A stretch of 47,105 bases of DNA from an uncultured Clostridia bacterium (GCA_904395315.1 CAJFNT010000060.1:1-47105), one strand, 5' to 3'. Counted from the stretch's first letter, positions 1 through 47,105 are shown. Numbers and translations are program-made. Notes: generated by a model from the sequence alone, not told the origin.

Positions 1-1
1 A

Positions 2-268
2 GAAAGGCAGCTGCATGAGTGTGAGTGCGATCTGGAACAGCAATCCGATATGGTAGACAAACTGGATTATTACTATCAGCAATTTATCACATGGGCAGAT
101 GAGTTTGAGAACGCCTCATTAGAGCAGCGCAAGATGATAATATGTCAGTTGATAGATTCGATCAAGATTGGTCGTGGATATGAAATAAGTATTGAGTTTA
201 ATTCAAGCTACAGCCAGTTTTTCGGTGATAATACGTCAGCGGAAGAACGGGCTTTGATCAATAAATAA
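2..268 (+). CDS. Large serine recombinase, C-terminal end (partial)
   Basis: The reading frame is open from base 2 to the TAA at 266-268, so the gene enters from the left and only about 88 C-terminal residues are seen; the internal ATG at 50 is not a true start. The segment with YYQQFITWADEF, then KMIICQLIDSIKIGRGYEI and a hydrophobic FNSSYSQF end matches the usual C-terminal tail of large serine recombinases of integrative elements in Clostridia (established family pattern). The catalytic serine domain would lie left of the window. It sits 55 bases from a broken tRNA-Asn gene, which fits an integrase gene at the edge of an integrated element. Identity as a recombinase tail is fairly sure; which element is unknown. 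Confidence 0.75.
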   Translation, partial: ERQLHECECDLEQQSDMVDKLDYYYQQFITWADEFENASLEQRKMIICQLIDSIKIGRGYEISIEFNSSYSQFFGDNTSAEERALINK

Positions 269-322
269 TGATTTTCCTCTCTGTGATACATTTCTTTCAA
301 ATTTGATGTTTTTCCTGATATG

Positions 323-382
323 TGGCAGAGCATGCGGCTGTTAACCGCAGGGTCGTCCGTTCGAGCCGGACTCGAGGAGCCA
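323..382 (+). pseudogene. tRNA-Asn(GUU) 3' fragment, attachment-site scar
   Basis: Bases 328-382 hold the 3' side of the D arm (GAGC), a full anticodon arm (TGCGG, loop CTGTTAA with GTT at 340-342, CCGCA), the variable loop GGGTC, a full T arm (GTCCG, TTCGAGC, CGGAC), the 3' acceptor strand TCGAGGA, discriminator G and CCA. The matching 5' acceptor strand (TCCTCGA expected) and 5' D arm are absent: upstream of about base 323 the sequence no longer fits a tRNA. This is what remains on one side when an element inserts in a tRNA gene, with the integrase end just beside it. It is not a functional tRNA as it stands. Confidence 0.8.
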
Positions 383-385
383 TGA

Positions 386-410
386 AAAGCACTCACTGAG
401 TGCTTTTTTT
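386..410 (+). terminator. Rho-independent terminator of the tRNA-Asn locus
   Basis: AAGCACT, a short loop, AGTGCTT and a run of T end at base 410, directly after the CCA end of the tRNA fragment. It probably was the native terminator of the tRNA gene, which marks the right side as chromosome. Confidence 0.75.
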
Positions 411-420
411 ATTGCAAATA

Positions 421-449
421 TTGACTTTGAATCTATTATGATTTATAAT
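421..449 (+). promoter_or_regulatory. Sigma-A-like promoter overlapping the truncated lyase ORF
   Basis: TTGACT (421-426), 17 bases, TATAAT (444-449). A transcript would start near 456, that is downstream of the nominal ATG at 438. It therefore looks like a promoter whose own gene start has been lost. Confidence 0.6.
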
Positions 450-2594
450 AAAAATCCTCATCCTCGTGATGACGGCTATTGGGGTGATACATGGGGCAAT
501 CGTTCGGAGCGGTATCTCGCGGGCGTGGCGTATCTTGATGGAGAAAGACCATCGATGATCGCGTGGCGCGGATATTACGCCAAGACGACTGTCACTGCGT
601 ATGATCTTGTAGATAAGCGCCTTGTAGAGGTCGCTGATTTCGACACGGATGATGGTGACAATTACGTATATTCCGGAAACGGAAATCATAATCTTACGGT
701 CGGAGATGTGGACCGAGACGGGAAGGATGAGCTTATAAGCGGCTCGCTTGCGCTTGATGATGATCTCACGGTGCTTTGGTGCAGCGGTCGCGGTCATGGC
801 GACGCATTGCATCTTGCCGATTACGATCCGACACATGACGGCATGGAATATTTCAGCGTACACGAGGAGCATGATTCGGGGAGAGTCATAAGCGGCAGTA
901 CAAACGGCAATGACGGAAAGATTATAGACGGCGGTATGACTCTCTATGATGCGGCGACCGGTGAGGAGCTGTTCCATGTAGGCGCAAATGGGGATACCGG
1001 ACGCGGTATGATGGCGAATACCGAGTACAGCGACGGATACTTTGAGTTCTGGGGCTGCGGGAATTATATTTCCTACGGCGGCAGTGATATCCAAAACGGA
1101 AATTTCACATATACACCATCGAGCACTAATTTTAGGATATTTTGGAATGGTGATCTCTATGATGATCTTCTTGACGGCGCGTCAAGGAGCAACGGGAATA
1201 TACAGATAACGAGCCGCAGCCGCATAATCACAACGATGGAAAATACGGCAGCTAACAATGACACCAAAAACAATCCGTGCCTTCAGGCTGATCTTTTCGG
1301 TGACTGGCGTGAGGAGGTCGTGGCAAGAAGCGCAGATAATTCAAGCTTGATTGTGTACACCACAGTCATACCGACCGAGCATAAGCTCTACACGCTCATG
1401 CATGACAGGACATACAGGATGCAGGTTGCGTGTCAGAATGCCGGATATAATCAGCCGCCGCATATAGGCTATTATGTCAATGATGATAACAGCGGTGAGG
1501 ATGCGAGAGAATATGCGGCGTATATCAAGACAGTGCATAATGGTGAAACGAGCGTGAGGACAAAAAATATACACGATACGAGTGCAACTCCGAAGCCTAC
1601 GCCAACAGTGACGGTGCCGCCGATCCGCACACAGCCGCCGGAGTCGGAGGAGTTTGAAATAGACAACGGCTTATTGCTGAGTTATAACGGTGATGATACC
1701 GATATCTATTTACCTTCGGAAATAGATGGAGAATCTATAGTTATAATAGGTGGTTATGTTTTTAGAAATGACAGTACAATTGAGTCAGTAAGCATGTCGG
1801 ACGACGTGGAGGAGATATTTGCACAGGCATTTCAAAATTGTACAAATCTAAAGAATATTTATCTGTCGTCAAAGATCACTGAATTAAACAAGTGGCTTTT
1901 TGAAGGCTGTACTATGCTTACAAATGTAGTGCTGCCGGAAAACTTGATGACAATCAAGTACCGAGCATTTGGCGATTGTACTTCTCTTGAAAGATTAGAT
2001 ATACCTGCATCAGTGACAAGCATTGACGATACGGCATTTGACGGATGCACAAATTTGACCCTGTATGTGACGGGAGGCTCTTACGCGGAGGAATACGCAA
2101 AGGAGCATGAGATACCGTATGTGTCAGAGGGCAGTGTGGCAACAGATCCGCCGGAGAGCGAAGAGCCAAGCATATCTCCAACTTTGAAGCCGAGCATTGG
2201 GCCTATACCGGTAGAAACACCTACAATGGCAGTTACACCCGATGTAACATTCCCGGCAGAGACGCCGGAGGCTACTTCCGCGGTCAGTACGGAAGCAATT
2301 CCAACAGCGACTGTGCCGTTGGTAGGTACGTTGCCTTATGAGATAACAGACTGTACAGTAAATAACAGTACCGTGGAGGTAACGATACGGCGGTCCGCAG
2401 ATGCGGAGACAGCGGCTGTGATATTTGCAGGCTATGATGCAAACGGCAGATTAGTGAGCGTAGAGATGGCGGATGTGCCGGACACAGATGAATTTAAAAA
2501 GACATTCAATTGTCAGGCAAGCAGATTCGGGATTTATATTTGGGACCTGCAAACAATGGAACCGTATGCATTATCAATTATGCAGGAAAAATAA
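438..2594 (+). CDS. Rhamnogalacturonan lyase (PL11-like), 5'-truncated, with LRR tail
   Basis: The first 370 or so residues match the C-terminal part of family PL11 rhamnogalacturonan lyases (YesW/YesX type): DTWGNRSERYLAGVAYLDGE, GNGNHNLTVGDVDRDGKDE, GHGDALHLADYDP, DLFGDWREEVV, and YNQPPHIGYY. The complete paralogue at 4176-6983 has about 305 residues before the same point, so the signal peptide and first half of the beta-propeller are missing here. After a Pro/Thr linker (about 380-400) come BspA-like leucine-rich repeats (about 405-560; repeats such as FQNCTNLKNIYLSS), a second Pro/Thr linker and a small C-terminal domain. No Shine-Dalgarno precedes ATG 438 and a promoter overlaps it. Probably a pseudogene, although the 718-codon frame has stayed open. 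Confidence 0.75.
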   Translation: MIYNKNPHPRDDGYWGDTWGNRSERYLAGVAYLDGERPSMIAWRGYYAKTTVTAYDLVDKRLVEVADFDTDDGDNYVYSGNGNHNLTVGDVDRDGKDELISGSLALDDDLTVLWCSGRGHGDALHLADYDPTHDGMEYFSVHEEHDSGRVISGSTNGNDGKIIDGGMTLYDAATGEELFHVGANGDTGRGMMANTEYSDGYFEFWGCGNYISYGGSDIQNGNFTYTPSSTNFRIFWNGDLYDDLLDGASRSNGNIQITSRSRIITTMENTAANNDTKNNPCLQADLFGDWREEVVARSADNSSLIVYTTVIPTEHKLYTLMHDRTYRMQVACQNAGYNQPPHIGYYVNDDNSGEDAREYAAYIKTVHNGETSVRTKNIHDTSATPKPTPTVTVPPIRTQPPESEEFEIDNGLLLSYNGDDTDIYLPSEIDGESIVIIGGYVFRNDSTIESVSMSDDVEEIFAQAFQNCTNLKNIYLSSKITELNKWLFEGCTMLTNVVLPENLMTIKYRAFGDCTSLERLDIPASVTSIDDTAFDGCTNLTLYVTGGSYAEEYAKEHEIPYVSEGSVATDPPESEEPSISPTLKPSIGPIPVETPTMAVTPDVTFPAETPEATSAVSTEAIPTATVPLVGTLPYEITDCTVNNSTVEVTIRRSADAETAAVIFAGYDANGRLVSVEMADVPDTDEFKKTFNCQASRFGIYIWDLQTMEPYALSIMQEK

Positions 2595-2751
2595 TCGGTT
2601 TTCTTGAACAAAAGCAGCTTGCGATTTGACGAGACACAGCTATGATCTGTGCAATTCTATGTAATATTGGTAGGAATATTGAGATCTGAATACGGCGGCG
2701 GCGCAGACCGGATAAGGGAAACGACTGCCGTCGTAAAATTTGTTTTTTTGG

Positions 2752-2780
2752 TTGCCTTTCTGTATGATTTGTGTTATACT
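2752..2780 (+). promoter_or_regulatory. Promoter of rodA
   Basis: TTGCCT (2752-2757), 17 bases, TATACT (2775-2780), about 50 bases ahead of the chosen rodA start. Confidence 0.65.
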
Positions 2781-2831
2781 ATTAATACTATCGGTGAACA
2801 GATAATATTGTATTGCAAAGGTGATGATGTA

Positions 2832-3971
2832 ATGAAGGGTAATAAGCTGTCAAGGCGAGATTGGAATTCTATAGTGACCCGTGAATTCGATTGGTTTTTA
2901 TTTGTCCTTACTCTCATAATTACAGTGTCAGGCATAATGATGGTGTATTCTGCTACGAGAACTACAGGATCTAATTCCAATGTCATAGTCCAATCGGCTG
3001 CTATGTGCATAGGTATCGCTTTGATGTTTGTAATATGCTTTTTTGACTATGAGCAGTTCGAAAATTTGGTGAAATATATATATTTATTTGCGTTATTGAT
3101 ACTGATACTTGTATTGATATTCGGTACATCCGGCGATTGGGGCGCTCGAAGTTGGATCAGAATAGGATCAATAGGGTTTCAGCCTGCAGAATTTGCAAAG
3201 ATATGTTTTTTGCTTACTTTTTCTTATCATCTTTCAAAAGTAGATGATAAGATCAACAGTATTAAAGTATTGGCAGGACTCATATTGCATCTTGGTATTT
3301 TGATAGTATTGATATTGCTTGAGCCTGATCTCGGCAGTGCCATGGTATTTATGTTTATGTTCGCATGTATGCTGTTTACGGCAAAGCTGTCATATAAATA
3401 TATAATCCCAGTGCTTGCCGCCGGAATAATTTCTCTTCCGCTGATATACAACTATGTGCTGAGTGATTATCAGAGAGGCAGAATAGATGTTTTCTTTGAT
3501 CCCAATATTGATCCTTTGGGAGATGGATATAATGTTATCCAATCAAAAATAGCGGTTGGTTCAGGTCAGCTTTGGGGCAAAGGATATCTTGAAGGAACGC
3601 AGAATCAGATGGGCTATCTTCCCACTAAAAGCACAGATTTTATTTTCAGTGTCTTGTCTGAGGAATTTGGTTTTATCGGAGCGTCAATAATAGTGATCCT
3701 GTTATTTTTGCTTATATTCCGCTGTTTTAAAGCGGCGAAAAAGGCAGACAACGCATTTGGAAGATATATTTGTGTGGGAGTAGGAGCAATGTTCCTGTTC
3801 CATGTATTTGAGAATGTGGGAATGTGTATAGGAATAATGCCTGTTACCGGTATACCGCTCCCGTTTATAAGCTACGGAGGAACATCCCTTGTGACCAATA
3901 TGGCAGCGGTGGGACTTGTCTTAAGTGTGACATACCATAATAAACCTCGAGTCAAAATGGACGTATATTAA
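2832..3971 (+). CDS. rodA: SEDS-family peptidoglycan polymerase RodA
   Basis: 379 residues from ATG 2832, chosen because AAAGGTGA lies 8 bases upstream and a promoter sits at 2752-2780; a longer frame back to 2649 would cover that promoter. The protein is polytopic (about ten hydrophobic segments). It has SEDS family marks: ARSWIRIGSIGFQPAEFAKI, EPDLGSAMVF, the long extracellular loop motif GKGYLEGTQ followed by YLPTKSTDFIFSVLSEEFGF, and the C-terminal PLPFISYGGTSL. The TQ-x5-LP-x3-TDFIF form is more like RodA than FtsW. Such enzymes polymerise lipid II into glycan strands with a class B PBP during elongation or sporulation. No PBP gene is adjacent. An FtsW/SpoVE role is the alternative. Confidence 0.85.
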   Translation: MKGNKLSRRDWNSIVTREFDWFLFVLTLIITVSGIMMVYSATRTTGSNSNVIVQSAAMCIGIALMFVICFFDYEQFENLVKYIYLFALLILILVLIFGTSGDWGARSWIRIGSIGFQPAEFAKICFLLTFSYHLSKVDDKINSIKVLAGLILHLGILIVLILLEPDLGSAMVFMFMFACMLFTAKLSYKYIIPVLAAGIISLPLIYNYVLSDYQRGRIDVFFDPNIDPLGDGYNVIQSKIAVGSGQLWGKGYLEGTQNQMGYLPTKSTDFIFSVLSEEFGFIGASIIVILLFLLIFRCFKAAKKADNAFGRYICVGVGAMFLFHVFENVGMCIGIMPVTGIPLPFISYGGTSLVTNMAAVGLVLSVTYHNKPRVKMDVY

Positions 3972-3992
3972 TAACGTGTAAATAGTTGGATC

Positions 3993-4022
3993 ATCGGCAT
4001 GCTCACTATGGGTGTGCCGATT
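3993..4022 (+). terminator. Possible terminator after rodA
   Basis: ATCGGCATGC and GTGTGCCGAT can form a stem of about ten pairs (one wobble or mismatch) around a short loop. The following TATTTATATA is only weakly T-rich, so termination is uncertain. Confidence 0.4.
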
Positions 4023-4073
4023 ATTTATATAAAAATAACGGATATTTAAACAAAAAAATTGTGTGAAAATACT

Positions 4074-4102
4074 TTAAAAATTTTGATCTATATGATATAA
4101 TA
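4074..4102 (+). promoter_or_regulatory. Promoter of the SLH-anchored lyase
   Basis: A perfect -10 TATAAT lies at 4097-4102. The -35 17 bases upstream (TTTAAA, 4074-4079) is weak, in a very A/T-rich stretch, so an activator may be needed. Confidence 0.5.
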
Positions 4103-4175
4103 TCTATATATGAATGCAGAGGCTGATAATGTTTACTGAATATTCGTTTTAGGGAGTAGAAAGGAGTACATAAAT

Positions 4176-6983
4176 ATGAAGAATGTAAAGAAGAACCTTA
4201 AGAGATTGGGTGTAGTCTCATTGGTTCTTGCACAGGTTGCGACTGCGGGGGTCATCATGCCTACAACAGCAGGTGCTTTCGCTGCTTCGGCTATAACAAG
4301 AAACATGGAAAATCTTGACCGAGGCGTGGTCGCAATAATGACTGAAAACGGTGTATATCTTTCCTGGAGAAGACTCGGTACAGAGAGCGCAGATACGAAT
4401 TTCGAGGTCTACCGTAACAAAGAAAAAATAACGGAAGGTGCAATCACCAATTACACTGATCCGGATGGAACTATTAATGACTACTATACAATAGTATGCA
4501 ACGGCACAATGTCGGATTCAGTTCCGGTATTGGACAGCAACTATATAGAGATACCTCTTCAGAATACACCGGATTACGAGGGTGACGCGGTAACGAGCCG
4601 TGACGGTATAACATATGGATATTACGCGCCTGGTGACGGTTCTTACGGTGACCTTGACGGTGACGGTGAGTATGAGATCGTTTTCCTTTGGAATCCTTCG
4701 GATGCAAAGGATGCGGCTTCGGGCGGAAGAACAGGTAAAGTTTATATGGATGCATATAAGCTTGACGGTACATTTATGTGGCGTATCGACATGGGATGGA
4801 ACATCCGTGCCGGCGCGCATGACACGCAGCTTTGTATAGCCGATTTTGACGGTGACGGTGCTTCTGAAGTAATGGTTAGGACCGCAGATGGAACCACCGA
4901 TGCGCAGGGCAATGTGATAGGCGATGCAAGCAGAGGCGAAACATATGAGAATTCATGGGCGGCGCTCAACGGGGGCAAGAACCTTCAGGGACCACTTTAT
5001 GTAACCGTGTTTGACGGTGAAACAGGTGTAGCTCTTGATACGACGGATTATTTCCCGAACAATGTGTCAGGTTCAACTTCCGTATCACTTTCATTCGGTG
5101 ATGATACAGGTAACCGTTCTGAGCGTTACAATGCAACTATAGCTTATCTTGATGGTCAGTATCCGTCAGCTGTATTTGGGCGCGGATATTATATGGGTAA
5201 GAATGGCCAGCAGAGGATGGCTGCAGCTGCGTATGATTTCAGAAACGGCGAGCTCACAATGCGTTGGAGTTTTGATACAGCAGAGGGTTCGAATTCACAG
5301 TATGTTGGAAATGGTAACCATAATATAGAGGCTGCTGATCTTGACGGTGACGGCAAAGATGAGGTATGTATAGGCGCTACAGCATGGGACGACGACGGAA
5401 GCATATTGTGGTGCACGGGTCTCGGACATGGTGACGCTATGCATGTAGGTGACTTTACACCGGAGCATGAAGGACTTGAAGTTATGACGGCTCATGAAGA
5501 ATCCGGTAATTCTCTTGATGATCCGTTAACAGCACCTCTCGGACTTAAAGACGCGTTAGGTATGGATCCGTCAGCGACAACTATGGATTGGGGACTCACT
5601 TTGCAGAGCGCAAGCACAGGTCAGTTTATCCAGGCGTATCCGGGTATAAAGGATACAGGACGTGGTATCATAGCAAACATCGGTTACGGTGATTCGTACT
5701 ATGTAATGTGGGGTGCTGCGAGCACAGGTTATCATGATAATGCGGGCAATGATCTCGGCGATCTCGGTATGGCGATGAACGGTCGTATATATTGGGACGG
5801 CGATCTTCAGGACGAGCTTCAGGACCACAGAGGCGCAGGTCAGGATATCGTGATCTCAAAATGGAATGACGATGCAAAGACTGTCGAGGATCTTTTCGTT
5901 CCGGAAGGCACACACTCTATCAATAGTACAAAGGGTAACACAAACGGTCAGGCAGACCTTATAGGTGACTGGCGTGAAGAGTTTGTGACCTATGTTACAA
6001 CAGGTGAAGAGAGTGAAACAGAGCATACAACCGTTAAAGGATCATTCAATAAGGACATTGAAGTCGATATAGTAAGAACAAAATATCAATATGCACTGAG
6101 AATATACACAACAGATATACCGACAGATTATAATTTCTATACACTTTCTCATGATGATGTTTATAGAAACTCATCGGGAGCGTATAATAACTGTTATAAT
6201 CAGCCGCCGCATATCAGCTGGTATATGAATGATGCTATAGAAGGTTCACAGTATACAACACAGCCGGATGCAAACATCAAGCTTGTATCCAATAGTTATA
6301 AGGCAGCGGCATTTGACGCAGCAGCTCTTCCGGATCAGGGTTCAGGCAGAACATGGAATCCGGGCGGAAGCACACCTACTGAACCAGGCAGTGAAGATCC
6401 GGGCGAGGGCGACATCAATAATCCTGGAGTTGTTGATGGAATTACACAGTCATCAGGTCTCGGTTATTTCTATGACTGCATAAATCATTGGTCAAGACCG
6501 AATATAGATACTCTTTATTCAAAGGGGATCGTTGAGGGTGTAACAGATAATATGTTCTATCCTGATAACACTGTAACAAAGGGTGAATTTATAAAGATGA
6601 TCGTTGCATCTCTTGGTCTTGAGGTAGGAACAGCTCTTGATACTTCTAACTGGGCAGCTCCGTATTATGCGGCGGCTGTTAAAGCAGGTATCATCCCGTC
6701 AGGCATGGACCTCAAAGCAACAGAGCTTGATGAAGTTATAACACGTGAAGAGATGGCAGCTCTTGTAAGCAAGGCAGCTGAATCAAGGGGCAAGACTCTT
6801 GATACAACTCGCGTATCATTCTCAGATGCCGATACAATTTCTGATTGGGCAGTTGATTATGTATACGGTGCAGCCAATCTTGGAATAATAGACGGATATG
6901 AAGATTCGACATTCCGTCCTCAGGGCACGGCAACACGTGCAGAAGCATGTGCAATGCTTGCAAGACTTATCACACAGCTGTAA
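4176..6983 (+). CDS. Secreted rhamnogalacturonan lyase (PL11) with SLH anchor
   Basis: 935 residues; AAAGGAG precedes the ATG by 9 bases. Residues 1-38 are a signal peptide (KK-rich start, hydrophobic core, ending near AFAASA). Residues about 40-140 form the N-terminal beta domain typical of PL11; 140-725 form the eight-bladed propeller, with calcium-loop motifs DLDGDGEYEIV (about 159), NIRAGAHDTQ (about 210), DFDGDGASEV (about 223), DLDGDGKDEV, DLIGDWREEF and YNQPPHISWY. A Pro/Gly linker leads to three S-layer homology repeats (about 765-935: HWSRPNIDTLYSKGIVEG, WAAPYYAAAVKAGI, DWAVDYVYGAANLGIIDGY). PL11 enzymes cleave the rhamnose-galacturonate backbone of pectin by beta-elimination. The SLH repeats imply it is held on the cell wall. 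No sugar transporter lies nearby. Confidence 0.92.
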   Translation: MKNVKKNLKRLGVVSLVLAQVATAGVIMPTTAGAFAASAITRNMENLDRGVVAIMTENGVYLSWRRLGTESADTNFEVYRNKEKITEGAITNYTDPDGTINDYYTIVCNGTMSDSVPVLDSNYIEIPLQNTPDYEGDAVTSRDGITYGYYAPGDGSYGDLDGDGEYEIVFLWNPSDAKDAASGGRTGKVYMDAYKLDGTFMWRIDMGWNIRAGAHDTQLCIADFDGDGASEVMVRTADGTTDAQGNVIGDASRGETYENSWAALNGGKNLQGPLYVTVFDGETGVALDTTDYFPNNVSGSTSVSLSFGDDTGNRSERYNATIAYLDGQYPSAVFGRGYYMGKNGQQRMAAAAYDFRNGELTMRWSFDTAEGSNSQYVGNGNHNIEAADLDGDGKDEVCIGATAWDDDGSILWCTGLGHGDAMHVGDFTPEHEGLEVMTAHEESGNSLDDPLTAPLGLKDALGMDPSATTMDWGLTLQSASTGQFIQAYPGIKDTGRGIIANIGYGDSYYVMWGAASTGYHDNAGNDLGDLGMAMNGRIYWDGDLQDELQDHRGAGQDIVISKWNDDAKTVEDLFVPEGTHSINSTKGNTNGQADLIGDWREEFVTYVTTGEESETEHTTVKGSFNKDIEVDIVRTKYQYALRIYTTDIPTDYNFYTLSHDDVYRNSSGAYNNCYNQPPHISWYMNDAIEGSQYTTQPDANIKLVSNSYKAAAFDAAALPDQGSGRTWNPGGSTPTEPGSEDPGEGDINNPGVVDGITQSSGLGYFYDCINHWSRPNIDTLYSKGIVEGVTDNMFYPDNTVTKGEFIKMIVASLGLEVGTALDTSNWAAPYYAAAVKAGIIPSGMDLKATELDEVITREEMAALVSKAAESRGKTLDTTRVSFSDADTISDWAVDYVYGAANLGIIDGYEDSTFRPQGTATRAEACAMLARLITQL

Positions 6984-7010
6984 GCATTCATATTGAAAAC
7001 AAATATCCGA

Positions 7011-7036
7011 CCGCCGCAGAAATGCGGCGGTTTTTT
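7011..7036 (+). terminator. Terminator of the SLH-anchored lyase gene
   Basis: CCGCCGCA, loop GAAA, TGCGGCGG and six T at 7031-7036. Confidence 0.9.
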
Positions 7037-7044
7037 ATACTAAA

Positions 7045-7072
7045 AAAGAACTCGCATTATGCAAGTTCTTTT
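7045..7072 (-). terminator. Terminator of the CAP-domain gene (possibly bidirectional)
   Basis: AAAGAACT and AGTTCTTT flank an 11-base loop; both sides carry A/T tracts. On the minus strand the hairpin ends in TTTTTT, which suits the gene ending at 7124. Confidence 0.65.
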
Positions 7073-7091
7073 ATTATAGAAACTATATAAT

Positions 7092-7121
7092 GATCATGTG
7101 TCAAGTGATCCTTGATTTTAA
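7092..7121 (-). repeat. 30-base element, copy 1, just after the CAP-domain gene
   Basis: On the plus strand GATCAT, eight bases, TGATCCTTGATTTTAA. The same arrangement with the same eight-base gap and one base different recurs at 24075-24104, also behind a secreted stalk-domain gene. GATCA/TGATC can pair across the gap. Function unknown. Confidence 0.55.
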
Positions 7122-7123
7122 GA

Positions 7124-7930
7124 TCAGCGAATAGAGGCGAATTCCTGCGCCCAATATATTCCGTACGTGCCGCCTCTGACATATGCTATGCCTATCTCTT
7201 TAACTTTTTCATTCAATATGTTTGCGCGGTGCCCGGGACTGTTCATCCATGCATCCACTACGCTCTTAGGATCCGGTTGGCCTGCCGCTATGTTTTCTGC
7301 GGCGACAGTGTATTGTATGCCAAGTTCATGCAATCTGTCGAAAGGAGTCAATCCTTCGGGAGTGTTATGCGCAAAATATCCGCGGTCCGCCATATCCTTG
7401 CAGTGCAGATATGCCGCCGAAGCGAGATCACTGTTCCAGATAAGAGGAGTTAATCCGTATTTTTCTCTTTCCTCGTTTACGAGATCCAAGACATCATACT
7501 GCCAGCCTGTACTGTCGACAGCCAAATTAGTAGAAAAATATATGTCGTTTCCGGAAACTTTTATCTCACCGTTAAGCGCCGAAACAGCTAAGGAAAGAGG
7601 GATCACCGAAGTGCCGTTTAGTATTTCCATACCTTTATCGGTTGTGTACTCAATTCCGTTTATATATACATATTGGCTGTTCGGATACATTGTAATATTT
7701 ATATCTGAATTAAATGCGGTGACCCGGTTTTCGTTTGAAAACCACTGTACTGTAAATCCGGCAGATTCAAAAAAATTACGTGTAGATAGCTGCAAGTTAT
7801 CAACATTATCTCCGGATATGATGCAATTGATCTGGTTGCCGTTAAGAAAAAGGTGTTCTGTTTCCTCGGCGGAGACGTTGCTGCTACAGAGCAAAACTGC
7901 CGAAAGAATTAATGGTATATATGCATTCAT
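7124..7930 (-). CDS. Secreted CAP/SCP-domain protein with stalk domain
   Basis: 268 residues; AGGAG precedes the ATG. Residues 1-21 are a signal peptide ending at VSA. Residues about 25-130 look like a copper-amine-oxidase N-terminal-type (stalk) domain (LFLNGNQINC, VYINGIEYTT, GTSVIPLSLAVSALNGEIKV). Residues about 143-268 are a CAP domain of the YkwD type: LVNEEREKYGLTPLIWNSDL, the YLHCKDMADRGYFAHNTPEG histidine motif, AENIAAG, and VVDAWMNSPGHRANIL. Bacterial CAP proteins are secreted, often to spore or cell surface, and their biochemical role is not settled. The gene stands alone between two terminators with its own promoter. Confidence 0.88.
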   Translation of the reverse strand: MNAYIPLILSAVLLCSSNVSAEETEHLFLNGNQINCIISGDNVDNLQLSTRNFFESAGFTVQWFSNENRVTAFNSDINITMYPNSQYVYINGIEYTTDKGMEILNGTSVIPLSLAVSALNGEIKVSGNDIYFSTNLAVDSTGWQYDVLDLVNEEREKYGLTPLIWNSDLASAAYLHCKDMADRGYFAHNTPEGLTPFDRLHELGIQYTVAAENIAAGQPDPKSVVDAWMNSPGHRANILNEKVKEIGIAYVRGGTYGIYWAQEFASIR

Positions 7931-7980
7931 TAAGGATTCTCCTGTTCGATCAAAAGTTATTTAGTAAAATTATCATTATT

Positions 7981-8009
7981 ATTATACATCATTTTTAGAA
8001 AAGGTACAA
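7981..8009 (-). promoter_or_regulatory. Promoter of the CAP-domain gene
   Basis: Read on the minus strand: TTGTAC (8009-8004), 17 bases, TATAAT (7986-7981), about 50 bases before the start at 7930. Confidence 0.7.
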
Positions 8010-8052
8010 TAGATTTTTACTAAATTAAATATAATTTAATAAATAAAAGATT

Positions 8053-8099
8053 AAAACAAAAGGGCACGGAAGCAAAGTGTTTGCCTTGCTTTCGTGCCC
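8053..8099 (-). terminator. Terminator of the spore protein gene
   Basis: On the minus strand GGGCACGAAAGCAAG and its near-complement CTTTGCTTCCGTGCCC form a long stem (8062-8099), followed by TTTTGTTTT. Confidence 0.85.
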
Positions 8100-8116
8100 G
8101 CAGTTGATCGGTCAAA

Positions 8117-8293
8117 TTACTTCATTTTCTTTTCGTATTCTTCGACCATTTTTTTTACCATATGACCGCCTACCGAGCCGGCCTGTTTTGAGGTAAGGTC
8201 ACCGTTATAATTCTGATTGAGATCAACACCCATTTCACGGGCAGCCTCCATTTTAAACTGCTCTAACGCAGCTTTAGAAGATTTTTTAGCCAT
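8117..8293 (-). CDS. Alpha/beta-type small acid-soluble spore protein
   Basis: 58 codons, MAKKSSKAALEQFKMEAARE at the start, with AAGGAGGAG about 8 bases before the ATG. It contains the family marks EAAREMGV, then NYNGDLTSKQAGSVGGHMVKKMVE. These proteins coat DNA in the spore core, hold it in A-like form and protect it from UV and heat; GPR protease degrades them at germination. The expected promoter is SigG-type, but I could not place a convincing one in the 90 bases upstream. It is the clearest evidence in the window for endospore formation. The gene is monocistronic, with a strong terminator at 8053-8099. Confidence 0.93.
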   Translation of the reverse strand: MAKKSSKAALEQFKMEAAREMGVDLNQNYNGDLTSKQAGSVGGHMVKKMVEEYEKKMK

Positions 8294-8354
8294 AGTTTTT
8301 CTCCTCCTTATTTTCGTGGGACTGATTTCCCATGAATAGCATTTGCAATAAAGG

Positions 8355-8377
8355 AGAATATATAACAGGTATATTCT
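8355..8377. repeat. Short inverted repeat between recG and the spore protein gene
   Basis: AGAATATA and TATATTCT around a seven-base loop. No T-run follows on either strand. It could be an operator or an mRNA 3' end structure; no more can be said. Confidence 0.35.
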
Positions 8378-8383
8378 GGGGCG

Positions 8384-10414
8384 TCAATTCATTATGATCT
8401 CAGTTGAAATAAGCGCGTCACAGCGTTTTTTTAATTCGGGATAATTTTCTATCCCCTTTTCAATTATTGATTTAGCAGCCTGCTGTGATAATTTCAGAAT
8501 ATTTCTGTCTTCAAACAGATTAGCGATTTTCATTTCGGGCAATCCGTGCTGACGTGTTCCGAAAAAATCTCCGGGACCTCTGAGCTTCAGATCCTGCTCG
8601 CTTATATAGAAGCCATCGTTTGAGATACACATGGTCTCCATTCTTTTTTTTGTAATTTCGTTATCGCTGTCTGTTATCAGTATACAGTATGCCTGGCTGC
8701 CTCCGCGTCCGACTCTGCCTCGGAGCTGATGCAGCTGGGACAGACCGAATCGTTCCGCGTTTTCTATCGCCATTATATTTGCGTTGGGAACATTTACCCC
8801 GACTTCGATAACAGTTGTGGCTACAAGGAGCTGTATCTGCCCCGAAGAAAATCCGTCCATGACTGAATCTTTATCTGCCGGTTTCATTTTTCCGTGCATA
8901 AGACCTACTTTTATATCGGGATATGACACGGCAAGCTTTTCCGCCAGGTCTTCGGCATTTTTCAGATCGCTGTTTTCTGTTTCGGCGACTAAAGGACAGA
9001 CAACGTATGCCTGCATTCCATTTCGTATATTTTTTGCGAGAAAATTATATACGCGTTTTCTCATTTCCGCTGTTACGGAATATGTTTTGACCGGTTTTCT
9101 TCCGGGAGGAAGTTCATCGATTATCGAGATATCGAGATCGCCGTATAATATGAGCGCAAGCGTTCTCGGTATAGGTGTGGCGGACATTATAAGCATATGG
9201 GGACATTTGCCTTTCGCAAGGAGTTTTGCCCGCTGCTCCACGCCAAAGCGATGCTGTTCGTCGGCAACCACAAATCCGAGATCCGAAAACTCAACGTTAT
9301 CCTGTATAAGGGCGTGTGTGCCTACGACAACATCCGCTTTACCGGATACTATATCCGATAAGGCTTCACGCTTTTCTTTCGCTTTCATGCTTCCTGTCAG
9401 CAGTATCACATTGATGTTTGTATCTTTGAACATATCGTTGAGAGAGTCGTAGTGCTGACGAGCTAATATTTCTGTGGGGGCCATCATTGCCGCTTGATAT
9501 CCATTTTTAACAGTCATGTATATTGCCGAAGATGCTACGGCGGTCTTTCCGGATCCAACATCACCCTGTACGAGTCTGTTCATCTGTTTTCCGGATCTGC
9601 AGTCCCGGCAGATCTCATTTATAGTGCGTTTTTGAGCTCCGGTAAGTTCAAACGGCAGCGTGTCGGTAAATTCTCTAATGCATTTCACATCGTCAAAAAT
9701 CAGTCCTGTATTCGATTTGTTTTTGTCTTTCCTTTCGTTGAGCGCAAGCTGTAAGATCAAAAGCTCTTCAAATACGAATCGTTCACGAGCTATATTGTAG
9801 CTTTCAAAATCTGATGGAAAATGAATATTATGCATAGAGAAGTTTATTTCTGCTATTTTATATTTATTTCTTATTTCCTCCGGAATATATTCCTCCAGCT
9901 CTCCGGCGTCTTTAAGGGCAAGCTCCATAGTCGACTGAACGACTTTTTGGGACAGACCGTGAGTTAGTGGATACAGAGGTATTATTTTTCCTGTAAACCG
10001 TTCATTTCCGGCTTTTTCGTAAACGGGTGCGGTTATTTGCACGCGTCCCTGTTTCCCTCTTGTTATTTTGCCGAAAAAGATATATTCCTCTCCCTCTTTA
10101 AAGTTATTTTTTACATATTTATTGTTGTACCACACGAGATTGATCATTCCGGAATCATCGAAGACCTGCATAGAGGATATGAGCATATTCCTGCGCACAT
10201 ATCTGTCTATAGGGAGATTGTATACCTTAGCCTTGATACAAACCGTTTCACCCTCTATACATTCGGCGATAGGTTTGATCTTCGATCTGTCTTCGTGTGA
10301 TCGGGGAAAGAAATAAAGAAGATCGCCTACTGTATAGATATTTTTTTTTGCAAATTCGGCGGCGCGCTTTTCACCTACACCTTTTAGATATCTAATAGGA
10401 GAATCTAAACTCAT
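8384..10414 (-). CDS. recG: ATP-dependent DNA helicase RecG
   Basis: 676 residues, normal length for RecG. The N-terminal wedge/OB region (about 1-240) starts SPIRYLKGVGEKRAAEF, followed by Walker A QGDVGSGKTAVA (about 285), the RecG-type DEQHRFGVEQR box, MSATPIPRTLAL, and motif VI QLRGRVGRGGSQAYC. RecG drives reversal of stalled replication forks and processes Holliday junctions and R-loops. Last gene of the cca-xer-asp23-recG operon; its ATG lies 2 bases after the upstream stop, with a GGAAGAT Shine-Dalgarno inside that gene. No terminator is seen after it. Confidence 0.95.
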   Translation of the reverse strand: MSLDSPIRYLKGVGEKRAAEFAKKNIYTVGDLLYFFPRSHEDRSKIKPIAECIEGETVCIKAKVYNLPIDRYVRRNMLISSMQVFDDSGMINLVWYNNKYVKNNFKEGEEYIFFGKITRGKQGRVQITAPVYEKAGNERFTGKIIPLYPLTHGLSQKVVQSTMELALKDAGELEEYIPEEIRNKYKIAEINFSMHNIHFPSDFESYNIARERFVFEELLILQLALNERKDKNKSNTGLIFDDVKCIREFTDTLPFELTGAQKRTINEICRDCRSGKQMNRLVQGDVGSGKTAVASSAIYMTVKNGYQAAMMAPTEILARQHYDSLNDMFKDTNINVILLTGSMKAKEKREALSDIVSGKADVVVGTHALIQDNVEFSDLGFVVADEQHRFGVEQRAKLLAKGKCPHMLIMSATPIPRTLALILYGDLDISIIDELPPGRKPVKTYSVTAEMRKRVYNFLAKNIRNGMQAYVVCPLVAETENSDLKNAEDLAEKLAVSYPDIKVGLMHGKMKPADKDSVMDGFSSGQIQLLVATTVIEVGVNVPNANIMAIENAERFGLSQLHQLRGRVGRGGSQAYCILITDSDNEITKKRMETMCISNDGFYISEQDLKLRGPGDFFGTRQHGLPEMKIANLFEDRNILKLSQQAAKSIIEKGIENYPELKKRCDALISTEIIMN

Positions 10415-10416
10415 TT

Positions 10417-10779
10417 TTATCTTCCCAATGTGTCTACGCCTTCGACACGTACCGTGACTTTTTTTATGGGTATTCCCATATTGTCTCCGAGCTCAGAGCG
10501 CACCGAGGCGGATATGTTTTTGCACACATTTGCCGCGTTTGCGCCGTATCGGCATATCACATATATCTCAACATTCAATCCGTCAGCCTCTTTTATAAGA
10601 TAAACTCCTTTGGTACCGCCTTTACCAAGAAGTATCCTTGTCAGGTCTCCGCGTTTGCTCTTATCAGTCATTTCTGCAACACCGTCTGTGTTTTTAGCTA
10701 TATATTCAGCAGCTTGCAGCGCGGCTTTTTTTGATACCGTGACTGTGCCCATGCTGTGTTCTTTCTTATTGTTGGTCAT
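10417..10779 (-). CDS. Asp23/Gls24 family protein
   Basis: 120 residues; GGAGG lies 9 bases before the ATG. After a short polar start it has the family pattern GTVTVSKKAALQAAEYIA, GVAEM, GVYLIKEADGLNVEIYVICRYGANAANVCKNISASVRSEL and VRVEGV. Members of this family (YloU/AmaP-linked) are small alkaline-shock or envelope-associated proteins. In many Firmicutes yloU sits before the fatty acid kinase gene fakA and recG; here no fakA-like gene lies between. It overlaps the recombinase gene by 14 bases, so translation is probably coupled. Confidence 0.88.
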   Translation of the reverse strand: MTNNKKEHSMGTVTVSKKAALQAAEYIAKNTDGVAEMTDKSKRGDLTRILLGKGGTKGVYLIKEADGLNVEIYVICRYGANAANVCKNISASVRSELGDNMGIPIKKVTVRVEGVDTLGR

Positions 10780-11842
10780 GACTGTTTCCCTCCTGTTCGC
10801 CGCTTGTTATTTCAAAATTACGCATTATTTCTTTGCGTTTTTCGACCGCGTATTGCGTGTAGTATCTATGAGTGACTTCTATATTTTTATGTCCCATAAG
10901 TTCGGCAACCATTTTGATATCCACACCGTCAGCGATCATATTGCAGGCAAATGTGCGCCGTAAGGCGTGCGGATGCATTTTATCGGGATCGGTTATGCCC
11001 GCGGCGATGCAATATGACTTCAGATTTTTTTCAACAGTCTGAGGACTGATGCGTTTTCCGTTGCGGCTTATGAACAGCGCGTCTTCATCCTTGACATTTT
11101 TCATTTCGAGACGCTCTTCCATATATTTGAGCAGTTCATTTTCGACCTGCAGCGGCATGAATATCTCTTGCTGATCGCCGCCTTTTCTGGTAACTATAAA
11201 TGATGAGGATCCAAAATCGACATCGTTCACATTAAGGTTCACAAGCTCGCTTACACGGCAGCCGGTGCCGAGATATGTTATGAAAAGAGCTATATCGCGC
11301 TGTTTTCTGTTAAGATATGATGCGCGGCTCCGGCCGGTAAAATAGTTTTCACCGTTATACAGAACATCTATCAGATTGACAGTGTCTTGTGTTGTAAGCG
11401 GACGTTTCATCTTCTGATGTATTTTTTTAAAATCCAGTTTGTCAGTTATATTGCTGTCAATAAGATCATTTTTGTAAAGATACAGATAAAGTCCGCGTAT
11501 CCCGGAAAGCTTGCGGTTTATACCGTATTCGCTGTTTCTTCGCGTACGCCTTATGATCTTTCCCTCCGCATTGGTATACTCGCTTTCGTATTCACGGAGA
11601 TAGGCCTTGAAACCGTTTAGATCGCGCAGCGTAACTTCTCCGAGTTCTTTGGGGGTAAAATCCTCGATAGATTTGATATTGCGGAATTTGAACCGCCTTA
11701 GGTATTCGAGGAAGGTACGTATATCGATGCTGTAGCCTATCTGCGTGTTCACGCTTTCTCCGTCGTATGCTATCTCAATATAGTCAAAAACGAAGTCAGG
11801 AAGCTTAGTCAGTATTTTTGTAAGATCTATGTATTTGCTCAT
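10766..11842 (-). CDS. Tyrosine recombinase XerC/XerD type
   Basis: 358 residues. The N-terminal SAM-like core-binding domain (about 15-165) is followed by a catalytic domain with all expected residues: Arg in GTGCRVSELVNL, Lys in TRKGGDQQE, HxxR in HPHALRRTFACN, His in LMGHKNIEVTHRYY and the Tyr nucleophile in that last motif. Xer enzymes resolve chromosome dimers at dif. Position in an operon with cca, asp23 and recG, and no att-like repeats around it, argue for a housekeeping role and not a phage integrase. The start overlaps the cca stop by 4 bases (ATGA). It is longer than classic XerC (about 300), mainly from an extended linker around 110-170. Confidence 0.88.
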   Translation of the reverse strand: MSKYIDLTKILTKLPDFVFDYIEIAYDGESVNTQIGYSIDIRTFLEYLRRFKFRNIKSIEDFTPKELGEVTLRDLNGFKAYLREYESEYTNAEGKIIRRTRRNSEYGINRKLSGIRGLYLYLYKNDLIDSNITDKLDFKKIHQKMKRPLTTQDTVNLIDVLYNGENYFTGRSRASYLNRKQRDIALFITYLGTGCRVSELVNLNVNDVDFGSSSFIVTRKGGDQQEIFMPLQVENELLKYMEERLEMKNVKDEDALFISRNGKRISPQTVEKNLKSYCIAAGITDPDKMHPHALRRTFACNMIADGVDIKMVAELMGHKNIEVTHRYYTQYAVEKRKEIMRNFEITSGEQEGNSHDQQ

Positions 11843-13182
11843 TTGAATCTCTTCCTTTTTAATTCCGCGGCGCGAAGTATCAGACGGCTGCGGGTGTTTA
11901 ATTCAGGATTGATTATGACCTCATTGAGCAGTGTTTTCAGCGCGTCTCCTATTTCTCTTCCCTGCTTGTAACCTATTTTCATAAGATCGGTCCCGTTCAC
12001 AACAAGATCCGATATCTTATAGGGCTGATTCTGCGCTATGACATTTCTGTAGATAGATAGGGCGCCGTTTATCCTCTTCAGTTTTTCCGGGAAGTGCTCG
12101 GGGTTTTTAGCCATATTATCCGCTTTCTGGAGTAGAAGAAGTTTCTCAAACAGTTCGGCGCCGGTCTTGGACATCATCCTTTTTACCGCTGTATATGTCG
12201 GTTCGACACGATAATCATGGTTTTCCACAAGCAGCGCAATATCGCGTATTGACGCCGAATCCATATGGAGCCTGTGGAGCACATCGAGAGCTATCCTGCG
12301 GCTTTCACGGTGATGACCGTAGAAATGGATTATCCCGTTGGAGTCTGTTGACGGACAGCATGGCTTTCCGGTGTCGTGCAGCAGAGCGGCCCAGCGCAGT
12401 GTCAAGTCCGTGGGAGTGTTCTTTACAGTCTGCATTATATGCTCGCCGACGTCATATATATGATACTTATTTCTCTGAGGCTCTCCGAAACAACGGTCAA
12501 GCTGAGGTATGATGAATTTGAGCAGTCCGAGCCTGTGCAGATCGCGTACATAGTCCGGGTGTTCTGAAAGCAGTATCTTATTGAGTTCTTCAAGTATACG
12601 CTCCGAGCTTACCTTTTTTATCAGAACAGCGCATTTTCTTATTGCCCGCTCTGTTTCAGGCTCTATCGTGAAATCAAGCACAGCCCTGAAACGGACGGCG
12701 CGCAGCATCCTTAGAGCGTCCTCGGTGAATCTTTTTTCGGGGTCTCCCACGCAGCGGATCACCTTATTTTTTATATCGTCTGTTCCGCCGAAAAAATCGA
12801 GCACGCCGGAATCGGGGCTGTACATCATTGCGTTTATCGTAAAATCGCGGCGCAGACAATCTTCGCGCACGTCGTCGATGAATTCAACATCGGAAGGATG
12901 ACGGCTGTCCCCGTATTCACCCTCGCGGCGAAAAGTGGTCACCTCGTAACCGGTTTTGTTGCGTATTACCGTGACTGTGCCGTGTTTGAGACCTGTGTCG
13001 ATAGTGCGGCTGAATATGCGCTTTACCTCTTCGGGTCTGGCATTAGTTGCAATATCATAGTCGTGTGGCGTTTTGCCCATTATGACATCGCGCACCGCAC
13101 CGCCCGCGATATAAGCCTCGTATCCGGCAGCTTTTATTTTATTGACGACAGATAAAGCGCCTTCGTCGGCAATTGACCACAT
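11839..13182 (-). CDS. cca: CCA tRNA nucleotidyltransferase
   Basis: 447 residues from the ATG at 13182, chosen because GGCGGTGA lies 6 bases upstream; a longer frame to 13263 would overlap the promoter region. Class II nucleotidyltransferase marks: AYIAGGAVRDVIMGKTPHDYDIAT (GGxVRD and DxD metal site, about residues 24-46), RRDFTINAM, EDALRMLRAVRF for nucleotide and tRNA binding, then an HD domain with LLHDTGKP (about 255) and HHRESRRIA. The enzyme adds or repairs the 3' CCA end of tRNAs. The HD domain suggests phosphohydrolase activity as well. First gene of the cca-xer-asp23-recG operon. Confidence 0.92.
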   Translation of the reverse strand: MWSIADEGALSVVNKIKAAGYEAYIAGGAVRDVIMGKTPHDYDIATNARPEEVKRIFSRTIDTGLKHGTVTVIRNKTGYEVTTFRREGEYGDSRHPSDVEFIDDVREDCLRRDFTINAMMYSPDSGVLDFFGGTDDIKNKVIRCVGDPEKRFTEDALRMLRAVRFRAVLDFTIEPETERAIRKCAVLIKKVSSERILEELNKILLSEHPDYVRDLHRLGLLKFIIPQLDRCFGEPQRNKYHIYDVGEHIMQTVKNTPTDLTLRWAALLHDTGKPCCPSTDSNGIIHFYGHHRESRRIALDVLHRLHMDSASIRDIALLVENHDYRVEPTYTAVKRMMSKTGAELFEKLLLLQKADNMAKNPEHFPEKLKRINGALSIYRNVIAQNQPYKISDLVVNGTDLMKIGYKQGREIGDALKTLLNEVIINPELNTRSRLILRAAELKRKRFK

Positions 13183-13253
13183 TTTTTTCACCGCCTTTCC
13201 TCGATATTTTTCAAGCGCTCGATCGCGCTCTCGGTCATTCGTATATACTAATA

Positions 13254-13282
13254 ATTTTATCACAAATCAAAGCGGAGGTCAA
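13254..13282 (-). promoter_or_regulatory. Promoter of the cca operon
   Basis: On the minus strand TTGACC (13282-13277), 17 bases, TAAAAT (13259-13254), about 70 bases before the chosen cca start. Confidence 0.7.
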
Positions 13283-13391
13283 TACAAATATTATTAATGA
13301 CGCATAAACGGGACGGATCGGGATATGAGGTCTTGAGTGAAAAAGAACGTGATAAAAATAACAAACTTTTAAAACTTTTTACCGCGCGATA

Positions 13392-13420
13392 TTGACTTTT
13401 AAGGAAATTTGTTGTATTAT
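13392..13420 (+). promoter_or_regulatory. Promoter of the [FeFe] hydrogenase gene
   Basis: TTGACT (13392-13397), 17 bases, TATTAT (13415-13420), about 45 bases before the start codon. Confidence 0.7.
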
Positions 13421-13464
13421 AAGGATAGGGAAATATTTTTATAAAACTACAAGGGGAATTGAAT

Positions 13465-14952
13465 ATGAAACGAGACGACATCAGATTTGAGCTGAAACAT
13501 GAAGTACTCAAAGAGGTTGCCGAGAATGAATTCAACGGCACACTTGATAAGGAAGCGATCGATAAGATCCCGTTCAATATAATACCGGGGATAACGCCGC
13601 GTTTCCGCTGCTGTGTATATAAGGAGCGGGAGATAATCCGTCAGCGTGTGCGTTTGGCTATGGGTCAGACACCGATCCCGGAGAATAATGTTGAAAAGCT
13701 CGCGGTAAACACTCATGTTGTACAGGTGATACCAGCGGCATGCGAGGGATGCCCGATAAACAGGTTCCAGGTGACCGAGAACTGCCAGAACTGTATGCAG
13801 AAGGCTTGTCAAAAGGCATGCGCGTTCGGCGCTATAAGCATCACGCCGAAAGGGGCATACATAGACCAGTCAAAATGCCGTGAATGCGGCAGATGCGCGG
13901 AGGCGTGTCCTTATCATGCGATAGCGGACCTTATGCGTCCGTGCAAGAGGAGCTGTGAGGTGAACGCGATCTCCATCGGAGGAGACAAGCTTGCGTCTAT
14001 CGACAATAAGAAATGCATTGCCTGCGGACATTGTGCGGTCGCGTGTCCGTTCGGAGCTATTTCGGATATTTCGTACATAACACATGTCATAAACGCGATA
14101 AAAGATCCGGAGCGTGTTACAGTCGCGATCCCGGCGCCCGCGGCGGAAGGTCAGTTCGGACCTACGGTGACTATTGGAAGACTGAAGACGGCTTTAAAGA
14201 AGCTTGGCTTCGACTATGTCTACGAGGTAGCGCTCGGCGGAGACCTTGTGTCTATGAACGAGGCAAAAGAGCTGATAGAGAAAAAGAGCGAGGGCAAAAA
14301 GATGACAACGTCGTGCTGTCCCGCATTTGTAAACCTTATAAGAAAGCATTATCCGGAACTTATGGAATATGTTTCGACAACGGTATCTCCGATGCAGGCT
14401 AATGTCAGATATATACAGGAGAAGCATCCGGGAGCGTATATTGTGTTCATAGGTCCGTGTATTGCGAAGAAATTCGAGGCTGAAATGATGGAAGCGCCAG
14501 ACGCTGTAATGACATTTGAGGAACTCAATGCTGTGTTCGACGCCAAAAGAATAGACCCGTCTGAATGCGAAGAAGAGATATCGCCGGACGCGACATCATA
14601 CGGCCGTCGGTTCTCGGCTTCCGGAGGCGTCGCTCAGTCTGTTATAAAGGCGGCAGCGGAAAACGGATGCACGGATATAAAGGCGAGACCATGCTCGGGA
14701 GTAAAAGAGTGCAAGGTGGCTCTTGCTATGTTCAAGGTGGGAAAACTGCCGGAGGATATAATCGAGGGAATGGCATGCGAAGGCGGATGCATCGCAGGCC
14801 CGGGCTCAATAGCTACGCTGCAGCAGCTTAAGGCGGCGCGTATGAAGAAGATAAAGGGCAAGGACAATGATTCGATAACAGATATGCTTACGAAAATGGA
14901 TGCCAATGACGTAGATATGGTACGCACGAGTTTTGATATGCCGAATGCCTGA
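13465..14952 (+). CDS. Monomeric [FeFe] hydrogenase, group B-like
   Basis: 495 residues from ATG 13465 (AAGGGG 8 bases upstream; a TTG at 13459 also fits). N-terminal region with RFRCCVYKEREIIRQRVRLAMG and a cysteine cluster CEGC (about 93) and CQNC (about 106) precedes two ferredoxin-type [4Fe-4S] motifs, CRECGRCAEACP (about 138) and CIACGHCAVACP (about 184). The H-cluster domain has TSCCPAF (about 282), GPCIAKK (about 330) and CEGGCIAGPG (about 438); these replace the TSCCPxW, MPCxxKxxE and ECPGGCxxGGGQ forms of group A enzymes and match the group B pattern. Hydrogenases of this kind interconvert protons and H2, probably with ferredoxin. No HydE, HydF or HydG maturase genes are in the window. 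Confidence 0.88.
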   Translation: MKRDDIRFELKHEVLKEVAENEFNGTLDKEAIDKIPFNIIPGITPRFRCCVYKEREIIRQRVRLAMGQTPIPENNVEKLAVNTHVVQVIPAACEGCPINRFQVTENCQNCMQKACQKACAFGAISITPKGAYIDQSKCRECGRCAEACPYHAIADLMRPCKRSCEVNAISIGGDKLASIDNKKCIACGHCAVACPFGAISDISYITHVINAIKDPERVTVAIPAPAAEGQFGPTVTIGRLKTALKKLGFDYVYEVALGGDLVSMNEAKELIEKKSEGKKMTTSCCPAFVNLIRKHYPELMEYVSTTVSPMQANVRYIQEKHPGAYIVFIGPCIAKKFEAEMMEAPDAVMTFEELNAVFDAKRIDPSECEEEISPDATSYGRRFSASGGVAQSVIKAAAENGCTDIKARPCSGVKECKVALAMFKVGKLPEDIIEGMACEGGCIAGPGSIATLQQLKAARMKKIKGKDNDSITDMLTKMDANDVDMVRTSFDMPNA

Positions 14953-15017
14953 TATCGCTTATAGATATTGACTTATAGTTGATCAAAATACGGTATCAAT
15001 TTAGTGTAAAATATCAA

Positions 15018-15046
15018 TTGATAAATTTTATAACAAGTGGTATAAT
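15018..15046 (+). promoter_or_regulatory. Promoter of the DUF2798 gene
   Basis: TTGATA (15018-15023), 17 bases, TATAAT (15041-15046). A transcript from here would have an untranslated leader of about 170 bases. Confidence 0.75.
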
Positions 15047-15052
15047 ATCTAA

Positions 15053-15224
15053 GAATTGAATATCGGCGCGGAAACGCATTTTTTATGGTTTAATTGGAAA
15101 CGACACATGCTTCAAGGTATGAAAACGAACAACACATTGAGGCATGTGTTTTTTTGCGCCATAAAATCAGGGTATGACCTCAAAATCACGCCTAATATTT
15201 AATTTTACAAGGAGAGTATTGCAT
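15053..15224 (+). promoter_or_regulatory. Structured leader with terminator-like hairpin (possible cis-regulator)
   Basis: Between the promoter and the DUF2798 start is a stem ACACATGCTTCAA / TTGAGGCATGTGT (15103-15148, one G-T pair) with a 21-base loop and T7 at 15149-15155, that is an intrinsic terminator before the gene. TTTTATGG (about 15083-15090) can pair with CCATAAAA (about 15159-15166), and GGCGC (about 15065) with GCGCC (about 15156), so structures that enclose or compete with the terminator exist. It does not fit the riboswitch classes I know. Attenuation is an inference. Confidence 0.5.
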
Positions 15225-15725
15225 ATGCCAAAAACAAAACTTCAGGACTTAGTATTCACACTTATGATGGTATTTGTCATGGTCTACGGTATGGTCTGCT
15301 ATAATATAGCGCTTGACAGGGGAGCTATGACAAATGACATTTTTCTTCTCGCGTTCGGAGAGATGGTGATAATGTATCCTATAGCATTTATCACTGAATT
15401 CTTTATTGTGGGAAAACTTGCGCAGAAGCTCGCGTTTCGTTTTGTCACACCCGGAAAAGATAATATGATATTTGTTATCTTGGCTATTTCTTCAATGACC
15501 GTATGTTTAATGTGCCCTATAATGAGCTTTTTTGCCGCGCTGCTTTTCAAGCATCCGGGTATACAGCTTATCGCGGTATGGATAGAAGTATCGGCAAAGA
15601 ACTTCCCTATGGCGCTTTGCTTCCAGATATTCTTTGCAGGGCCTTTTGTAAGACTGATATTCAGGCATGGGCTTGCGCTTGTGAAGAGCGGCAAGAGAGA
15701 AGAAAATGTGCCGGCAGAAAAATAA
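15225..15725 (+). CDS. DUF2798 family membrane protein
   Basis: 166 residues from ATG 15225 (AAGGAG 10 bases upstream). Four hydrophobic segments are seen: about 8-28, 45-65, 82-105 and 115-145. The arrangement KLQDLVFTLMMVFVMVYGMVCYN, then EMVIMYPIAFITEFFIVGKLAQKLAF and LCFQIFFAGPFVRLIFR fits the DUF2798 family of small integral membrane proteins, whose function is unknown. The gene is alone, with its own promoter, a long leader with a terminator-like hairpin, and a strong terminator behind it, so conditional expression is likely. Confidence 0.75.
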   Translation: MPKTKLQDLVFTLMMVFVMVYGMVCYNIALDRGAMTNDIFLLAFGEMVIMYPIAFITEFFIVGKLAQKLAFRFVTPGKDNMIFVILAISSMTVCLMCPIMSFFAALLFKHPGIQLIAVWIEVSAKNFPMALCFQIFFAGPFVRLIFRHGLALVKSGKREENVPAEK

Positions 15726-15733
15726 AATATGTA

Positions 15734-15779
15734 TTGCTCCGCGGCGGGAGAGCGAAACGATGCCGCGGAGCGTTTTTTT
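15734..15779 (+). terminator. Terminator of the DUF2798 gene
   Basis: GCTCCGCGGC and GCCGCGGAGC form a perfect ten-pair stem followed by GTTTTTTT. Confidence 0.9.
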
Positions 15780-15853
15780 ATTTAAACATTATTCAAATAT
15801 GGGATCAAGCTTTGGATACAGGCACATAAACAGGTCATAGAACGATTGTTCGA

Positions 15854-15882
15854 TTGACATAAGCATATGGATTTGGTATAAT
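15854..15882 (+). promoter_or_regulatory. Promoter of the exonuclease-addB-addA operon
   Basis: Perfect consensus: TTGACA (15854-15859), 17 bases, TATAAT (15877-15882). The leader contains a CCGGCA/TGCCGG hairpin at about 15913-15935. Confidence 0.85.
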
Positions 15883-15961
15883 TATTTTGTTGATGATCTG
15901 AAAGAGAAATGGACCCGGCAGGAGGGACCTTGCCGGTACAGGAAAGGTGTGAAAGCGGGGA

Positions 15962-16879
15962 ATGAATTATGTGGTGCTGGATATGGAGTGGAACGACACG
16001 TCTCCTAAATCGAAAAACAGTAAAGGACTGATCTTGAATCATGAGATAATCCAGATCGGCGCGGCCAAGATGAATGAGAAGCGCGAGATAATCGGCACGT
16101 TCAAGGCGGATGTAAAACCTAAGGTATATAAAAAGATCCGTGACAGCGTGACCGAGCTCACGGGTATAACGGCAAAGATGCTTGAAAACGGACGATGGTT
16201 CGACGATGTTATCGAGGACTTCAAAAAATGGTGCGGAGAAGATTTTATTCTGCTCACATGGGGAAACGAGGATATACCCGTCCTCAGGAACAATCTTGAC
16301 TATTTTGGAATGGACACCGGATGGATGCCGTTTTTTTTCAACGCGCAGGCGATCTTCAATATGCAGACCGAAAATAAGGGCAGGGCGTTCAGTTTGGAAT
16401 ATGCTATGGAATTCTGCGGTGTAAAAGAGGACTGCAGGATGCATGACGCGCTGAATGACGCTGTATGCACAGCAAAGGTATGCGCGAAGTTTGATATAGA
16501 GGACGGCATCGTAAGCAGTGATGAATATGACGGCACGGAGTTCGGAAGGATAGATGTGCCGATGAACACGCGCCGAGAGATAAGTTTTGGTTTCAGATCC
16601 ATGTGTGACGCGTTTGACAACGGTTTTTCGGTGCCCATATGCCCTGAGTGCGGACTTGGGATAGAGGATATAATCTGGTACAGGGTAAGCGATGAAAAGG
16701 TCATAGCGGACGGATATTGCCCTGATCATGGCGATTATGCCGTAGTGATAACGCATAAGAAACTTTCGGAAAAAATGACGGAGACAGTAAAGAGTACATA
16801 CGCTATCGACAGGATCAACGAGGCATATTTTGATTTTGTCGAGAGCAGGGCTGAAGAGATCGGTGAAGAAGATCTGTAG
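15962..16879 (+). CDS. DEDD-family 3'-5' exonuclease (KapD/ERI-like) with C-terminal zinc motif
   Basis: 305 residues. Exo I motif VVLDMEWN (D7, E9) at the start, Exo II region LTWGNEDIPVLRNNLDYF with Asp, and Exo III MHDALNDAVCTAKV (H and D, about 160-170) are those of DnaQ-like RNase T/KapD exonucleases. The C-terminal part carries CPECG (about 224) and CPDHGDY (about 249), likely a small zinc ribbon. It lies 12 bases ahead of addB in the same operon, so a role beside AddAB in DNA end processing is possible, but ERI-like relatives act on RNA. Substrate cannot be told from sequence. Confidence 0.8.
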   Translation: MNYVVLDMEWNDTSPKSKNSKGLILNHEIIQIGAAKMNEKREIIGTFKADVKPKVYKKIRDSVTELTGITAKMLENGRWFDDVIEDFKKWCGEDFILLTWGNEDIPVLRNNLDYFGMDTGWMPFFFNAQAIFNMQTENKGRAFSLEYAMEFCGVKEDCRMHDALNDAVCTAKVCAKFDIEDGIVSSDEYDGTEFGRIDVPMNTRREISFGFRSMCDAFDNGFSVPICPECGLGIEDIIWYRVSDEKVIADGYCPDHGDYAVVITHKKLSEKMTETVKSTYAIDRINEAYFDFVESRAEEIGEEDL

Positions 16880-16891
16880 GAGGTTAATGAA

Positions 16892-19800
16892 ATGCCTGTA
16901 GAGATGATTATCGGACAGATAGGCTCCGGGAAGACGGAGCGCTGCATACAGGGGATGCGGAAAATAAGAGAGACTTTTCCGGAGCATAAATGTGTTATGC
17001 TTGTGCCGTCCCATTACTCGCATGAGACGGAGAAGCTCCTGACCGAGGAATTCGGAGGGACCGGACTTAACAATATCGAAGCGGTCTCTTTTGAAAAGAT
17101 CGCGTCACGGCTCATGAAGGGGACTGAAAGATACCTTTCGGTGCCGGGAAAGCAGGCTCTCGTATGCAGGGCGGTAAAGATGTGTCTTGCGGAACTCGAG
17201 AAGAGAGCGGGGGATTTTGACAGCCGTATCGTGGCGTCGGTGCGCAAGCCGGGATTTCTCGATATAGCTTCTTCTCTCATAAGCGAGCTGAGACGGTATA
17301 TAATTTCAGCGGATATGCTGAAAGAAAAAATAAAGGACATGGAAGACGGAGCTTTGCGGCAGAAGCTTGAGATCGCGGTGCTTATCGCTGAGAACTATGA
17401 CGAGCTTATGAGCGGTACAGAGTATATCGACAGTGACGATGATCTTCTGCGTGCCGCGTCGGCTATCGGAGAACTGTATGACAAAAACACGCATATCTGG
17501 ATAGATAAATTTGAGGAGTTTTTGCCGCAGCAGGCTGAAGTGATGAGGGCTTTGATCGATCTTGGTCTCGACATAAAGATAACATTTGATATTTGCCCGG
17601 AGTATGCCGACACATATTACGGGACACTTAACGCGATAGAGAGGATAAAGGAATACGCGCCGGAGACAAAGATAACGAGGCTCGAGGGCGGGTTGAGATA
17701 CCTTGACGGCAAACCAGATCTTCAGTTTTTATTCTCGTCTTGGTTTGACAGGAGCGTGTACCGTGAAAAGGTCCGCAACATTGAATTGTACGCCGCCCGC
17801 GACGCTTATAATGAGATAGAGCATATCGCGAGGCGTATAATCGATCTTGTGCGAGAGGAAAAATACAGGTTCAGAGACATTGCCGTTATCTGCGGAGACC
17901 GTGACGGATGCTCGCATATAATAAAGGCGGTGTTTGACGAGTATGATATACCGTATTACTCGGATGAGACGGTATCGATCGCGGATCATCCGATCGCTAT
18001 GCAGGTGCTCTCGCTGTTTGATATAATCGAGAACAACTGGGATTATTCCTCAATGTTCGAGTATCTGCGCGCCGGATTTGTGTATACAAAAACGACTCAA
18101 AACGGCAAGCCCGTATATCGGCGTATACCTAACAGCGATATAGACTCGCTTGAAAACTATGTGCTGAAATACGGCATACGCGGCAGGAACAGATGGAGCA
18201 GACCGTGGGATCACGGACACAAGAATATTATCGACGCCGCGCTCAGCGAGGACGAGGCACAGAAGCGCGCGGAGGATGAGGCTGCCGAGAGGATAAGAGC
18301 CATTGTTGCCGGACCAATACTTGATTACTGCGATGCGGCAAAGGAAGCGAAAACTGTAAACGAGCACTGCCGCGCGCTTTACGGATTTCTTGAGAGCATA
18401 GATCTGTACGGCGGACTTAAAGCGGAGATACTGGGGCTTGCCGTTAATCGTGCCGAGGCGGAGGCGCAGCGGTTCGGGCAGATCTGGAACCTTATCCTTG
18501 ATGTGCTTGACCAGCTCAATACGGCGCTCGGAGAAGCTGAAGTGAGCGCGGATGAATTCCGTGAATACCTGCGTGCCGCGATGACAAAATGTGAGATAAG
18601 AACGATACCTTCGGGTGTGGACAGGGTGTTTATAGGCTCGATCGAGAAAAATCAGTCAGCGAATGTCAAGGTGCTGTTTGTTGAGGGAGCGGTCACCGGG
18701 ACTTTCCCGTCTGACAGCAGTGTTGAGGGATTCTTGTCAAATGCCGACAGAGAATATCTCGAGAGTGAGGACATAAAGCTTGCGCCGACAACAGCCAAGA
18801 GGACAGAGAAACAGTACAGCCGCGTATACAAGGCTTTCTGCGCTGTTACGGACAGGCTGTGCGTCAGCTATATGGTGCAGACTCCTGAGGGAAAATCGTG
18901 CAGAGCGTCGCAGACGGTGCTCGATATAAGGTCGAAGCTGAAGAAATTAGAGATGCGCAGCGATACGGATGCCGGGAACGATGAGATGATGTATATATCC
19001 GCTCCGAAAGTGACACTTCACAATATGCTGATACGGCATAAGATGCACCCGCTATGGGAGCATGTTGACAAATGGTTCTATGAGCATGGTGAATGGCGCG
19101 GGAGAATATCAGATATCAAGAGGACGAAGGACAGCTTTGCGGAACGTGAGATATCGCTTTCGCCAAAGCTTGCGGAAAGGCTGTACGAGGATAAGGTGTT
19201 TTACAGTCCGACAAGGCTCAATGCGTATGCGCAGTGTCCGTTCAAATACTTCATGCAGTACGGGCTTAGAGCGAGACCGCGTGAGGAGTGGGAGCTGACC
19301 GCTTCGGATACGGGCACGTACGCGCACGAGCTGATAAAAAGGCTGTGTGAGAAGGTAGAGGGCGATCCGTCACTTGGCTGGGAAAATGTAACCGACGAGC
19401 AGTGCGGAGCGATAATAGACGATGCCGTAAAAGAGAGCAGCGAGAGGCTTTTAAACTCGGATATCCCCGGAAAAGAGAAGACGGCGAGCATACTGAGAAG
19501 GACCGGCGCCGCTGCAAAAGAGGCGGCAAAAGCTGTAAGGAGAAGCATTACAGCGGGCTCGTTTAAGACCGAGGCTTATGAGATGCGGTTTGAGACGGAA
19601 CTGTCGGATAAGGTCGGTATAAAAGGTGTTATCGACAGGCTGGACGTGTGCCGGCATGACGGAGTCAAGGAATACAGGATAGTAGACTATAAGACAGGTA
19701 AAAAGGATTTTAAGCTTGCGGAGATATATCATGGTCTTTCGATGCAGCCTGTCATATACGCGGTCGCGATGTGTATGGCTGATGAGAGCGCGGAGCTTTC

Positions 19801-20290
19801 CGGCACATATTACAGTATGGTGAGGAATGATTTTTATAAAGCGAAGGAAAGCAACAAGCTCGATACCATAAAAAGGGGACTCAAGGAAAACACGAAGCTT
19901 AGCGGGGCAACGTTTGTGGATGTTGATGAAAACGGTGATATAGACGAGAGTTCTCTTGCGAGGATAGAGGCGCCGGATAGGCGTGAAGGATTGTTTTTCA
20001 AGGCCAAGAAGGGCGTTGTGTCTATAGGCGGCAATCTCAGGCGCAGGGAGACCGGCAAAAAGCTTATGGAGTTTACGGTCAAGAAGATAATAGATGAGGA
20101 TGCAGAGATACGAAGCGGAAACATATGTATTTCTCCGCGGCAAAACGGCGGGGCGGGCAGTGTCTGCGATTACTGCGACTTTGCCGCGGCCTGCAAATTT
20201 GATGAGCCGCTAAGATCAACACGTGATATACCGGAAAAGGATGAGGATATCTGGAAGCTTCTTGAGGAGGATGAAGATGGGCTGGACTAA
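16892..20290 (+). CDS. addB: Helicase-nuclease subunit AddB
   Basis: 1132 residues; AGGAGG lies 8 bases before the ATG. The N-terminus carries Walker A GQIGSGKTE (residues 8-16). The C-terminal nuclease domain has the iron-sulfur cysteines: one in YAQCPFKYFM (about 781) and three in CDYCDFAAAC (about 1091-1100). Between them is the PD-(D/E)XK core GVIDRLDV and RIVDYKTGKK. Length and layout are standard for Firmicutes AddB. With AddA it resects double-strand breaks and makes the 3' tail for RecA, cutting one strand. Overlaps addA by 14 bases. Confidence 0.95.
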   Translation: MPVEMIIGQIGSGKTERCIQGMRKIRETFPEHKCVMLVPSHYSHETEKLLTEEFGGTGLNNIEAVSFEKIASRLMKGTERYLSVPGKQALVCRAVKMCLAELEKRAGDFDSRIVASVRKPGFLDIASSLISELRRYIISADMLKEKIKDMEDGALRQKLEIAVLIAENYDELMSGTEYIDSDDDLLRAASAIGELYDKNTHIWIDKFEEFLPQQAEVMRALIDLGLDIKITFDICPEYADTYYGTLNAIERIKEYAPETKITRLEGGLRYLDGKPDLQFLFSSWFDRSVYREKVRNIELYAARDAYNEIEHIARRIIDLVREEKYRFRDIAVICGDRDGCSHIIKAVFDEYDIPYYSDETVSIADHPIAMQVLSLFDIIENNWDYSSMFEYLRAGFVYTKTTQNGKPVYRRIPNSDIDSLENYVLKYGIRGRNRWSRPWDHGHKNIIDAALSEDEAQKRAEDEAAERIRAIVAGPILDYCDAAKEAKTVNEHCRALYGFLESIDLYGGLKAEILGLAVNRAEAEAQRFGQIWNLILDVLDQLNTALGEAEVSADEFREYLRAAMTKCEIRTIPSGVDRVFIGSIEKNQSANVKVLFVEGAVTGTFPSDSSVEGFLSNADREYLESEDIKLAPTTAKRTEKQYSRVYKAFCAVTDRLCVSYMVQTPEGKSCRASQTVLDIRSKLKKLEMRSDTDAGNDEMMYISAPKVTLHNMLIRHKMHPLWEHVDKWFYEHGEWRGRISDIKRTKDSFAEREISLSPKLAERLYEDKVFYSPTRLNAYAQCPFKYFMQYGLRARPREEWELTASDTGTYAHELIKRLCEKVEGDPSLGWENVTDEQCGAIIDDAVKESSERLLNSDIPGKEKTASILRRTGAAAKEAAKAVRRSITAGSFKTEAYEMRFETELSDKVGIKGVIDRLDVCRHDGVKEYRIVDYKTGKKDFKLAEIYHGLSMQPVIYAVAMCMADESAELSGTYYSMVRNDFYKAKESNKLDTIKRGLKENTKLSGATFVDVDENGDIDESSLARIEAPDRREGLFFKAKKGVVSIGGNLRRRETGKKLMEFTVKKIIDEDAEIRSGNICISPRQNGGAGSVCDYCDFAAACKFDEPLRSTRDIPEKDEDIWKLLEEDEDGLD

Positions 20291-23200
20291 GGAGCAGAAT
20301 GAGGCGATAATGGGTGATACCGGAGCCGGAAACATACTTGTTTCGGCGGCGGCGGGATCGGGCAAAACGGCGGTGCTTGTCGAGCGCGTGCTGAGAAAGA
20401 TAATTACAGGAGCGACATCCGTTGACAGGCTTTTGGTGGTGACGTTTACGGAAGCTGCGGCGGCGGAAATGCGTGAAAAGATAATAAAAAGCATTTCGGA
20501 TGAGATTGAGAACGGCGATCGGAGCAGAGAAGAACTGCGTATGCTGAAAAATCAGGTAAGGCTTGCGGAATCGGCGGATATAATGACTATAGACGCGTTC
20601 TGCGGCAGGGTTGTGCGGAACAATTTCCATGTGCTCGGGACCGATCCGAACGCCGCGGTGATCGACTCTGCCATGATGGAGATGCTGCGTGCGGAGGCTG
20701 TGGGGAATGTGTTCGATTCATTGTATCGGACGGACGATCCGGAAGAACAGGCGAGGTTCTCAAGGCTTATTGAGGCGTATGCATCCGACAGGAATGATGA
20801 TGGGCTCGAAAAGCTCATATATTCGGTCTATGGATTCATATCCTCGTTTGCCGAGCCTGAGAAATGGCTTGACGAGGCTGCCGAGGTGTACAGGCGGTCC
20901 GTTGAAGAGATGCCGCATGTCAAATATCTTATGGGTATGTCGAGGAAAGCCGCAAAGGGCTGCGCGGAGGCTGTGAGAGAATTTCTGAACGGCGGCGTGT
21001 CCGATAATGCCGCTGAGTTCGCGAAAGAGCTTCTGGATATCGCTGACGATATCATTGCGGCTGAAGCTTGGGACGATATATATGACGTTTACAAGAGCAG
21101 ACTGAAAAAGAGCGGGAAGAGGAATGCCGTTCCTCCGATAACGGAAAGGGATCCGGACGGTGATATGACGGAAGGCGAGCGGGAAAGGCTCATATATATC
21201 CGTGACACGTTCAAGTCGCAGACGGGGGATGGGATAGTCGTTCCTTTCAGCGAGATCGAGGCGCAGTGTGATCCGGAGAGGCTTGCCGAGGAGTCGGAGG
21301 ATATAGTATGGATCGTTAAGCGTTTCATGGCGGAGTTCAGGCGTATAAAAGACGCGCGCGCGCTTTGCGAGTTCAGCGATATAGAGCATCTTGCCTATGA
21401 GCTTTTCAGTGAACATGAGGATATCCGCGCGGAGTACCGGGATAAGTATGACGAGATACTGATAGACGAGTATCAAGATACAAATGGACTCCAGGATTCG
21501 ATCTTCAGACTTATCTCAAAAAACAATATGTTCATGGTCGGTGATCTCAAACAGAGCATATACAGGTTCAGAGGCGGTGATCCGTATATCTTCAAGGAAA
21601 AGAGCGAGAGCTACGAGGGAGAAAATACCGATGATCTCAAGATCACGCTTTCGCAGAATTTCAGGAGCAGGATGGAGATACTTGCCGGAGTAAATGATAT
21701 TTTCGGATGTATAATGTCTGATGAGGCGGGCGATGTAAAATACAGCGGCAGCGAGCGGATAGTCCGTGAGAAAGAGCGGGATTACTATCCTGCAGAAGGC
21801 TCAGGAGCGAGCTCCGAGCTGCATTGCATTGCTGTGAGACCGAACGCGCAGACCGATAAGAGTGATGAGGAGATAAAGTTTACTGTTCAAAAGATAAAAG
21901 AGCTGCTGCTTTCGGGTATGCCTGTATACGATAAAGATATAGAAGGGTGCCGCCCGATCAGGAAAAAGGACATAGTGATACTTGAGAATTCGGTAAAGGG
22001 CAACGGCGAGGAGATAGTCCGCAGGCTTTCCGAGTGCGGCATTGACGGATATGTGGAAAACGAAATGTTTTTCGACAGGCGCGAGATAAAAATAATGACG
22101 GCGCTGCTTTCTGTCATAAACAACGAGCAGCAGGATGTTCCGCTCATAAGCGTGATGCGTTCTCCCATAGGCGGATTCACCGATGACGAGCTTGCAAGGA
22201 TAAGGCTGTGCTCGCGCGGAGCAAAAAGCTTTTCCGCGGCGCTTTCGGCATACGCGTCAAGGGGAAACAAGCTTATACACGGCAGGTATATCTACCGCGG
22301 CGGCGATCTTCGAGGCGGCGCGTCCGCAATCACGCTGAGATACAAATGCCGTAAATTCCGCGGCGATCTGAGGCGGTGGAGATCCTATGTACGGGATCGT
22401 TCTGTAGCATCGCTTATCTGGTCGCTTTACGAGGAAACGTATTTTTATGACATGATGGGCGCTATCGATCAGGGCGAGGAGGCGCAGCTCAATCTCAGGC
22501 TGCTGTATGAGCGCGCAAAGCAGTATGAGAATGCGGGATTTAAAGGACTGTTTAATTTTATAAGATATATAGGCAGTCTTGAGGGGCGTGACAAGGATAT
22601 CTCAGGCGCTGTTCCGGTAGGAGAGAACCACGATGTGGTGAGAGTAATGACCATCCACAAGAGCAAGGGACTTGAGTTCCCTGTCGTTTTCCTGATAGGC
22701 GCGGGAAAACAGTTTAATAACAGAAAAGACTCCGGCGTGATAGAAATGCATAAAGATCTGATGTTCGGACTGCCTTATATACATTATGACGAGCATTACA
22801 TGCGGGAAAATGCTGTGCAAAATCTGGTAAAGAAAGTAAACCAAAGGGAGCTTGAATCCGAGAGGATGAGGCTTTTGTATGTCGCGCTCACAAGGGCGAG
22901 GGAGCGGCTTTTTGTGGTCGTCAGCCGGAATGTAAAGGAAGACGCGACTGAGCGGGATCTGATCAAAAAATGGGAGAGCAGTCTGGTAGGAGGCAGGATG
23001 CTGCCGTCGAAGGCGATCTCCGCAAAAGGATTTTATGATTGGATATGTCCCGCGGCATACAGCAGTAAAAACACATGGAGCGTAAGTTTCCACTTCCCCG
23101 ATGCTGACGCTGAAAATGAGGAAGCCGGGGAAGAGGAGCTCCAAACGTATGAGAATAAAGAGGATGTGGAACAGGCTGTGTATGAGATACTTGATTATTC

Positions 23201-23915
23201 GTATCCGTATCCCGAAAGCAGCACGGTCCCGTCGAGAACATCCGTAACTCAGCTCAAGGAGCTTTCAATAGAGCGCGGGGAAGGCGAGATATACGAGCCG
23301 GACAGCCGCAGGGAATCGGGAAGCGGAGATATTGCGGAGCTGATGTTTTCACCGCTCCACGCTATGCCTGCTTTTATGCGTGGCAGTTCGGAAAAACCGG
23401 CAAATGAGATCGGAACGCTGTATCATCTGGTGATGTCAGAGATCGATATGGAGCTTATCAAAACTAAGGGAGCCGATCATGTCGTGGACGAGCTGCGCAG
23501 GCTCGTCGAGTCGGGAAAAATATCCGAAGAGGATATGAAGTATATAGACCGGCAGAAAATAGAGCGGTTCATGGAAAGTGATATATGCGCGAGAATGATG
23601 CGTGCCGTACGGCTCAGGCGCGAGGCGCCGTTCCAGATAAGTATACCAGCGTCGGAATATGATCCTTCATTGGGCGCCGGAAGCGGCAGAGATGAGATAA
23701 TACTTCAGGGTATAATCGACTGCTTCTTTGAGGAGCCTGACGGGTATGTCCTGCTCGATTATAAGACCGATAAGCTTGGAAAAGGCGGAGCGGCTGAGAT
23801 CCGCGCCCGCTATGATAAACAGCTTGAGCTTTACGCGAGAGCGATAGAGAAGCTGACCGGAGGCAAGGTAAAAGAGAAGCTGCTGTATCTTTTCGACAGC
23901 GGCGAGACGGTATAA
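20277..23915 (+). CDS. addA: Helicase-nuclease subunit AddA
   Basis: 1212 residues from ATG 20277, chosen because GAGGAGG lies just upstream and the frame overlaps addB only by 14 bases. UvrD/Rep superfamily 1 helicase motifs are intact: Q motif WTKEQNEAI, Walker A SAAAGSGKTAVL (23-33), motif II DEYQDTN, motif III GDLKQSIYRFRGGDP, motif V TIHKSKGLEFPVVF, and motif VI LYVALTRARERL. The C-terminal nuclease has GIIDCFFEE and VLLDYKTDK. AddA is the 3'-5' motor and second nuclease of AddAB. A strong terminator follows at 23917. Confidence 0.96.
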   Translation: MGWTKEQNEAIMGDTGAGNILVSAAAGSGKTAVLVERVLRKIITGATSVDRLLVVTFTEAAAAEMREKIIKSISDEIENGDRSREELRMLKNQVRLAESADIMTIDAFCGRVVRNNFHVLGTDPNAAVIDSAMMEMLRAEAVGNVFDSLYRTDDPEEQARFSRLIEAYASDRNDDGLEKLIYSVYGFISSFAEPEKWLDEAAEVYRRSVEEMPHVKYLMGMSRKAAKGCAEAVREFLNGGVSDNAAEFAKELLDIADDIIAAEAWDDIYDVYKSRLKKSGKRNAVPPITERDPDGDMTEGERERLIYIRDTFKSQTGDGIVVPFSEIEAQCDPERLAEESEDIVWIVKRFMAEFRRIKDARALCEFSDIEHLAYELFSEHEDIRAEYRDKYDEILIDEYQDTNGLQDSIFRLISKNNMFMVGDLKQSIYRFRGGDPYIFKEKSESYEGENTDDLKITLSQNFRSRMEILAGVNDIFGCIMSDEAGDVKYSGSERIVREKERDYYPAEGSGASSELHCIAVRPNAQTDKSDEEIKFTVQKIKELLLSGMPVYDKDIEGCRPIRKKDIVILENSVKGNGEEIVRRLSECGIDGYVENEMFFDRREIKIMTALLSVINNEQQDVPLISVMRSPIGGFTDDELARIRLCSRGAKSFSAALSAYASRGNKLIHGRYIYRGGDLRGGASAITLRYKCRKFRGDLRRWRSYVRDRSVASLIWSLYEETYFYDMMGAIDQGEEAQLNLRLLYERAKQYENAGFKGLFNFIRYIGSLEGRDKDISGAVPVGENHDVVRVMTIHKSKGLEFPVVFLIGAGKQFNNRKDSGVIEMHKDLMFGLPYIHYDEHYMRENAVQNLVKKVNQRELESERMRLLYVALTRARERLFVVVSRNVKEDATERDLIKKWESSLVGGRMLPSKAISAKGFYDWICPAAYSSKNTWSVSFHFPDADAENEEAGEEELQTYENKEDVEQAVYEILDYSYPYPESSTVPSRTSVTQLKELSIERGEGEIYEPDSRRESGSGDIAELMFSPLHAMPAFMRGSSEKPANEIGTLYHLVMSEIDMELIKTKGADHVVDELRRLVESGKISEEDMKYIDRQKIERFMESDICARMMRAVRLRREAPFQISIPASEYDPSLGAGSGRDEIILQGIIDCFFEEPDGYVLLDYKTDKLGKGGAAEIRARYDKQLELYARAIEKLTGGKVKEKLLYLFDSGETV

Positions 23916-23916
23916 A

Positions 23917-23958
23917 AAAATGGTCTGCGCGGATCGTATCCGACGCAGACCATTTTTT
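23917..23958 (+). terminator. Terminator of the addBA operon
   Basis: ATGGTCTGCG and CGCAGACCAT form a ten-pair stem followed by TTTTTT. Confidence 0.9.
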
Positions 23959-23962
23959 CGGT

Positions 23963-24037
23963 CTAACCGTTCCAAGTCACTTTAAGTCCCAGGGCTTCTC
24001 CCACAAAGCGGACGGGAATGTGTGTTTTTGCAAGTAC
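23963..24037 (-). pseudogene. Remnant of a stalk (copper-amine-oxidase-N-like) domain gene
   Basis: On the minus strand a short frame reads THIPVRFVGEALGLKVTWNG and a stop. This is the well-known end motif of copper-amine-oxidase N-terminal-type domains (usually IPVRFVAEALG...VEW...). No start or signal sequence precedes it, and the domain stops early, so it is a gene fragment. The intact stalk-domain gene at 24122-25192 lies just upstream on the same strand, so this may be the tail of a lost duplicate. Confidence 0.6.
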
Positions 24038-24074
24038 GCAACTAAATTGAGTTGCTTGTATATTTGCCTTGTTA

Positions 24075-24104
24075 GATCATATTAAAAATGATCCTTGATC
24101 TTAA
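24075..24104 (-). repeat. 30-base element, copy 2
   Basis: On the plus strand GATCAT, eight bases, TGATCCTTGATCTTAA; one difference from the copy at 7092-7121 outside the gap. It lies 17 bases beyond the stop of the 24122-25192 gene. Confidence 0.55.
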
Positions 24105-24121
24105 ATTATAATGTGCTTTTA

Positions 24122-25192
24122 TTATTTATTGATTGGCTCACCAAAACATGTTATACGGACTGTTCCTGAATAATTGTCGTCATCTTTTGCGGCTGTGTAT
24201 TCTAACCAATATCCAATATTTTTATCTACCCCGAAAAATGGTGCAATATAGTTGTCAGTGTATATATTTTTTACTTTAGCAACGCTGTGTTTATTAGCCG
24301 GAAACTGTACCATAGCGATGGTTTGCTGTGAAAGTTCTGCTGTTTTGGTATAATAATTTTTATGCAAGCTAATAGATATATTACCGGTATCATTAAGATT
24401 ATTGGGTATATATTCTATCAATATATCTTCAGATAGATTTCTTAGCTCATACGCAGAGTAGTTTAATCCCATCTTGCTATTAGTGCTATTTACATTTTCA
24501 CTGTAAATTGTATTGTTTAGATAATACACAGGTGGCCCATCAGCGAAAAAAGCGTCATAGTTTAGAGGAGATTCAGGACCTTTCAACTCTTTCCCAGCAA
24601 AAGTGTTTTCCCATTCTTGCGGTATATCATTTTCACTTAATAACTCTACATCACATCCATATTCATCAAGGCTTCCGAAAAGAAAACGCAAAGTGTATTC
24701 AGGAGGTGTGTTTTCTTCGTATACGAAAACAGGATTGTCAGCTTTCTTTATTAAATCTACACGTGTCATATCATCAGAGGGATTTACCGTGTAGTTCATC
24801 GCTTCACCAATATATCTTAAAGGAATATAAGTATAATCATTGATTATTTTTGCTTCGGTGTCCATATATATTCTGGTGCCGTTTAAAAAAGAAACATTAC
24901 TGCCTATATCAAAAACAGTATAGTTTGCATCGTTTTTACTTATTATTTCGACTCTTCCATTGCCATAATCAGGCTCCCAAATTACTTTTGCACCGATGGC
25001 TTCTCCTATCATACGTACAGGAATTAGCAAACGATCATTTTCATCAATAAGAGGCTTTGCATCTGCAAATTCCATTTTGACATTATCTATATATATATCA
25101 GGTACATTTTCAGCAGGGTCATTTGCAAAAGTGACACCAACAAAAATATTTGATATTATTGTTGATGCTATAATGATTCGTGATAGTTTCAT
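24122..25192 (-). CDS. Secreted protein with copper-amine-oxidase-N-like (stalk) domain
   Basis: 356 residues; AAGGAGG precedes the ATG. Residues 1-23 are a signal peptide ending in TFA. Residues about 30-150 hold the stalk domain, with two copies of its core motif: LLIPVRMIGEAIGAKVIWEP and YTYIPLRYIGEAMNYTV. Residues about 165-356 show no domain I recognise: polar, beta-rich, rich in Asn and Tyr, low in Cys. Such stalk domains occur in many secreted Clostridia proteins and probably act as spacers or wall-binding modules. The gene is clearly more A/T-rich than addA next to it, which hints at a different origin. Confidence 0.75.
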   Translation of the reverse strand: MKLSRIIIASTIISNIFVGVTFANDPAENVPDIYIDNVKMEFADAKPLIDENDRLLIPVRMIGEAIGAKVIWEPDYGNGRVEIISKNDANYTVFDIGSNVSFLNGTRIYMDTEAKIINDYTYIPLRYIGEAMNYTVNPSDDMTRVDLIKKADNPVFVYEENTPPEYTLRFLFGSLDEYGCDVELLSENDIPQEWENTFAGKELKGPESPLNYDAFFADGPPVYYLNNTIYSENVNSTNSKMGLNYSAYELRNLSEDILIEYIPNNLNDTGNISISLHKNYYTKTAELSQQTIAMVQFPANKHSVAKVKNIYTDNYIAPFFGVDKNIGYWLEYTAAKDDDNYSGTVRITCFGEPINK

Positions 25193-25214
25193 AAAAATCG
25201 CCTCCTTCTTTATA

Positions 25215-25250
25215 GAAAAACTGTCACCTGCTTTTTTATATAGACAGGTG
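25215..25250 (-). terminator. Possible terminator of the 25306-25947 gene
   Basis: On the minus strand CACCTG, a 14-base loop, CAGGTG, then ACAGTTTTTC. The stem is only six pairs, so this is tentative. A second inverted repeat (TTGACT/AGTCAA, 25271-25292) lies closer to the gene without a T-run. Confidence 0.4.
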
Positions 25251-25305
25251 AAAGTTCAGTTTGTTTTTTATTGACTAAAATTTAAAGTCAATATAAATGC
25301 ATTAT

Positions 25306-25947
25306 TTAAAAAGCATTTATATCTATAGAACCATAAGCTCTTCCACCGGTCTCATTTGTTACAGAAGCATAGCATATATAATCTGTATTAACGTTATGCA
25401 AAATTAGAGTTTTGTTATGGTCAACACTAACAGAAGCGTATGGTCTATTTCCATTCAACATAGGTATATAGAAATCACCATATAACTCATTATTAAATTC
25501 ATCATAGCTACTTCCGTTTCCTGCGGTAATTTCAAAGAAAACAGTTGCATTGGATGCACTGGATGTATCCATTTCTAATTCGCGATCTGTATACTGTGTT
25601 GTATTATTAGGCATATCAATTTCTGCTGTATAGTTTGCATTAAATATATTATATGCTCTTGATGACATATCATCTATGTCATCAATTAAGTATCCCGTAA
25701 AGCCTGCTCTTAGTTGCATTATCGGTGAGTTATCCAGAACTTCAACTGTTATTCCGCCATATGCAGGTATTATACCGTTTACTTTATCTATATCATCTGA
25801 GGTATAATTAACCATGTTCCCGTTTACATCTGTTACAGAAAGAACAATATCATCATTGCTTTGCGCTGAGGCGTTAATGCAAATCATAGTCATTGCACTA
25901 ATTGCGAGAACGGTTGTTGTTGTGAGTATTTTTTTGAATGTTTTCAT
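25306..25947 (-). CDS. Secreted protein of unknown function
   Basis: 213 residues; GAGGAGG lies about 11 bases before the ATG. Residues 1-29 are a signal peptide (KKILTTTTVLAISAMTMICI, cleavage near ASA). The mature part is acidic, rich in Asn, Asp, Ser and Tyr, without Cys pairs or a transmembrane segment, and ends in GGRAYGSIDINAF. I recognise no domain. It is A/T-rich and lies between the stalk-domain gene and the agr locus, all on the minus strand, but it has no copy of the agr box in front of it. Confidence 0.65.
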   Translation of the reverse strand: MKTFKKILTTTTVLAISAMTMICINASAQSNDDIVLSVTDVNGNMVNYTSDDIDKVNGIIPAYGGITVEVLDNSPIMQLRAGFTGYLIDDIDDMSSRAYNIFNANYTAEIDMPNNTTQYTDRELEMDTSSASNATVFFEITAGNGSSYDEFNNELYGDFYIPMLNGNRPYASVSVDHNKTLILHNVNTDYICYASVTNETGGRAYGSIDINAF

Positions 25948-26008
25948 AGCTTTAAATCCTCCTCTTGTTTATTTCTACATAATCAAAAAGAGAACCTCTT
26001 CAAAATAC

Positions 26009-26037
26009 TTGACATTTTGATGAAAAATGTGTATACT
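26009..26037 (+). promoter_or_regulatory. Consensus promoter of a candidate small RNA
   Basis: TTGACA (26009-26014), 17 bases, TATACT (26032-26037). No plus-strand protein gene follows. Confidence 0.7.
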
Positions 26038-26043
26038 GTATAT

Positions 26044-26106
26044 AGAAGAGGGATCACCTGATATCATGTGAGTTGCATTTTTTATGATAATGGGTCTCTC
26101 TTTTTT
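26044..26106 (+). ncRNA. Candidate small RNA with terminal hairpin
   Basis: From the predicted start near 26044 the transcript would be about 63 bases and end at an intrinsic terminator: GAGGGATC (26048-26055) pairs with GGTCTCTC (26093-26100, two wobbles) followed by TTTTTT (26101-26106). Inside, TATCAT and ATGATA form an inner stem. A consensus promoter and a terminator this close together with no reading frame between is the usual layout of a small RNA gene. Target unknown; it lies antisense to the space upstream of the secreted-protein gene. Confidence 0.5.
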
Positions 26107-26266
26107 CTTATGTATGTTTATCTTTGCATCAATAATATTATCCATTGTATCACAGTAACTTAACCGCTTGAGTGACGCTTTTTTATTTTTTGTGATAAGC
26201 TCACAGGACCTGCGACAGAAACAGGATCGAGTCCGTGATACCCGTATAATATTAAGTGATGACATT

Positions 26267-26302
26267 ATTATATACATCTCCCGAAAGGGAGCTGTATATA
26301 AT
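26267..26302. repeat. Strong inverted repeat with GAAA loop, downstream of agrD
   Basis: ATTATATACA and TGTATATAAT flank a T/C mismatch and CTCCC-GAAA-GGGAG, giving 15 pairs. On the plus strand the loop is the stable GNRA type GAAA; on the minus strand it reads TTTC. No T-run follows on either strand. It may end or protect the agrD mRNA. Confidence 0.5.
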
Positions 26303-26352
26303 AGTGGAAACATTTTTGATCTTTGCGGTGTTTCCGATCTTCATATGCCCGT

Positions 26353-26523
26353 TTATTTGTTCATTCGCTTGAATCGTTCGATCCCGGCCGGCTCGTCCGG
26401 CTCATAGAATGGGCCAGTACACGGCGAGTTTGCCGAAACGAATACACATGCGAATGCGCAGGCTGCCGCCGCGGCGCCGTATTTGCTCAAAAAAGCCATT
26501 GCGGCTTTTTTCAGTATGTTCAT
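26353..26523 (-). CDS. agrD: AgrD-like cyclic lactone autoinducer pre-peptide
   Basis: 56 residues; AGGAGGTG precedes the ATG at 26523. The layout is that of AgrD: an amphipathic N-terminus (MNILKKAAMAFLSKYG), an Ala-rich hydrophobic segment, a short core SANSPCTGPFYEPDEPAG and a charged tail ending in KRMNK. In Clostridia AgrD peptides the ring Cys is followed after four residues by a YxP..P-type leader; CTGPF followed by YEPDEP fits, so a five-residue Cys-to-Phe thiolactone ring is the likely product (inference). AgrB would cut and cyclise it. It has its own promoter with the same upstream boxes as agrB. Its small size makes it easy to miss. Confidence 0.85.
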   Translation of the reverse strand: MNILKKAAMAFLSKYGAAAAACAFACVFVSANSPCTGPFYEPDEPAGIERFKRMNK

Positions 26524-26588
26524 GATAAACACCTCCTATCCGCTGTTGTGACAGCATTTTTTTTGCTGTTAAATATGCTGTTTACTTG

Positions 26589-26617
26589 ATTTTATCATCA
26601 ATAAATGTTGTTGTCAA
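26589..26617 (-). promoter_or_regulatory. Promoter of agrD
   Basis: On the minus strand TTGACA (26617-26612), 17 bases, TAAAAT (26594-26589). The direct-repeat box ends 7 bases upstream of the -35. Confidence 0.8.
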
Positions 26618-26623
26618 TAAACA

Positions 26624-26657
26624 TTGCTAAATCCGCATTTTCTTTGCAAAATCCGCA
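26624..26657 (-). promoter_or_regulatory. Direct-repeat box upstream of the agrD promoter (likely LytTR site)
   Basis: On the plus strand TTGCTAAATCCGCA and TTGCAAAATCCGCA repeat with a 20-base period. The same pair stands before the agrB promoter at an identical distance (9 bases from the -35 edge to the GC of the first repeat). Two direct repeats about two helix turns apart just ahead of -35 are typical of LytTR-type regulators such as AgrA. Confidence 0.75.
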
Positions 26658-26674
26658 TTGTATAAACGAAACAG

Positions 26675-27985
26675 TCAGCTTTTTGCTCCGATGTTTTCAA
26701 ACAGGATTGAAAGGATATATGCGCCGTCATGCACTTCGGTATCGGTAAAAGCGGAGTATTTTTCGAGCGCCCGTTCTATATTGCGCCTGCCTATACCGTG
26801 CTCATGTTTGTTCGGCTTGGTCGTTTTGTTCGTTACGGAAGTGTTCTTCGGACAGGAGTTTTCGATCCTGCATATAAGATCTTTTCCGTCATATTTTATA
26901 AGCACAAATATATATCTGTCCGAATCAAGCTTTTCACACGCTTCTATCGCATTGTCCAGAGCGTTGCCGAATATCACGCACGTGTCCTCGTCAGCCAGCG
27001 GCAGTTGGGGCGGTATGGTGAGCTTTGTTTTAAAACGTATACCCTTCTTCTCTGCTTCTTCTTTTTTTGCCCCGAGCATAGCGTCGAGCGCGGTGTTGCC
27101 GGTGTCGAACCGCGCGCTGCTTGGCGAGTTCCCGATAATATTGTCTATGTAGGCAATGCAGTCCTCCAAGTCTCCGCGCTCCGCCTTTGCCCTTACCGTG
27201 AGCAGATGGTTTTTCAAATCATGCCTGAGCGATTGTGTCCTGTCATAAGCCTCGGCTATCTCGCTGTAATGCTTCATCCTGTCTTTCAGACTGTTGCTTA
27301 TAAGACGTTCGTCCGACAGTTCGGAACGCTGCTTTGTGTTTCTGTCGTACAGAAAGAGTATGGTTATACATGTCATGATAAGACCTGCGGTACAGATATA
27401 GATCCTTATACGCAATACCTTGTCTACACCCACAGCAAGAACAAGATAGAATGTATGCACGGTGATTATTATGGATAAAAGCACGAGTAAAAACAGTATC
27501 CAGTATACACTGTCAATAAGATTCATTTTTCGTTTTATTTTATAGTATACAAATACAGAAAGCGCGGTGCCGACGCTTTTTGAAACAGCTATGCCGATTA
27601 TCCTGTATGTACCGTCTGCAATTATTGATGCTACATGTCCGTCAAGAAGGATAGACATGCACATAAGCACTACTATTTCAGATACAGATGAGACCATAAA
27701 ACTGAATATTGCCGCGATAGTTCTTCTGCTTGTGCTGCCTATATACAGTATCGAAAACAATAATTCCAAAATAATCATTACCATCATATTTAATAAATTT
27801 GTAGAAAACAGATGGTTGCTGAAATTTATCATGCAGCCCAAAGCAGCAGCTCCCGCATAGTAGATCCAGGGCTTCACATTTTCTTTGCGCTCAAGGAATG
27901 CTTCGAACAATATAATAGTGTAAAGCGCATCAAAAAAACCGGTGGATAGATCCGCAATATCAAAAATACTCATATTCGCCGTCAC
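26675..27985 (-). CDS. agrC: AgrC-like sensor histidine kinase (GHKL type)
   Basis: 436 residues from a GTG at 27985 that overlaps the regulator stop by 4 bases; an ATG at 27973 is an alternative. Residues 1-205 hold about six membrane segments, as in AgrC-type peptide receptors. A dimerisation region carries the phospho-accepting His in SLRHDLKNHLLTVRAKAERG (about 253), and the ATPase has the N box NALDNAIEACE (about 340) and a late G box HGIGRRNIERAL (about 395), as in HPK10-type kinases. It would sense the cyclic peptide made from the neighbouring agrD and phosphorylate the LytTR regulator. Confidence 0.88.
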   Translation of the reverse strand: MTANMSIFDIADLSTGFFDALYTIILFEAFLERKENVKPWIYYAGAAALGCMINFSNHLFSTNLLNMMVMIILELLFSILYIGSTSRRTIAAIFSFMVSSVSEIVVLMCMSILLDGHVASIIADGTYRIIGIAVSKSVGTALSVFVYYKIKRKMNLIDSVYWILFLLVLLSIIITVHTFYLVLAVGVDKVLRIRIYICTAGLIMTCITILFLYDRNTKQRSELSDERLISNSLKDRMKHYSEIAEAYDRTQSLRHDLKNHLLTVRAKAERGDLEDCIAYIDNIIGNSPSSARFDTGNTALDAMLGAKKEEAEKKGIRFKTKLTIPPQLPLADEDTCVIFGNALDNAIEACEKLDSDRYIFVLIKYDGKDLICRIENSCPKNTSVTNKTTKPNKHEHGIGRRNIERALEKYSAFTDTEVHDGAYILSILFENIGAKS

Positions 27986-28695
27986 AACCCTTCTTTATAG
28001 CGTGTGTACCGTCTGTTGAACGTACCCATGAATGTTCTTCCGATCTCCAGCTCTTCCTCCACCCCTTTGATCTTTACTTGATTTTTGTGGTGCTGTTCGA
28101 CTTTTGTTATATCGATAATATACGACTGGTATATCCTTACGAACCGCTGCGGCGGAAGTCTGGTCTCCAATTCCGACAAAGAGACGTTTGCGCAGAGATC
28201 TCCGGAAACGGTATGGAAGACCGTTTTCCGTCCCTTTTTTTCTATGTATAGTATATCGCTGTATTTTATCCTTTTGTTTTCCTTGCGCACGATGATATCG
28301 ATAAAATCATTGCTCCTGCAGAGCTGTTTGAATGCCAGAGACAATTCGAACTCGAGAGCCTCGTATTCAAGCGGCTTTCGCCAAAAATTGAACGGACGGG
28401 CGTTGAAGCAGTCTATAGCGTAATGACTATGCGAGGTAAGAAAAAATATCACGACCTCTTCGTCCCTGTTCCTGACCCTGGACGCGAGCTCTATGCCGTT
28501 CATCGTCCCGTTGAACTCTATATCTGTTATGAGGATGTCGAAGGTGTTCCCGTTCATTTTATAATAGTCCATCGCATCCTCCGCCAAGTAAAACCGTTTG
28601 TATTTAATATCATAGCGTCCGCCGGAGAATCTATCGATATATCCGATAACTTGTTCCACTATTTCTTTGCTGTCATCACATACAGCCACACGCAT
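27982..28695 (-). CDS. agrA: AgrA-like response regulator with LytTR DNA-binding domain
   Basis: 237 residues from ATG 28695 (GGAGG 8 bases upstream; a GTG one codon earlier also fits). Receiver domain: VAVCDDSKE acidic pair, phospho-Asp in FDILITDIEF (about 59), FLTSHSHYA switch Thr/Ser, and Lys in FWRKPLEYE. LytTR domain from about 135: IIVRKENKRIKYSDILYIEKKGRKTVFHT, LSELETRLPPQRFVRIYQSYII and GRTFMGTFNRRYTRY. LytTR regulators bind direct repeats through beta strands in the major groove. The repeats before agrB and agrD are the natural targets. Transcribed with agrC from its own promoter at 28788-28816. Confidence 0.92.
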   Translation of the reverse strand: MRVAVCDDSKEIVEQVIGYIDRFSGGRYDIKYKRFYLAEDAMDYYKMNGNTFDILITDIEFNGTMNGIELASRVRNRDEEVVIFFLTSHSHYAIDCFNARPFNFWRKPLEYEALEFELSLAFKQLCRSNDFIDIIVRKENKRIKYSDILYIEKKGRKTVFHTVSGDLCANVSLSELETRLPPQRFVRIYQSYIIDITKVEQHHKNQVKIKGVEEELEIGRTFMGTFNRRYTRYKEGL

Positions 28696-28731
28696 CACCG
28701 ATACCTCCAGTTTTTTTTATATGTCCCCGCA

Positions 28732-28763
28732 GGCGACCGCGGAACATTGGTCCCGCGGTCGCC
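28732..28763. repeat. GC-rich hairpin in the leader of the agrA-agrC transcript
   Basis: GGCGACCGCGG and CCGCGGTCGCC form a perfect 11-pair stem around ten bases. It lies between the agrA promoter and its Shine-Dalgarno. No T-run follows, so it is not a plain terminator; it may pause or stabilise the transcript. Confidence 0.6.
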
Positions 28764-28787
28764 GAAAGCATTTGGGCCTATACAGTT

Positions 28788-28816
28788 ATTATAGCACCGA
28801 TCTATGCGTTTTTCAA
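28788..28816 (-). promoter_or_regulatory. Promoter of agrA-agrC
   Basis: On the minus strand TTGAAA (28816-28811), 17 bases, TATAAT (28793-28788). No agr box is found upstream, so this promoter looks constitutive. Confidence 0.7.
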
Positions 28817-28831
28817 TGTTTACATATGCAT

Positions 28832-29413
28832 TTACTGTTTTCCTCGGATGGTGTTCTTTATCTTTCCCGCTGTGATGGAGAGAAGCGAAGTCAGCGCGCT
28901 CAGGATCATTATGTAAATATAGATATTGTAAAAACCGAGCAGCACAGAGCAGACTGCGGCCGCGGCTTCCGCGCCGGCAAATATAATGCTTATACGGCGG
29001 TATCTCTTTTTCTCAGCCCCATTCACGGATTTCTCGGAGAGCGGAGCCCACAGCGTCACCGCCGCGAGGGACAGTATAGGTATAAAAGACAATACCGCGC
29101 TGTGTTGCATGAATATCTCAAACCGCACCGCGATGCTGAATAAAACATACACCGCAAGAAACAGCAGATAGCATCTCAGCCTGGTATCGGCATGGTATCC
29201 TCCTCCGTATATCCGTACCGGGATAAACGTGCAGAGGAAGACCGCCGTAAAGATGAAATTTCCCGCGAACAGAGATATAAACAGCACAGACGCGACCTCC
29301 AGCACAGAAATAATGAAAAGCTCTATGCCGTAGCGGCAGATATCTATGTCGCTTTTTTGTATATGTCCCATTTTGGCAAGAAACGAAGCGATCTTGTAAG
29401 TTACGCTGTCCAT
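28832..29413 (-). CDS. agrB: AgrB-like accessory gene regulator peptidase
   Basis: 193 residues. AgrB family marks: multiple membrane helices and the motif RIYGGGYHADTRLRCYLL, holding the catalytic His (74) and Cys (81) seven residues apart as in known AgrB. This membrane cysteine protease cuts the AgrD pre-peptide behind its core and forms the thiolactone ring. First gene on the minus strand of the agr locus, read from a promoter with the shared direct-repeat box. agrA-agrC follows after 136 bases from a separate promoter; agrD is the last gene of the locus instead of the usual place next to agrB. Confidence 0.92.
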   Translation of the reverse strand: MDSVTYKIASFLAKMGHIQKSDIDICRYGIELFIISVLEVASVLFISLFAGNFIFTAVFLCTFIPVRIYGGGYHADTRLRCYLLFLAVYVLFSIAVRFEIFMQHSAVLSFIPILSLAAVTLWAPLSEKSVNGAEKKRYRRISIIFAGAEAAAAVCSVLLGFYNIYIYIMILSALTSLLSITAGKIKNTIRGKQ

Positions 29414-29462
29414 TTGCTCAACTCCTCCCGCGCGGATACAGCAATATTTTTATACTGATATG

Positions 29463-29492
29463 ATTGTATCAGTATCCGGCGCCGAATGTCAA
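29463..29492 (-). promoter_or_regulatory. Promoter of agrB
   Basis: On the minus strand TTGACA (29492-29487), 18 bases, TACAAT (29468-29463). An inverted repeat ACTGATA/TATCAGT (29454-29473) covers the -10 region. Confidence 0.7.
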
Positions 29493-29497
29493 TAGAT

Positions 29498-29533
29498 TTT
29501 GCAAAATCCGCATTTTCTTTGCAAAATCGGCAG
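29498..29533 (-). promoter_or_regulatory. Direct-repeat box upstream of the agrB promoter (likely LytTR site)
   Basis: On the plus strand TTTGCAAAATCCGCA and TTTGCAAAATCGGCA with a 20-base period; from the -35 outward it matches the agrD box nearly base for base. Confidence 0.75.
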
Positions 29534-29589
29534 AAAAGTTTAATGGCGGGACGGGCGGGCAATAATATTTTAAATTTTCTGTTTTGCTC

Positions 29590-29618
29590 TTGAAGAGCGA
29601 GGATGTTTGTGATACAAT
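29590..29618 (+). promoter_or_regulatory. Promoter of the coiled-coil membrane protein gene
   Basis: TTGAAG (29590-29595), 17 bases, TACAAT (29613-29618); divergent from the agrB promoter. Confidence 0.6.
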
Positions 29619-29653
29619 AATCGTATCATATAACATCGGAAAGGGCTGTTTAA

Positions 29654-30013
29654 ATGGGAATAAATAATTACGGCAAGATAGAACAGGGACGCCGCAAAAA
29701 GCTTAAACGAAGGATAACGGCTGTCGTTATAATAGCCGCGGCCGTTGTGGTATTGGCGGGGATCATAGGCATACTTGCGGGAGACACCGAGGGCTACAGG
29801 ACAAGTGTGGCGTCGATACAGGAAAATCATGAGTTGAAGGCGAGAGTGGCTGAACTGGAAGAGCAGGTGGGAGAGCTGCAGAAGCAGATAGCCGACCGTG
29901 ACGAGTATATCGCGTCGATACCGACTGCCGCTCCGACTCCGTACGAGCCGCAGATGAGCGAGATACCGGCTCCGACGGCGACTCCGGCGGCGCTGGAATC
30001 GCCGAGAGAATAA
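29654..30013 (+). CDS. Small membrane-anchored coiled-coil protein
   Basis: 119 residues; AAAGGG lies 8 bases before the ATG. A basic start (GRRKKLKRR) leads to one transmembrane helix (about 21-43), then a coiled coil with heptad leucines and charges (ELKARVAELEEQVGELQKQI, about 60-85), then a Pro/Thr-rich tail. The layout resembles FtsL/DivIC-like bitopic septum proteins only in outline; I assign no function. It is divergent from agrB across a 240-base region that also holds the agr box, but has its own promoter. Confidence 0.6.
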   Translation: MGINNYGKIEQGRRKKLKRRITAVVIIAAAVVVLAGIIGILAGDTEGYRTSVASIQENHELKARVAELEEQVGELQKQIADRDEYIASIPTAAPTPYEPQMSEIPAPTATPAALESPRE

Positions 30014-30078
30014 ACAGTTACTCGCGCCTTTCGGGCTCAAAGCGGAGGCGCGATCGCCGAAAAGTTTTAATTCGGTAT

Positions 30079-30107
30079 TGAAAAAATGCACAGCGCATGA
30101 TATAATA
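30079..30107 (+). promoter_or_regulatory. Promoter of the PHP-hisZGA operon
   Basis: TTGAAA (30079-30084), 17 bases, TATAAT (30102-30107). Confidence 0.75.
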
Positions 30108-30116
30108 TACATGAAT

Positions 30117-30174
30117 GCCGCGCGCGTTTTGCTGTTGCTTTATTCGTATAATAGCGCGCGGCAGTATGTTTTTT
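30117..30174 (+). terminator. Terminator-like hairpin in the leader of the PHP-hisZGA operon
   Basis: GCCGCGCGC (30117-30125) pairs with GCGCGCGGC (30154-30162), then GTATGTTTTTT up to 30174. It lies between the promoter and the first gene, so it could act as an attenuator. I see no run of His codons in the leader. Confidence 0.5.
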
Positions 30175-30229
30175 CGGCACGGTCATGCGGTCCGGATGAT
30201 CTGTGTCCGGCAGGAAGGAGGCGGCGCGA

Positions 30230-30877
30230 ATGATAATGGATCTGCATAATCATACGATTTTCAGCTATGACGGCAGGAATACTCCCGATGAGATCGCAGA
30301 GAACGCAATATCGCACGGCGTTGATGTTGTCGGGATAACAGACCATCAGTTCTCGATAGGGAGCTCGGTGGGAGCGTATATAAAGGATATAAAAAGGTGC
30401 GCCGCGAAATATTCAAGATATATAAGGGTGCTGACCGGGCTTGAGATAGGCACGCGGCCGAGACCGGACGATCTGCTTACATATGATCTTGACGGGATCG
30501 ATTACGTGCTGTTTGAGAGCCTTGACGATTACAGAGCCATGGATTTTTTTGAGTTTGTGGAATGGCGGCACCGTTTTGGATGCCCGGTCGGACTCGCGCA
30601 TTGCGATATATTTGCGATGAGCGAAAGATACGGTCTGGATATGACGGAGGTCTTGAAAACGGAGAATATGTTCTGGGAGATCAATACCTCCGGGAATTAT
30701 ATATATTATTATGATTTTCTGACGAACGCGGCAAAACGAAACGCCGTTAAGCGCGCGGGGATCGGCGTAAGCGTCGGATCCGATACACATGACATTTTTG
30801 AGTACCGTTCAAAACAGCTAAAAAGAGCGAACGAGTTGGTCTGCGGGATGGGACTGCCGCTGCCGTTCCGGTCCTGA
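30230..30877 (+). CDS. PHP-domain phosphoesterase, possible histidinol-phosphatase
   Basis: 215 residues from ATG 30230 (GGAAGGAGG 8 bases upstream). PHP motifs: HNHTIFSYDG (H6, H8), GITDHQ, LTGLEIGTRP (metal Glu), GLAHCDIF and VSVGSDTHD. These bind the metal cluster of PHP hydrolases, which include HisK/HisJ-type histidinol-phosphatases. It is first in an operon with hisZ, hisG and hisA, which supports a step in histidine synthesis. Shorter than many HisK proteins (about 260-270), so a different phosphoester substrate is possible. Confidence 0.75.
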   Translation: MIMDLHNHTIFSYDGRNTPDEIAENAISHGVDVVGITDHQFSIGSSVGAYIKDIKRCAAKYSRYIRVLTGLEIGTRPRPDDLLTYDLDGIDYVLFESLDDYRAMDFFEFVEWRHRFGCPVGLAHCDIFAMSERYGLDMTEVLKTENMFWEINTSGNYIYYYDFLTNAAKRNAVKRAGIGVSVGSDTHDIFEYRSKQLKRANELVCGMGLPLPFRS

Positions 30878-30911
30878 CCGGAGGAAAGTCATTACAGAGA
30901 GGAATACAGAA

Positions 30912-32216
30912 ATGCCTGATTGGAAATTGCATACGCCGAACGGCGTAAACGATGTGCTCCCGGAGGAGTGCGCCGTTAAAAATGAGATAGAAAGCACGCT
31001 TTGGACGGTGTTCGCATCGTTCGGCTATAAGGAGGTGGAAACCCCGGCGTTCGAGTACTATGATTGTTACAGCGGTGAGAGCGGACAGATAACGCAGGAG
31101 AAGCTGTACAAGTTCTTTGACGAGCAGGGAAGGATACTGGCGCTGCGCCCGGATTTCACAACGTCTATAGCCAGAATGGCGGCGACAAAGGAGCAGAAGC
31201 ATGTTCTGCCTATACGTTATATGTACACCGGGAGCGTGTTCAGAGCGGAGCATACAGAGGGTGTGCGCCGCAGAGAGATAACGCAGAGCGGCATAGAGCT
31301 GATAGGCTCGTATTCGCCCGAGGCGGACGCGGAGGTGATAGCCGCGGCTATGGAGGCTGTGAACGCGCTGGGTATAGAAGAGTTTTCTATGGAGATCGGA
31401 CAGGTGGCGTTTTTCAACGGGCTCGTTGAACAGTTAGAGCTCGATGAAAACACGACGGAGAGGTTAAGAGCGAGGATCGACTCGAAAGACTCGCAGGGTA
31501 TAAAGAATATAGTAAATAAGCTTGATATAGATGATAATATCAAGAAGATAATGATCGACCTGCCGTATCTTTTCGGCGATGTCTCGGTGCTCGACAGGGC
31601 GTATGCCGAAGGGCTGAATGAGACATCAAAGGCCGCGCTTGAAAATCTGAGGAGGATATACGAGCTGTTATGCCTTTACGGATTTGAGAAATATATATCT
31701 ATAGATCTCGGTATGCTCCAGAGCATAGACTATTATACCGGATCGATATTCAAATGCTACACCCACGGTGTAGGGTTCCCGATAGCCGCGGGAGGCAGAT
31801 ACGATAACCTCATGGGTATGTTCGGACGCGCTATGGGCGCAGTCGGCTGCGCGGTCGGCGTGAACAGGATCATGCAGGTGTACAGATCGGAAAGCTCCGC
31901 TGTGCCGTCCACACTCGTATATGCCGAGGATAACGCGGAAGGGCTGGCGTACGATACAGCGTATAATCTGCGTGTCAACGGATGTCTTACAGAGATGTAT
32001 ATAGGCGAAAAGGATTTTGCCGCGGCGGAAGAATATGCGAAAGCGACAGACAACACATGCGTTCTGAGAGTTTATCCGGACGGACGGCTCGTGATATACG
32101 ACTATGAGCGCGGCGACAATATAGAGACGACGGTCAATGAGTTCCTCGGCTACAGCGGCGCCGACGCAAGACCGGCAGCGCCTACACCGCAGGACATGGG
32201 TTTCCGCAGACTATAA
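30912..32216 (+). CDS. hisZ: ATP phosphoribosyltransferase regulatory subunit HisZ
   Basis: 434 residues; GAGAGGAA precedes the ATG. Class II tRNA synthetase-like fold: PNGVNDVLPEECAVKNEIE, LALRPDFTTSIARM (motif 2), MYTGSVFRAEH, REITQSGIELIG, and GGRYDNLMGMFGRAMGAVGCAVG (motif 3). HisZ is a HisS paralogue without the tRNA-binding C-terminal domain; it activates the short form of HisG. The short hisG gene follows after 24 bases, which settles the call over HisS. Confidence 0.93.
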   Translation: MPDWKLHTPNGVNDVLPEECAVKNEIESTLWTVFASFGYKEVETPAFEYYDCYSGESGQITQEKLYKFFDEQGRILALRPDFTTSIARMAATKEQKHVLPIRYMYTGSVFRAEHTEGVRRREITQSGIELIGSYSPEADAEVIAAAMEAVNALGIEEFSMEIGQVAFFNGLVEQLELDENTTERLRARIDSKDSQGIKNIVNKLDIDDNIKKIMIDLPYLFGDVSVLDRAYAEGLNETSKAALENLRRIYELLCLYGFEKYISIDLGMLQSIDYYTGSIFKCYTHGVGFPIAAGGRYDNLMGMFGRAMGAVGCAVGVNRIMQVYRSESSAVPSTLVYAEDNAEGLAYDTAYNLRVNGCLTEMYIGEKDFAAAEEYAKATDNTCVLRVYPDGRLVIYDYERGDNIETTVNEFLGYSGADARPAAPTPQDMGFRRL

Positions 32217-32240
32217 TCATAGAAACAGAAGGAAGAATAA

Positions 32241-32888
32241 ATGAGATATTTAACTGTAGCTTTGGCAAAGGGCAGGCTCGCAGAGCTGACAATGGATATT
32301 TTCATATCCATCGGCATGGACTGCTCCGAGATGAAGGAGAAAACAAGAAAGCTTATCTTTACCGATGAAGAGAACAAGATGAAGTTCATACTTGTAAAGG
32401 CGTCGGATGTGCCAACGTATGTTGAGTACGGCGCGGCGGATATAGGCATAGTGGGAAAGGATACATTGCTCGAAGAGAGCAGGAATCTCTATGAGATGGT
32501 GGATCTCGGCTTCGGAAGATGCAAGATGTGTGTTTGCGGGCGTCCGGAGCTGAAAGGGAAGCTCGACACAATGACTGATCTAAAGGTGGCGTCAAAGTAT
32601 CCGAATATAGCGAGAAAATATTTTCAGGATGAAAAGGGCAGGACGATCGACATAATAAAGCTGAACGGCTCGGTCGAGCTTGGCCCGCTCGTCGGACTTT
32701 CGGATGTTATAGTGGATATTGTCGAAACGGGCGCAACGCTTCGTGAGAACGGGCTCGATGTGCTTGAGGAGATATGTCCGCTGAGCGCAAGGTTCGTTGT
32801 GAACAAGGTCAGCATGAAGATGGAAAGAGACCGTATCATGAGTATGGTAAAGGCGTTTACCGAGAAAACGGAGGGAAACGAGGAATGA
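32241..32888 (+). CDS. hisG: ATP phosphoribosyltransferase catalytic subunit HisG (short form)
   Basis: 215 residues. [17 protein letters not shown] at the start, [33 protein letters not shown] (PRPP-binding loop) and the absence of the C-terminal regulatory domain mark the short form, which works with HisZ. It condenses ATP with PRPP, the first step of histidine synthesis. The stop overlaps the hisA start (ATGA). Confidence 0.95.
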
Positions 32889-33598
32889 GGATCTACCCGG
32901 CTATAGATATAAAAGACGGAAAATGCGTTCGGCTTTTGCGCGGGAACTTTTCGGATATGACCGTTTACGGTGACGATCCTGTCGAGATGGCGAAAAAGTG
33001 GGAATCGCTCGGCGGAGAGTACATACATGTGGTCGATCTTGACGGAGCCGTGAAAGGTCACGGGGTAAACGCGGATATCATAAAGCGGATATGCGCGGCT
33101 GTGGATGTTCCCGTACAGACCGGAGGGGGGATACGCTCGATGGAGGACATAGAGGCGAAACTCTCCTGCGGTATTGAAAGAGTGATAATAGGCACGAAGG
33201 CGGTATCGGATATCGGTTTCGTGGAGGAAGCGGTAAGAAAGCACGGCGAAAAGATAGTTATAGGCATCGACGCCAAAGACGGCATGGCGGCTGTAGAGGG
33301 CTGGGAAAAGACCTCGGGATATACCGCTGTTGATCTTGCGAAACGGATGGCGGAGATAGGCGTCAAAACGATAGTCTATACCGATATTTCCACAGACGGA
33401 ACTCTAAAGGGTCCGAATGTGCCTGCTATGAAAGAGATGGTCGATTCGACAGGGATAGACATAATCGCCTCCGGCGGAGTGGGGAGCATCGAGCATATTA
33501 GATCGCTTGTGCCGACCGGCGTTGAAGGAGTGATCGTGGGACGCGCGCTCTATACAGGCGCGGTCGATCTTGCCGATGCGGTAAGGGTCATTAAGTAG
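32885..33598 (+). CDS. hisA: Phosphoribosylformimino-5-aminoimidazole carboxamide ribotide isomerase HisA
   Basis: 237 residues from ATG 32885, overlapping the hisG stop. TIM-barrel HisA motifs: [18 protein letters not shown] with catalytic Asp, [28 protein letters not shown] with the second Asp, and [13 protein letters not shown]. It carries out the Amadori rearrangement of ProFAR. Last his gene in this operon; hisB, C, D, F, H and I are not in the window. Confidence 0.95.
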
Positions 33599-33602
33599 CG
33601 AA

Positions 33603-33633
33603 GTGCCGCACAGTTTGTGCGGTATTGTTTTTT
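33603..33633 (+). terminator. Terminator after hisA
   Basis: CCGCACA, loop GTT, TGTGCGG, then ATTGTTTTTTT. Confidence 0.85.
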
Positions 33634-33717
33634 TATATCTGATAAAGATATCGGGTGACCGGAAAATACATATCCGGGGATCATATGGATAATCCAAAGC
33701 GAAAACGGAGGTATAAA

Positions 33718-34482
33718 ATGCTTGCTGTAGAACGCAGGAATGAGATAGAGCGGCTCGTGAACCTGAATAAACGCGTGCTTGTGACCGAGCTTGCGAACAG
33801 ATTTGATGTGACGCCGGAGACGATAAGGGGCGATCTTTTAAAGCTTGAAAAGCAGGGCGTGCTCGTCAGGACCTACGGCGGGGCGACTCTCTCCGGAGAG
33901 CCGGGGCAGGATCTCGGCGTGAAGGAGCGTGACACTGTAAATTCGGAGGCGAAGAGACGGATAGGAAAGCGCGCGTCCGAACTGATACGCGACGGGGAAA
34001 CTATTTTCCTTGACGCCAGCACATCGGCGCTCCATCTTGCAAGACATCTCAAGGACAAAAAGGGACTCACGGTGATAACGACCGCTATGAGCATCGTGAC
34101 CGAGCTTGCGGATTGCGAGAATATAAAGCTGATATGCACCGGCGGACTGCTCTCAAAAAAGAATATGTCCTATGTCGGAAGATTTACAGAACGGATGATA
34201 CGCGAAAATCTTGCGGCAAACAAGTTCTTTTTCTCGTGCAGAGGAGTGACGCTTACGCGCGGACTTATAGATTCTTCCGAGGACGAGGCGGAGATAAAGC
34301 GGGCAATGCTCGAATGCTCGGATCAGGCGATATTTTTGTGTGATCACAATAAACTCGGAAGGCTTGGCGTGCCGGTGATAGCGCCGGTGTCCGCGCTCGA
34401 TTCGTTTATAACGGATATACAGCTTGATGATGAATGGCGTGAGACGCTTGAAAAATATGATATAGATATTACGACCGTCTGA
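33718..34482 (+). CDS. DeoR/GlpR-family transcriptional regulator
   Basis: 254 residues from ATG 33718 (GGAGG 6 bases upstream; ATG 33685 in frame is less likely). N-terminal HTH: ERRNEIERLVNLNKRVLVTELANRFDVTPETIRGDLLKLEKQGVLVRTYGGA, the DeoR signature. Sensor domain (about 75-240): DGETIFLDASTSALHLARHL, VITTAMSIVTELAD, CTGGLLSKKNMSYVG. Members sense phosphorylated sugars and usually repress a nearby sugar operon; no such operon is here, only the RNase HI gene 33 bases downstream. Confidence 0.9.
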   Translation: MLAVERRNEIERLVNLNKRVLVTELANRFDVTPETIRGDLLKLEKQGVLVRTYGGATLSGEPGQDLGVKERDTVNSEAKRRIGKRASELIRDGETIFLDASTSALHLARHLKDKKGLTVITTAMSIVTELADCENIKLICTGGLLSKKNMSYVGRFTERMIRENLAANKFFFSCRGVTLTRGLIDSSEDEAEIKRAMLECSDQAIFLCDHNKLGRLGVPVIAPVSALDSFITDIQLDDEWRETLEKYDIDITTV

Positions 34483-34515
34483 GCGCGGAGATATATTTCG
34501 GAAGGGAAAAGATAA

Positions 34516-35109
34516 ATGGCAAAAAAATATTACGCAGTTAAATGCGGCAGGGAAACAGGCGTGTTTGGGACCTGGGATGAGTGCAAAAAGCAGGTGATGG
34601 GCTTCAAGGGCGCGGCGTATAAAAGCTTTGCGGACAGAGCCGAGGCGGAGCGGTTCGCAGCCGGTCAGGACAGCGCGGGCGCGGAGCCGAGAGACGGAGC
34701 TGTGACCGCGTACGTTGACGGAAGCTACAATATAAGGACAAAGGTGTTTTCTTACGGAGCTGTCATATTCGACGGCGGAGAAGTGACGATGAGCGAGGCG
34801 TTCGAGGATGAGGAGCTTGCCGCGATGCGGAACGTTGCGGGAGAGATAAGAGGGTCTATGGCGGCGATGAGATATTGTCTGGAGCATGGCATAGACAAGC
34901 TTGATCTGTATTATGACTATGCCGGTATAGAGAAATGGTGCACCGGCGAATGGAAAACAAACAAGAAGGGCACAATTGATTATAAGGCTTTTTACGATTC
35001 GGTAAAAGACCGGCTGGATGTGCGTTTTATAAAAGTAAAGGGCCATTCGGGCGATAAGTATAACGACATGGCTGACCGTCTTGCAAAAGATGCCGCGGGA
35101 GTGGAATAA
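34516..35109 (+). CDS. rnhA: Ribonuclease HI with N-terminal viroplasmin domain
   Basis: 197 residues. Residues 1-50 form the caulimovirus viroplasmin-type domain that binds RNA-DNA hybrids (KYYAVKCGRETGVFGTWDECKKQVMGFKGAAYKSF). The RNase H core has its acidic residues: Asp in VTAYVDGSYN, Glu in NVAGEIRG, Asp in YYDYAGIEKW, His in KGHSGDKYNDMAD and the last Asp there. It degrades RNA in RNA-DNA hybrids. Probably co-transcribed with the DeoR gene. Confidence 0.93.
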   Translation: MAKKYYAVKCGRETGVFGTWDECKKQVMGFKGAAYKSFADRAEAERFAAGQDSAGAEPRDGAVTAYVDGSYNIRTKVFSYGAVIFDGGEVTMSEAFEDEELAAMRNVAGEIRGSMAAMRYCLEHGIDKLDLYYDYAGIEKWCTGEWKTNKKGTIDYKAFYDSVKDRLDVRFIKVKGHSGDKYNDMADRLAKDAAGVE

Positions 35110-35125
35110 AAATATAAAAAAGGTA

Positions 35126-35154
35126 TTGACAACGGGCAGAAAATATGGTAATAT
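35126..35154 (+). promoter_or_regulatory. Promoter of the DUF3793-flavodoxin operon
   Basis: TTGACA (35126-35131), 17 bases, TAATAT (35149-35154). Confidence 0.75.
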
Positions 35155-35163
35155 ATCAACGAG

Positions 35164-35179
35164 GTTAGAAAATGCTAAC
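35164..35179. promoter_or_regulatory. Operator-like palindrome 1 (TTAG-N6-CTAA)
   Basis: GTTAGAAAATGCTAAC, placed at the expected transcription start. The form resembles sites of DtxR/IdeR/MntR-type metal regulators. A second copy stands at 35287-35302. Confidence 0.55.
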
Positions 35180-35195
35180 TAAATTTAAAGTTATG

Positions 35196-35278
35196 CAACT
35201 CGCTGACGGATCAGAGAGTTGAACGCCTTATCGCCTTATGTTTTTACAAGGGGCCGATGATTCGGTCCCCAAGTTTTT
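35196..35278 (+). promoter_or_regulatory. Leader hairpins, second one terminator-like
   Basis: CAACTC (35196-35201) pairs with GAGTTG (35216-35221). Further on GGGGCCGA (35250-35257) pairs with TCGG-T-CCCC (35262-35270, one bulge) followed by AAGTTTTT. A mini-frame of 16 codons (ATG 35172 to TGA 35222, after GAGG) runs through the first hairpin. Possible attenuation; no known riboswitch fits. Confidence 0.4.
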
Positions 35279-35286
35279 GAATGCGG

Positions 35287-35302
35287 GTTAGCTTTTGCTA
35301 AT
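35287..35302. promoter_or_regulatory. Operator-like palindrome 2 (TTAG-N6-CTAA)
   Basis: GTTAGCTTTTGCTAAT, ending 6 bases before the Shine-Dalgarno of the DUF3793 gene. Confidence 0.5.
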
Positions 35303-35321
35303 TAAAAGAAGAGGTGACTAT

Positions 35322-35876
35322 ATGCTCGATACATTGATAGCTTATCACTGCGCTCCGGCGCTTGCAGGTATAAAACCGGCGAATATATTCTCATGCAGAA
35401 AAAGCGACCATCCGGCGCTTTGCAGGGAGCTTTGCTCTTTGAACAGTGAGCTCAATAAAAAGGGGATATATCTTGAGATACTCTGTGAATGCGGGAAACG
35501 CGCGCTCGTTATGCTTTACAGGAAAAATAAGCTGAGGGAAAGACTTTCGGACGCGGAGATCTCAAAACTGCTCGAGGGATTCGGTTATCCGAAAAACGCC
35601 GATATCGGTCTGATGATCGAAACGTTAAGAAACAGGGTGACGGATTCAGAGGAATTCCCGCATGAGATAGGCGCGTTCCTCGGGTATCCCATCGGTGATA
35701 TTTACGGATTTATGAATCATAAAAATGAAAATTGTCTGTATACGGGCTATTGGCGCGTATACGGCGATGTTGAAAAGTGCAAGGAATGTTTCAGGAGATA
35801 TGATGTGTGCCGTGACGCTATACTAAAACGGATCAGGAACGGGCAGTCGCTCGTGAAGATCTTCTGCGCGGCATGA
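35322..35876 (+). CDS. DUF3793 family protein
   Basis: 184 residues from ATG 35322 (GAGGTG 5 bases upstream). It has the DUF3793 pattern: LDTLIAYHCAPALAGIKPANIFSCR, ALVMLYRKNKLRERL, and FPHEIGAFLGYPIGDIYGFM, NCLYTGYWRVYGD, CKECFRRYDVCRD. The family is cytoplasmic, Cys-rich and uncharacterised; in Clostridia it often lies beside feoA/feoB iron transport genes and a flavodoxin, which suggests a link to iron or heme. Here the flavodoxin follows but no feo genes are present. Confidence 0.8.
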   Translation: MLDTLIAYHCAPALAGIKPANIFSCRKSDHPALCRELCSLNSELNKKGIYLEILCECGKRALVMLYRKNKLRERLSDAEISKLLEGFGYPKNADIGLMIETLRNRVTDSEEFPHEIGAFLGYPIGDIYGFMNHKNENCLYTGYWRVYGDVEKCKECFRRYDVCRDAILKRIRNGQSLVKIFCAA

Positions 35877-35954
35877 AACAAATAAGCTTGAGGCCGACTG
35901 CCGCCTCAGCGCGGCAGTTCCACCTAATATATTATTTTTCAGGAGGATTAAACT

Positions 35955-36386
35955 ATGGCAAAAACTGCTGTTATCTATTGGAGCGGGACCGGAAATACAG
36001 AGACGATGGCAAATGCCGTTGCCGACGCGGTAAAGGCCGCGGGCGGAGAATGCGAGCTCTTTTCGGTCTCAGACATATCGGCGGAGACCGCCGCGGGTTA
36101 TCCAAACCTTGCTCTCGGATGTCCCGCTATGGGCGCTGAAGTCCTGGAGGAGGGAGAATTTGAACCGTTCTTCTCGGAGCTTGAGAGCAAGCTCGGAGGA
36201 AAGAATGTTGCCTTGTTCGGGTCTTACGGATGGGGCGACGGGGAATGGATGCGGTCATGGCAGGAGCGCGTGACCGACGCGGGAGCTTCTCTCATCGGCG
36301 GAGAGGGCGTTATCGCCAACGAGGCTCCGGATGACGAAGCGCTCGAAAAGTGCGCTGAGCTCGGAAAGACACTCGCCGGGCTGTAA
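35955..36386 (+). CDS. Flavodoxin
   Basis: 143 residues; CAGGAGG precedes the ATG. FMN phosphate loop WSGTGNTETMANAV at residues 9-22, the 60s-type loop LGCPAMGAEVLEE and the 90s-type loop FGSYGWGDGEWM are those of short-chain flavodoxins. Flavodoxins replace ferredoxin as low-potential electron carriers, mostly under iron shortage, in line with the metal-regulator-like operators upstream of the operon. Confidence 0.93.
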   Translation: MAKTAVIYWSGTGNTETMANAVADAVKAAGGECELFSVSDISAETAAGYPNLALGCPAMGAEVLEEGEFEPFFSELESKLGGKNVALFGSYGWGDGEWMRSWQERVTDAGASLIGGEGVIANEAPDDEALEKCAELGKTLAGL

Positions 36387-36424
36387 AATCGCTGTTTCTT
36401 TTAAATTACATTATCGCTTATGGA

Positions 36425-36453
36425 AAAGGCACGGATCATTACCGTGCTTTTTT
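36425..36453 (+). terminator. Terminator of the flavodoxin operon
   Basis: AAGGCACGG, loop ATCATTA, CCGTGC and a T-run. Confidence 0.85.
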
Positions 36454-36477
36454 CGCGTTCAAATATTGAATTTGCTC

Positions 36478-36506
36478 TGTACAATGTCTGTGCTCGGTGA
36501 TATAAT
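36478..36506 (+). promoter_or_regulatory. Promoter of the EamA-type transporter gene
   Basis: TGTACA (36478-36483), 17 bases, TATAAT (36501-36506). Confidence 0.6.
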
Positions 36507-36552
36507 ATAAATATAAAATATTTATATTATCAGGAAAGGTGATGTTTTTATC

Positions 36553-36966
36553 ATGTGGTTTGTCTTAGCGATACTTTCATCTGTGTTTGCGGCGGCGACC
36601 TCCATACTTGCAAAGGTGGGTATAGAGAATGTCAATTCCAATCTTGCGACTGCTATAAGGACGGCGGTCGTGCTGGTCATGGCGTGGGGGATAGTGTTCA
36701 TAACGGGCGCGCAGCACGGCATAAGCGGTATAGGCAAGAAGAGCTGGATATTCCTGATCTTGTCCGGACTCGCCACGGGAGCGTCATGGCTTTGTTATTA
36801 TAAGGCGCTGCAGCTGGGAGACGCGTCAAGAGTCGCTCCGGTCGATAAGTTCAGTATAGTTCTGACACTTGTTATGGCGGCGGTGTTCCTGCATGAGGAA
36901 TTCACGGTCAAATCTATTATCGGCTCCGTTCTGATCACGGCAGGCACATTTTTCATGATACTTTGA
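36553..36966 (+). CDS. Half-size EamA/DMT family transporter
   Basis: 137 residues; AGGAAAGGTGAT lies upstream of the ATG. One EamA repeat only, with five hydrophobic segments: WFVLAILSSVFAAATSILAKVGI, NLATAIRTAVVLVMAWGIVF, SWIFLILSGLATGASWLCYYKALQLG, VAPVDKFSIVLTLVMAAVFLHEEF, and IIGSVLITAGTFFMI. Most DMT exporters have two repeats (about 300 residues); single-repeat members exist and probably work as dimers. Substrate unknown. It stands alone with its own promoter. Confidence 0.82.
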   Translation: MWFVLAILSSVFAAATSILAKVGIENVNSNLATAIRTAVVLVMAWGIVFITGAQHGISGIGKKSWIFLILSGLATGASWLCYYKALQLGDASRVAPVDKFSIVLTLVMAAVFLHEEFTVKSIIGSVLITAGTFFMIL

Positions 36967-37072
36967 CGGCGCCTTGACACGATTTCGACAGGGGATACAT
37001 AAGCCGAGAAAATTTTTTTATTTTTGTACAATTTTTTTTGAAAAAACTATAGAAATTTTCATGGTTTTACTG

Positions 37073-37078
37073 TATAAT
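37073..37078 (+). promoter_or_regulatory. -10 element ahead of the Lrp-aminotransferase operon
   Basis: TATAAT in a very A/T-rich stretch; the -35 at the right distance (TAGAAA) is weak. The leader of about 110 bases shows no clear structure. Confidence 0.45.
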
Positions 37079-37193
37079 ATTAAGATAGAATGACATAGTT
37101 ATATTCTTTTTTAACTTTAACTTTCAACGGCATGACAAGTGAGGATCTATTCTCGCAGTCATCTGATTTTAACAGTATCGGAGTGTGAGGGAA

Positions 37194-37676
37194 ATGGACG
37201 ATATTTTACGGATACTTGATAAGGAGCAGGGGATCGTGAGCGCTTCTAAGATCGCGAGGATGCTCGGGCTGAGCGAGGAGGAGGTATCTGCCAAGCTGAA
37301 AGAGCTTGAGGAAGATCATATAATCGCCGGATATAAGACGATCGTCAACTGGGACAAAACGGACCGTGATGTGGTCACCGCACTTATAGATCTGCGCGTG
37401 ACACCGCAGCGCGGCGAGGGGTTTGATCGCGTGGCGGAGCGGATCTATAAATATCCGCAGGTGAAAGCGCTTTACCTTATGTCGGGAGCGTATGATCTCT
37501 CCGTTATGATCGAGGGAAAGACAATGAAGGATGTTGCCCTGTTTGTCGCCCGCAAGCTTGCGCCGATGGATTCTATAATCTCAACGGCAACACACTTTGT
37601 GCTGAAAAAGTACAAGTCGGAGGGCATAATATTCGATGATAACGAAAAAGATACAAGACAGGTGATAACTTTATGA
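37194..37676 (+). CDS. Lrp/AsnC family transcriptional regulator
   Basis: 160 residues from ATG 37194; a GTG at 37185 in frame is also possible. HTH: ILRILDKEQGIVSASKIARMLGLSEEEVSAKLKELEEDHIIAGYKTIVNW. RAM ligand-binding domain: VTALIDLRVTPQRGEGFDRVAERIYKYPQVKALYLMSGAYDLSVMIEG. Members sense amino acids. It overlaps the next gene by 4 bases (ATGA); this Lrp-aminotransferase pairing is common in Clostridia and implies control of, or feedback from, amino acid transamination. Confidence 0.9.
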   Translation: MDDILRILDKEQGIVSASKIARMLGLSEEEVSAKLKELEEDHIIAGYKTIVNWDKTDRDVVTALIDLRVTPQRGEGFDRVAERIYKYPQVKALYLMSGAYDLSVMIEGKTMKDVALFVARKLAPMDSIISTATHFVLKKYKSEGIIFDDNEKDTRQVITL

Positions 37677-38848
37677 ATTACGATAAATTGGTCAATCCGG
37701 TAGTGAGCGCTCTGCCTCCGTCCGGGATCAGAAGATTTTTTGACGCGGCGGCAACGATGGAGGACGCGATCTCGCTCGGAGTGGGCGAGCCGGATTTTGT
37801 GACGCCGTGGACCATAAGAGAGGCGGGGATATACAGCCTTGAAAGCGGCAGGACATATTATACCGCGAACAGCGGGCTGCTGGAGCTCAGGCAGGAGATA
37901 GCGTCATTTAATAAACGCAAATACGGCGTCGAGTATTCTCCGAAGGATCAGATCCTTGTCTCGGTGGGAGGCTCGGAAGCGATAGACGCGATGATAAGAA
38001 GCGTTGTGGGACCGGGTGACGAGGTGCTCATACCGGAGCCGAGCTTTGTATGCTACAGACCGCTCACAGTGATGGCGGGAGGCGTTCCGGTCACTATAGA
38101 AACAAAAGAGGAAAATGATTTCCGGCTGATGCCGGATCAGCTGAGAGAGAAGATCACAGATAAGACCAAGCTGCTGATATTGCCGTATCCGAACAATCCC
38201 ACCGGCGCGGTAATGTCAAAAGCCGATCTTGAGGCGATAGCGGATGTGCTTGAAGGAACGGACATACTCGTGCTCTCGGATGAGATATACGGCGAGCTTC
38301 GCTACAGCGGAGAGCCGCATACCCCGTTTTCGGCGATCAGGGGAATGTATGACAGGACAGTTGTCGTAAACGGATTTTCAAAAGCGTATGCCATGACAGG
38401 CTGGAGGCTCGGATACGCAATGGGCCCGAAAGAGATAATCAAGCTGATGACAAAGGTGCATCAGTACGCGATCATGTCGTCGCCGACAACGAGCCAATAT
38501 GCGGCCATAGAGGCATTGCGCAGCTGTGATGACGATGTCGAGGACATGCGCAGGGAATATAACTACAGAAGAAGAGTGATAGTCGACGGGTTCCGGAAGA
38601 TGGGGCTGTCGTGCTTTGAACCGTATGGAGCTTTCTATGTATTCCCGTGCATAAGATCCACCGGCATGACGAGCGAAGAATTCTGCAACAGGCTTCTTGA
38701 GGAAGAGAAAGTTGCGGTGGTGCCGGGAAATGCGTTCGGAGAATGCGGGGAGGGATTCGTAAGGTGCTCTTACGCGTATTCGATAGAAAAGATCGAAGAG
38801 GCGCTCTTGAGGATAGCGCGCTTCGTGAATAAGTACAAAAAAGCATAA
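37673..38848 (+). CDS. PLP-dependent aminotransferase, class I/II
   Basis: 391 residues, fold type I. GVGEPDFVTPWTIREAG near the start, YTANSGLLELRQEIA, the cofactor site SDEIYGELRY, the Schiff-base Lys in NGFSKAYAMTGWRLGY (about 236), and the C-terminal Arg in FVRCSYAYS. Close in pattern to the aspartate/aromatic aminotransferase subgroup I-gamma (PatA/AraT-like). Substrate cannot be fixed from sequence. Confidence 0.9.
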   Translation: MNYDKLVNPVVSALPPSGIRRFFDAAATMEDAISLGVGEPDFVTPWTIREAGIYSLESGRTYYTANSGLLELRQEIASFNKRKYGVEYSPKDQILVSVGGSEAIDAMIRSVVGPGDEVLIPEPSFVCYRPLTVMAGGVPVTIETKEENDFRLMPDQLREKITDKTKLLILPYPNNPTGAVMSKADLEAIADVLEGTDILVLSDEIYGELRYSGEPHTPFSAIRGMYDRTVVVNGFSKAYAMTGWRLGYAMGPKEIIKLMTKVHQYAIMSSPTTSQYAAIEALRSCDDDVEDMRREYNYRRRVIVDGFRKMGLSCFEPYGAFYVFPCIRSTGMTSEEFCNRLLEEEKVAVVPGNAFGECGEGFVRCSYAYSIEKIEEALLRIARFVNKYKKA

Positions 38849-38873
38849 TAATGCGACAAGATCAATATATTAA

Positions 38874-40505
<1,632 letters not shown>

Positions 40506-40516
40506 TATTTTAAGCG

Positions 40517-40547
40517 CCGTTCCGCGGACATATGATCCGCGGAACGG
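40517..40547. repeat. Inverted repeat after pyrG
   Basis: CCGTTCCGCGGA and TCCGCGGAACGG form a perfect 12-pair stem with a seven-base loop. No T-run follows, so termination is uncertain. Confidence 0.55.
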
Positions 40548-40578
40548 GTAACATTTGTGAGCGAAAGGATATGATTGG

Positions 40579-42330
40579 GTGAGGAGATATCTGCGGTTTA
40601 TAAAGCCTTATAAGCTTTATTTTATACTCGGTCCGCTTTTGATGCTTACAGAAGTAGCGGGAGAAATCGTTTTGCCGAGAATGATGGGTGAAATGGTAGA
40701 TAAGGGGATCGGCACCGAAGGAGCCATAGGGCTCGGGGTCCCGTATATTGCCGCTCATGCGGCAATGATGATCGGATTTATCTGTCTGATGATAATCGGA
40801 GGTATAGGAGGTCATTATTTTGCGATAAACGGCGCTGTTAATTTCAGCAGCGACTTGCGTAAGGCTGTGTTCGATAAGGTTCAGACATTTTCATTTAAAA
40901 ACATTGATGATTTCTCGACAGGATCGCTTGTGACACGTCTAACAAACGATATAACACAGATAATGAATATAACGCGTATGGTGCTTATTTCCGCGGTGAG
41001 AGCGCCGGGAATGCTTATAGGCGGGGTCATTATGGCATGCAGTATAAATGCGAGGCTGGCAATGATATTACTTGTAATGATTCCGCTTCTGGGTATTGCC
41101 ATATTTTTGTTGCTAAAGACTGCTATGCCGAGATTTACTGTTATGCAGAGCAAAATAGATATGCTGAATTCGCGCACGCAGGAGAATATAACCAATGTAC
41201 GCGTAATTAAATCGTTTGTAAGAGATAAAACAGAGATAAAACGTTTCGGCAAGGCGAGCTCCGAGCTTTGCGAGTCGACATACAATGCCATGAAGATAGT
41301 TGTCTGCACGATGCCCGTAATGACGCTGGCGATGAACATAGCGACGCTCGTGACTCTTTGGCGCGGCGGAAATATAACTGTTGCCGGCGGCATGGGAGTA
41401 GGATCGCTGAGCGCGATAATACAGTATATAACGCAGATACTTGGATCGCTTATGATGGTGTCGATGATGATAATAAACTCATCGCGCGCGTCTGCGTCGC
41501 TGAAGAGGATATCGGAGGTGCTCGACACCGAGTCCGACCTTACGGATGAAAACGCAAAATATAAAGATAAGCTCGTTAGCGAGGGCAAGGTCGAATTCAA
41601 GAATGTGTCGTTCAAATACTATGAGAACCGTGAAGATGATGTTTTAAAAAATATCTCGTTCGTTGTTGAACCCGGCAGTATCCTCGGCATAATAGGAGTG
41701 ACCGGCTCCGGAAAAAGCTCTCTTGTGCAGCTGATACCCAGACTTTATGACGCTGTTGAGGGAGAGGTATTGGTTGACGGAGTAAATGTCAAAGATTACA
41801 GCCTCAAAAACTTGCGTGACGGAGTTGGCATGGTACTTCAGAAAAATGTTCTGTTTTCGGGGACCATTGAGGACAATATGCGCTGGGGCGACGAGAACGC
41901 CGACATCTCGGAAATACGCGAGGCGGCAAAAGCGGCTCAGGCTGACGGATTCGTCAGCTCGTTTACTGATGGATATAACATGGAGCTCGGACAGGGCGGC
42001 GTGAATGTATCCGGCGGTCAGAAGCAAAGGCTTTGCATTGCGAGGGCGCTTTTGAAGCATCCTAAGATATTGATACTGGATGATTCCACGAGCGCTGTGG
42101 ATACCGCTACTGAGGCGCGTATACGCGAATCATTCAGAGACGAGCTTGGTGGATCCACCAAGATAATAATAGCACAGCGTATAAGCTCGGTCATAGATGC
42201 CGACAAGATACTTGTTCTGGACGATGGACGTATAGTCGGAGAGGGAACTCATGACGAATTGATGAGATCGTGCAATGAGTACAGAGATATCTATTACTCA
42301 CAGATCAATAAAGAGAAGGAGGTGTCGTAA
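40579..42330 (+). CDS. ABC exporter subunit with degenerate ATP site (BmrC/LmrC-like)
   Basis: 583 residues from GTG 40579 (AAAGGA 9 bases upstream). Six membrane helices (about 12-300), then a nucleotide-binding domain: Walker A GVTGSGKSS (about 370), Q loop VLQKNVLFSG, signature VSGGQKQRL, Walker B ILILDDSTSAVD and H loop AQRISSV, where the usual H-loop His is Gln. The Walker B Glu is replaced by Asp and the switch His by Gln, as in the inactive-site partner of heterodimeric exporters such as BmrCD, LmrCD and TM287/288. The partner gene follows with no spacing. Confidence 0.9.
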   Translation: MRRYLRFIKPYKLYFILGPLLMLTEVAGEIVLPRMMGEMVDKGIGTEGAIGLGVPYIAAHAAMMIGFICLMIIGGIGGHYFAINGAVNFSSDLRKAVFDKVQTFSFKNIDDFSTGSLVTRLTNDITQIMNITRMVLISAVRAPGMLIGGVIMACSINARLAMILLVMIPLLGIAIFLLLKTAMPRFTVMQSKIDMLNSRTQENITNVRVIKSFVRDKTEIKRFGKASSELCESTYNAMKIVVCTMPVMTLAMNIATLVTLWRGGNITVAGGMGVGSLSAIIQYITQILGSLMMVSMMIINSSRASASLKRISEVLDTESDLTDENAKYKDKLVSEGKVEFKNVSFKYYENREDDVLKNISFVVEPGSILGIIGVTGSGKSSLVQLIPRLYDAVEGEVLVDGVNVKDYSLKNLRDGVGMVLQKNVLFSGTIEDNMRWGDENADISEIREAAKAAQADGFVSSFTDGYNMELGQGGVNVSGGQKQRLCIARALLKHPKILILDDSTSAVDTATEARIRESFRDELGGSTKIIIAQRISSVIDADKILVLDDGRIVGEGTHDELMRSCNEYRDIYYSQINKEKEVS

Positions 42331-44190
42331 ATGCCTCCTATGGGACCACGCGGGATGGGCGGAGGCGGCAGAGACCGCAGATACGCCGAAAAAAGCAAGC
42401 CCAAGGATATGAAAAGGGCGATAGAGCGGCTGCTTATGTATATAGGCGAGGACAAGGCTAAAGTGTTTCTGGCTATCGCGTGTGTTTTGATAAGCGCCGG
42501 CGCCAATCTTGCCGGAACATATATGCTCAAGCCCGTAATTAATAATCTTGGTGAAACCGGGGTAAGCGCGGCGGAGAGGATACAGGATCTTTTGATCGGT
42601 CTCGCTGTTATGGCGCTTATATACCTTATAGGTGTCGCGGCGACATTTATACAGTCGCGGACTATGATACGCGTTTCACAAAATACCCTCAGAAGGATAA
42701 GAGACGATCTTTTTGCAAAGCTTCAGAAGCTCAGCGTGAGATATTTTGACACCAACAGCGCGGGGGACATAATGAGCCGATTCACGAATGATGTGGACAA
42801 TATAGGTCAGATGTTCGATTCGACTCTTTTGCAGATGTTTTCGGGAGCGCTGACGCTTGTCGGCTCCATGGTGCTTATGTTTATAACCAATGTCCCGCTC
42901 GCACTTGTAACTCTGCTGCTCACGCCTTTTATGGCAAAGGTCGGAGGAACGATAGCCTCGCACACGAGAAAGTATTTCTCAAAACAGCAGTCAACACTGG
43001 GTGAGGTCAACGGATATATAGAGGAGATAATAACAGGACAAAAAGTTGTAAAGGTATTCAACCATGAGGAAAAAGTGAAATCTGAGTTCGATGAGCTCAA
43101 TACAAAGCTCAGGAAAATACAGGCGAAAGCGAATTTCCTGGGAGGCATCATGGGACCGTGTATGAATGCCACATCTCAGGTAAGCTACACGATAACAGCT
43201 TTTATCGGATCTGTGCTGGCTTTCTTCACAAGACTCGGCCGTATCGGCGCCGGAAATTTCAGCTTTGCAGCTCTTGATATAGGTGGTCTCACCGTTTTTG
43301 TAAACTATTCAAAGCAGTTTGCGAGGCCTATAAATGAGATCGCAAATCAGGTAAATGTAATAATGTCAGCTCTGGCAGGTGCGGAAAGAGTATTTTCGGT
43401 CATGGATGAGGAGCCGGAGGCAGCGCATGATACAAATAAGGTAAAGCTTGGAAATGTGAAGGGTGATGTGGTAATAAATAATGTTACGTTTGGGTATGAT
43501 CCCGATAAGGTGATACTTAAAAATATATCGGTGTATGCGCATCCCGGACAGAAGATCGCGTTTGTCGGTTCTACTGGAGCGGGAAAGACGACAATAACAA
43601 ATCTTTTGACACGCTTTTACGACGCTGACAGCGGTGAAATAACGATAGACGGCATAAATATAAAAGATGTGGACAGAGAAAGTCTGCGAAAGAATATAGC
43701 GATGGTTTTACAGGATACACATCTGTTCACCGGCACGGTAATGGAGAATATACGTTACGGAAGACTTGACGCTACCGATGAAGAGGTAAAAAATGCTGCT
43801 ATGACATCATGCGCGCATATGTTCATAAAAAATATGCCTAACGGATATGACACGATGCTTACCGGCGACGGAGCGAATCTTTCACAGGGTCAGAGGCAGC
43901 TTTTGAATATAGCAAGGGCGGCTCTTTCACGCGCTCCGATACTTATCCTTGATGAAGCAACATCGTCGGTAGACACAAGGACCGAACAGCATATAAATCA
44001 GGGCATGGACGCGCTTATGAAAAACAGGACCACATTCGTGATAGCACACAGGCTTTCCACTATAAGAAACGCGGACGCGATAATGGTCTTGGAAAACGGC
44101 GAAATAATAGAACGAGGCACGCATGAGGAACTTCTTGCTCAGCGAGGCAGATATTATGAGCTGTATACAGGTATAAAGGAATTGGATTGA
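42331..44190 (+). CDS. ABC exporter subunit with canonical ATP site (BmrD/LmrD-like)
   Basis: 619 residues; the ATG follows the stop of the first subunit directly. A Gly/Pro/Arg-rich start (PPMGPRGMGGGGRDRR) precedes six membrane helices (about 45-340), then Walker A GSTGAGKTT, Q loop VLQDTHLFTG, signature LSQGQRQLL, Walker B ILILDEATSSVD with the catalytic Glu, and H loop AHRLST. With the preceding subunit it should form an asymmetric exporter of drugs, lipids or peptides; the substrate is not known. Confidence 0.92.
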   Translation: MPPMGPRGMGGGGRDRRYAEKSKPKDMKRAIERLLMYIGEDKAKVFLAIACVLISAGANLAGTYMLKPVINNLGETGVSAAERIQDLLIGLAVMALIYLIGVAATFIQSRTMIRVSQNTLRRIRDDLFAKLQKLSVRYFDTNSAGDIMSRFTNDVDNIGQMFDSTLLQMFSGALTLVGSMVLMFITNVPLALVTLLLTPFMAKVGGTIASHTRKYFSKQQSTLGEVNGYIEEIITGQKVVKVFNHEEKVKSEFDELNTKLRKIQAKANFLGGIMGPCMNATSQVSYTITAFIGSVLAFFTRLGRIGAGNFSFAALDIGGLTVFVNYSKQFARPINEIANQVNVIMSALAGAERVFSVMDEEPEAAHDTNKVKLGNVKGDVVINNVTFGYDPDKVILKNISVYAHPGQKIAFVGSTGAGKTTITNLLTRFYDADSGEITIDGINIKDVDRESLRKNIAMVLQDTHLFTGTVMENIRYGRLDATDEEVKNAAMTSCAHMFIKNMPNGYDTMLTGDGANLSQGQRQLLNIARAALSRAPILILDEATSSVDTRTEQHINQGMDALMKNRTTFVIAHRLSTIRNADAIMVLENGEIIERGTHEELLAQRGRYYELYTGIKELD

Positions 44191-44272
44191 TATTACGGTG
44201 TGCATGCCGTAAAACAGGTAAAGAACAAAAGCGGTCTTCACCGCAGGATAAAAGGAAAGGAATGGAGAAAAG

Positions 44273-46417
44273 ATGAAGGTATACCAAATGATATACACTT
44301 CGGTGTTTCACAGCCTTGCGGATCCCGAGCTGGGGCTTTCAAATCAGCCGGGACAGCGGGTTTATTCTTGCTCACAGGGGCTGACCCGTGAAAACGTATC
44401 CGAATTGATGCGTTTTTTGAGCTATAGGCTGCCGAAGAATAATGATACAGAGTATCCCAAGGAGCTTGGAGATCCGACTATACCGTCAATGTTTCCGAAG
44501 ACATTTAGGACGCTAAGACTTGCCGATGGCAAATTCGCGGCGGTGCAGTCGGTATATTCGGGCTATGATATAAACGGTGATGAGGGGAATTTTTTCGCGC
44601 ATGCTCTTATATTTGATGAATATGACGACAGTTTCTTCCCGGAGCAGTACTTTGGTTCGGAGTTGTTCAGGACATATCTCACCAAGGAAGAGCAGAATGC
44701 GGAACTTATAAGATATTTGCCGGTGATAAATGATCCTCCAAAGCCGGACGGACTTGAAGAGGAAATAATAACGTTTATAAATCTCCACAAAAAAGAGCTT
44801 ACATACCTCATAAATCATGCGGTAACAATGCTCACATCGGAGAATATCAAAAATATATGTATAAGCACCGACGATGAGTATCTTACAGAAAGGTATCTTA
44901 TAGCGCTTAAATGGCTCTTGCCAAGGGATATTTCGAGAAATACCGGAATATCGACATATAATGTATACCTTCCGTCGGATAAGCAGGACAGGATAGTATT
45001 TCACGGAACTATTTACGGTAAAAATAATATAACAAGGAACGCTATCGAGAGCAGAGATAACTGCATTTATCTTGATTTCGGGAATATAGATTTTTCGGCT
45101 GTGGCAGTTTCCAATCTGTTCAACATGGAAGTTGAGGAGATAAGAAGACAGTATGAAAAATATAAGATATCGTCTGTGTCCGCTTATCTTGACTGGTTCG
45201 CCCTTACTCAGAATGTCACATTCCCGGGCATGGGAGGCAAACTGCTGAAATTCAAGCGTTCGGCAGGTGATGAAGCGTTCGCGGAGCGGGCGAAGGAGCT
45301 CTTCAGGAATATCGATGATGATTCGATGAAGGATGTAAAGTTCGAGATCACAAAGGTAATGTATGATAATATCGAGCTGTTTCCGGATGAAACGAGAAAG
45401 CTCACAGAGATATATGTTACCGATTGTATAATAAAGCTCTGTGAAGGCGAGAACTACGATATAGAATCAATAGTCAAGGCGTCGGATGCGGAAGGCGAGC
45501 AGATCGAGACTATAAAGGAAAATTTGCCGCGGTATATGAATATAATCTATAGCAGTATTGGTTTTATGGGGGCTAAGAACAAGCGTATACTGATGAATTT
45601 CATCGCGCATATAAAACGCGGCGGAGGTTACGAGAGCTGGTATGAGATGATGGGCGGCAAGCGAAAGCATATATCTATACTGTTGGAGCTGGCGGCGCCG
45701 ATAGTCATAACCGGACACGGAGTCAACACATTTTCGGTGCCTCAGGGATGGAGCGAGGACGAACTCTATGAGCTTATAGCATATATAGAAGCTTCCACCG
45801 AAGACAGAGAATTGTCTATGGGCTGTGCAAAATATATCATGGAGCATGATGATATAGACTGGGAGAAATATGGCATAATGATAACCCATCGAAAGAAAAT
45901 GCCGATGGAGATAGAGGAGGATTCCGCCAAGATACGCCGTTTGCTTACTAAGGTAGGATATGAACCGTATCAGCGAAACACATATGATGTTATAAAAAGG
46001 GATGTGATGGCTGATGTGGAAGATAATAGATCGCCATTGCTTATATCGAGACTGCTGTATGAGATATATCAATGGCAGGGCACATACGCAAATCAGCGTG
46101 AAGCGCAGATCAGAGCGGAGAAAGTAAGGAAACTGATTCTTGAGCTGAGGAAAAAGGAACCTCAGTGCTATAACTATATGATACCGAAACTTGCATTGGA
46201 AATAGTGGAGTCACAGGGGCATTATCATGAAGTGATGATAAACACCGAAACAATGCCGGTAAGCTTTTGGAATTGGTTTATAATAGGATTCAAGCGCTGT
46301 AAACGCGATGATAAAAAAATGCTTGCATATATAAGGATATATACGGCAAATAAAATGAAACTTAGCAGACTGCCTGTAAAGGGCGCGTTGCGTGCCGCAT
46401 TCCAGAGCGAGGTCTGA
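44273..46417 (+). CDS. GAP1-N2-like protein (GTPase-associated protein 1 type)
   Basis: 714 residues; GGAG lies 6 bases before the ATG. No signal peptide or membrane segment. The N-terminal 250 residues (YQMIYTSVFHSLADPELGLS, VYSCSQGLTRENVSELMRFL, FPKTFRTLRLADGKFAAVQS, GNFFAHALIFDEYDDSFFPE) resemble GAP1-N2, the first domain of GTPase-associated protein 1, known from predicted three-part GTPase systems (family knowledge, recalled and not searched). Residues about 330-714 are alpha-helical and charged, perhaps a GAP1-M-like part. A membrane protein gene follows after 31 bases. If the call is right, GTPase or companion genes should lie to the right of the window. Confidence 0.5.
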   Translation: MKVYQMIYTSVFHSLADPELGLSNQPGQRVYSCSQGLTRENVSELMRFLSYRLPKNNDTEYPKELGDPTIPSMFPKTFRTLRLADGKFAAVQSVYSGYDINGDEGNFFAHALIFDEYDDSFFPEQYFGSELFRTYLTKEEQNAELIRYLPVINDPPKPDGLEEEIITFINLHKKELTYLINHAVTMLTSENIKNICISTDDEYLTERYLIALKWLLPRDISRNTGISTYNVYLPSDKQDRIVFHGTIYGKNNITRNAIESRDNCIYLDFGNIDFSAVAVSNLFNMEVEEIRRQYEKYKISSVSAYLDWFALTQNVTFPGMGGKLLKFKRSAGDEAFAERAKELFRNIDDDSMKDVKFEITKVMYDNIELFPDETRKLTEIYVTDCIIKLCEGENYDIESIVKASDAEGEQIETIKENLPRYMNIIYSSIGFMGAKNKRILMNFIAHIKRGGGYESWYEMMGGKRKHISILLELAAPIVITGHGVNTFSVPQGWSEDELYELIAYIEASTEDRELSMGCAKYIMEHDDIDWEKYGIMITHRKKMPMEIEEDSAKIRRLLTKVGYEPYQRNTYDVIKRDVMADVEDNRSPLLISRLLYEIYQWQGTYANQREAQIRAEKVRKLILELRKKEPQCYNYMIPKLALEIVESQGHYHEVMINTETMPVSFWNWFIIGFKRCKRDDKKMLAYIRIYTANKMKLSRLPVKGALRAAFQSEV

Positions 46418-46448
46418 TCAATAATAACATGAAAGGAAATACAAGAAG

Positions 46449-47105
46449 ATGAAAGATTCAGTAAAAAGAAGAACAGTAGCGGTATGCGCGGCGGCTATGT
46501 CGCTCATGATCACGGCAGGCTCGGCTATGGCGGCAGCGACTACCAGACCGCAGCCGGACGGGAGCGGGGAGACAACACAGACAACGATAAATACATCAGC
46601 AGGAGAAAGCGGTGAAACTGATGTTTCAACAGCAACACAGGCGCCGCAGACCAACGTTGTCGATACAACCAACAGTGTGACGCAGACAACGACTGCATCG
46701 AACAATGAGCAGAGAAGCTATCAGACCAAGCTGGGAGGTTTCCTTTGGTTCCTGCTTTCGGTAGTTGTCAATTTTATCATAAGCTGCTGGGTAGGAAACA
46801 GATTTTATCGCCTTTCAAAGAGAAGCAATCAGAGCTCGGCAGAGATCAGGGCGCTTCGCAAGGATATAGAAGAAAAGTTCGGATCAACATTGAAAGATAT
46901 ATCTGAGCCGGCTGTTGAAGTTATGAATCAGAATGAGAACTATTCGCGCACGGATGAAGGCCTTACTATGCCTGACAGACAGAGCAAGATCGAAATAAAT
47001 GACGAGGAGCGTGAGATATTCCGAAGATGGGATGCTCAGAGAGCCAACACAAGAAAAAGTCAGAGAAGCACAAGATCACGAATAGATGAAGAAGAAGATT
47101 TCGAG
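46449..47105 (+). CDS. Membrane-anchored protein with signal peptide and Thr-rich ectodomain (partial)
   Basis: The frame runs open to the window end, 219 codons seen. AAAGGA lies 10 bases before the ATG. Residues 1-29 form a signal peptide (RRTVAVCAAAMSLMITAGSAMA). Residues 30-95 are a low-complexity Thr/Ser/Gln segment. One transmembrane helix follows (LGGFLWFLLSVVVNFIISCW, about 97-117), then a cytoplasmic charged region with a coiled-coil-like stretch (SAEIRALRKDIEEKFGS) and many Arg/Ser/Glu. No domain recognised. Its place 31 bases behind the GAP1-like gene points to one operon and a membrane link for that module. Confidence 0.65.
   Translation, partial: MKDSVKRRTVAVCAAAMSLMITAGSAMAAATTRPQPDGSGETTQTTINTSAGESGETDVSTATQAPQTNVVDTTNSVTQTTTASNNEQRSYQTKLGGFLWFLLSVVVNFIISCWVGNRFYRLSKRSNQSSAEIRALRKDIEEKFGSTLKDISEPAVEVMNQNENYSRTDEGLTMPDRQSKIEINDEEREIFRRWDAQRANTRKSQRSTRSRIDEEEDFE

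Follow-up and report, generated by a model that had tools for sequence, protein, structure and literature searches.

Paired direct repeats upstream of agrB and agrD predict autoinduction of signal production at an uncultured clostridial agr locus

The agr system of S. aureus is built from AgrB, AgrD, AgrC and the LytTR regulator AgrA, with paired direct repeats upstream of the -35 element and positive feedback on the signal gene; its genes form a single agrBDCA operon, in which sensing is induced too, and a divergent RNAIII is also present. Staphylococcal AgrA binds direct repeats at P2 and P3, and its DNA-contacting motif is FFRCHNS (PMC4227749). In C. acetobutylicum, signal (agrBD) and sensing (agrCA) genes lie in separate transcription units, agrB and agrD being adjacent, and the text of that report as searched describes no AgrA box (PMC10301443). 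The LytTR regulators RgaR of C. difficile and VirR of C. perfringens are associated with direct repeats about 21 bp apart that lie upstream of an agrBD promoter (PMC10602386). The RgaR repeats have a critical G at -51/-72 of the spoZ promoter, and the RgaR targets include agrB1D1 (PMC10602386). RgaS/RgaR are encoded elsewhere and are unresponsive to AgrD1, Agr1 is driven by this outside LytTR regulator without feedback, and a recent study suggested that the Agr systems of clostridia generally lack autoregulation (PMC10602386). The agrACDB locus of C. difficile 027 shows the opposite tendency to Agr1, the whole locus falling in an agrA mutant (PMC3754575). Among the LytTR Regulatory Systems, HdrRM and BrsRM are positively autoregulated operons of a regulator and a membrane inhibitor, with neither a peptide signal nor a kinase; the streptococcal HdrR sites have been confirmed by EMSA and reporters, and proven LytTR sites consist of 9-bp repeats, 11-13 bp apart and 4-11 bp before the -35 element, that often diverge from the consensus (PMC6193735).

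The locus described here lies in a 47,105-nucleotide stretch of DNA (hereafter the window; GCA_904395315.1 CAJFNT010000060.1:1-47105) from an uncultured gut-type clostridium of the genus Candidatus Ornithomonoglobus, whose genome (G000) comprises 2,559,902 bp on 195 contigs and is 89% complete. It is a complete agr quorum-sensing locus on the minus strand, in the order agrB / agrA-agrC / agrD (Table 1). It encodes an AgrB-family protease, an AgrC GHKL kinase whose N-terminal half is hydrophobic in translation and predicted to be a membrane sensor, an AgrA with a LytTR domain, and an AgrD with a conserved cysteine core and an acidic C-terminal tail. AgrD gave no match in Pfam or NCBIfam profile searches; it shows 43-59% aligned identity to four other AgrD peptides, with the common core NSPCxxPFYEPEEP, and residues C35, P38, Y40, E41, E44 and P45 are invariant across five relatives. 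The mature signal would be an exported AIP with a predicted Cys-Thr-Gly-Pro-Phe ring. The parts list, the LytTR regulator and the paired repeats upstream of -35 are those of S. aureus, as is the predicted feedback, but the window has three promoters, a box at those of agrB and agrD only and a different half-site; no RNAIII-like divergent boxed RNA was found at the window locus, and its organization is not of the RNAII/RNAIII type. Signal and sensing genes occupy separate units as in C. acetobutylicum, whereas here agrB and agrD are split by agrA-agrC and the boxes are duplicated. The agrBD-directed LytTR repeats recall RgaR and VirR, although here the locus itself encodes AgrA-AgrC, and every locus carries a box of its own. 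With HdrRM and BrsRM the window shares repeat geometry, divergence from the LytTR consensus and, as a prediction, positive autoregulation.

Table 1. Positions of genes, promoters, boxes and the leader hairpin (window coordinates unless contig C92 is named)
Feature	Position	Strand	Description
agrB	28832..29413	-	signal-peptide processing membrane protease, 193 aa; Pfam AgrB PF04647, E 1.4e-28
agrA	27982..28698	-	response regulator with LytTR DNA-binding domain; PF04397 E 1.2e-14, PF00072 E 4.1e-10; motif FVRIYQS
agrC	26675..27985	-	GHKL histidine kinase sensor; PF14501 E 5.8e-22
agrD	26353..26523	-	signal precursor, 56 aa, core NSPCTGPFYEPDEP; 59% identical to G013 AgrD
agrB promoter	29463..29492	-	TTGACA-N18-TACAAT; 11/12 consensus match; -35 first base 29492
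agrA-agrC promoter	28788..28816	-	TTGAAA-N17-TATAAT; 11/12; without box
agrD promoter	26589..26617	-	TTGACA-N17-TAAAAT; 11/12 consensus match; -35 first base 26617
distal box, agrB promoter	29519..29532	-	TGCCGATTTTGCAA; exact match
proximal box, agrB promoter	29499..29512	-	TGCGGATTTTGCAA; 6 bp from -35
distal box, agrD promoter	26644..26657	-	TGCGGATTTTGCAA; exact match
proximal box, agrD promoter	26624..26637	-	TGCGGATTTAGCAA; 6 bp from -35
strong hairpin in agrA leader	28731..28766	-	fold z -3.7; without T-run, so no recognisable terminator
C92 boxed promoter 1	C92:15244-15273 (L107:4245-4274)		before LytTR regulator + GHKL kinase pair
C92 boxed promoter 2	C92:17434-17463 (L107:6435-6464)		before small lipoprotein gene

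Among promoter-like sites in the region, those of agrB, agrA and agrD score highest, and two of them are preceded by a pair of direct repeats whose four copies all fit the consensus TTGCWAAATCSGCA with 0 mismatches. Both pairs have a period of exactly 20, the gap from proximal box to TTGACA is 6 bp at both sites on the gene strand, and 2875 bp separate the pairs; the spacer between half-sites is identical at the two sites, and over 46 bp they are 89% identical. An earlier reading of the sequence alone (the sequence-only reading) had described this twice-occurring motif, its 20-base period, a first GC lying 9 bases from the -35 edge, which follows from the 6-bp gap, and a distance of about 3 kb, all of which hold; its coordinates were right for 26624-26657, and its 29498-29533 was one base too wide at each end. 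It had also proposed a genome-wide search for the two-repeat motif. With up to 3 mismatches allowed, the genome contains two instances of the paired pattern, in a count that covers an 89%-complete assembly and leaves further copies possible in the missing part; both are at the agr locus rather than scattered, and a reversed-pattern control gave 0 pairs genome-wide, which excludes a chance origin of the box pairs. Because single box copies in the window at the same tolerance are at background level (16 found against 18.5 expected), it is the paired arrangement that constitutes the signal.

The nearest relative compared, Ca. Ornithomonoglobus merdipullorum (G001), has a box pair at its agrB promoter with a period of 21 and the same 6-bp offset, and an agrA promoter that is near-identical to that of the window, lacks a box and begins a few bases past the agrB stop; the G001 contig ends inside agrA, and this comparison covers the agrB and agrA promoters, any agrD lying beyond the contig end. 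In a third species (G013), agrB-agrA-agrC form one unboxed unit followed by agrD with a box pair (period 20, 6 bp before TTGACT). When the four promoters are aligned, invariant columns are concentrated in the half-sites, the -35 element and the TGATA of the -10 region, and flanks and spacers have diverged. The wiring of agrB varies, as the unboxed G013 gene shows, and agrD, alone or with agrB, is a recurrent target.

A wider survey examined promoter-like sites in 37 family agr loci for repeats with a period of 20-22 that end 5-8 bp before -35. At a repeat identity of at least 10/11, such repeats were present at 19 of 63 agrB/agrD promoter candidates, compared with 0 of 55 agrA/agrC candidates and 4 of 1546 sites elsewhere; it should be noted that these counts come from limits set with the window in view, that one promoter can contribute several sites and that the loci are related. 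The same scan on shuffled flanks gave 6 of 33280, and the four sites elsewhere are second copies of their own locus's box. At this threshold about 12-17 of the 37 loci lack a clear box. Each locus has a private box sequence: for instance, it is TTCACGTAA (period 21) on C134 and CCAATCCTGCAG (period 20) on C48, both in the window's own genome, and GACCGAAGTTGT in G009. Relaxing the threshold reveals additional second copies in G009 and G013:C7 with large secreted proteins downstream, and such sites look like candidate agr outputs. Second private-box copies lie after agrB in two other species (L032:3799, minus strand; L035:2362, plus strand), with large secreted proteins downstream, at least one of which has LRR-like repeats (L035 ORF 2697-4475).

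Across 16 loci, boxes are more alike where the LytTR domains of AgrA are more identical (Mantel Spearman r 0.275, p 0.004), a relation that does not hold for the receiver domain (r 0.097, p 0.14). In three of the four closest LytTR pairs the boxes are also the most similar (C60-G013:C23, C134-G050:C5 and C48-G069:C194), and the counterpart of the staphylococcal DNA-contacting motif FFRCHNS is FVRIYQS in the AgrA proteins of both the window and G013, which share a box. The half-sites are direct and 20-22 bp apart centre-to-centre (20 in the window and G013, 21 in G001), and they stand 6 bp upstream of -35 at both window sites and in the relatives, inside the 4-11 bp range of LytTR sites. The half-site itself, TGCNGATTTTGCAA, does not match the ACCNCTTAN-type half-sites tabulated in PMC6193735 and is unlike the staphylococcal AgrA site. 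Given the LytTR co-variation, the motif shared along with the box and the proven LytTR geometry, AgrA is most likely the reader of the box by predicted binding; ownership by an RgaR/VirR-type regulator, or by yet another one, is conceivable in principle.

The best explanation, to which we assign a probability of roughly 0.8, is AgrA-driven positive feedback on signal production at the window locus. The paired repeats would form the binding site of the locus's own AgrA: two monomers would occupy successive turns on the same face of the DNA, 6 bp ahead of the -35 element, and recruit RNA polymerase to PagrB and PagrD. Unboxed PagrA would supply a low level of AgrA and AgrC; the exported cyclic AIP would activate AgrC, AgrC would phosphorylate AgrA, and AgrA~P would raise agrD and agrB, so that signal production feeds back positively on itself. 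The locus would need the box twice, where relatives with adjacent agrBD need it once, because agrA-agrC splits agrB from agrD. Several observations count against this explanation: the -35 and -10 elements of the boxed promoters are near consensus and could fire without an activator; contig C92 has related boxes at another LytTR/GHKL locus, so that AgrA is not the sole candidate reader; the half-site is unlike that of staphylococcal AgrA; agrB of G013 is unboxed; and part of the 37 loci lack a clear box.

The alternative that survives best accepts the boxes as AgrA sites and holds that read-through from PagrB autoinduces the whole agr locus, with no separation of signal from sensing. All four genes share one strand, agrA-agrC has its own unboxed promoter yet lies directly downstream of boxed agrB, and no intrinsic terminator was called on the minus strand between agrB and agrA; since no recognisable terminator stands between them, read-through from agrB could induce agrA-agrC too. 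The absence of a T-run after the hairpin in the agrA leader, the short distance from agrB to the agrA promoter in G001 and the fall of the whole agrACDB locus in the C. difficile 027 agrA mutant are in keeping with this alternative. It is nevertheless unlikely: the promoter directly before agrA is strong, unboxed and conserved in G001, no agrA/agrC promoter candidate in the survey was boxed, and in C134 and G050 the order is A-C-(box)B-D, so that agrA-agrC, being upstream of the box and out of its reach, falls outside the loop. The size of any read-through into agrA-agrC, like the choice of activation rather than repression by AgrA, is something we infer. The sequence-only reading had signal production switched by the regulator and sensing basal, with an agrA-agrC promoter lacking the box. 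The last point is correct (no box at 28816-28788), and autoinduction of the signal genes is upheld by the uniqueness of the boxes, their conservation, their family-wide restriction and the LytTR co-variation; the lack of a recognisable terminator between agrB and agrA and the varying wiring limit the basal part, and strictly basal sensing is not established.

It is improbable that the boxes are owned by another regulator that would control agrB and agrD from outside, such as the LytTR response regulator encoded on C92. A looser genome pattern identified two related box pairs on C92, very like those of the window and each 6 bp before a -35-like hexamer (Table 1), the first of which is kept in the G001 ortholog (C97), and non-autoregulatory control of agrBD by an outside LytTR regulator is documented for C. 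difficile RgaR (PMC10602386). However, G000 and G001 are the only genomes within the genus with close regulators of the C92 type, yet G013 agrD carries the same box without one; each family agr locus has its own box, with similarity following the LytTR domain of its own AgrA; and the LytTR domain from C92 has only 16% identity to AgrA, with no FxRxHRS-like motif. A recent duplication that rode along with the agrB/agrD split and carries no regulatory meaning would be consistent with the near-identity of the two window sites but is very improbable, as G001 and G013 retain the boxes in their exact geometry despite diverged flanks, and other agr loci have unrelated sequences in that position.

Returning to AgrA as the reader, the LytTR domain encoded on C92 is so distant from its own that the sharing of the box points to possible control of C92 by AgrA, and the C92 locus is a candidate agr output; it is also possible that C92 is a self-regulated paralogous system. 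Other matches to the looser pattern, on C167, C151, C8 and G013 (C10, C50), were attributed to chance, as they lie in coding DNA or lack promoter geometry. At odds somewhat short of even, the family's agr loci can be pictured as insulated circuits, in each of which AgrA reads a private direct-repeat address that is placed at signal genes but never at sensing genes; the window's address would also reach the C92 two-component operon and lipoprotein, in a two-tier cascade. Whereas clostridial Agr systems have been suggested not to be autoregulatory, the window and about 20 of the 37 family loci predict the opposite for a large uncultured group of gut clostridia. The predicted feedback acts specifically on signal production, and the cells probably amplify their own signal after sensing it. 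A private box per locus would make the targets of each agr system findable from sequence alone, and the naturally matched LytTR domains and sites offer material for studying how this unusual DNA-binding fold selects its sequence.

Several minor observations concern the surroundings of the locus. An orphan agrA-agrC pair on C27 of the same genome (L051:3376-5432), with an AgrC 41% identical to that of the window, is a possible receiver of another locus's signal; it was set aside as part of the window circuit, since no agrB or agrD is nearby. The leader hairpin before agrA has a very stable 14-bp GC stem, a hairpin of different sequence occupies the same place in G001, and it is possibly an mRNA-stabilising or regulatory leader. 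Downstream of agrD, two secreted-protein genes lie on the same strand (25306-25947 and 24122-25192, the latter encoding a copper amine oxidase N-terminal-like domain); they are possible outputs, and the window and genome pattern searches found no box before them. Between agrD and the secreted-protein gene, positions 26009-26110 of the plus strand contain TTGACA-N17-TATACT and, behind it, an imperfect hairpin with a T-run, possibly encoding a small RNA of ~65 nt; no Rfam match at E<1 was obtained in the agr region, this candidate included. A long near-palindrome after agrD at 26256-26312 (TATTATATACATCTCCC/GGGAGCTGTATATAATA) is probably the end of the agrD transcript.
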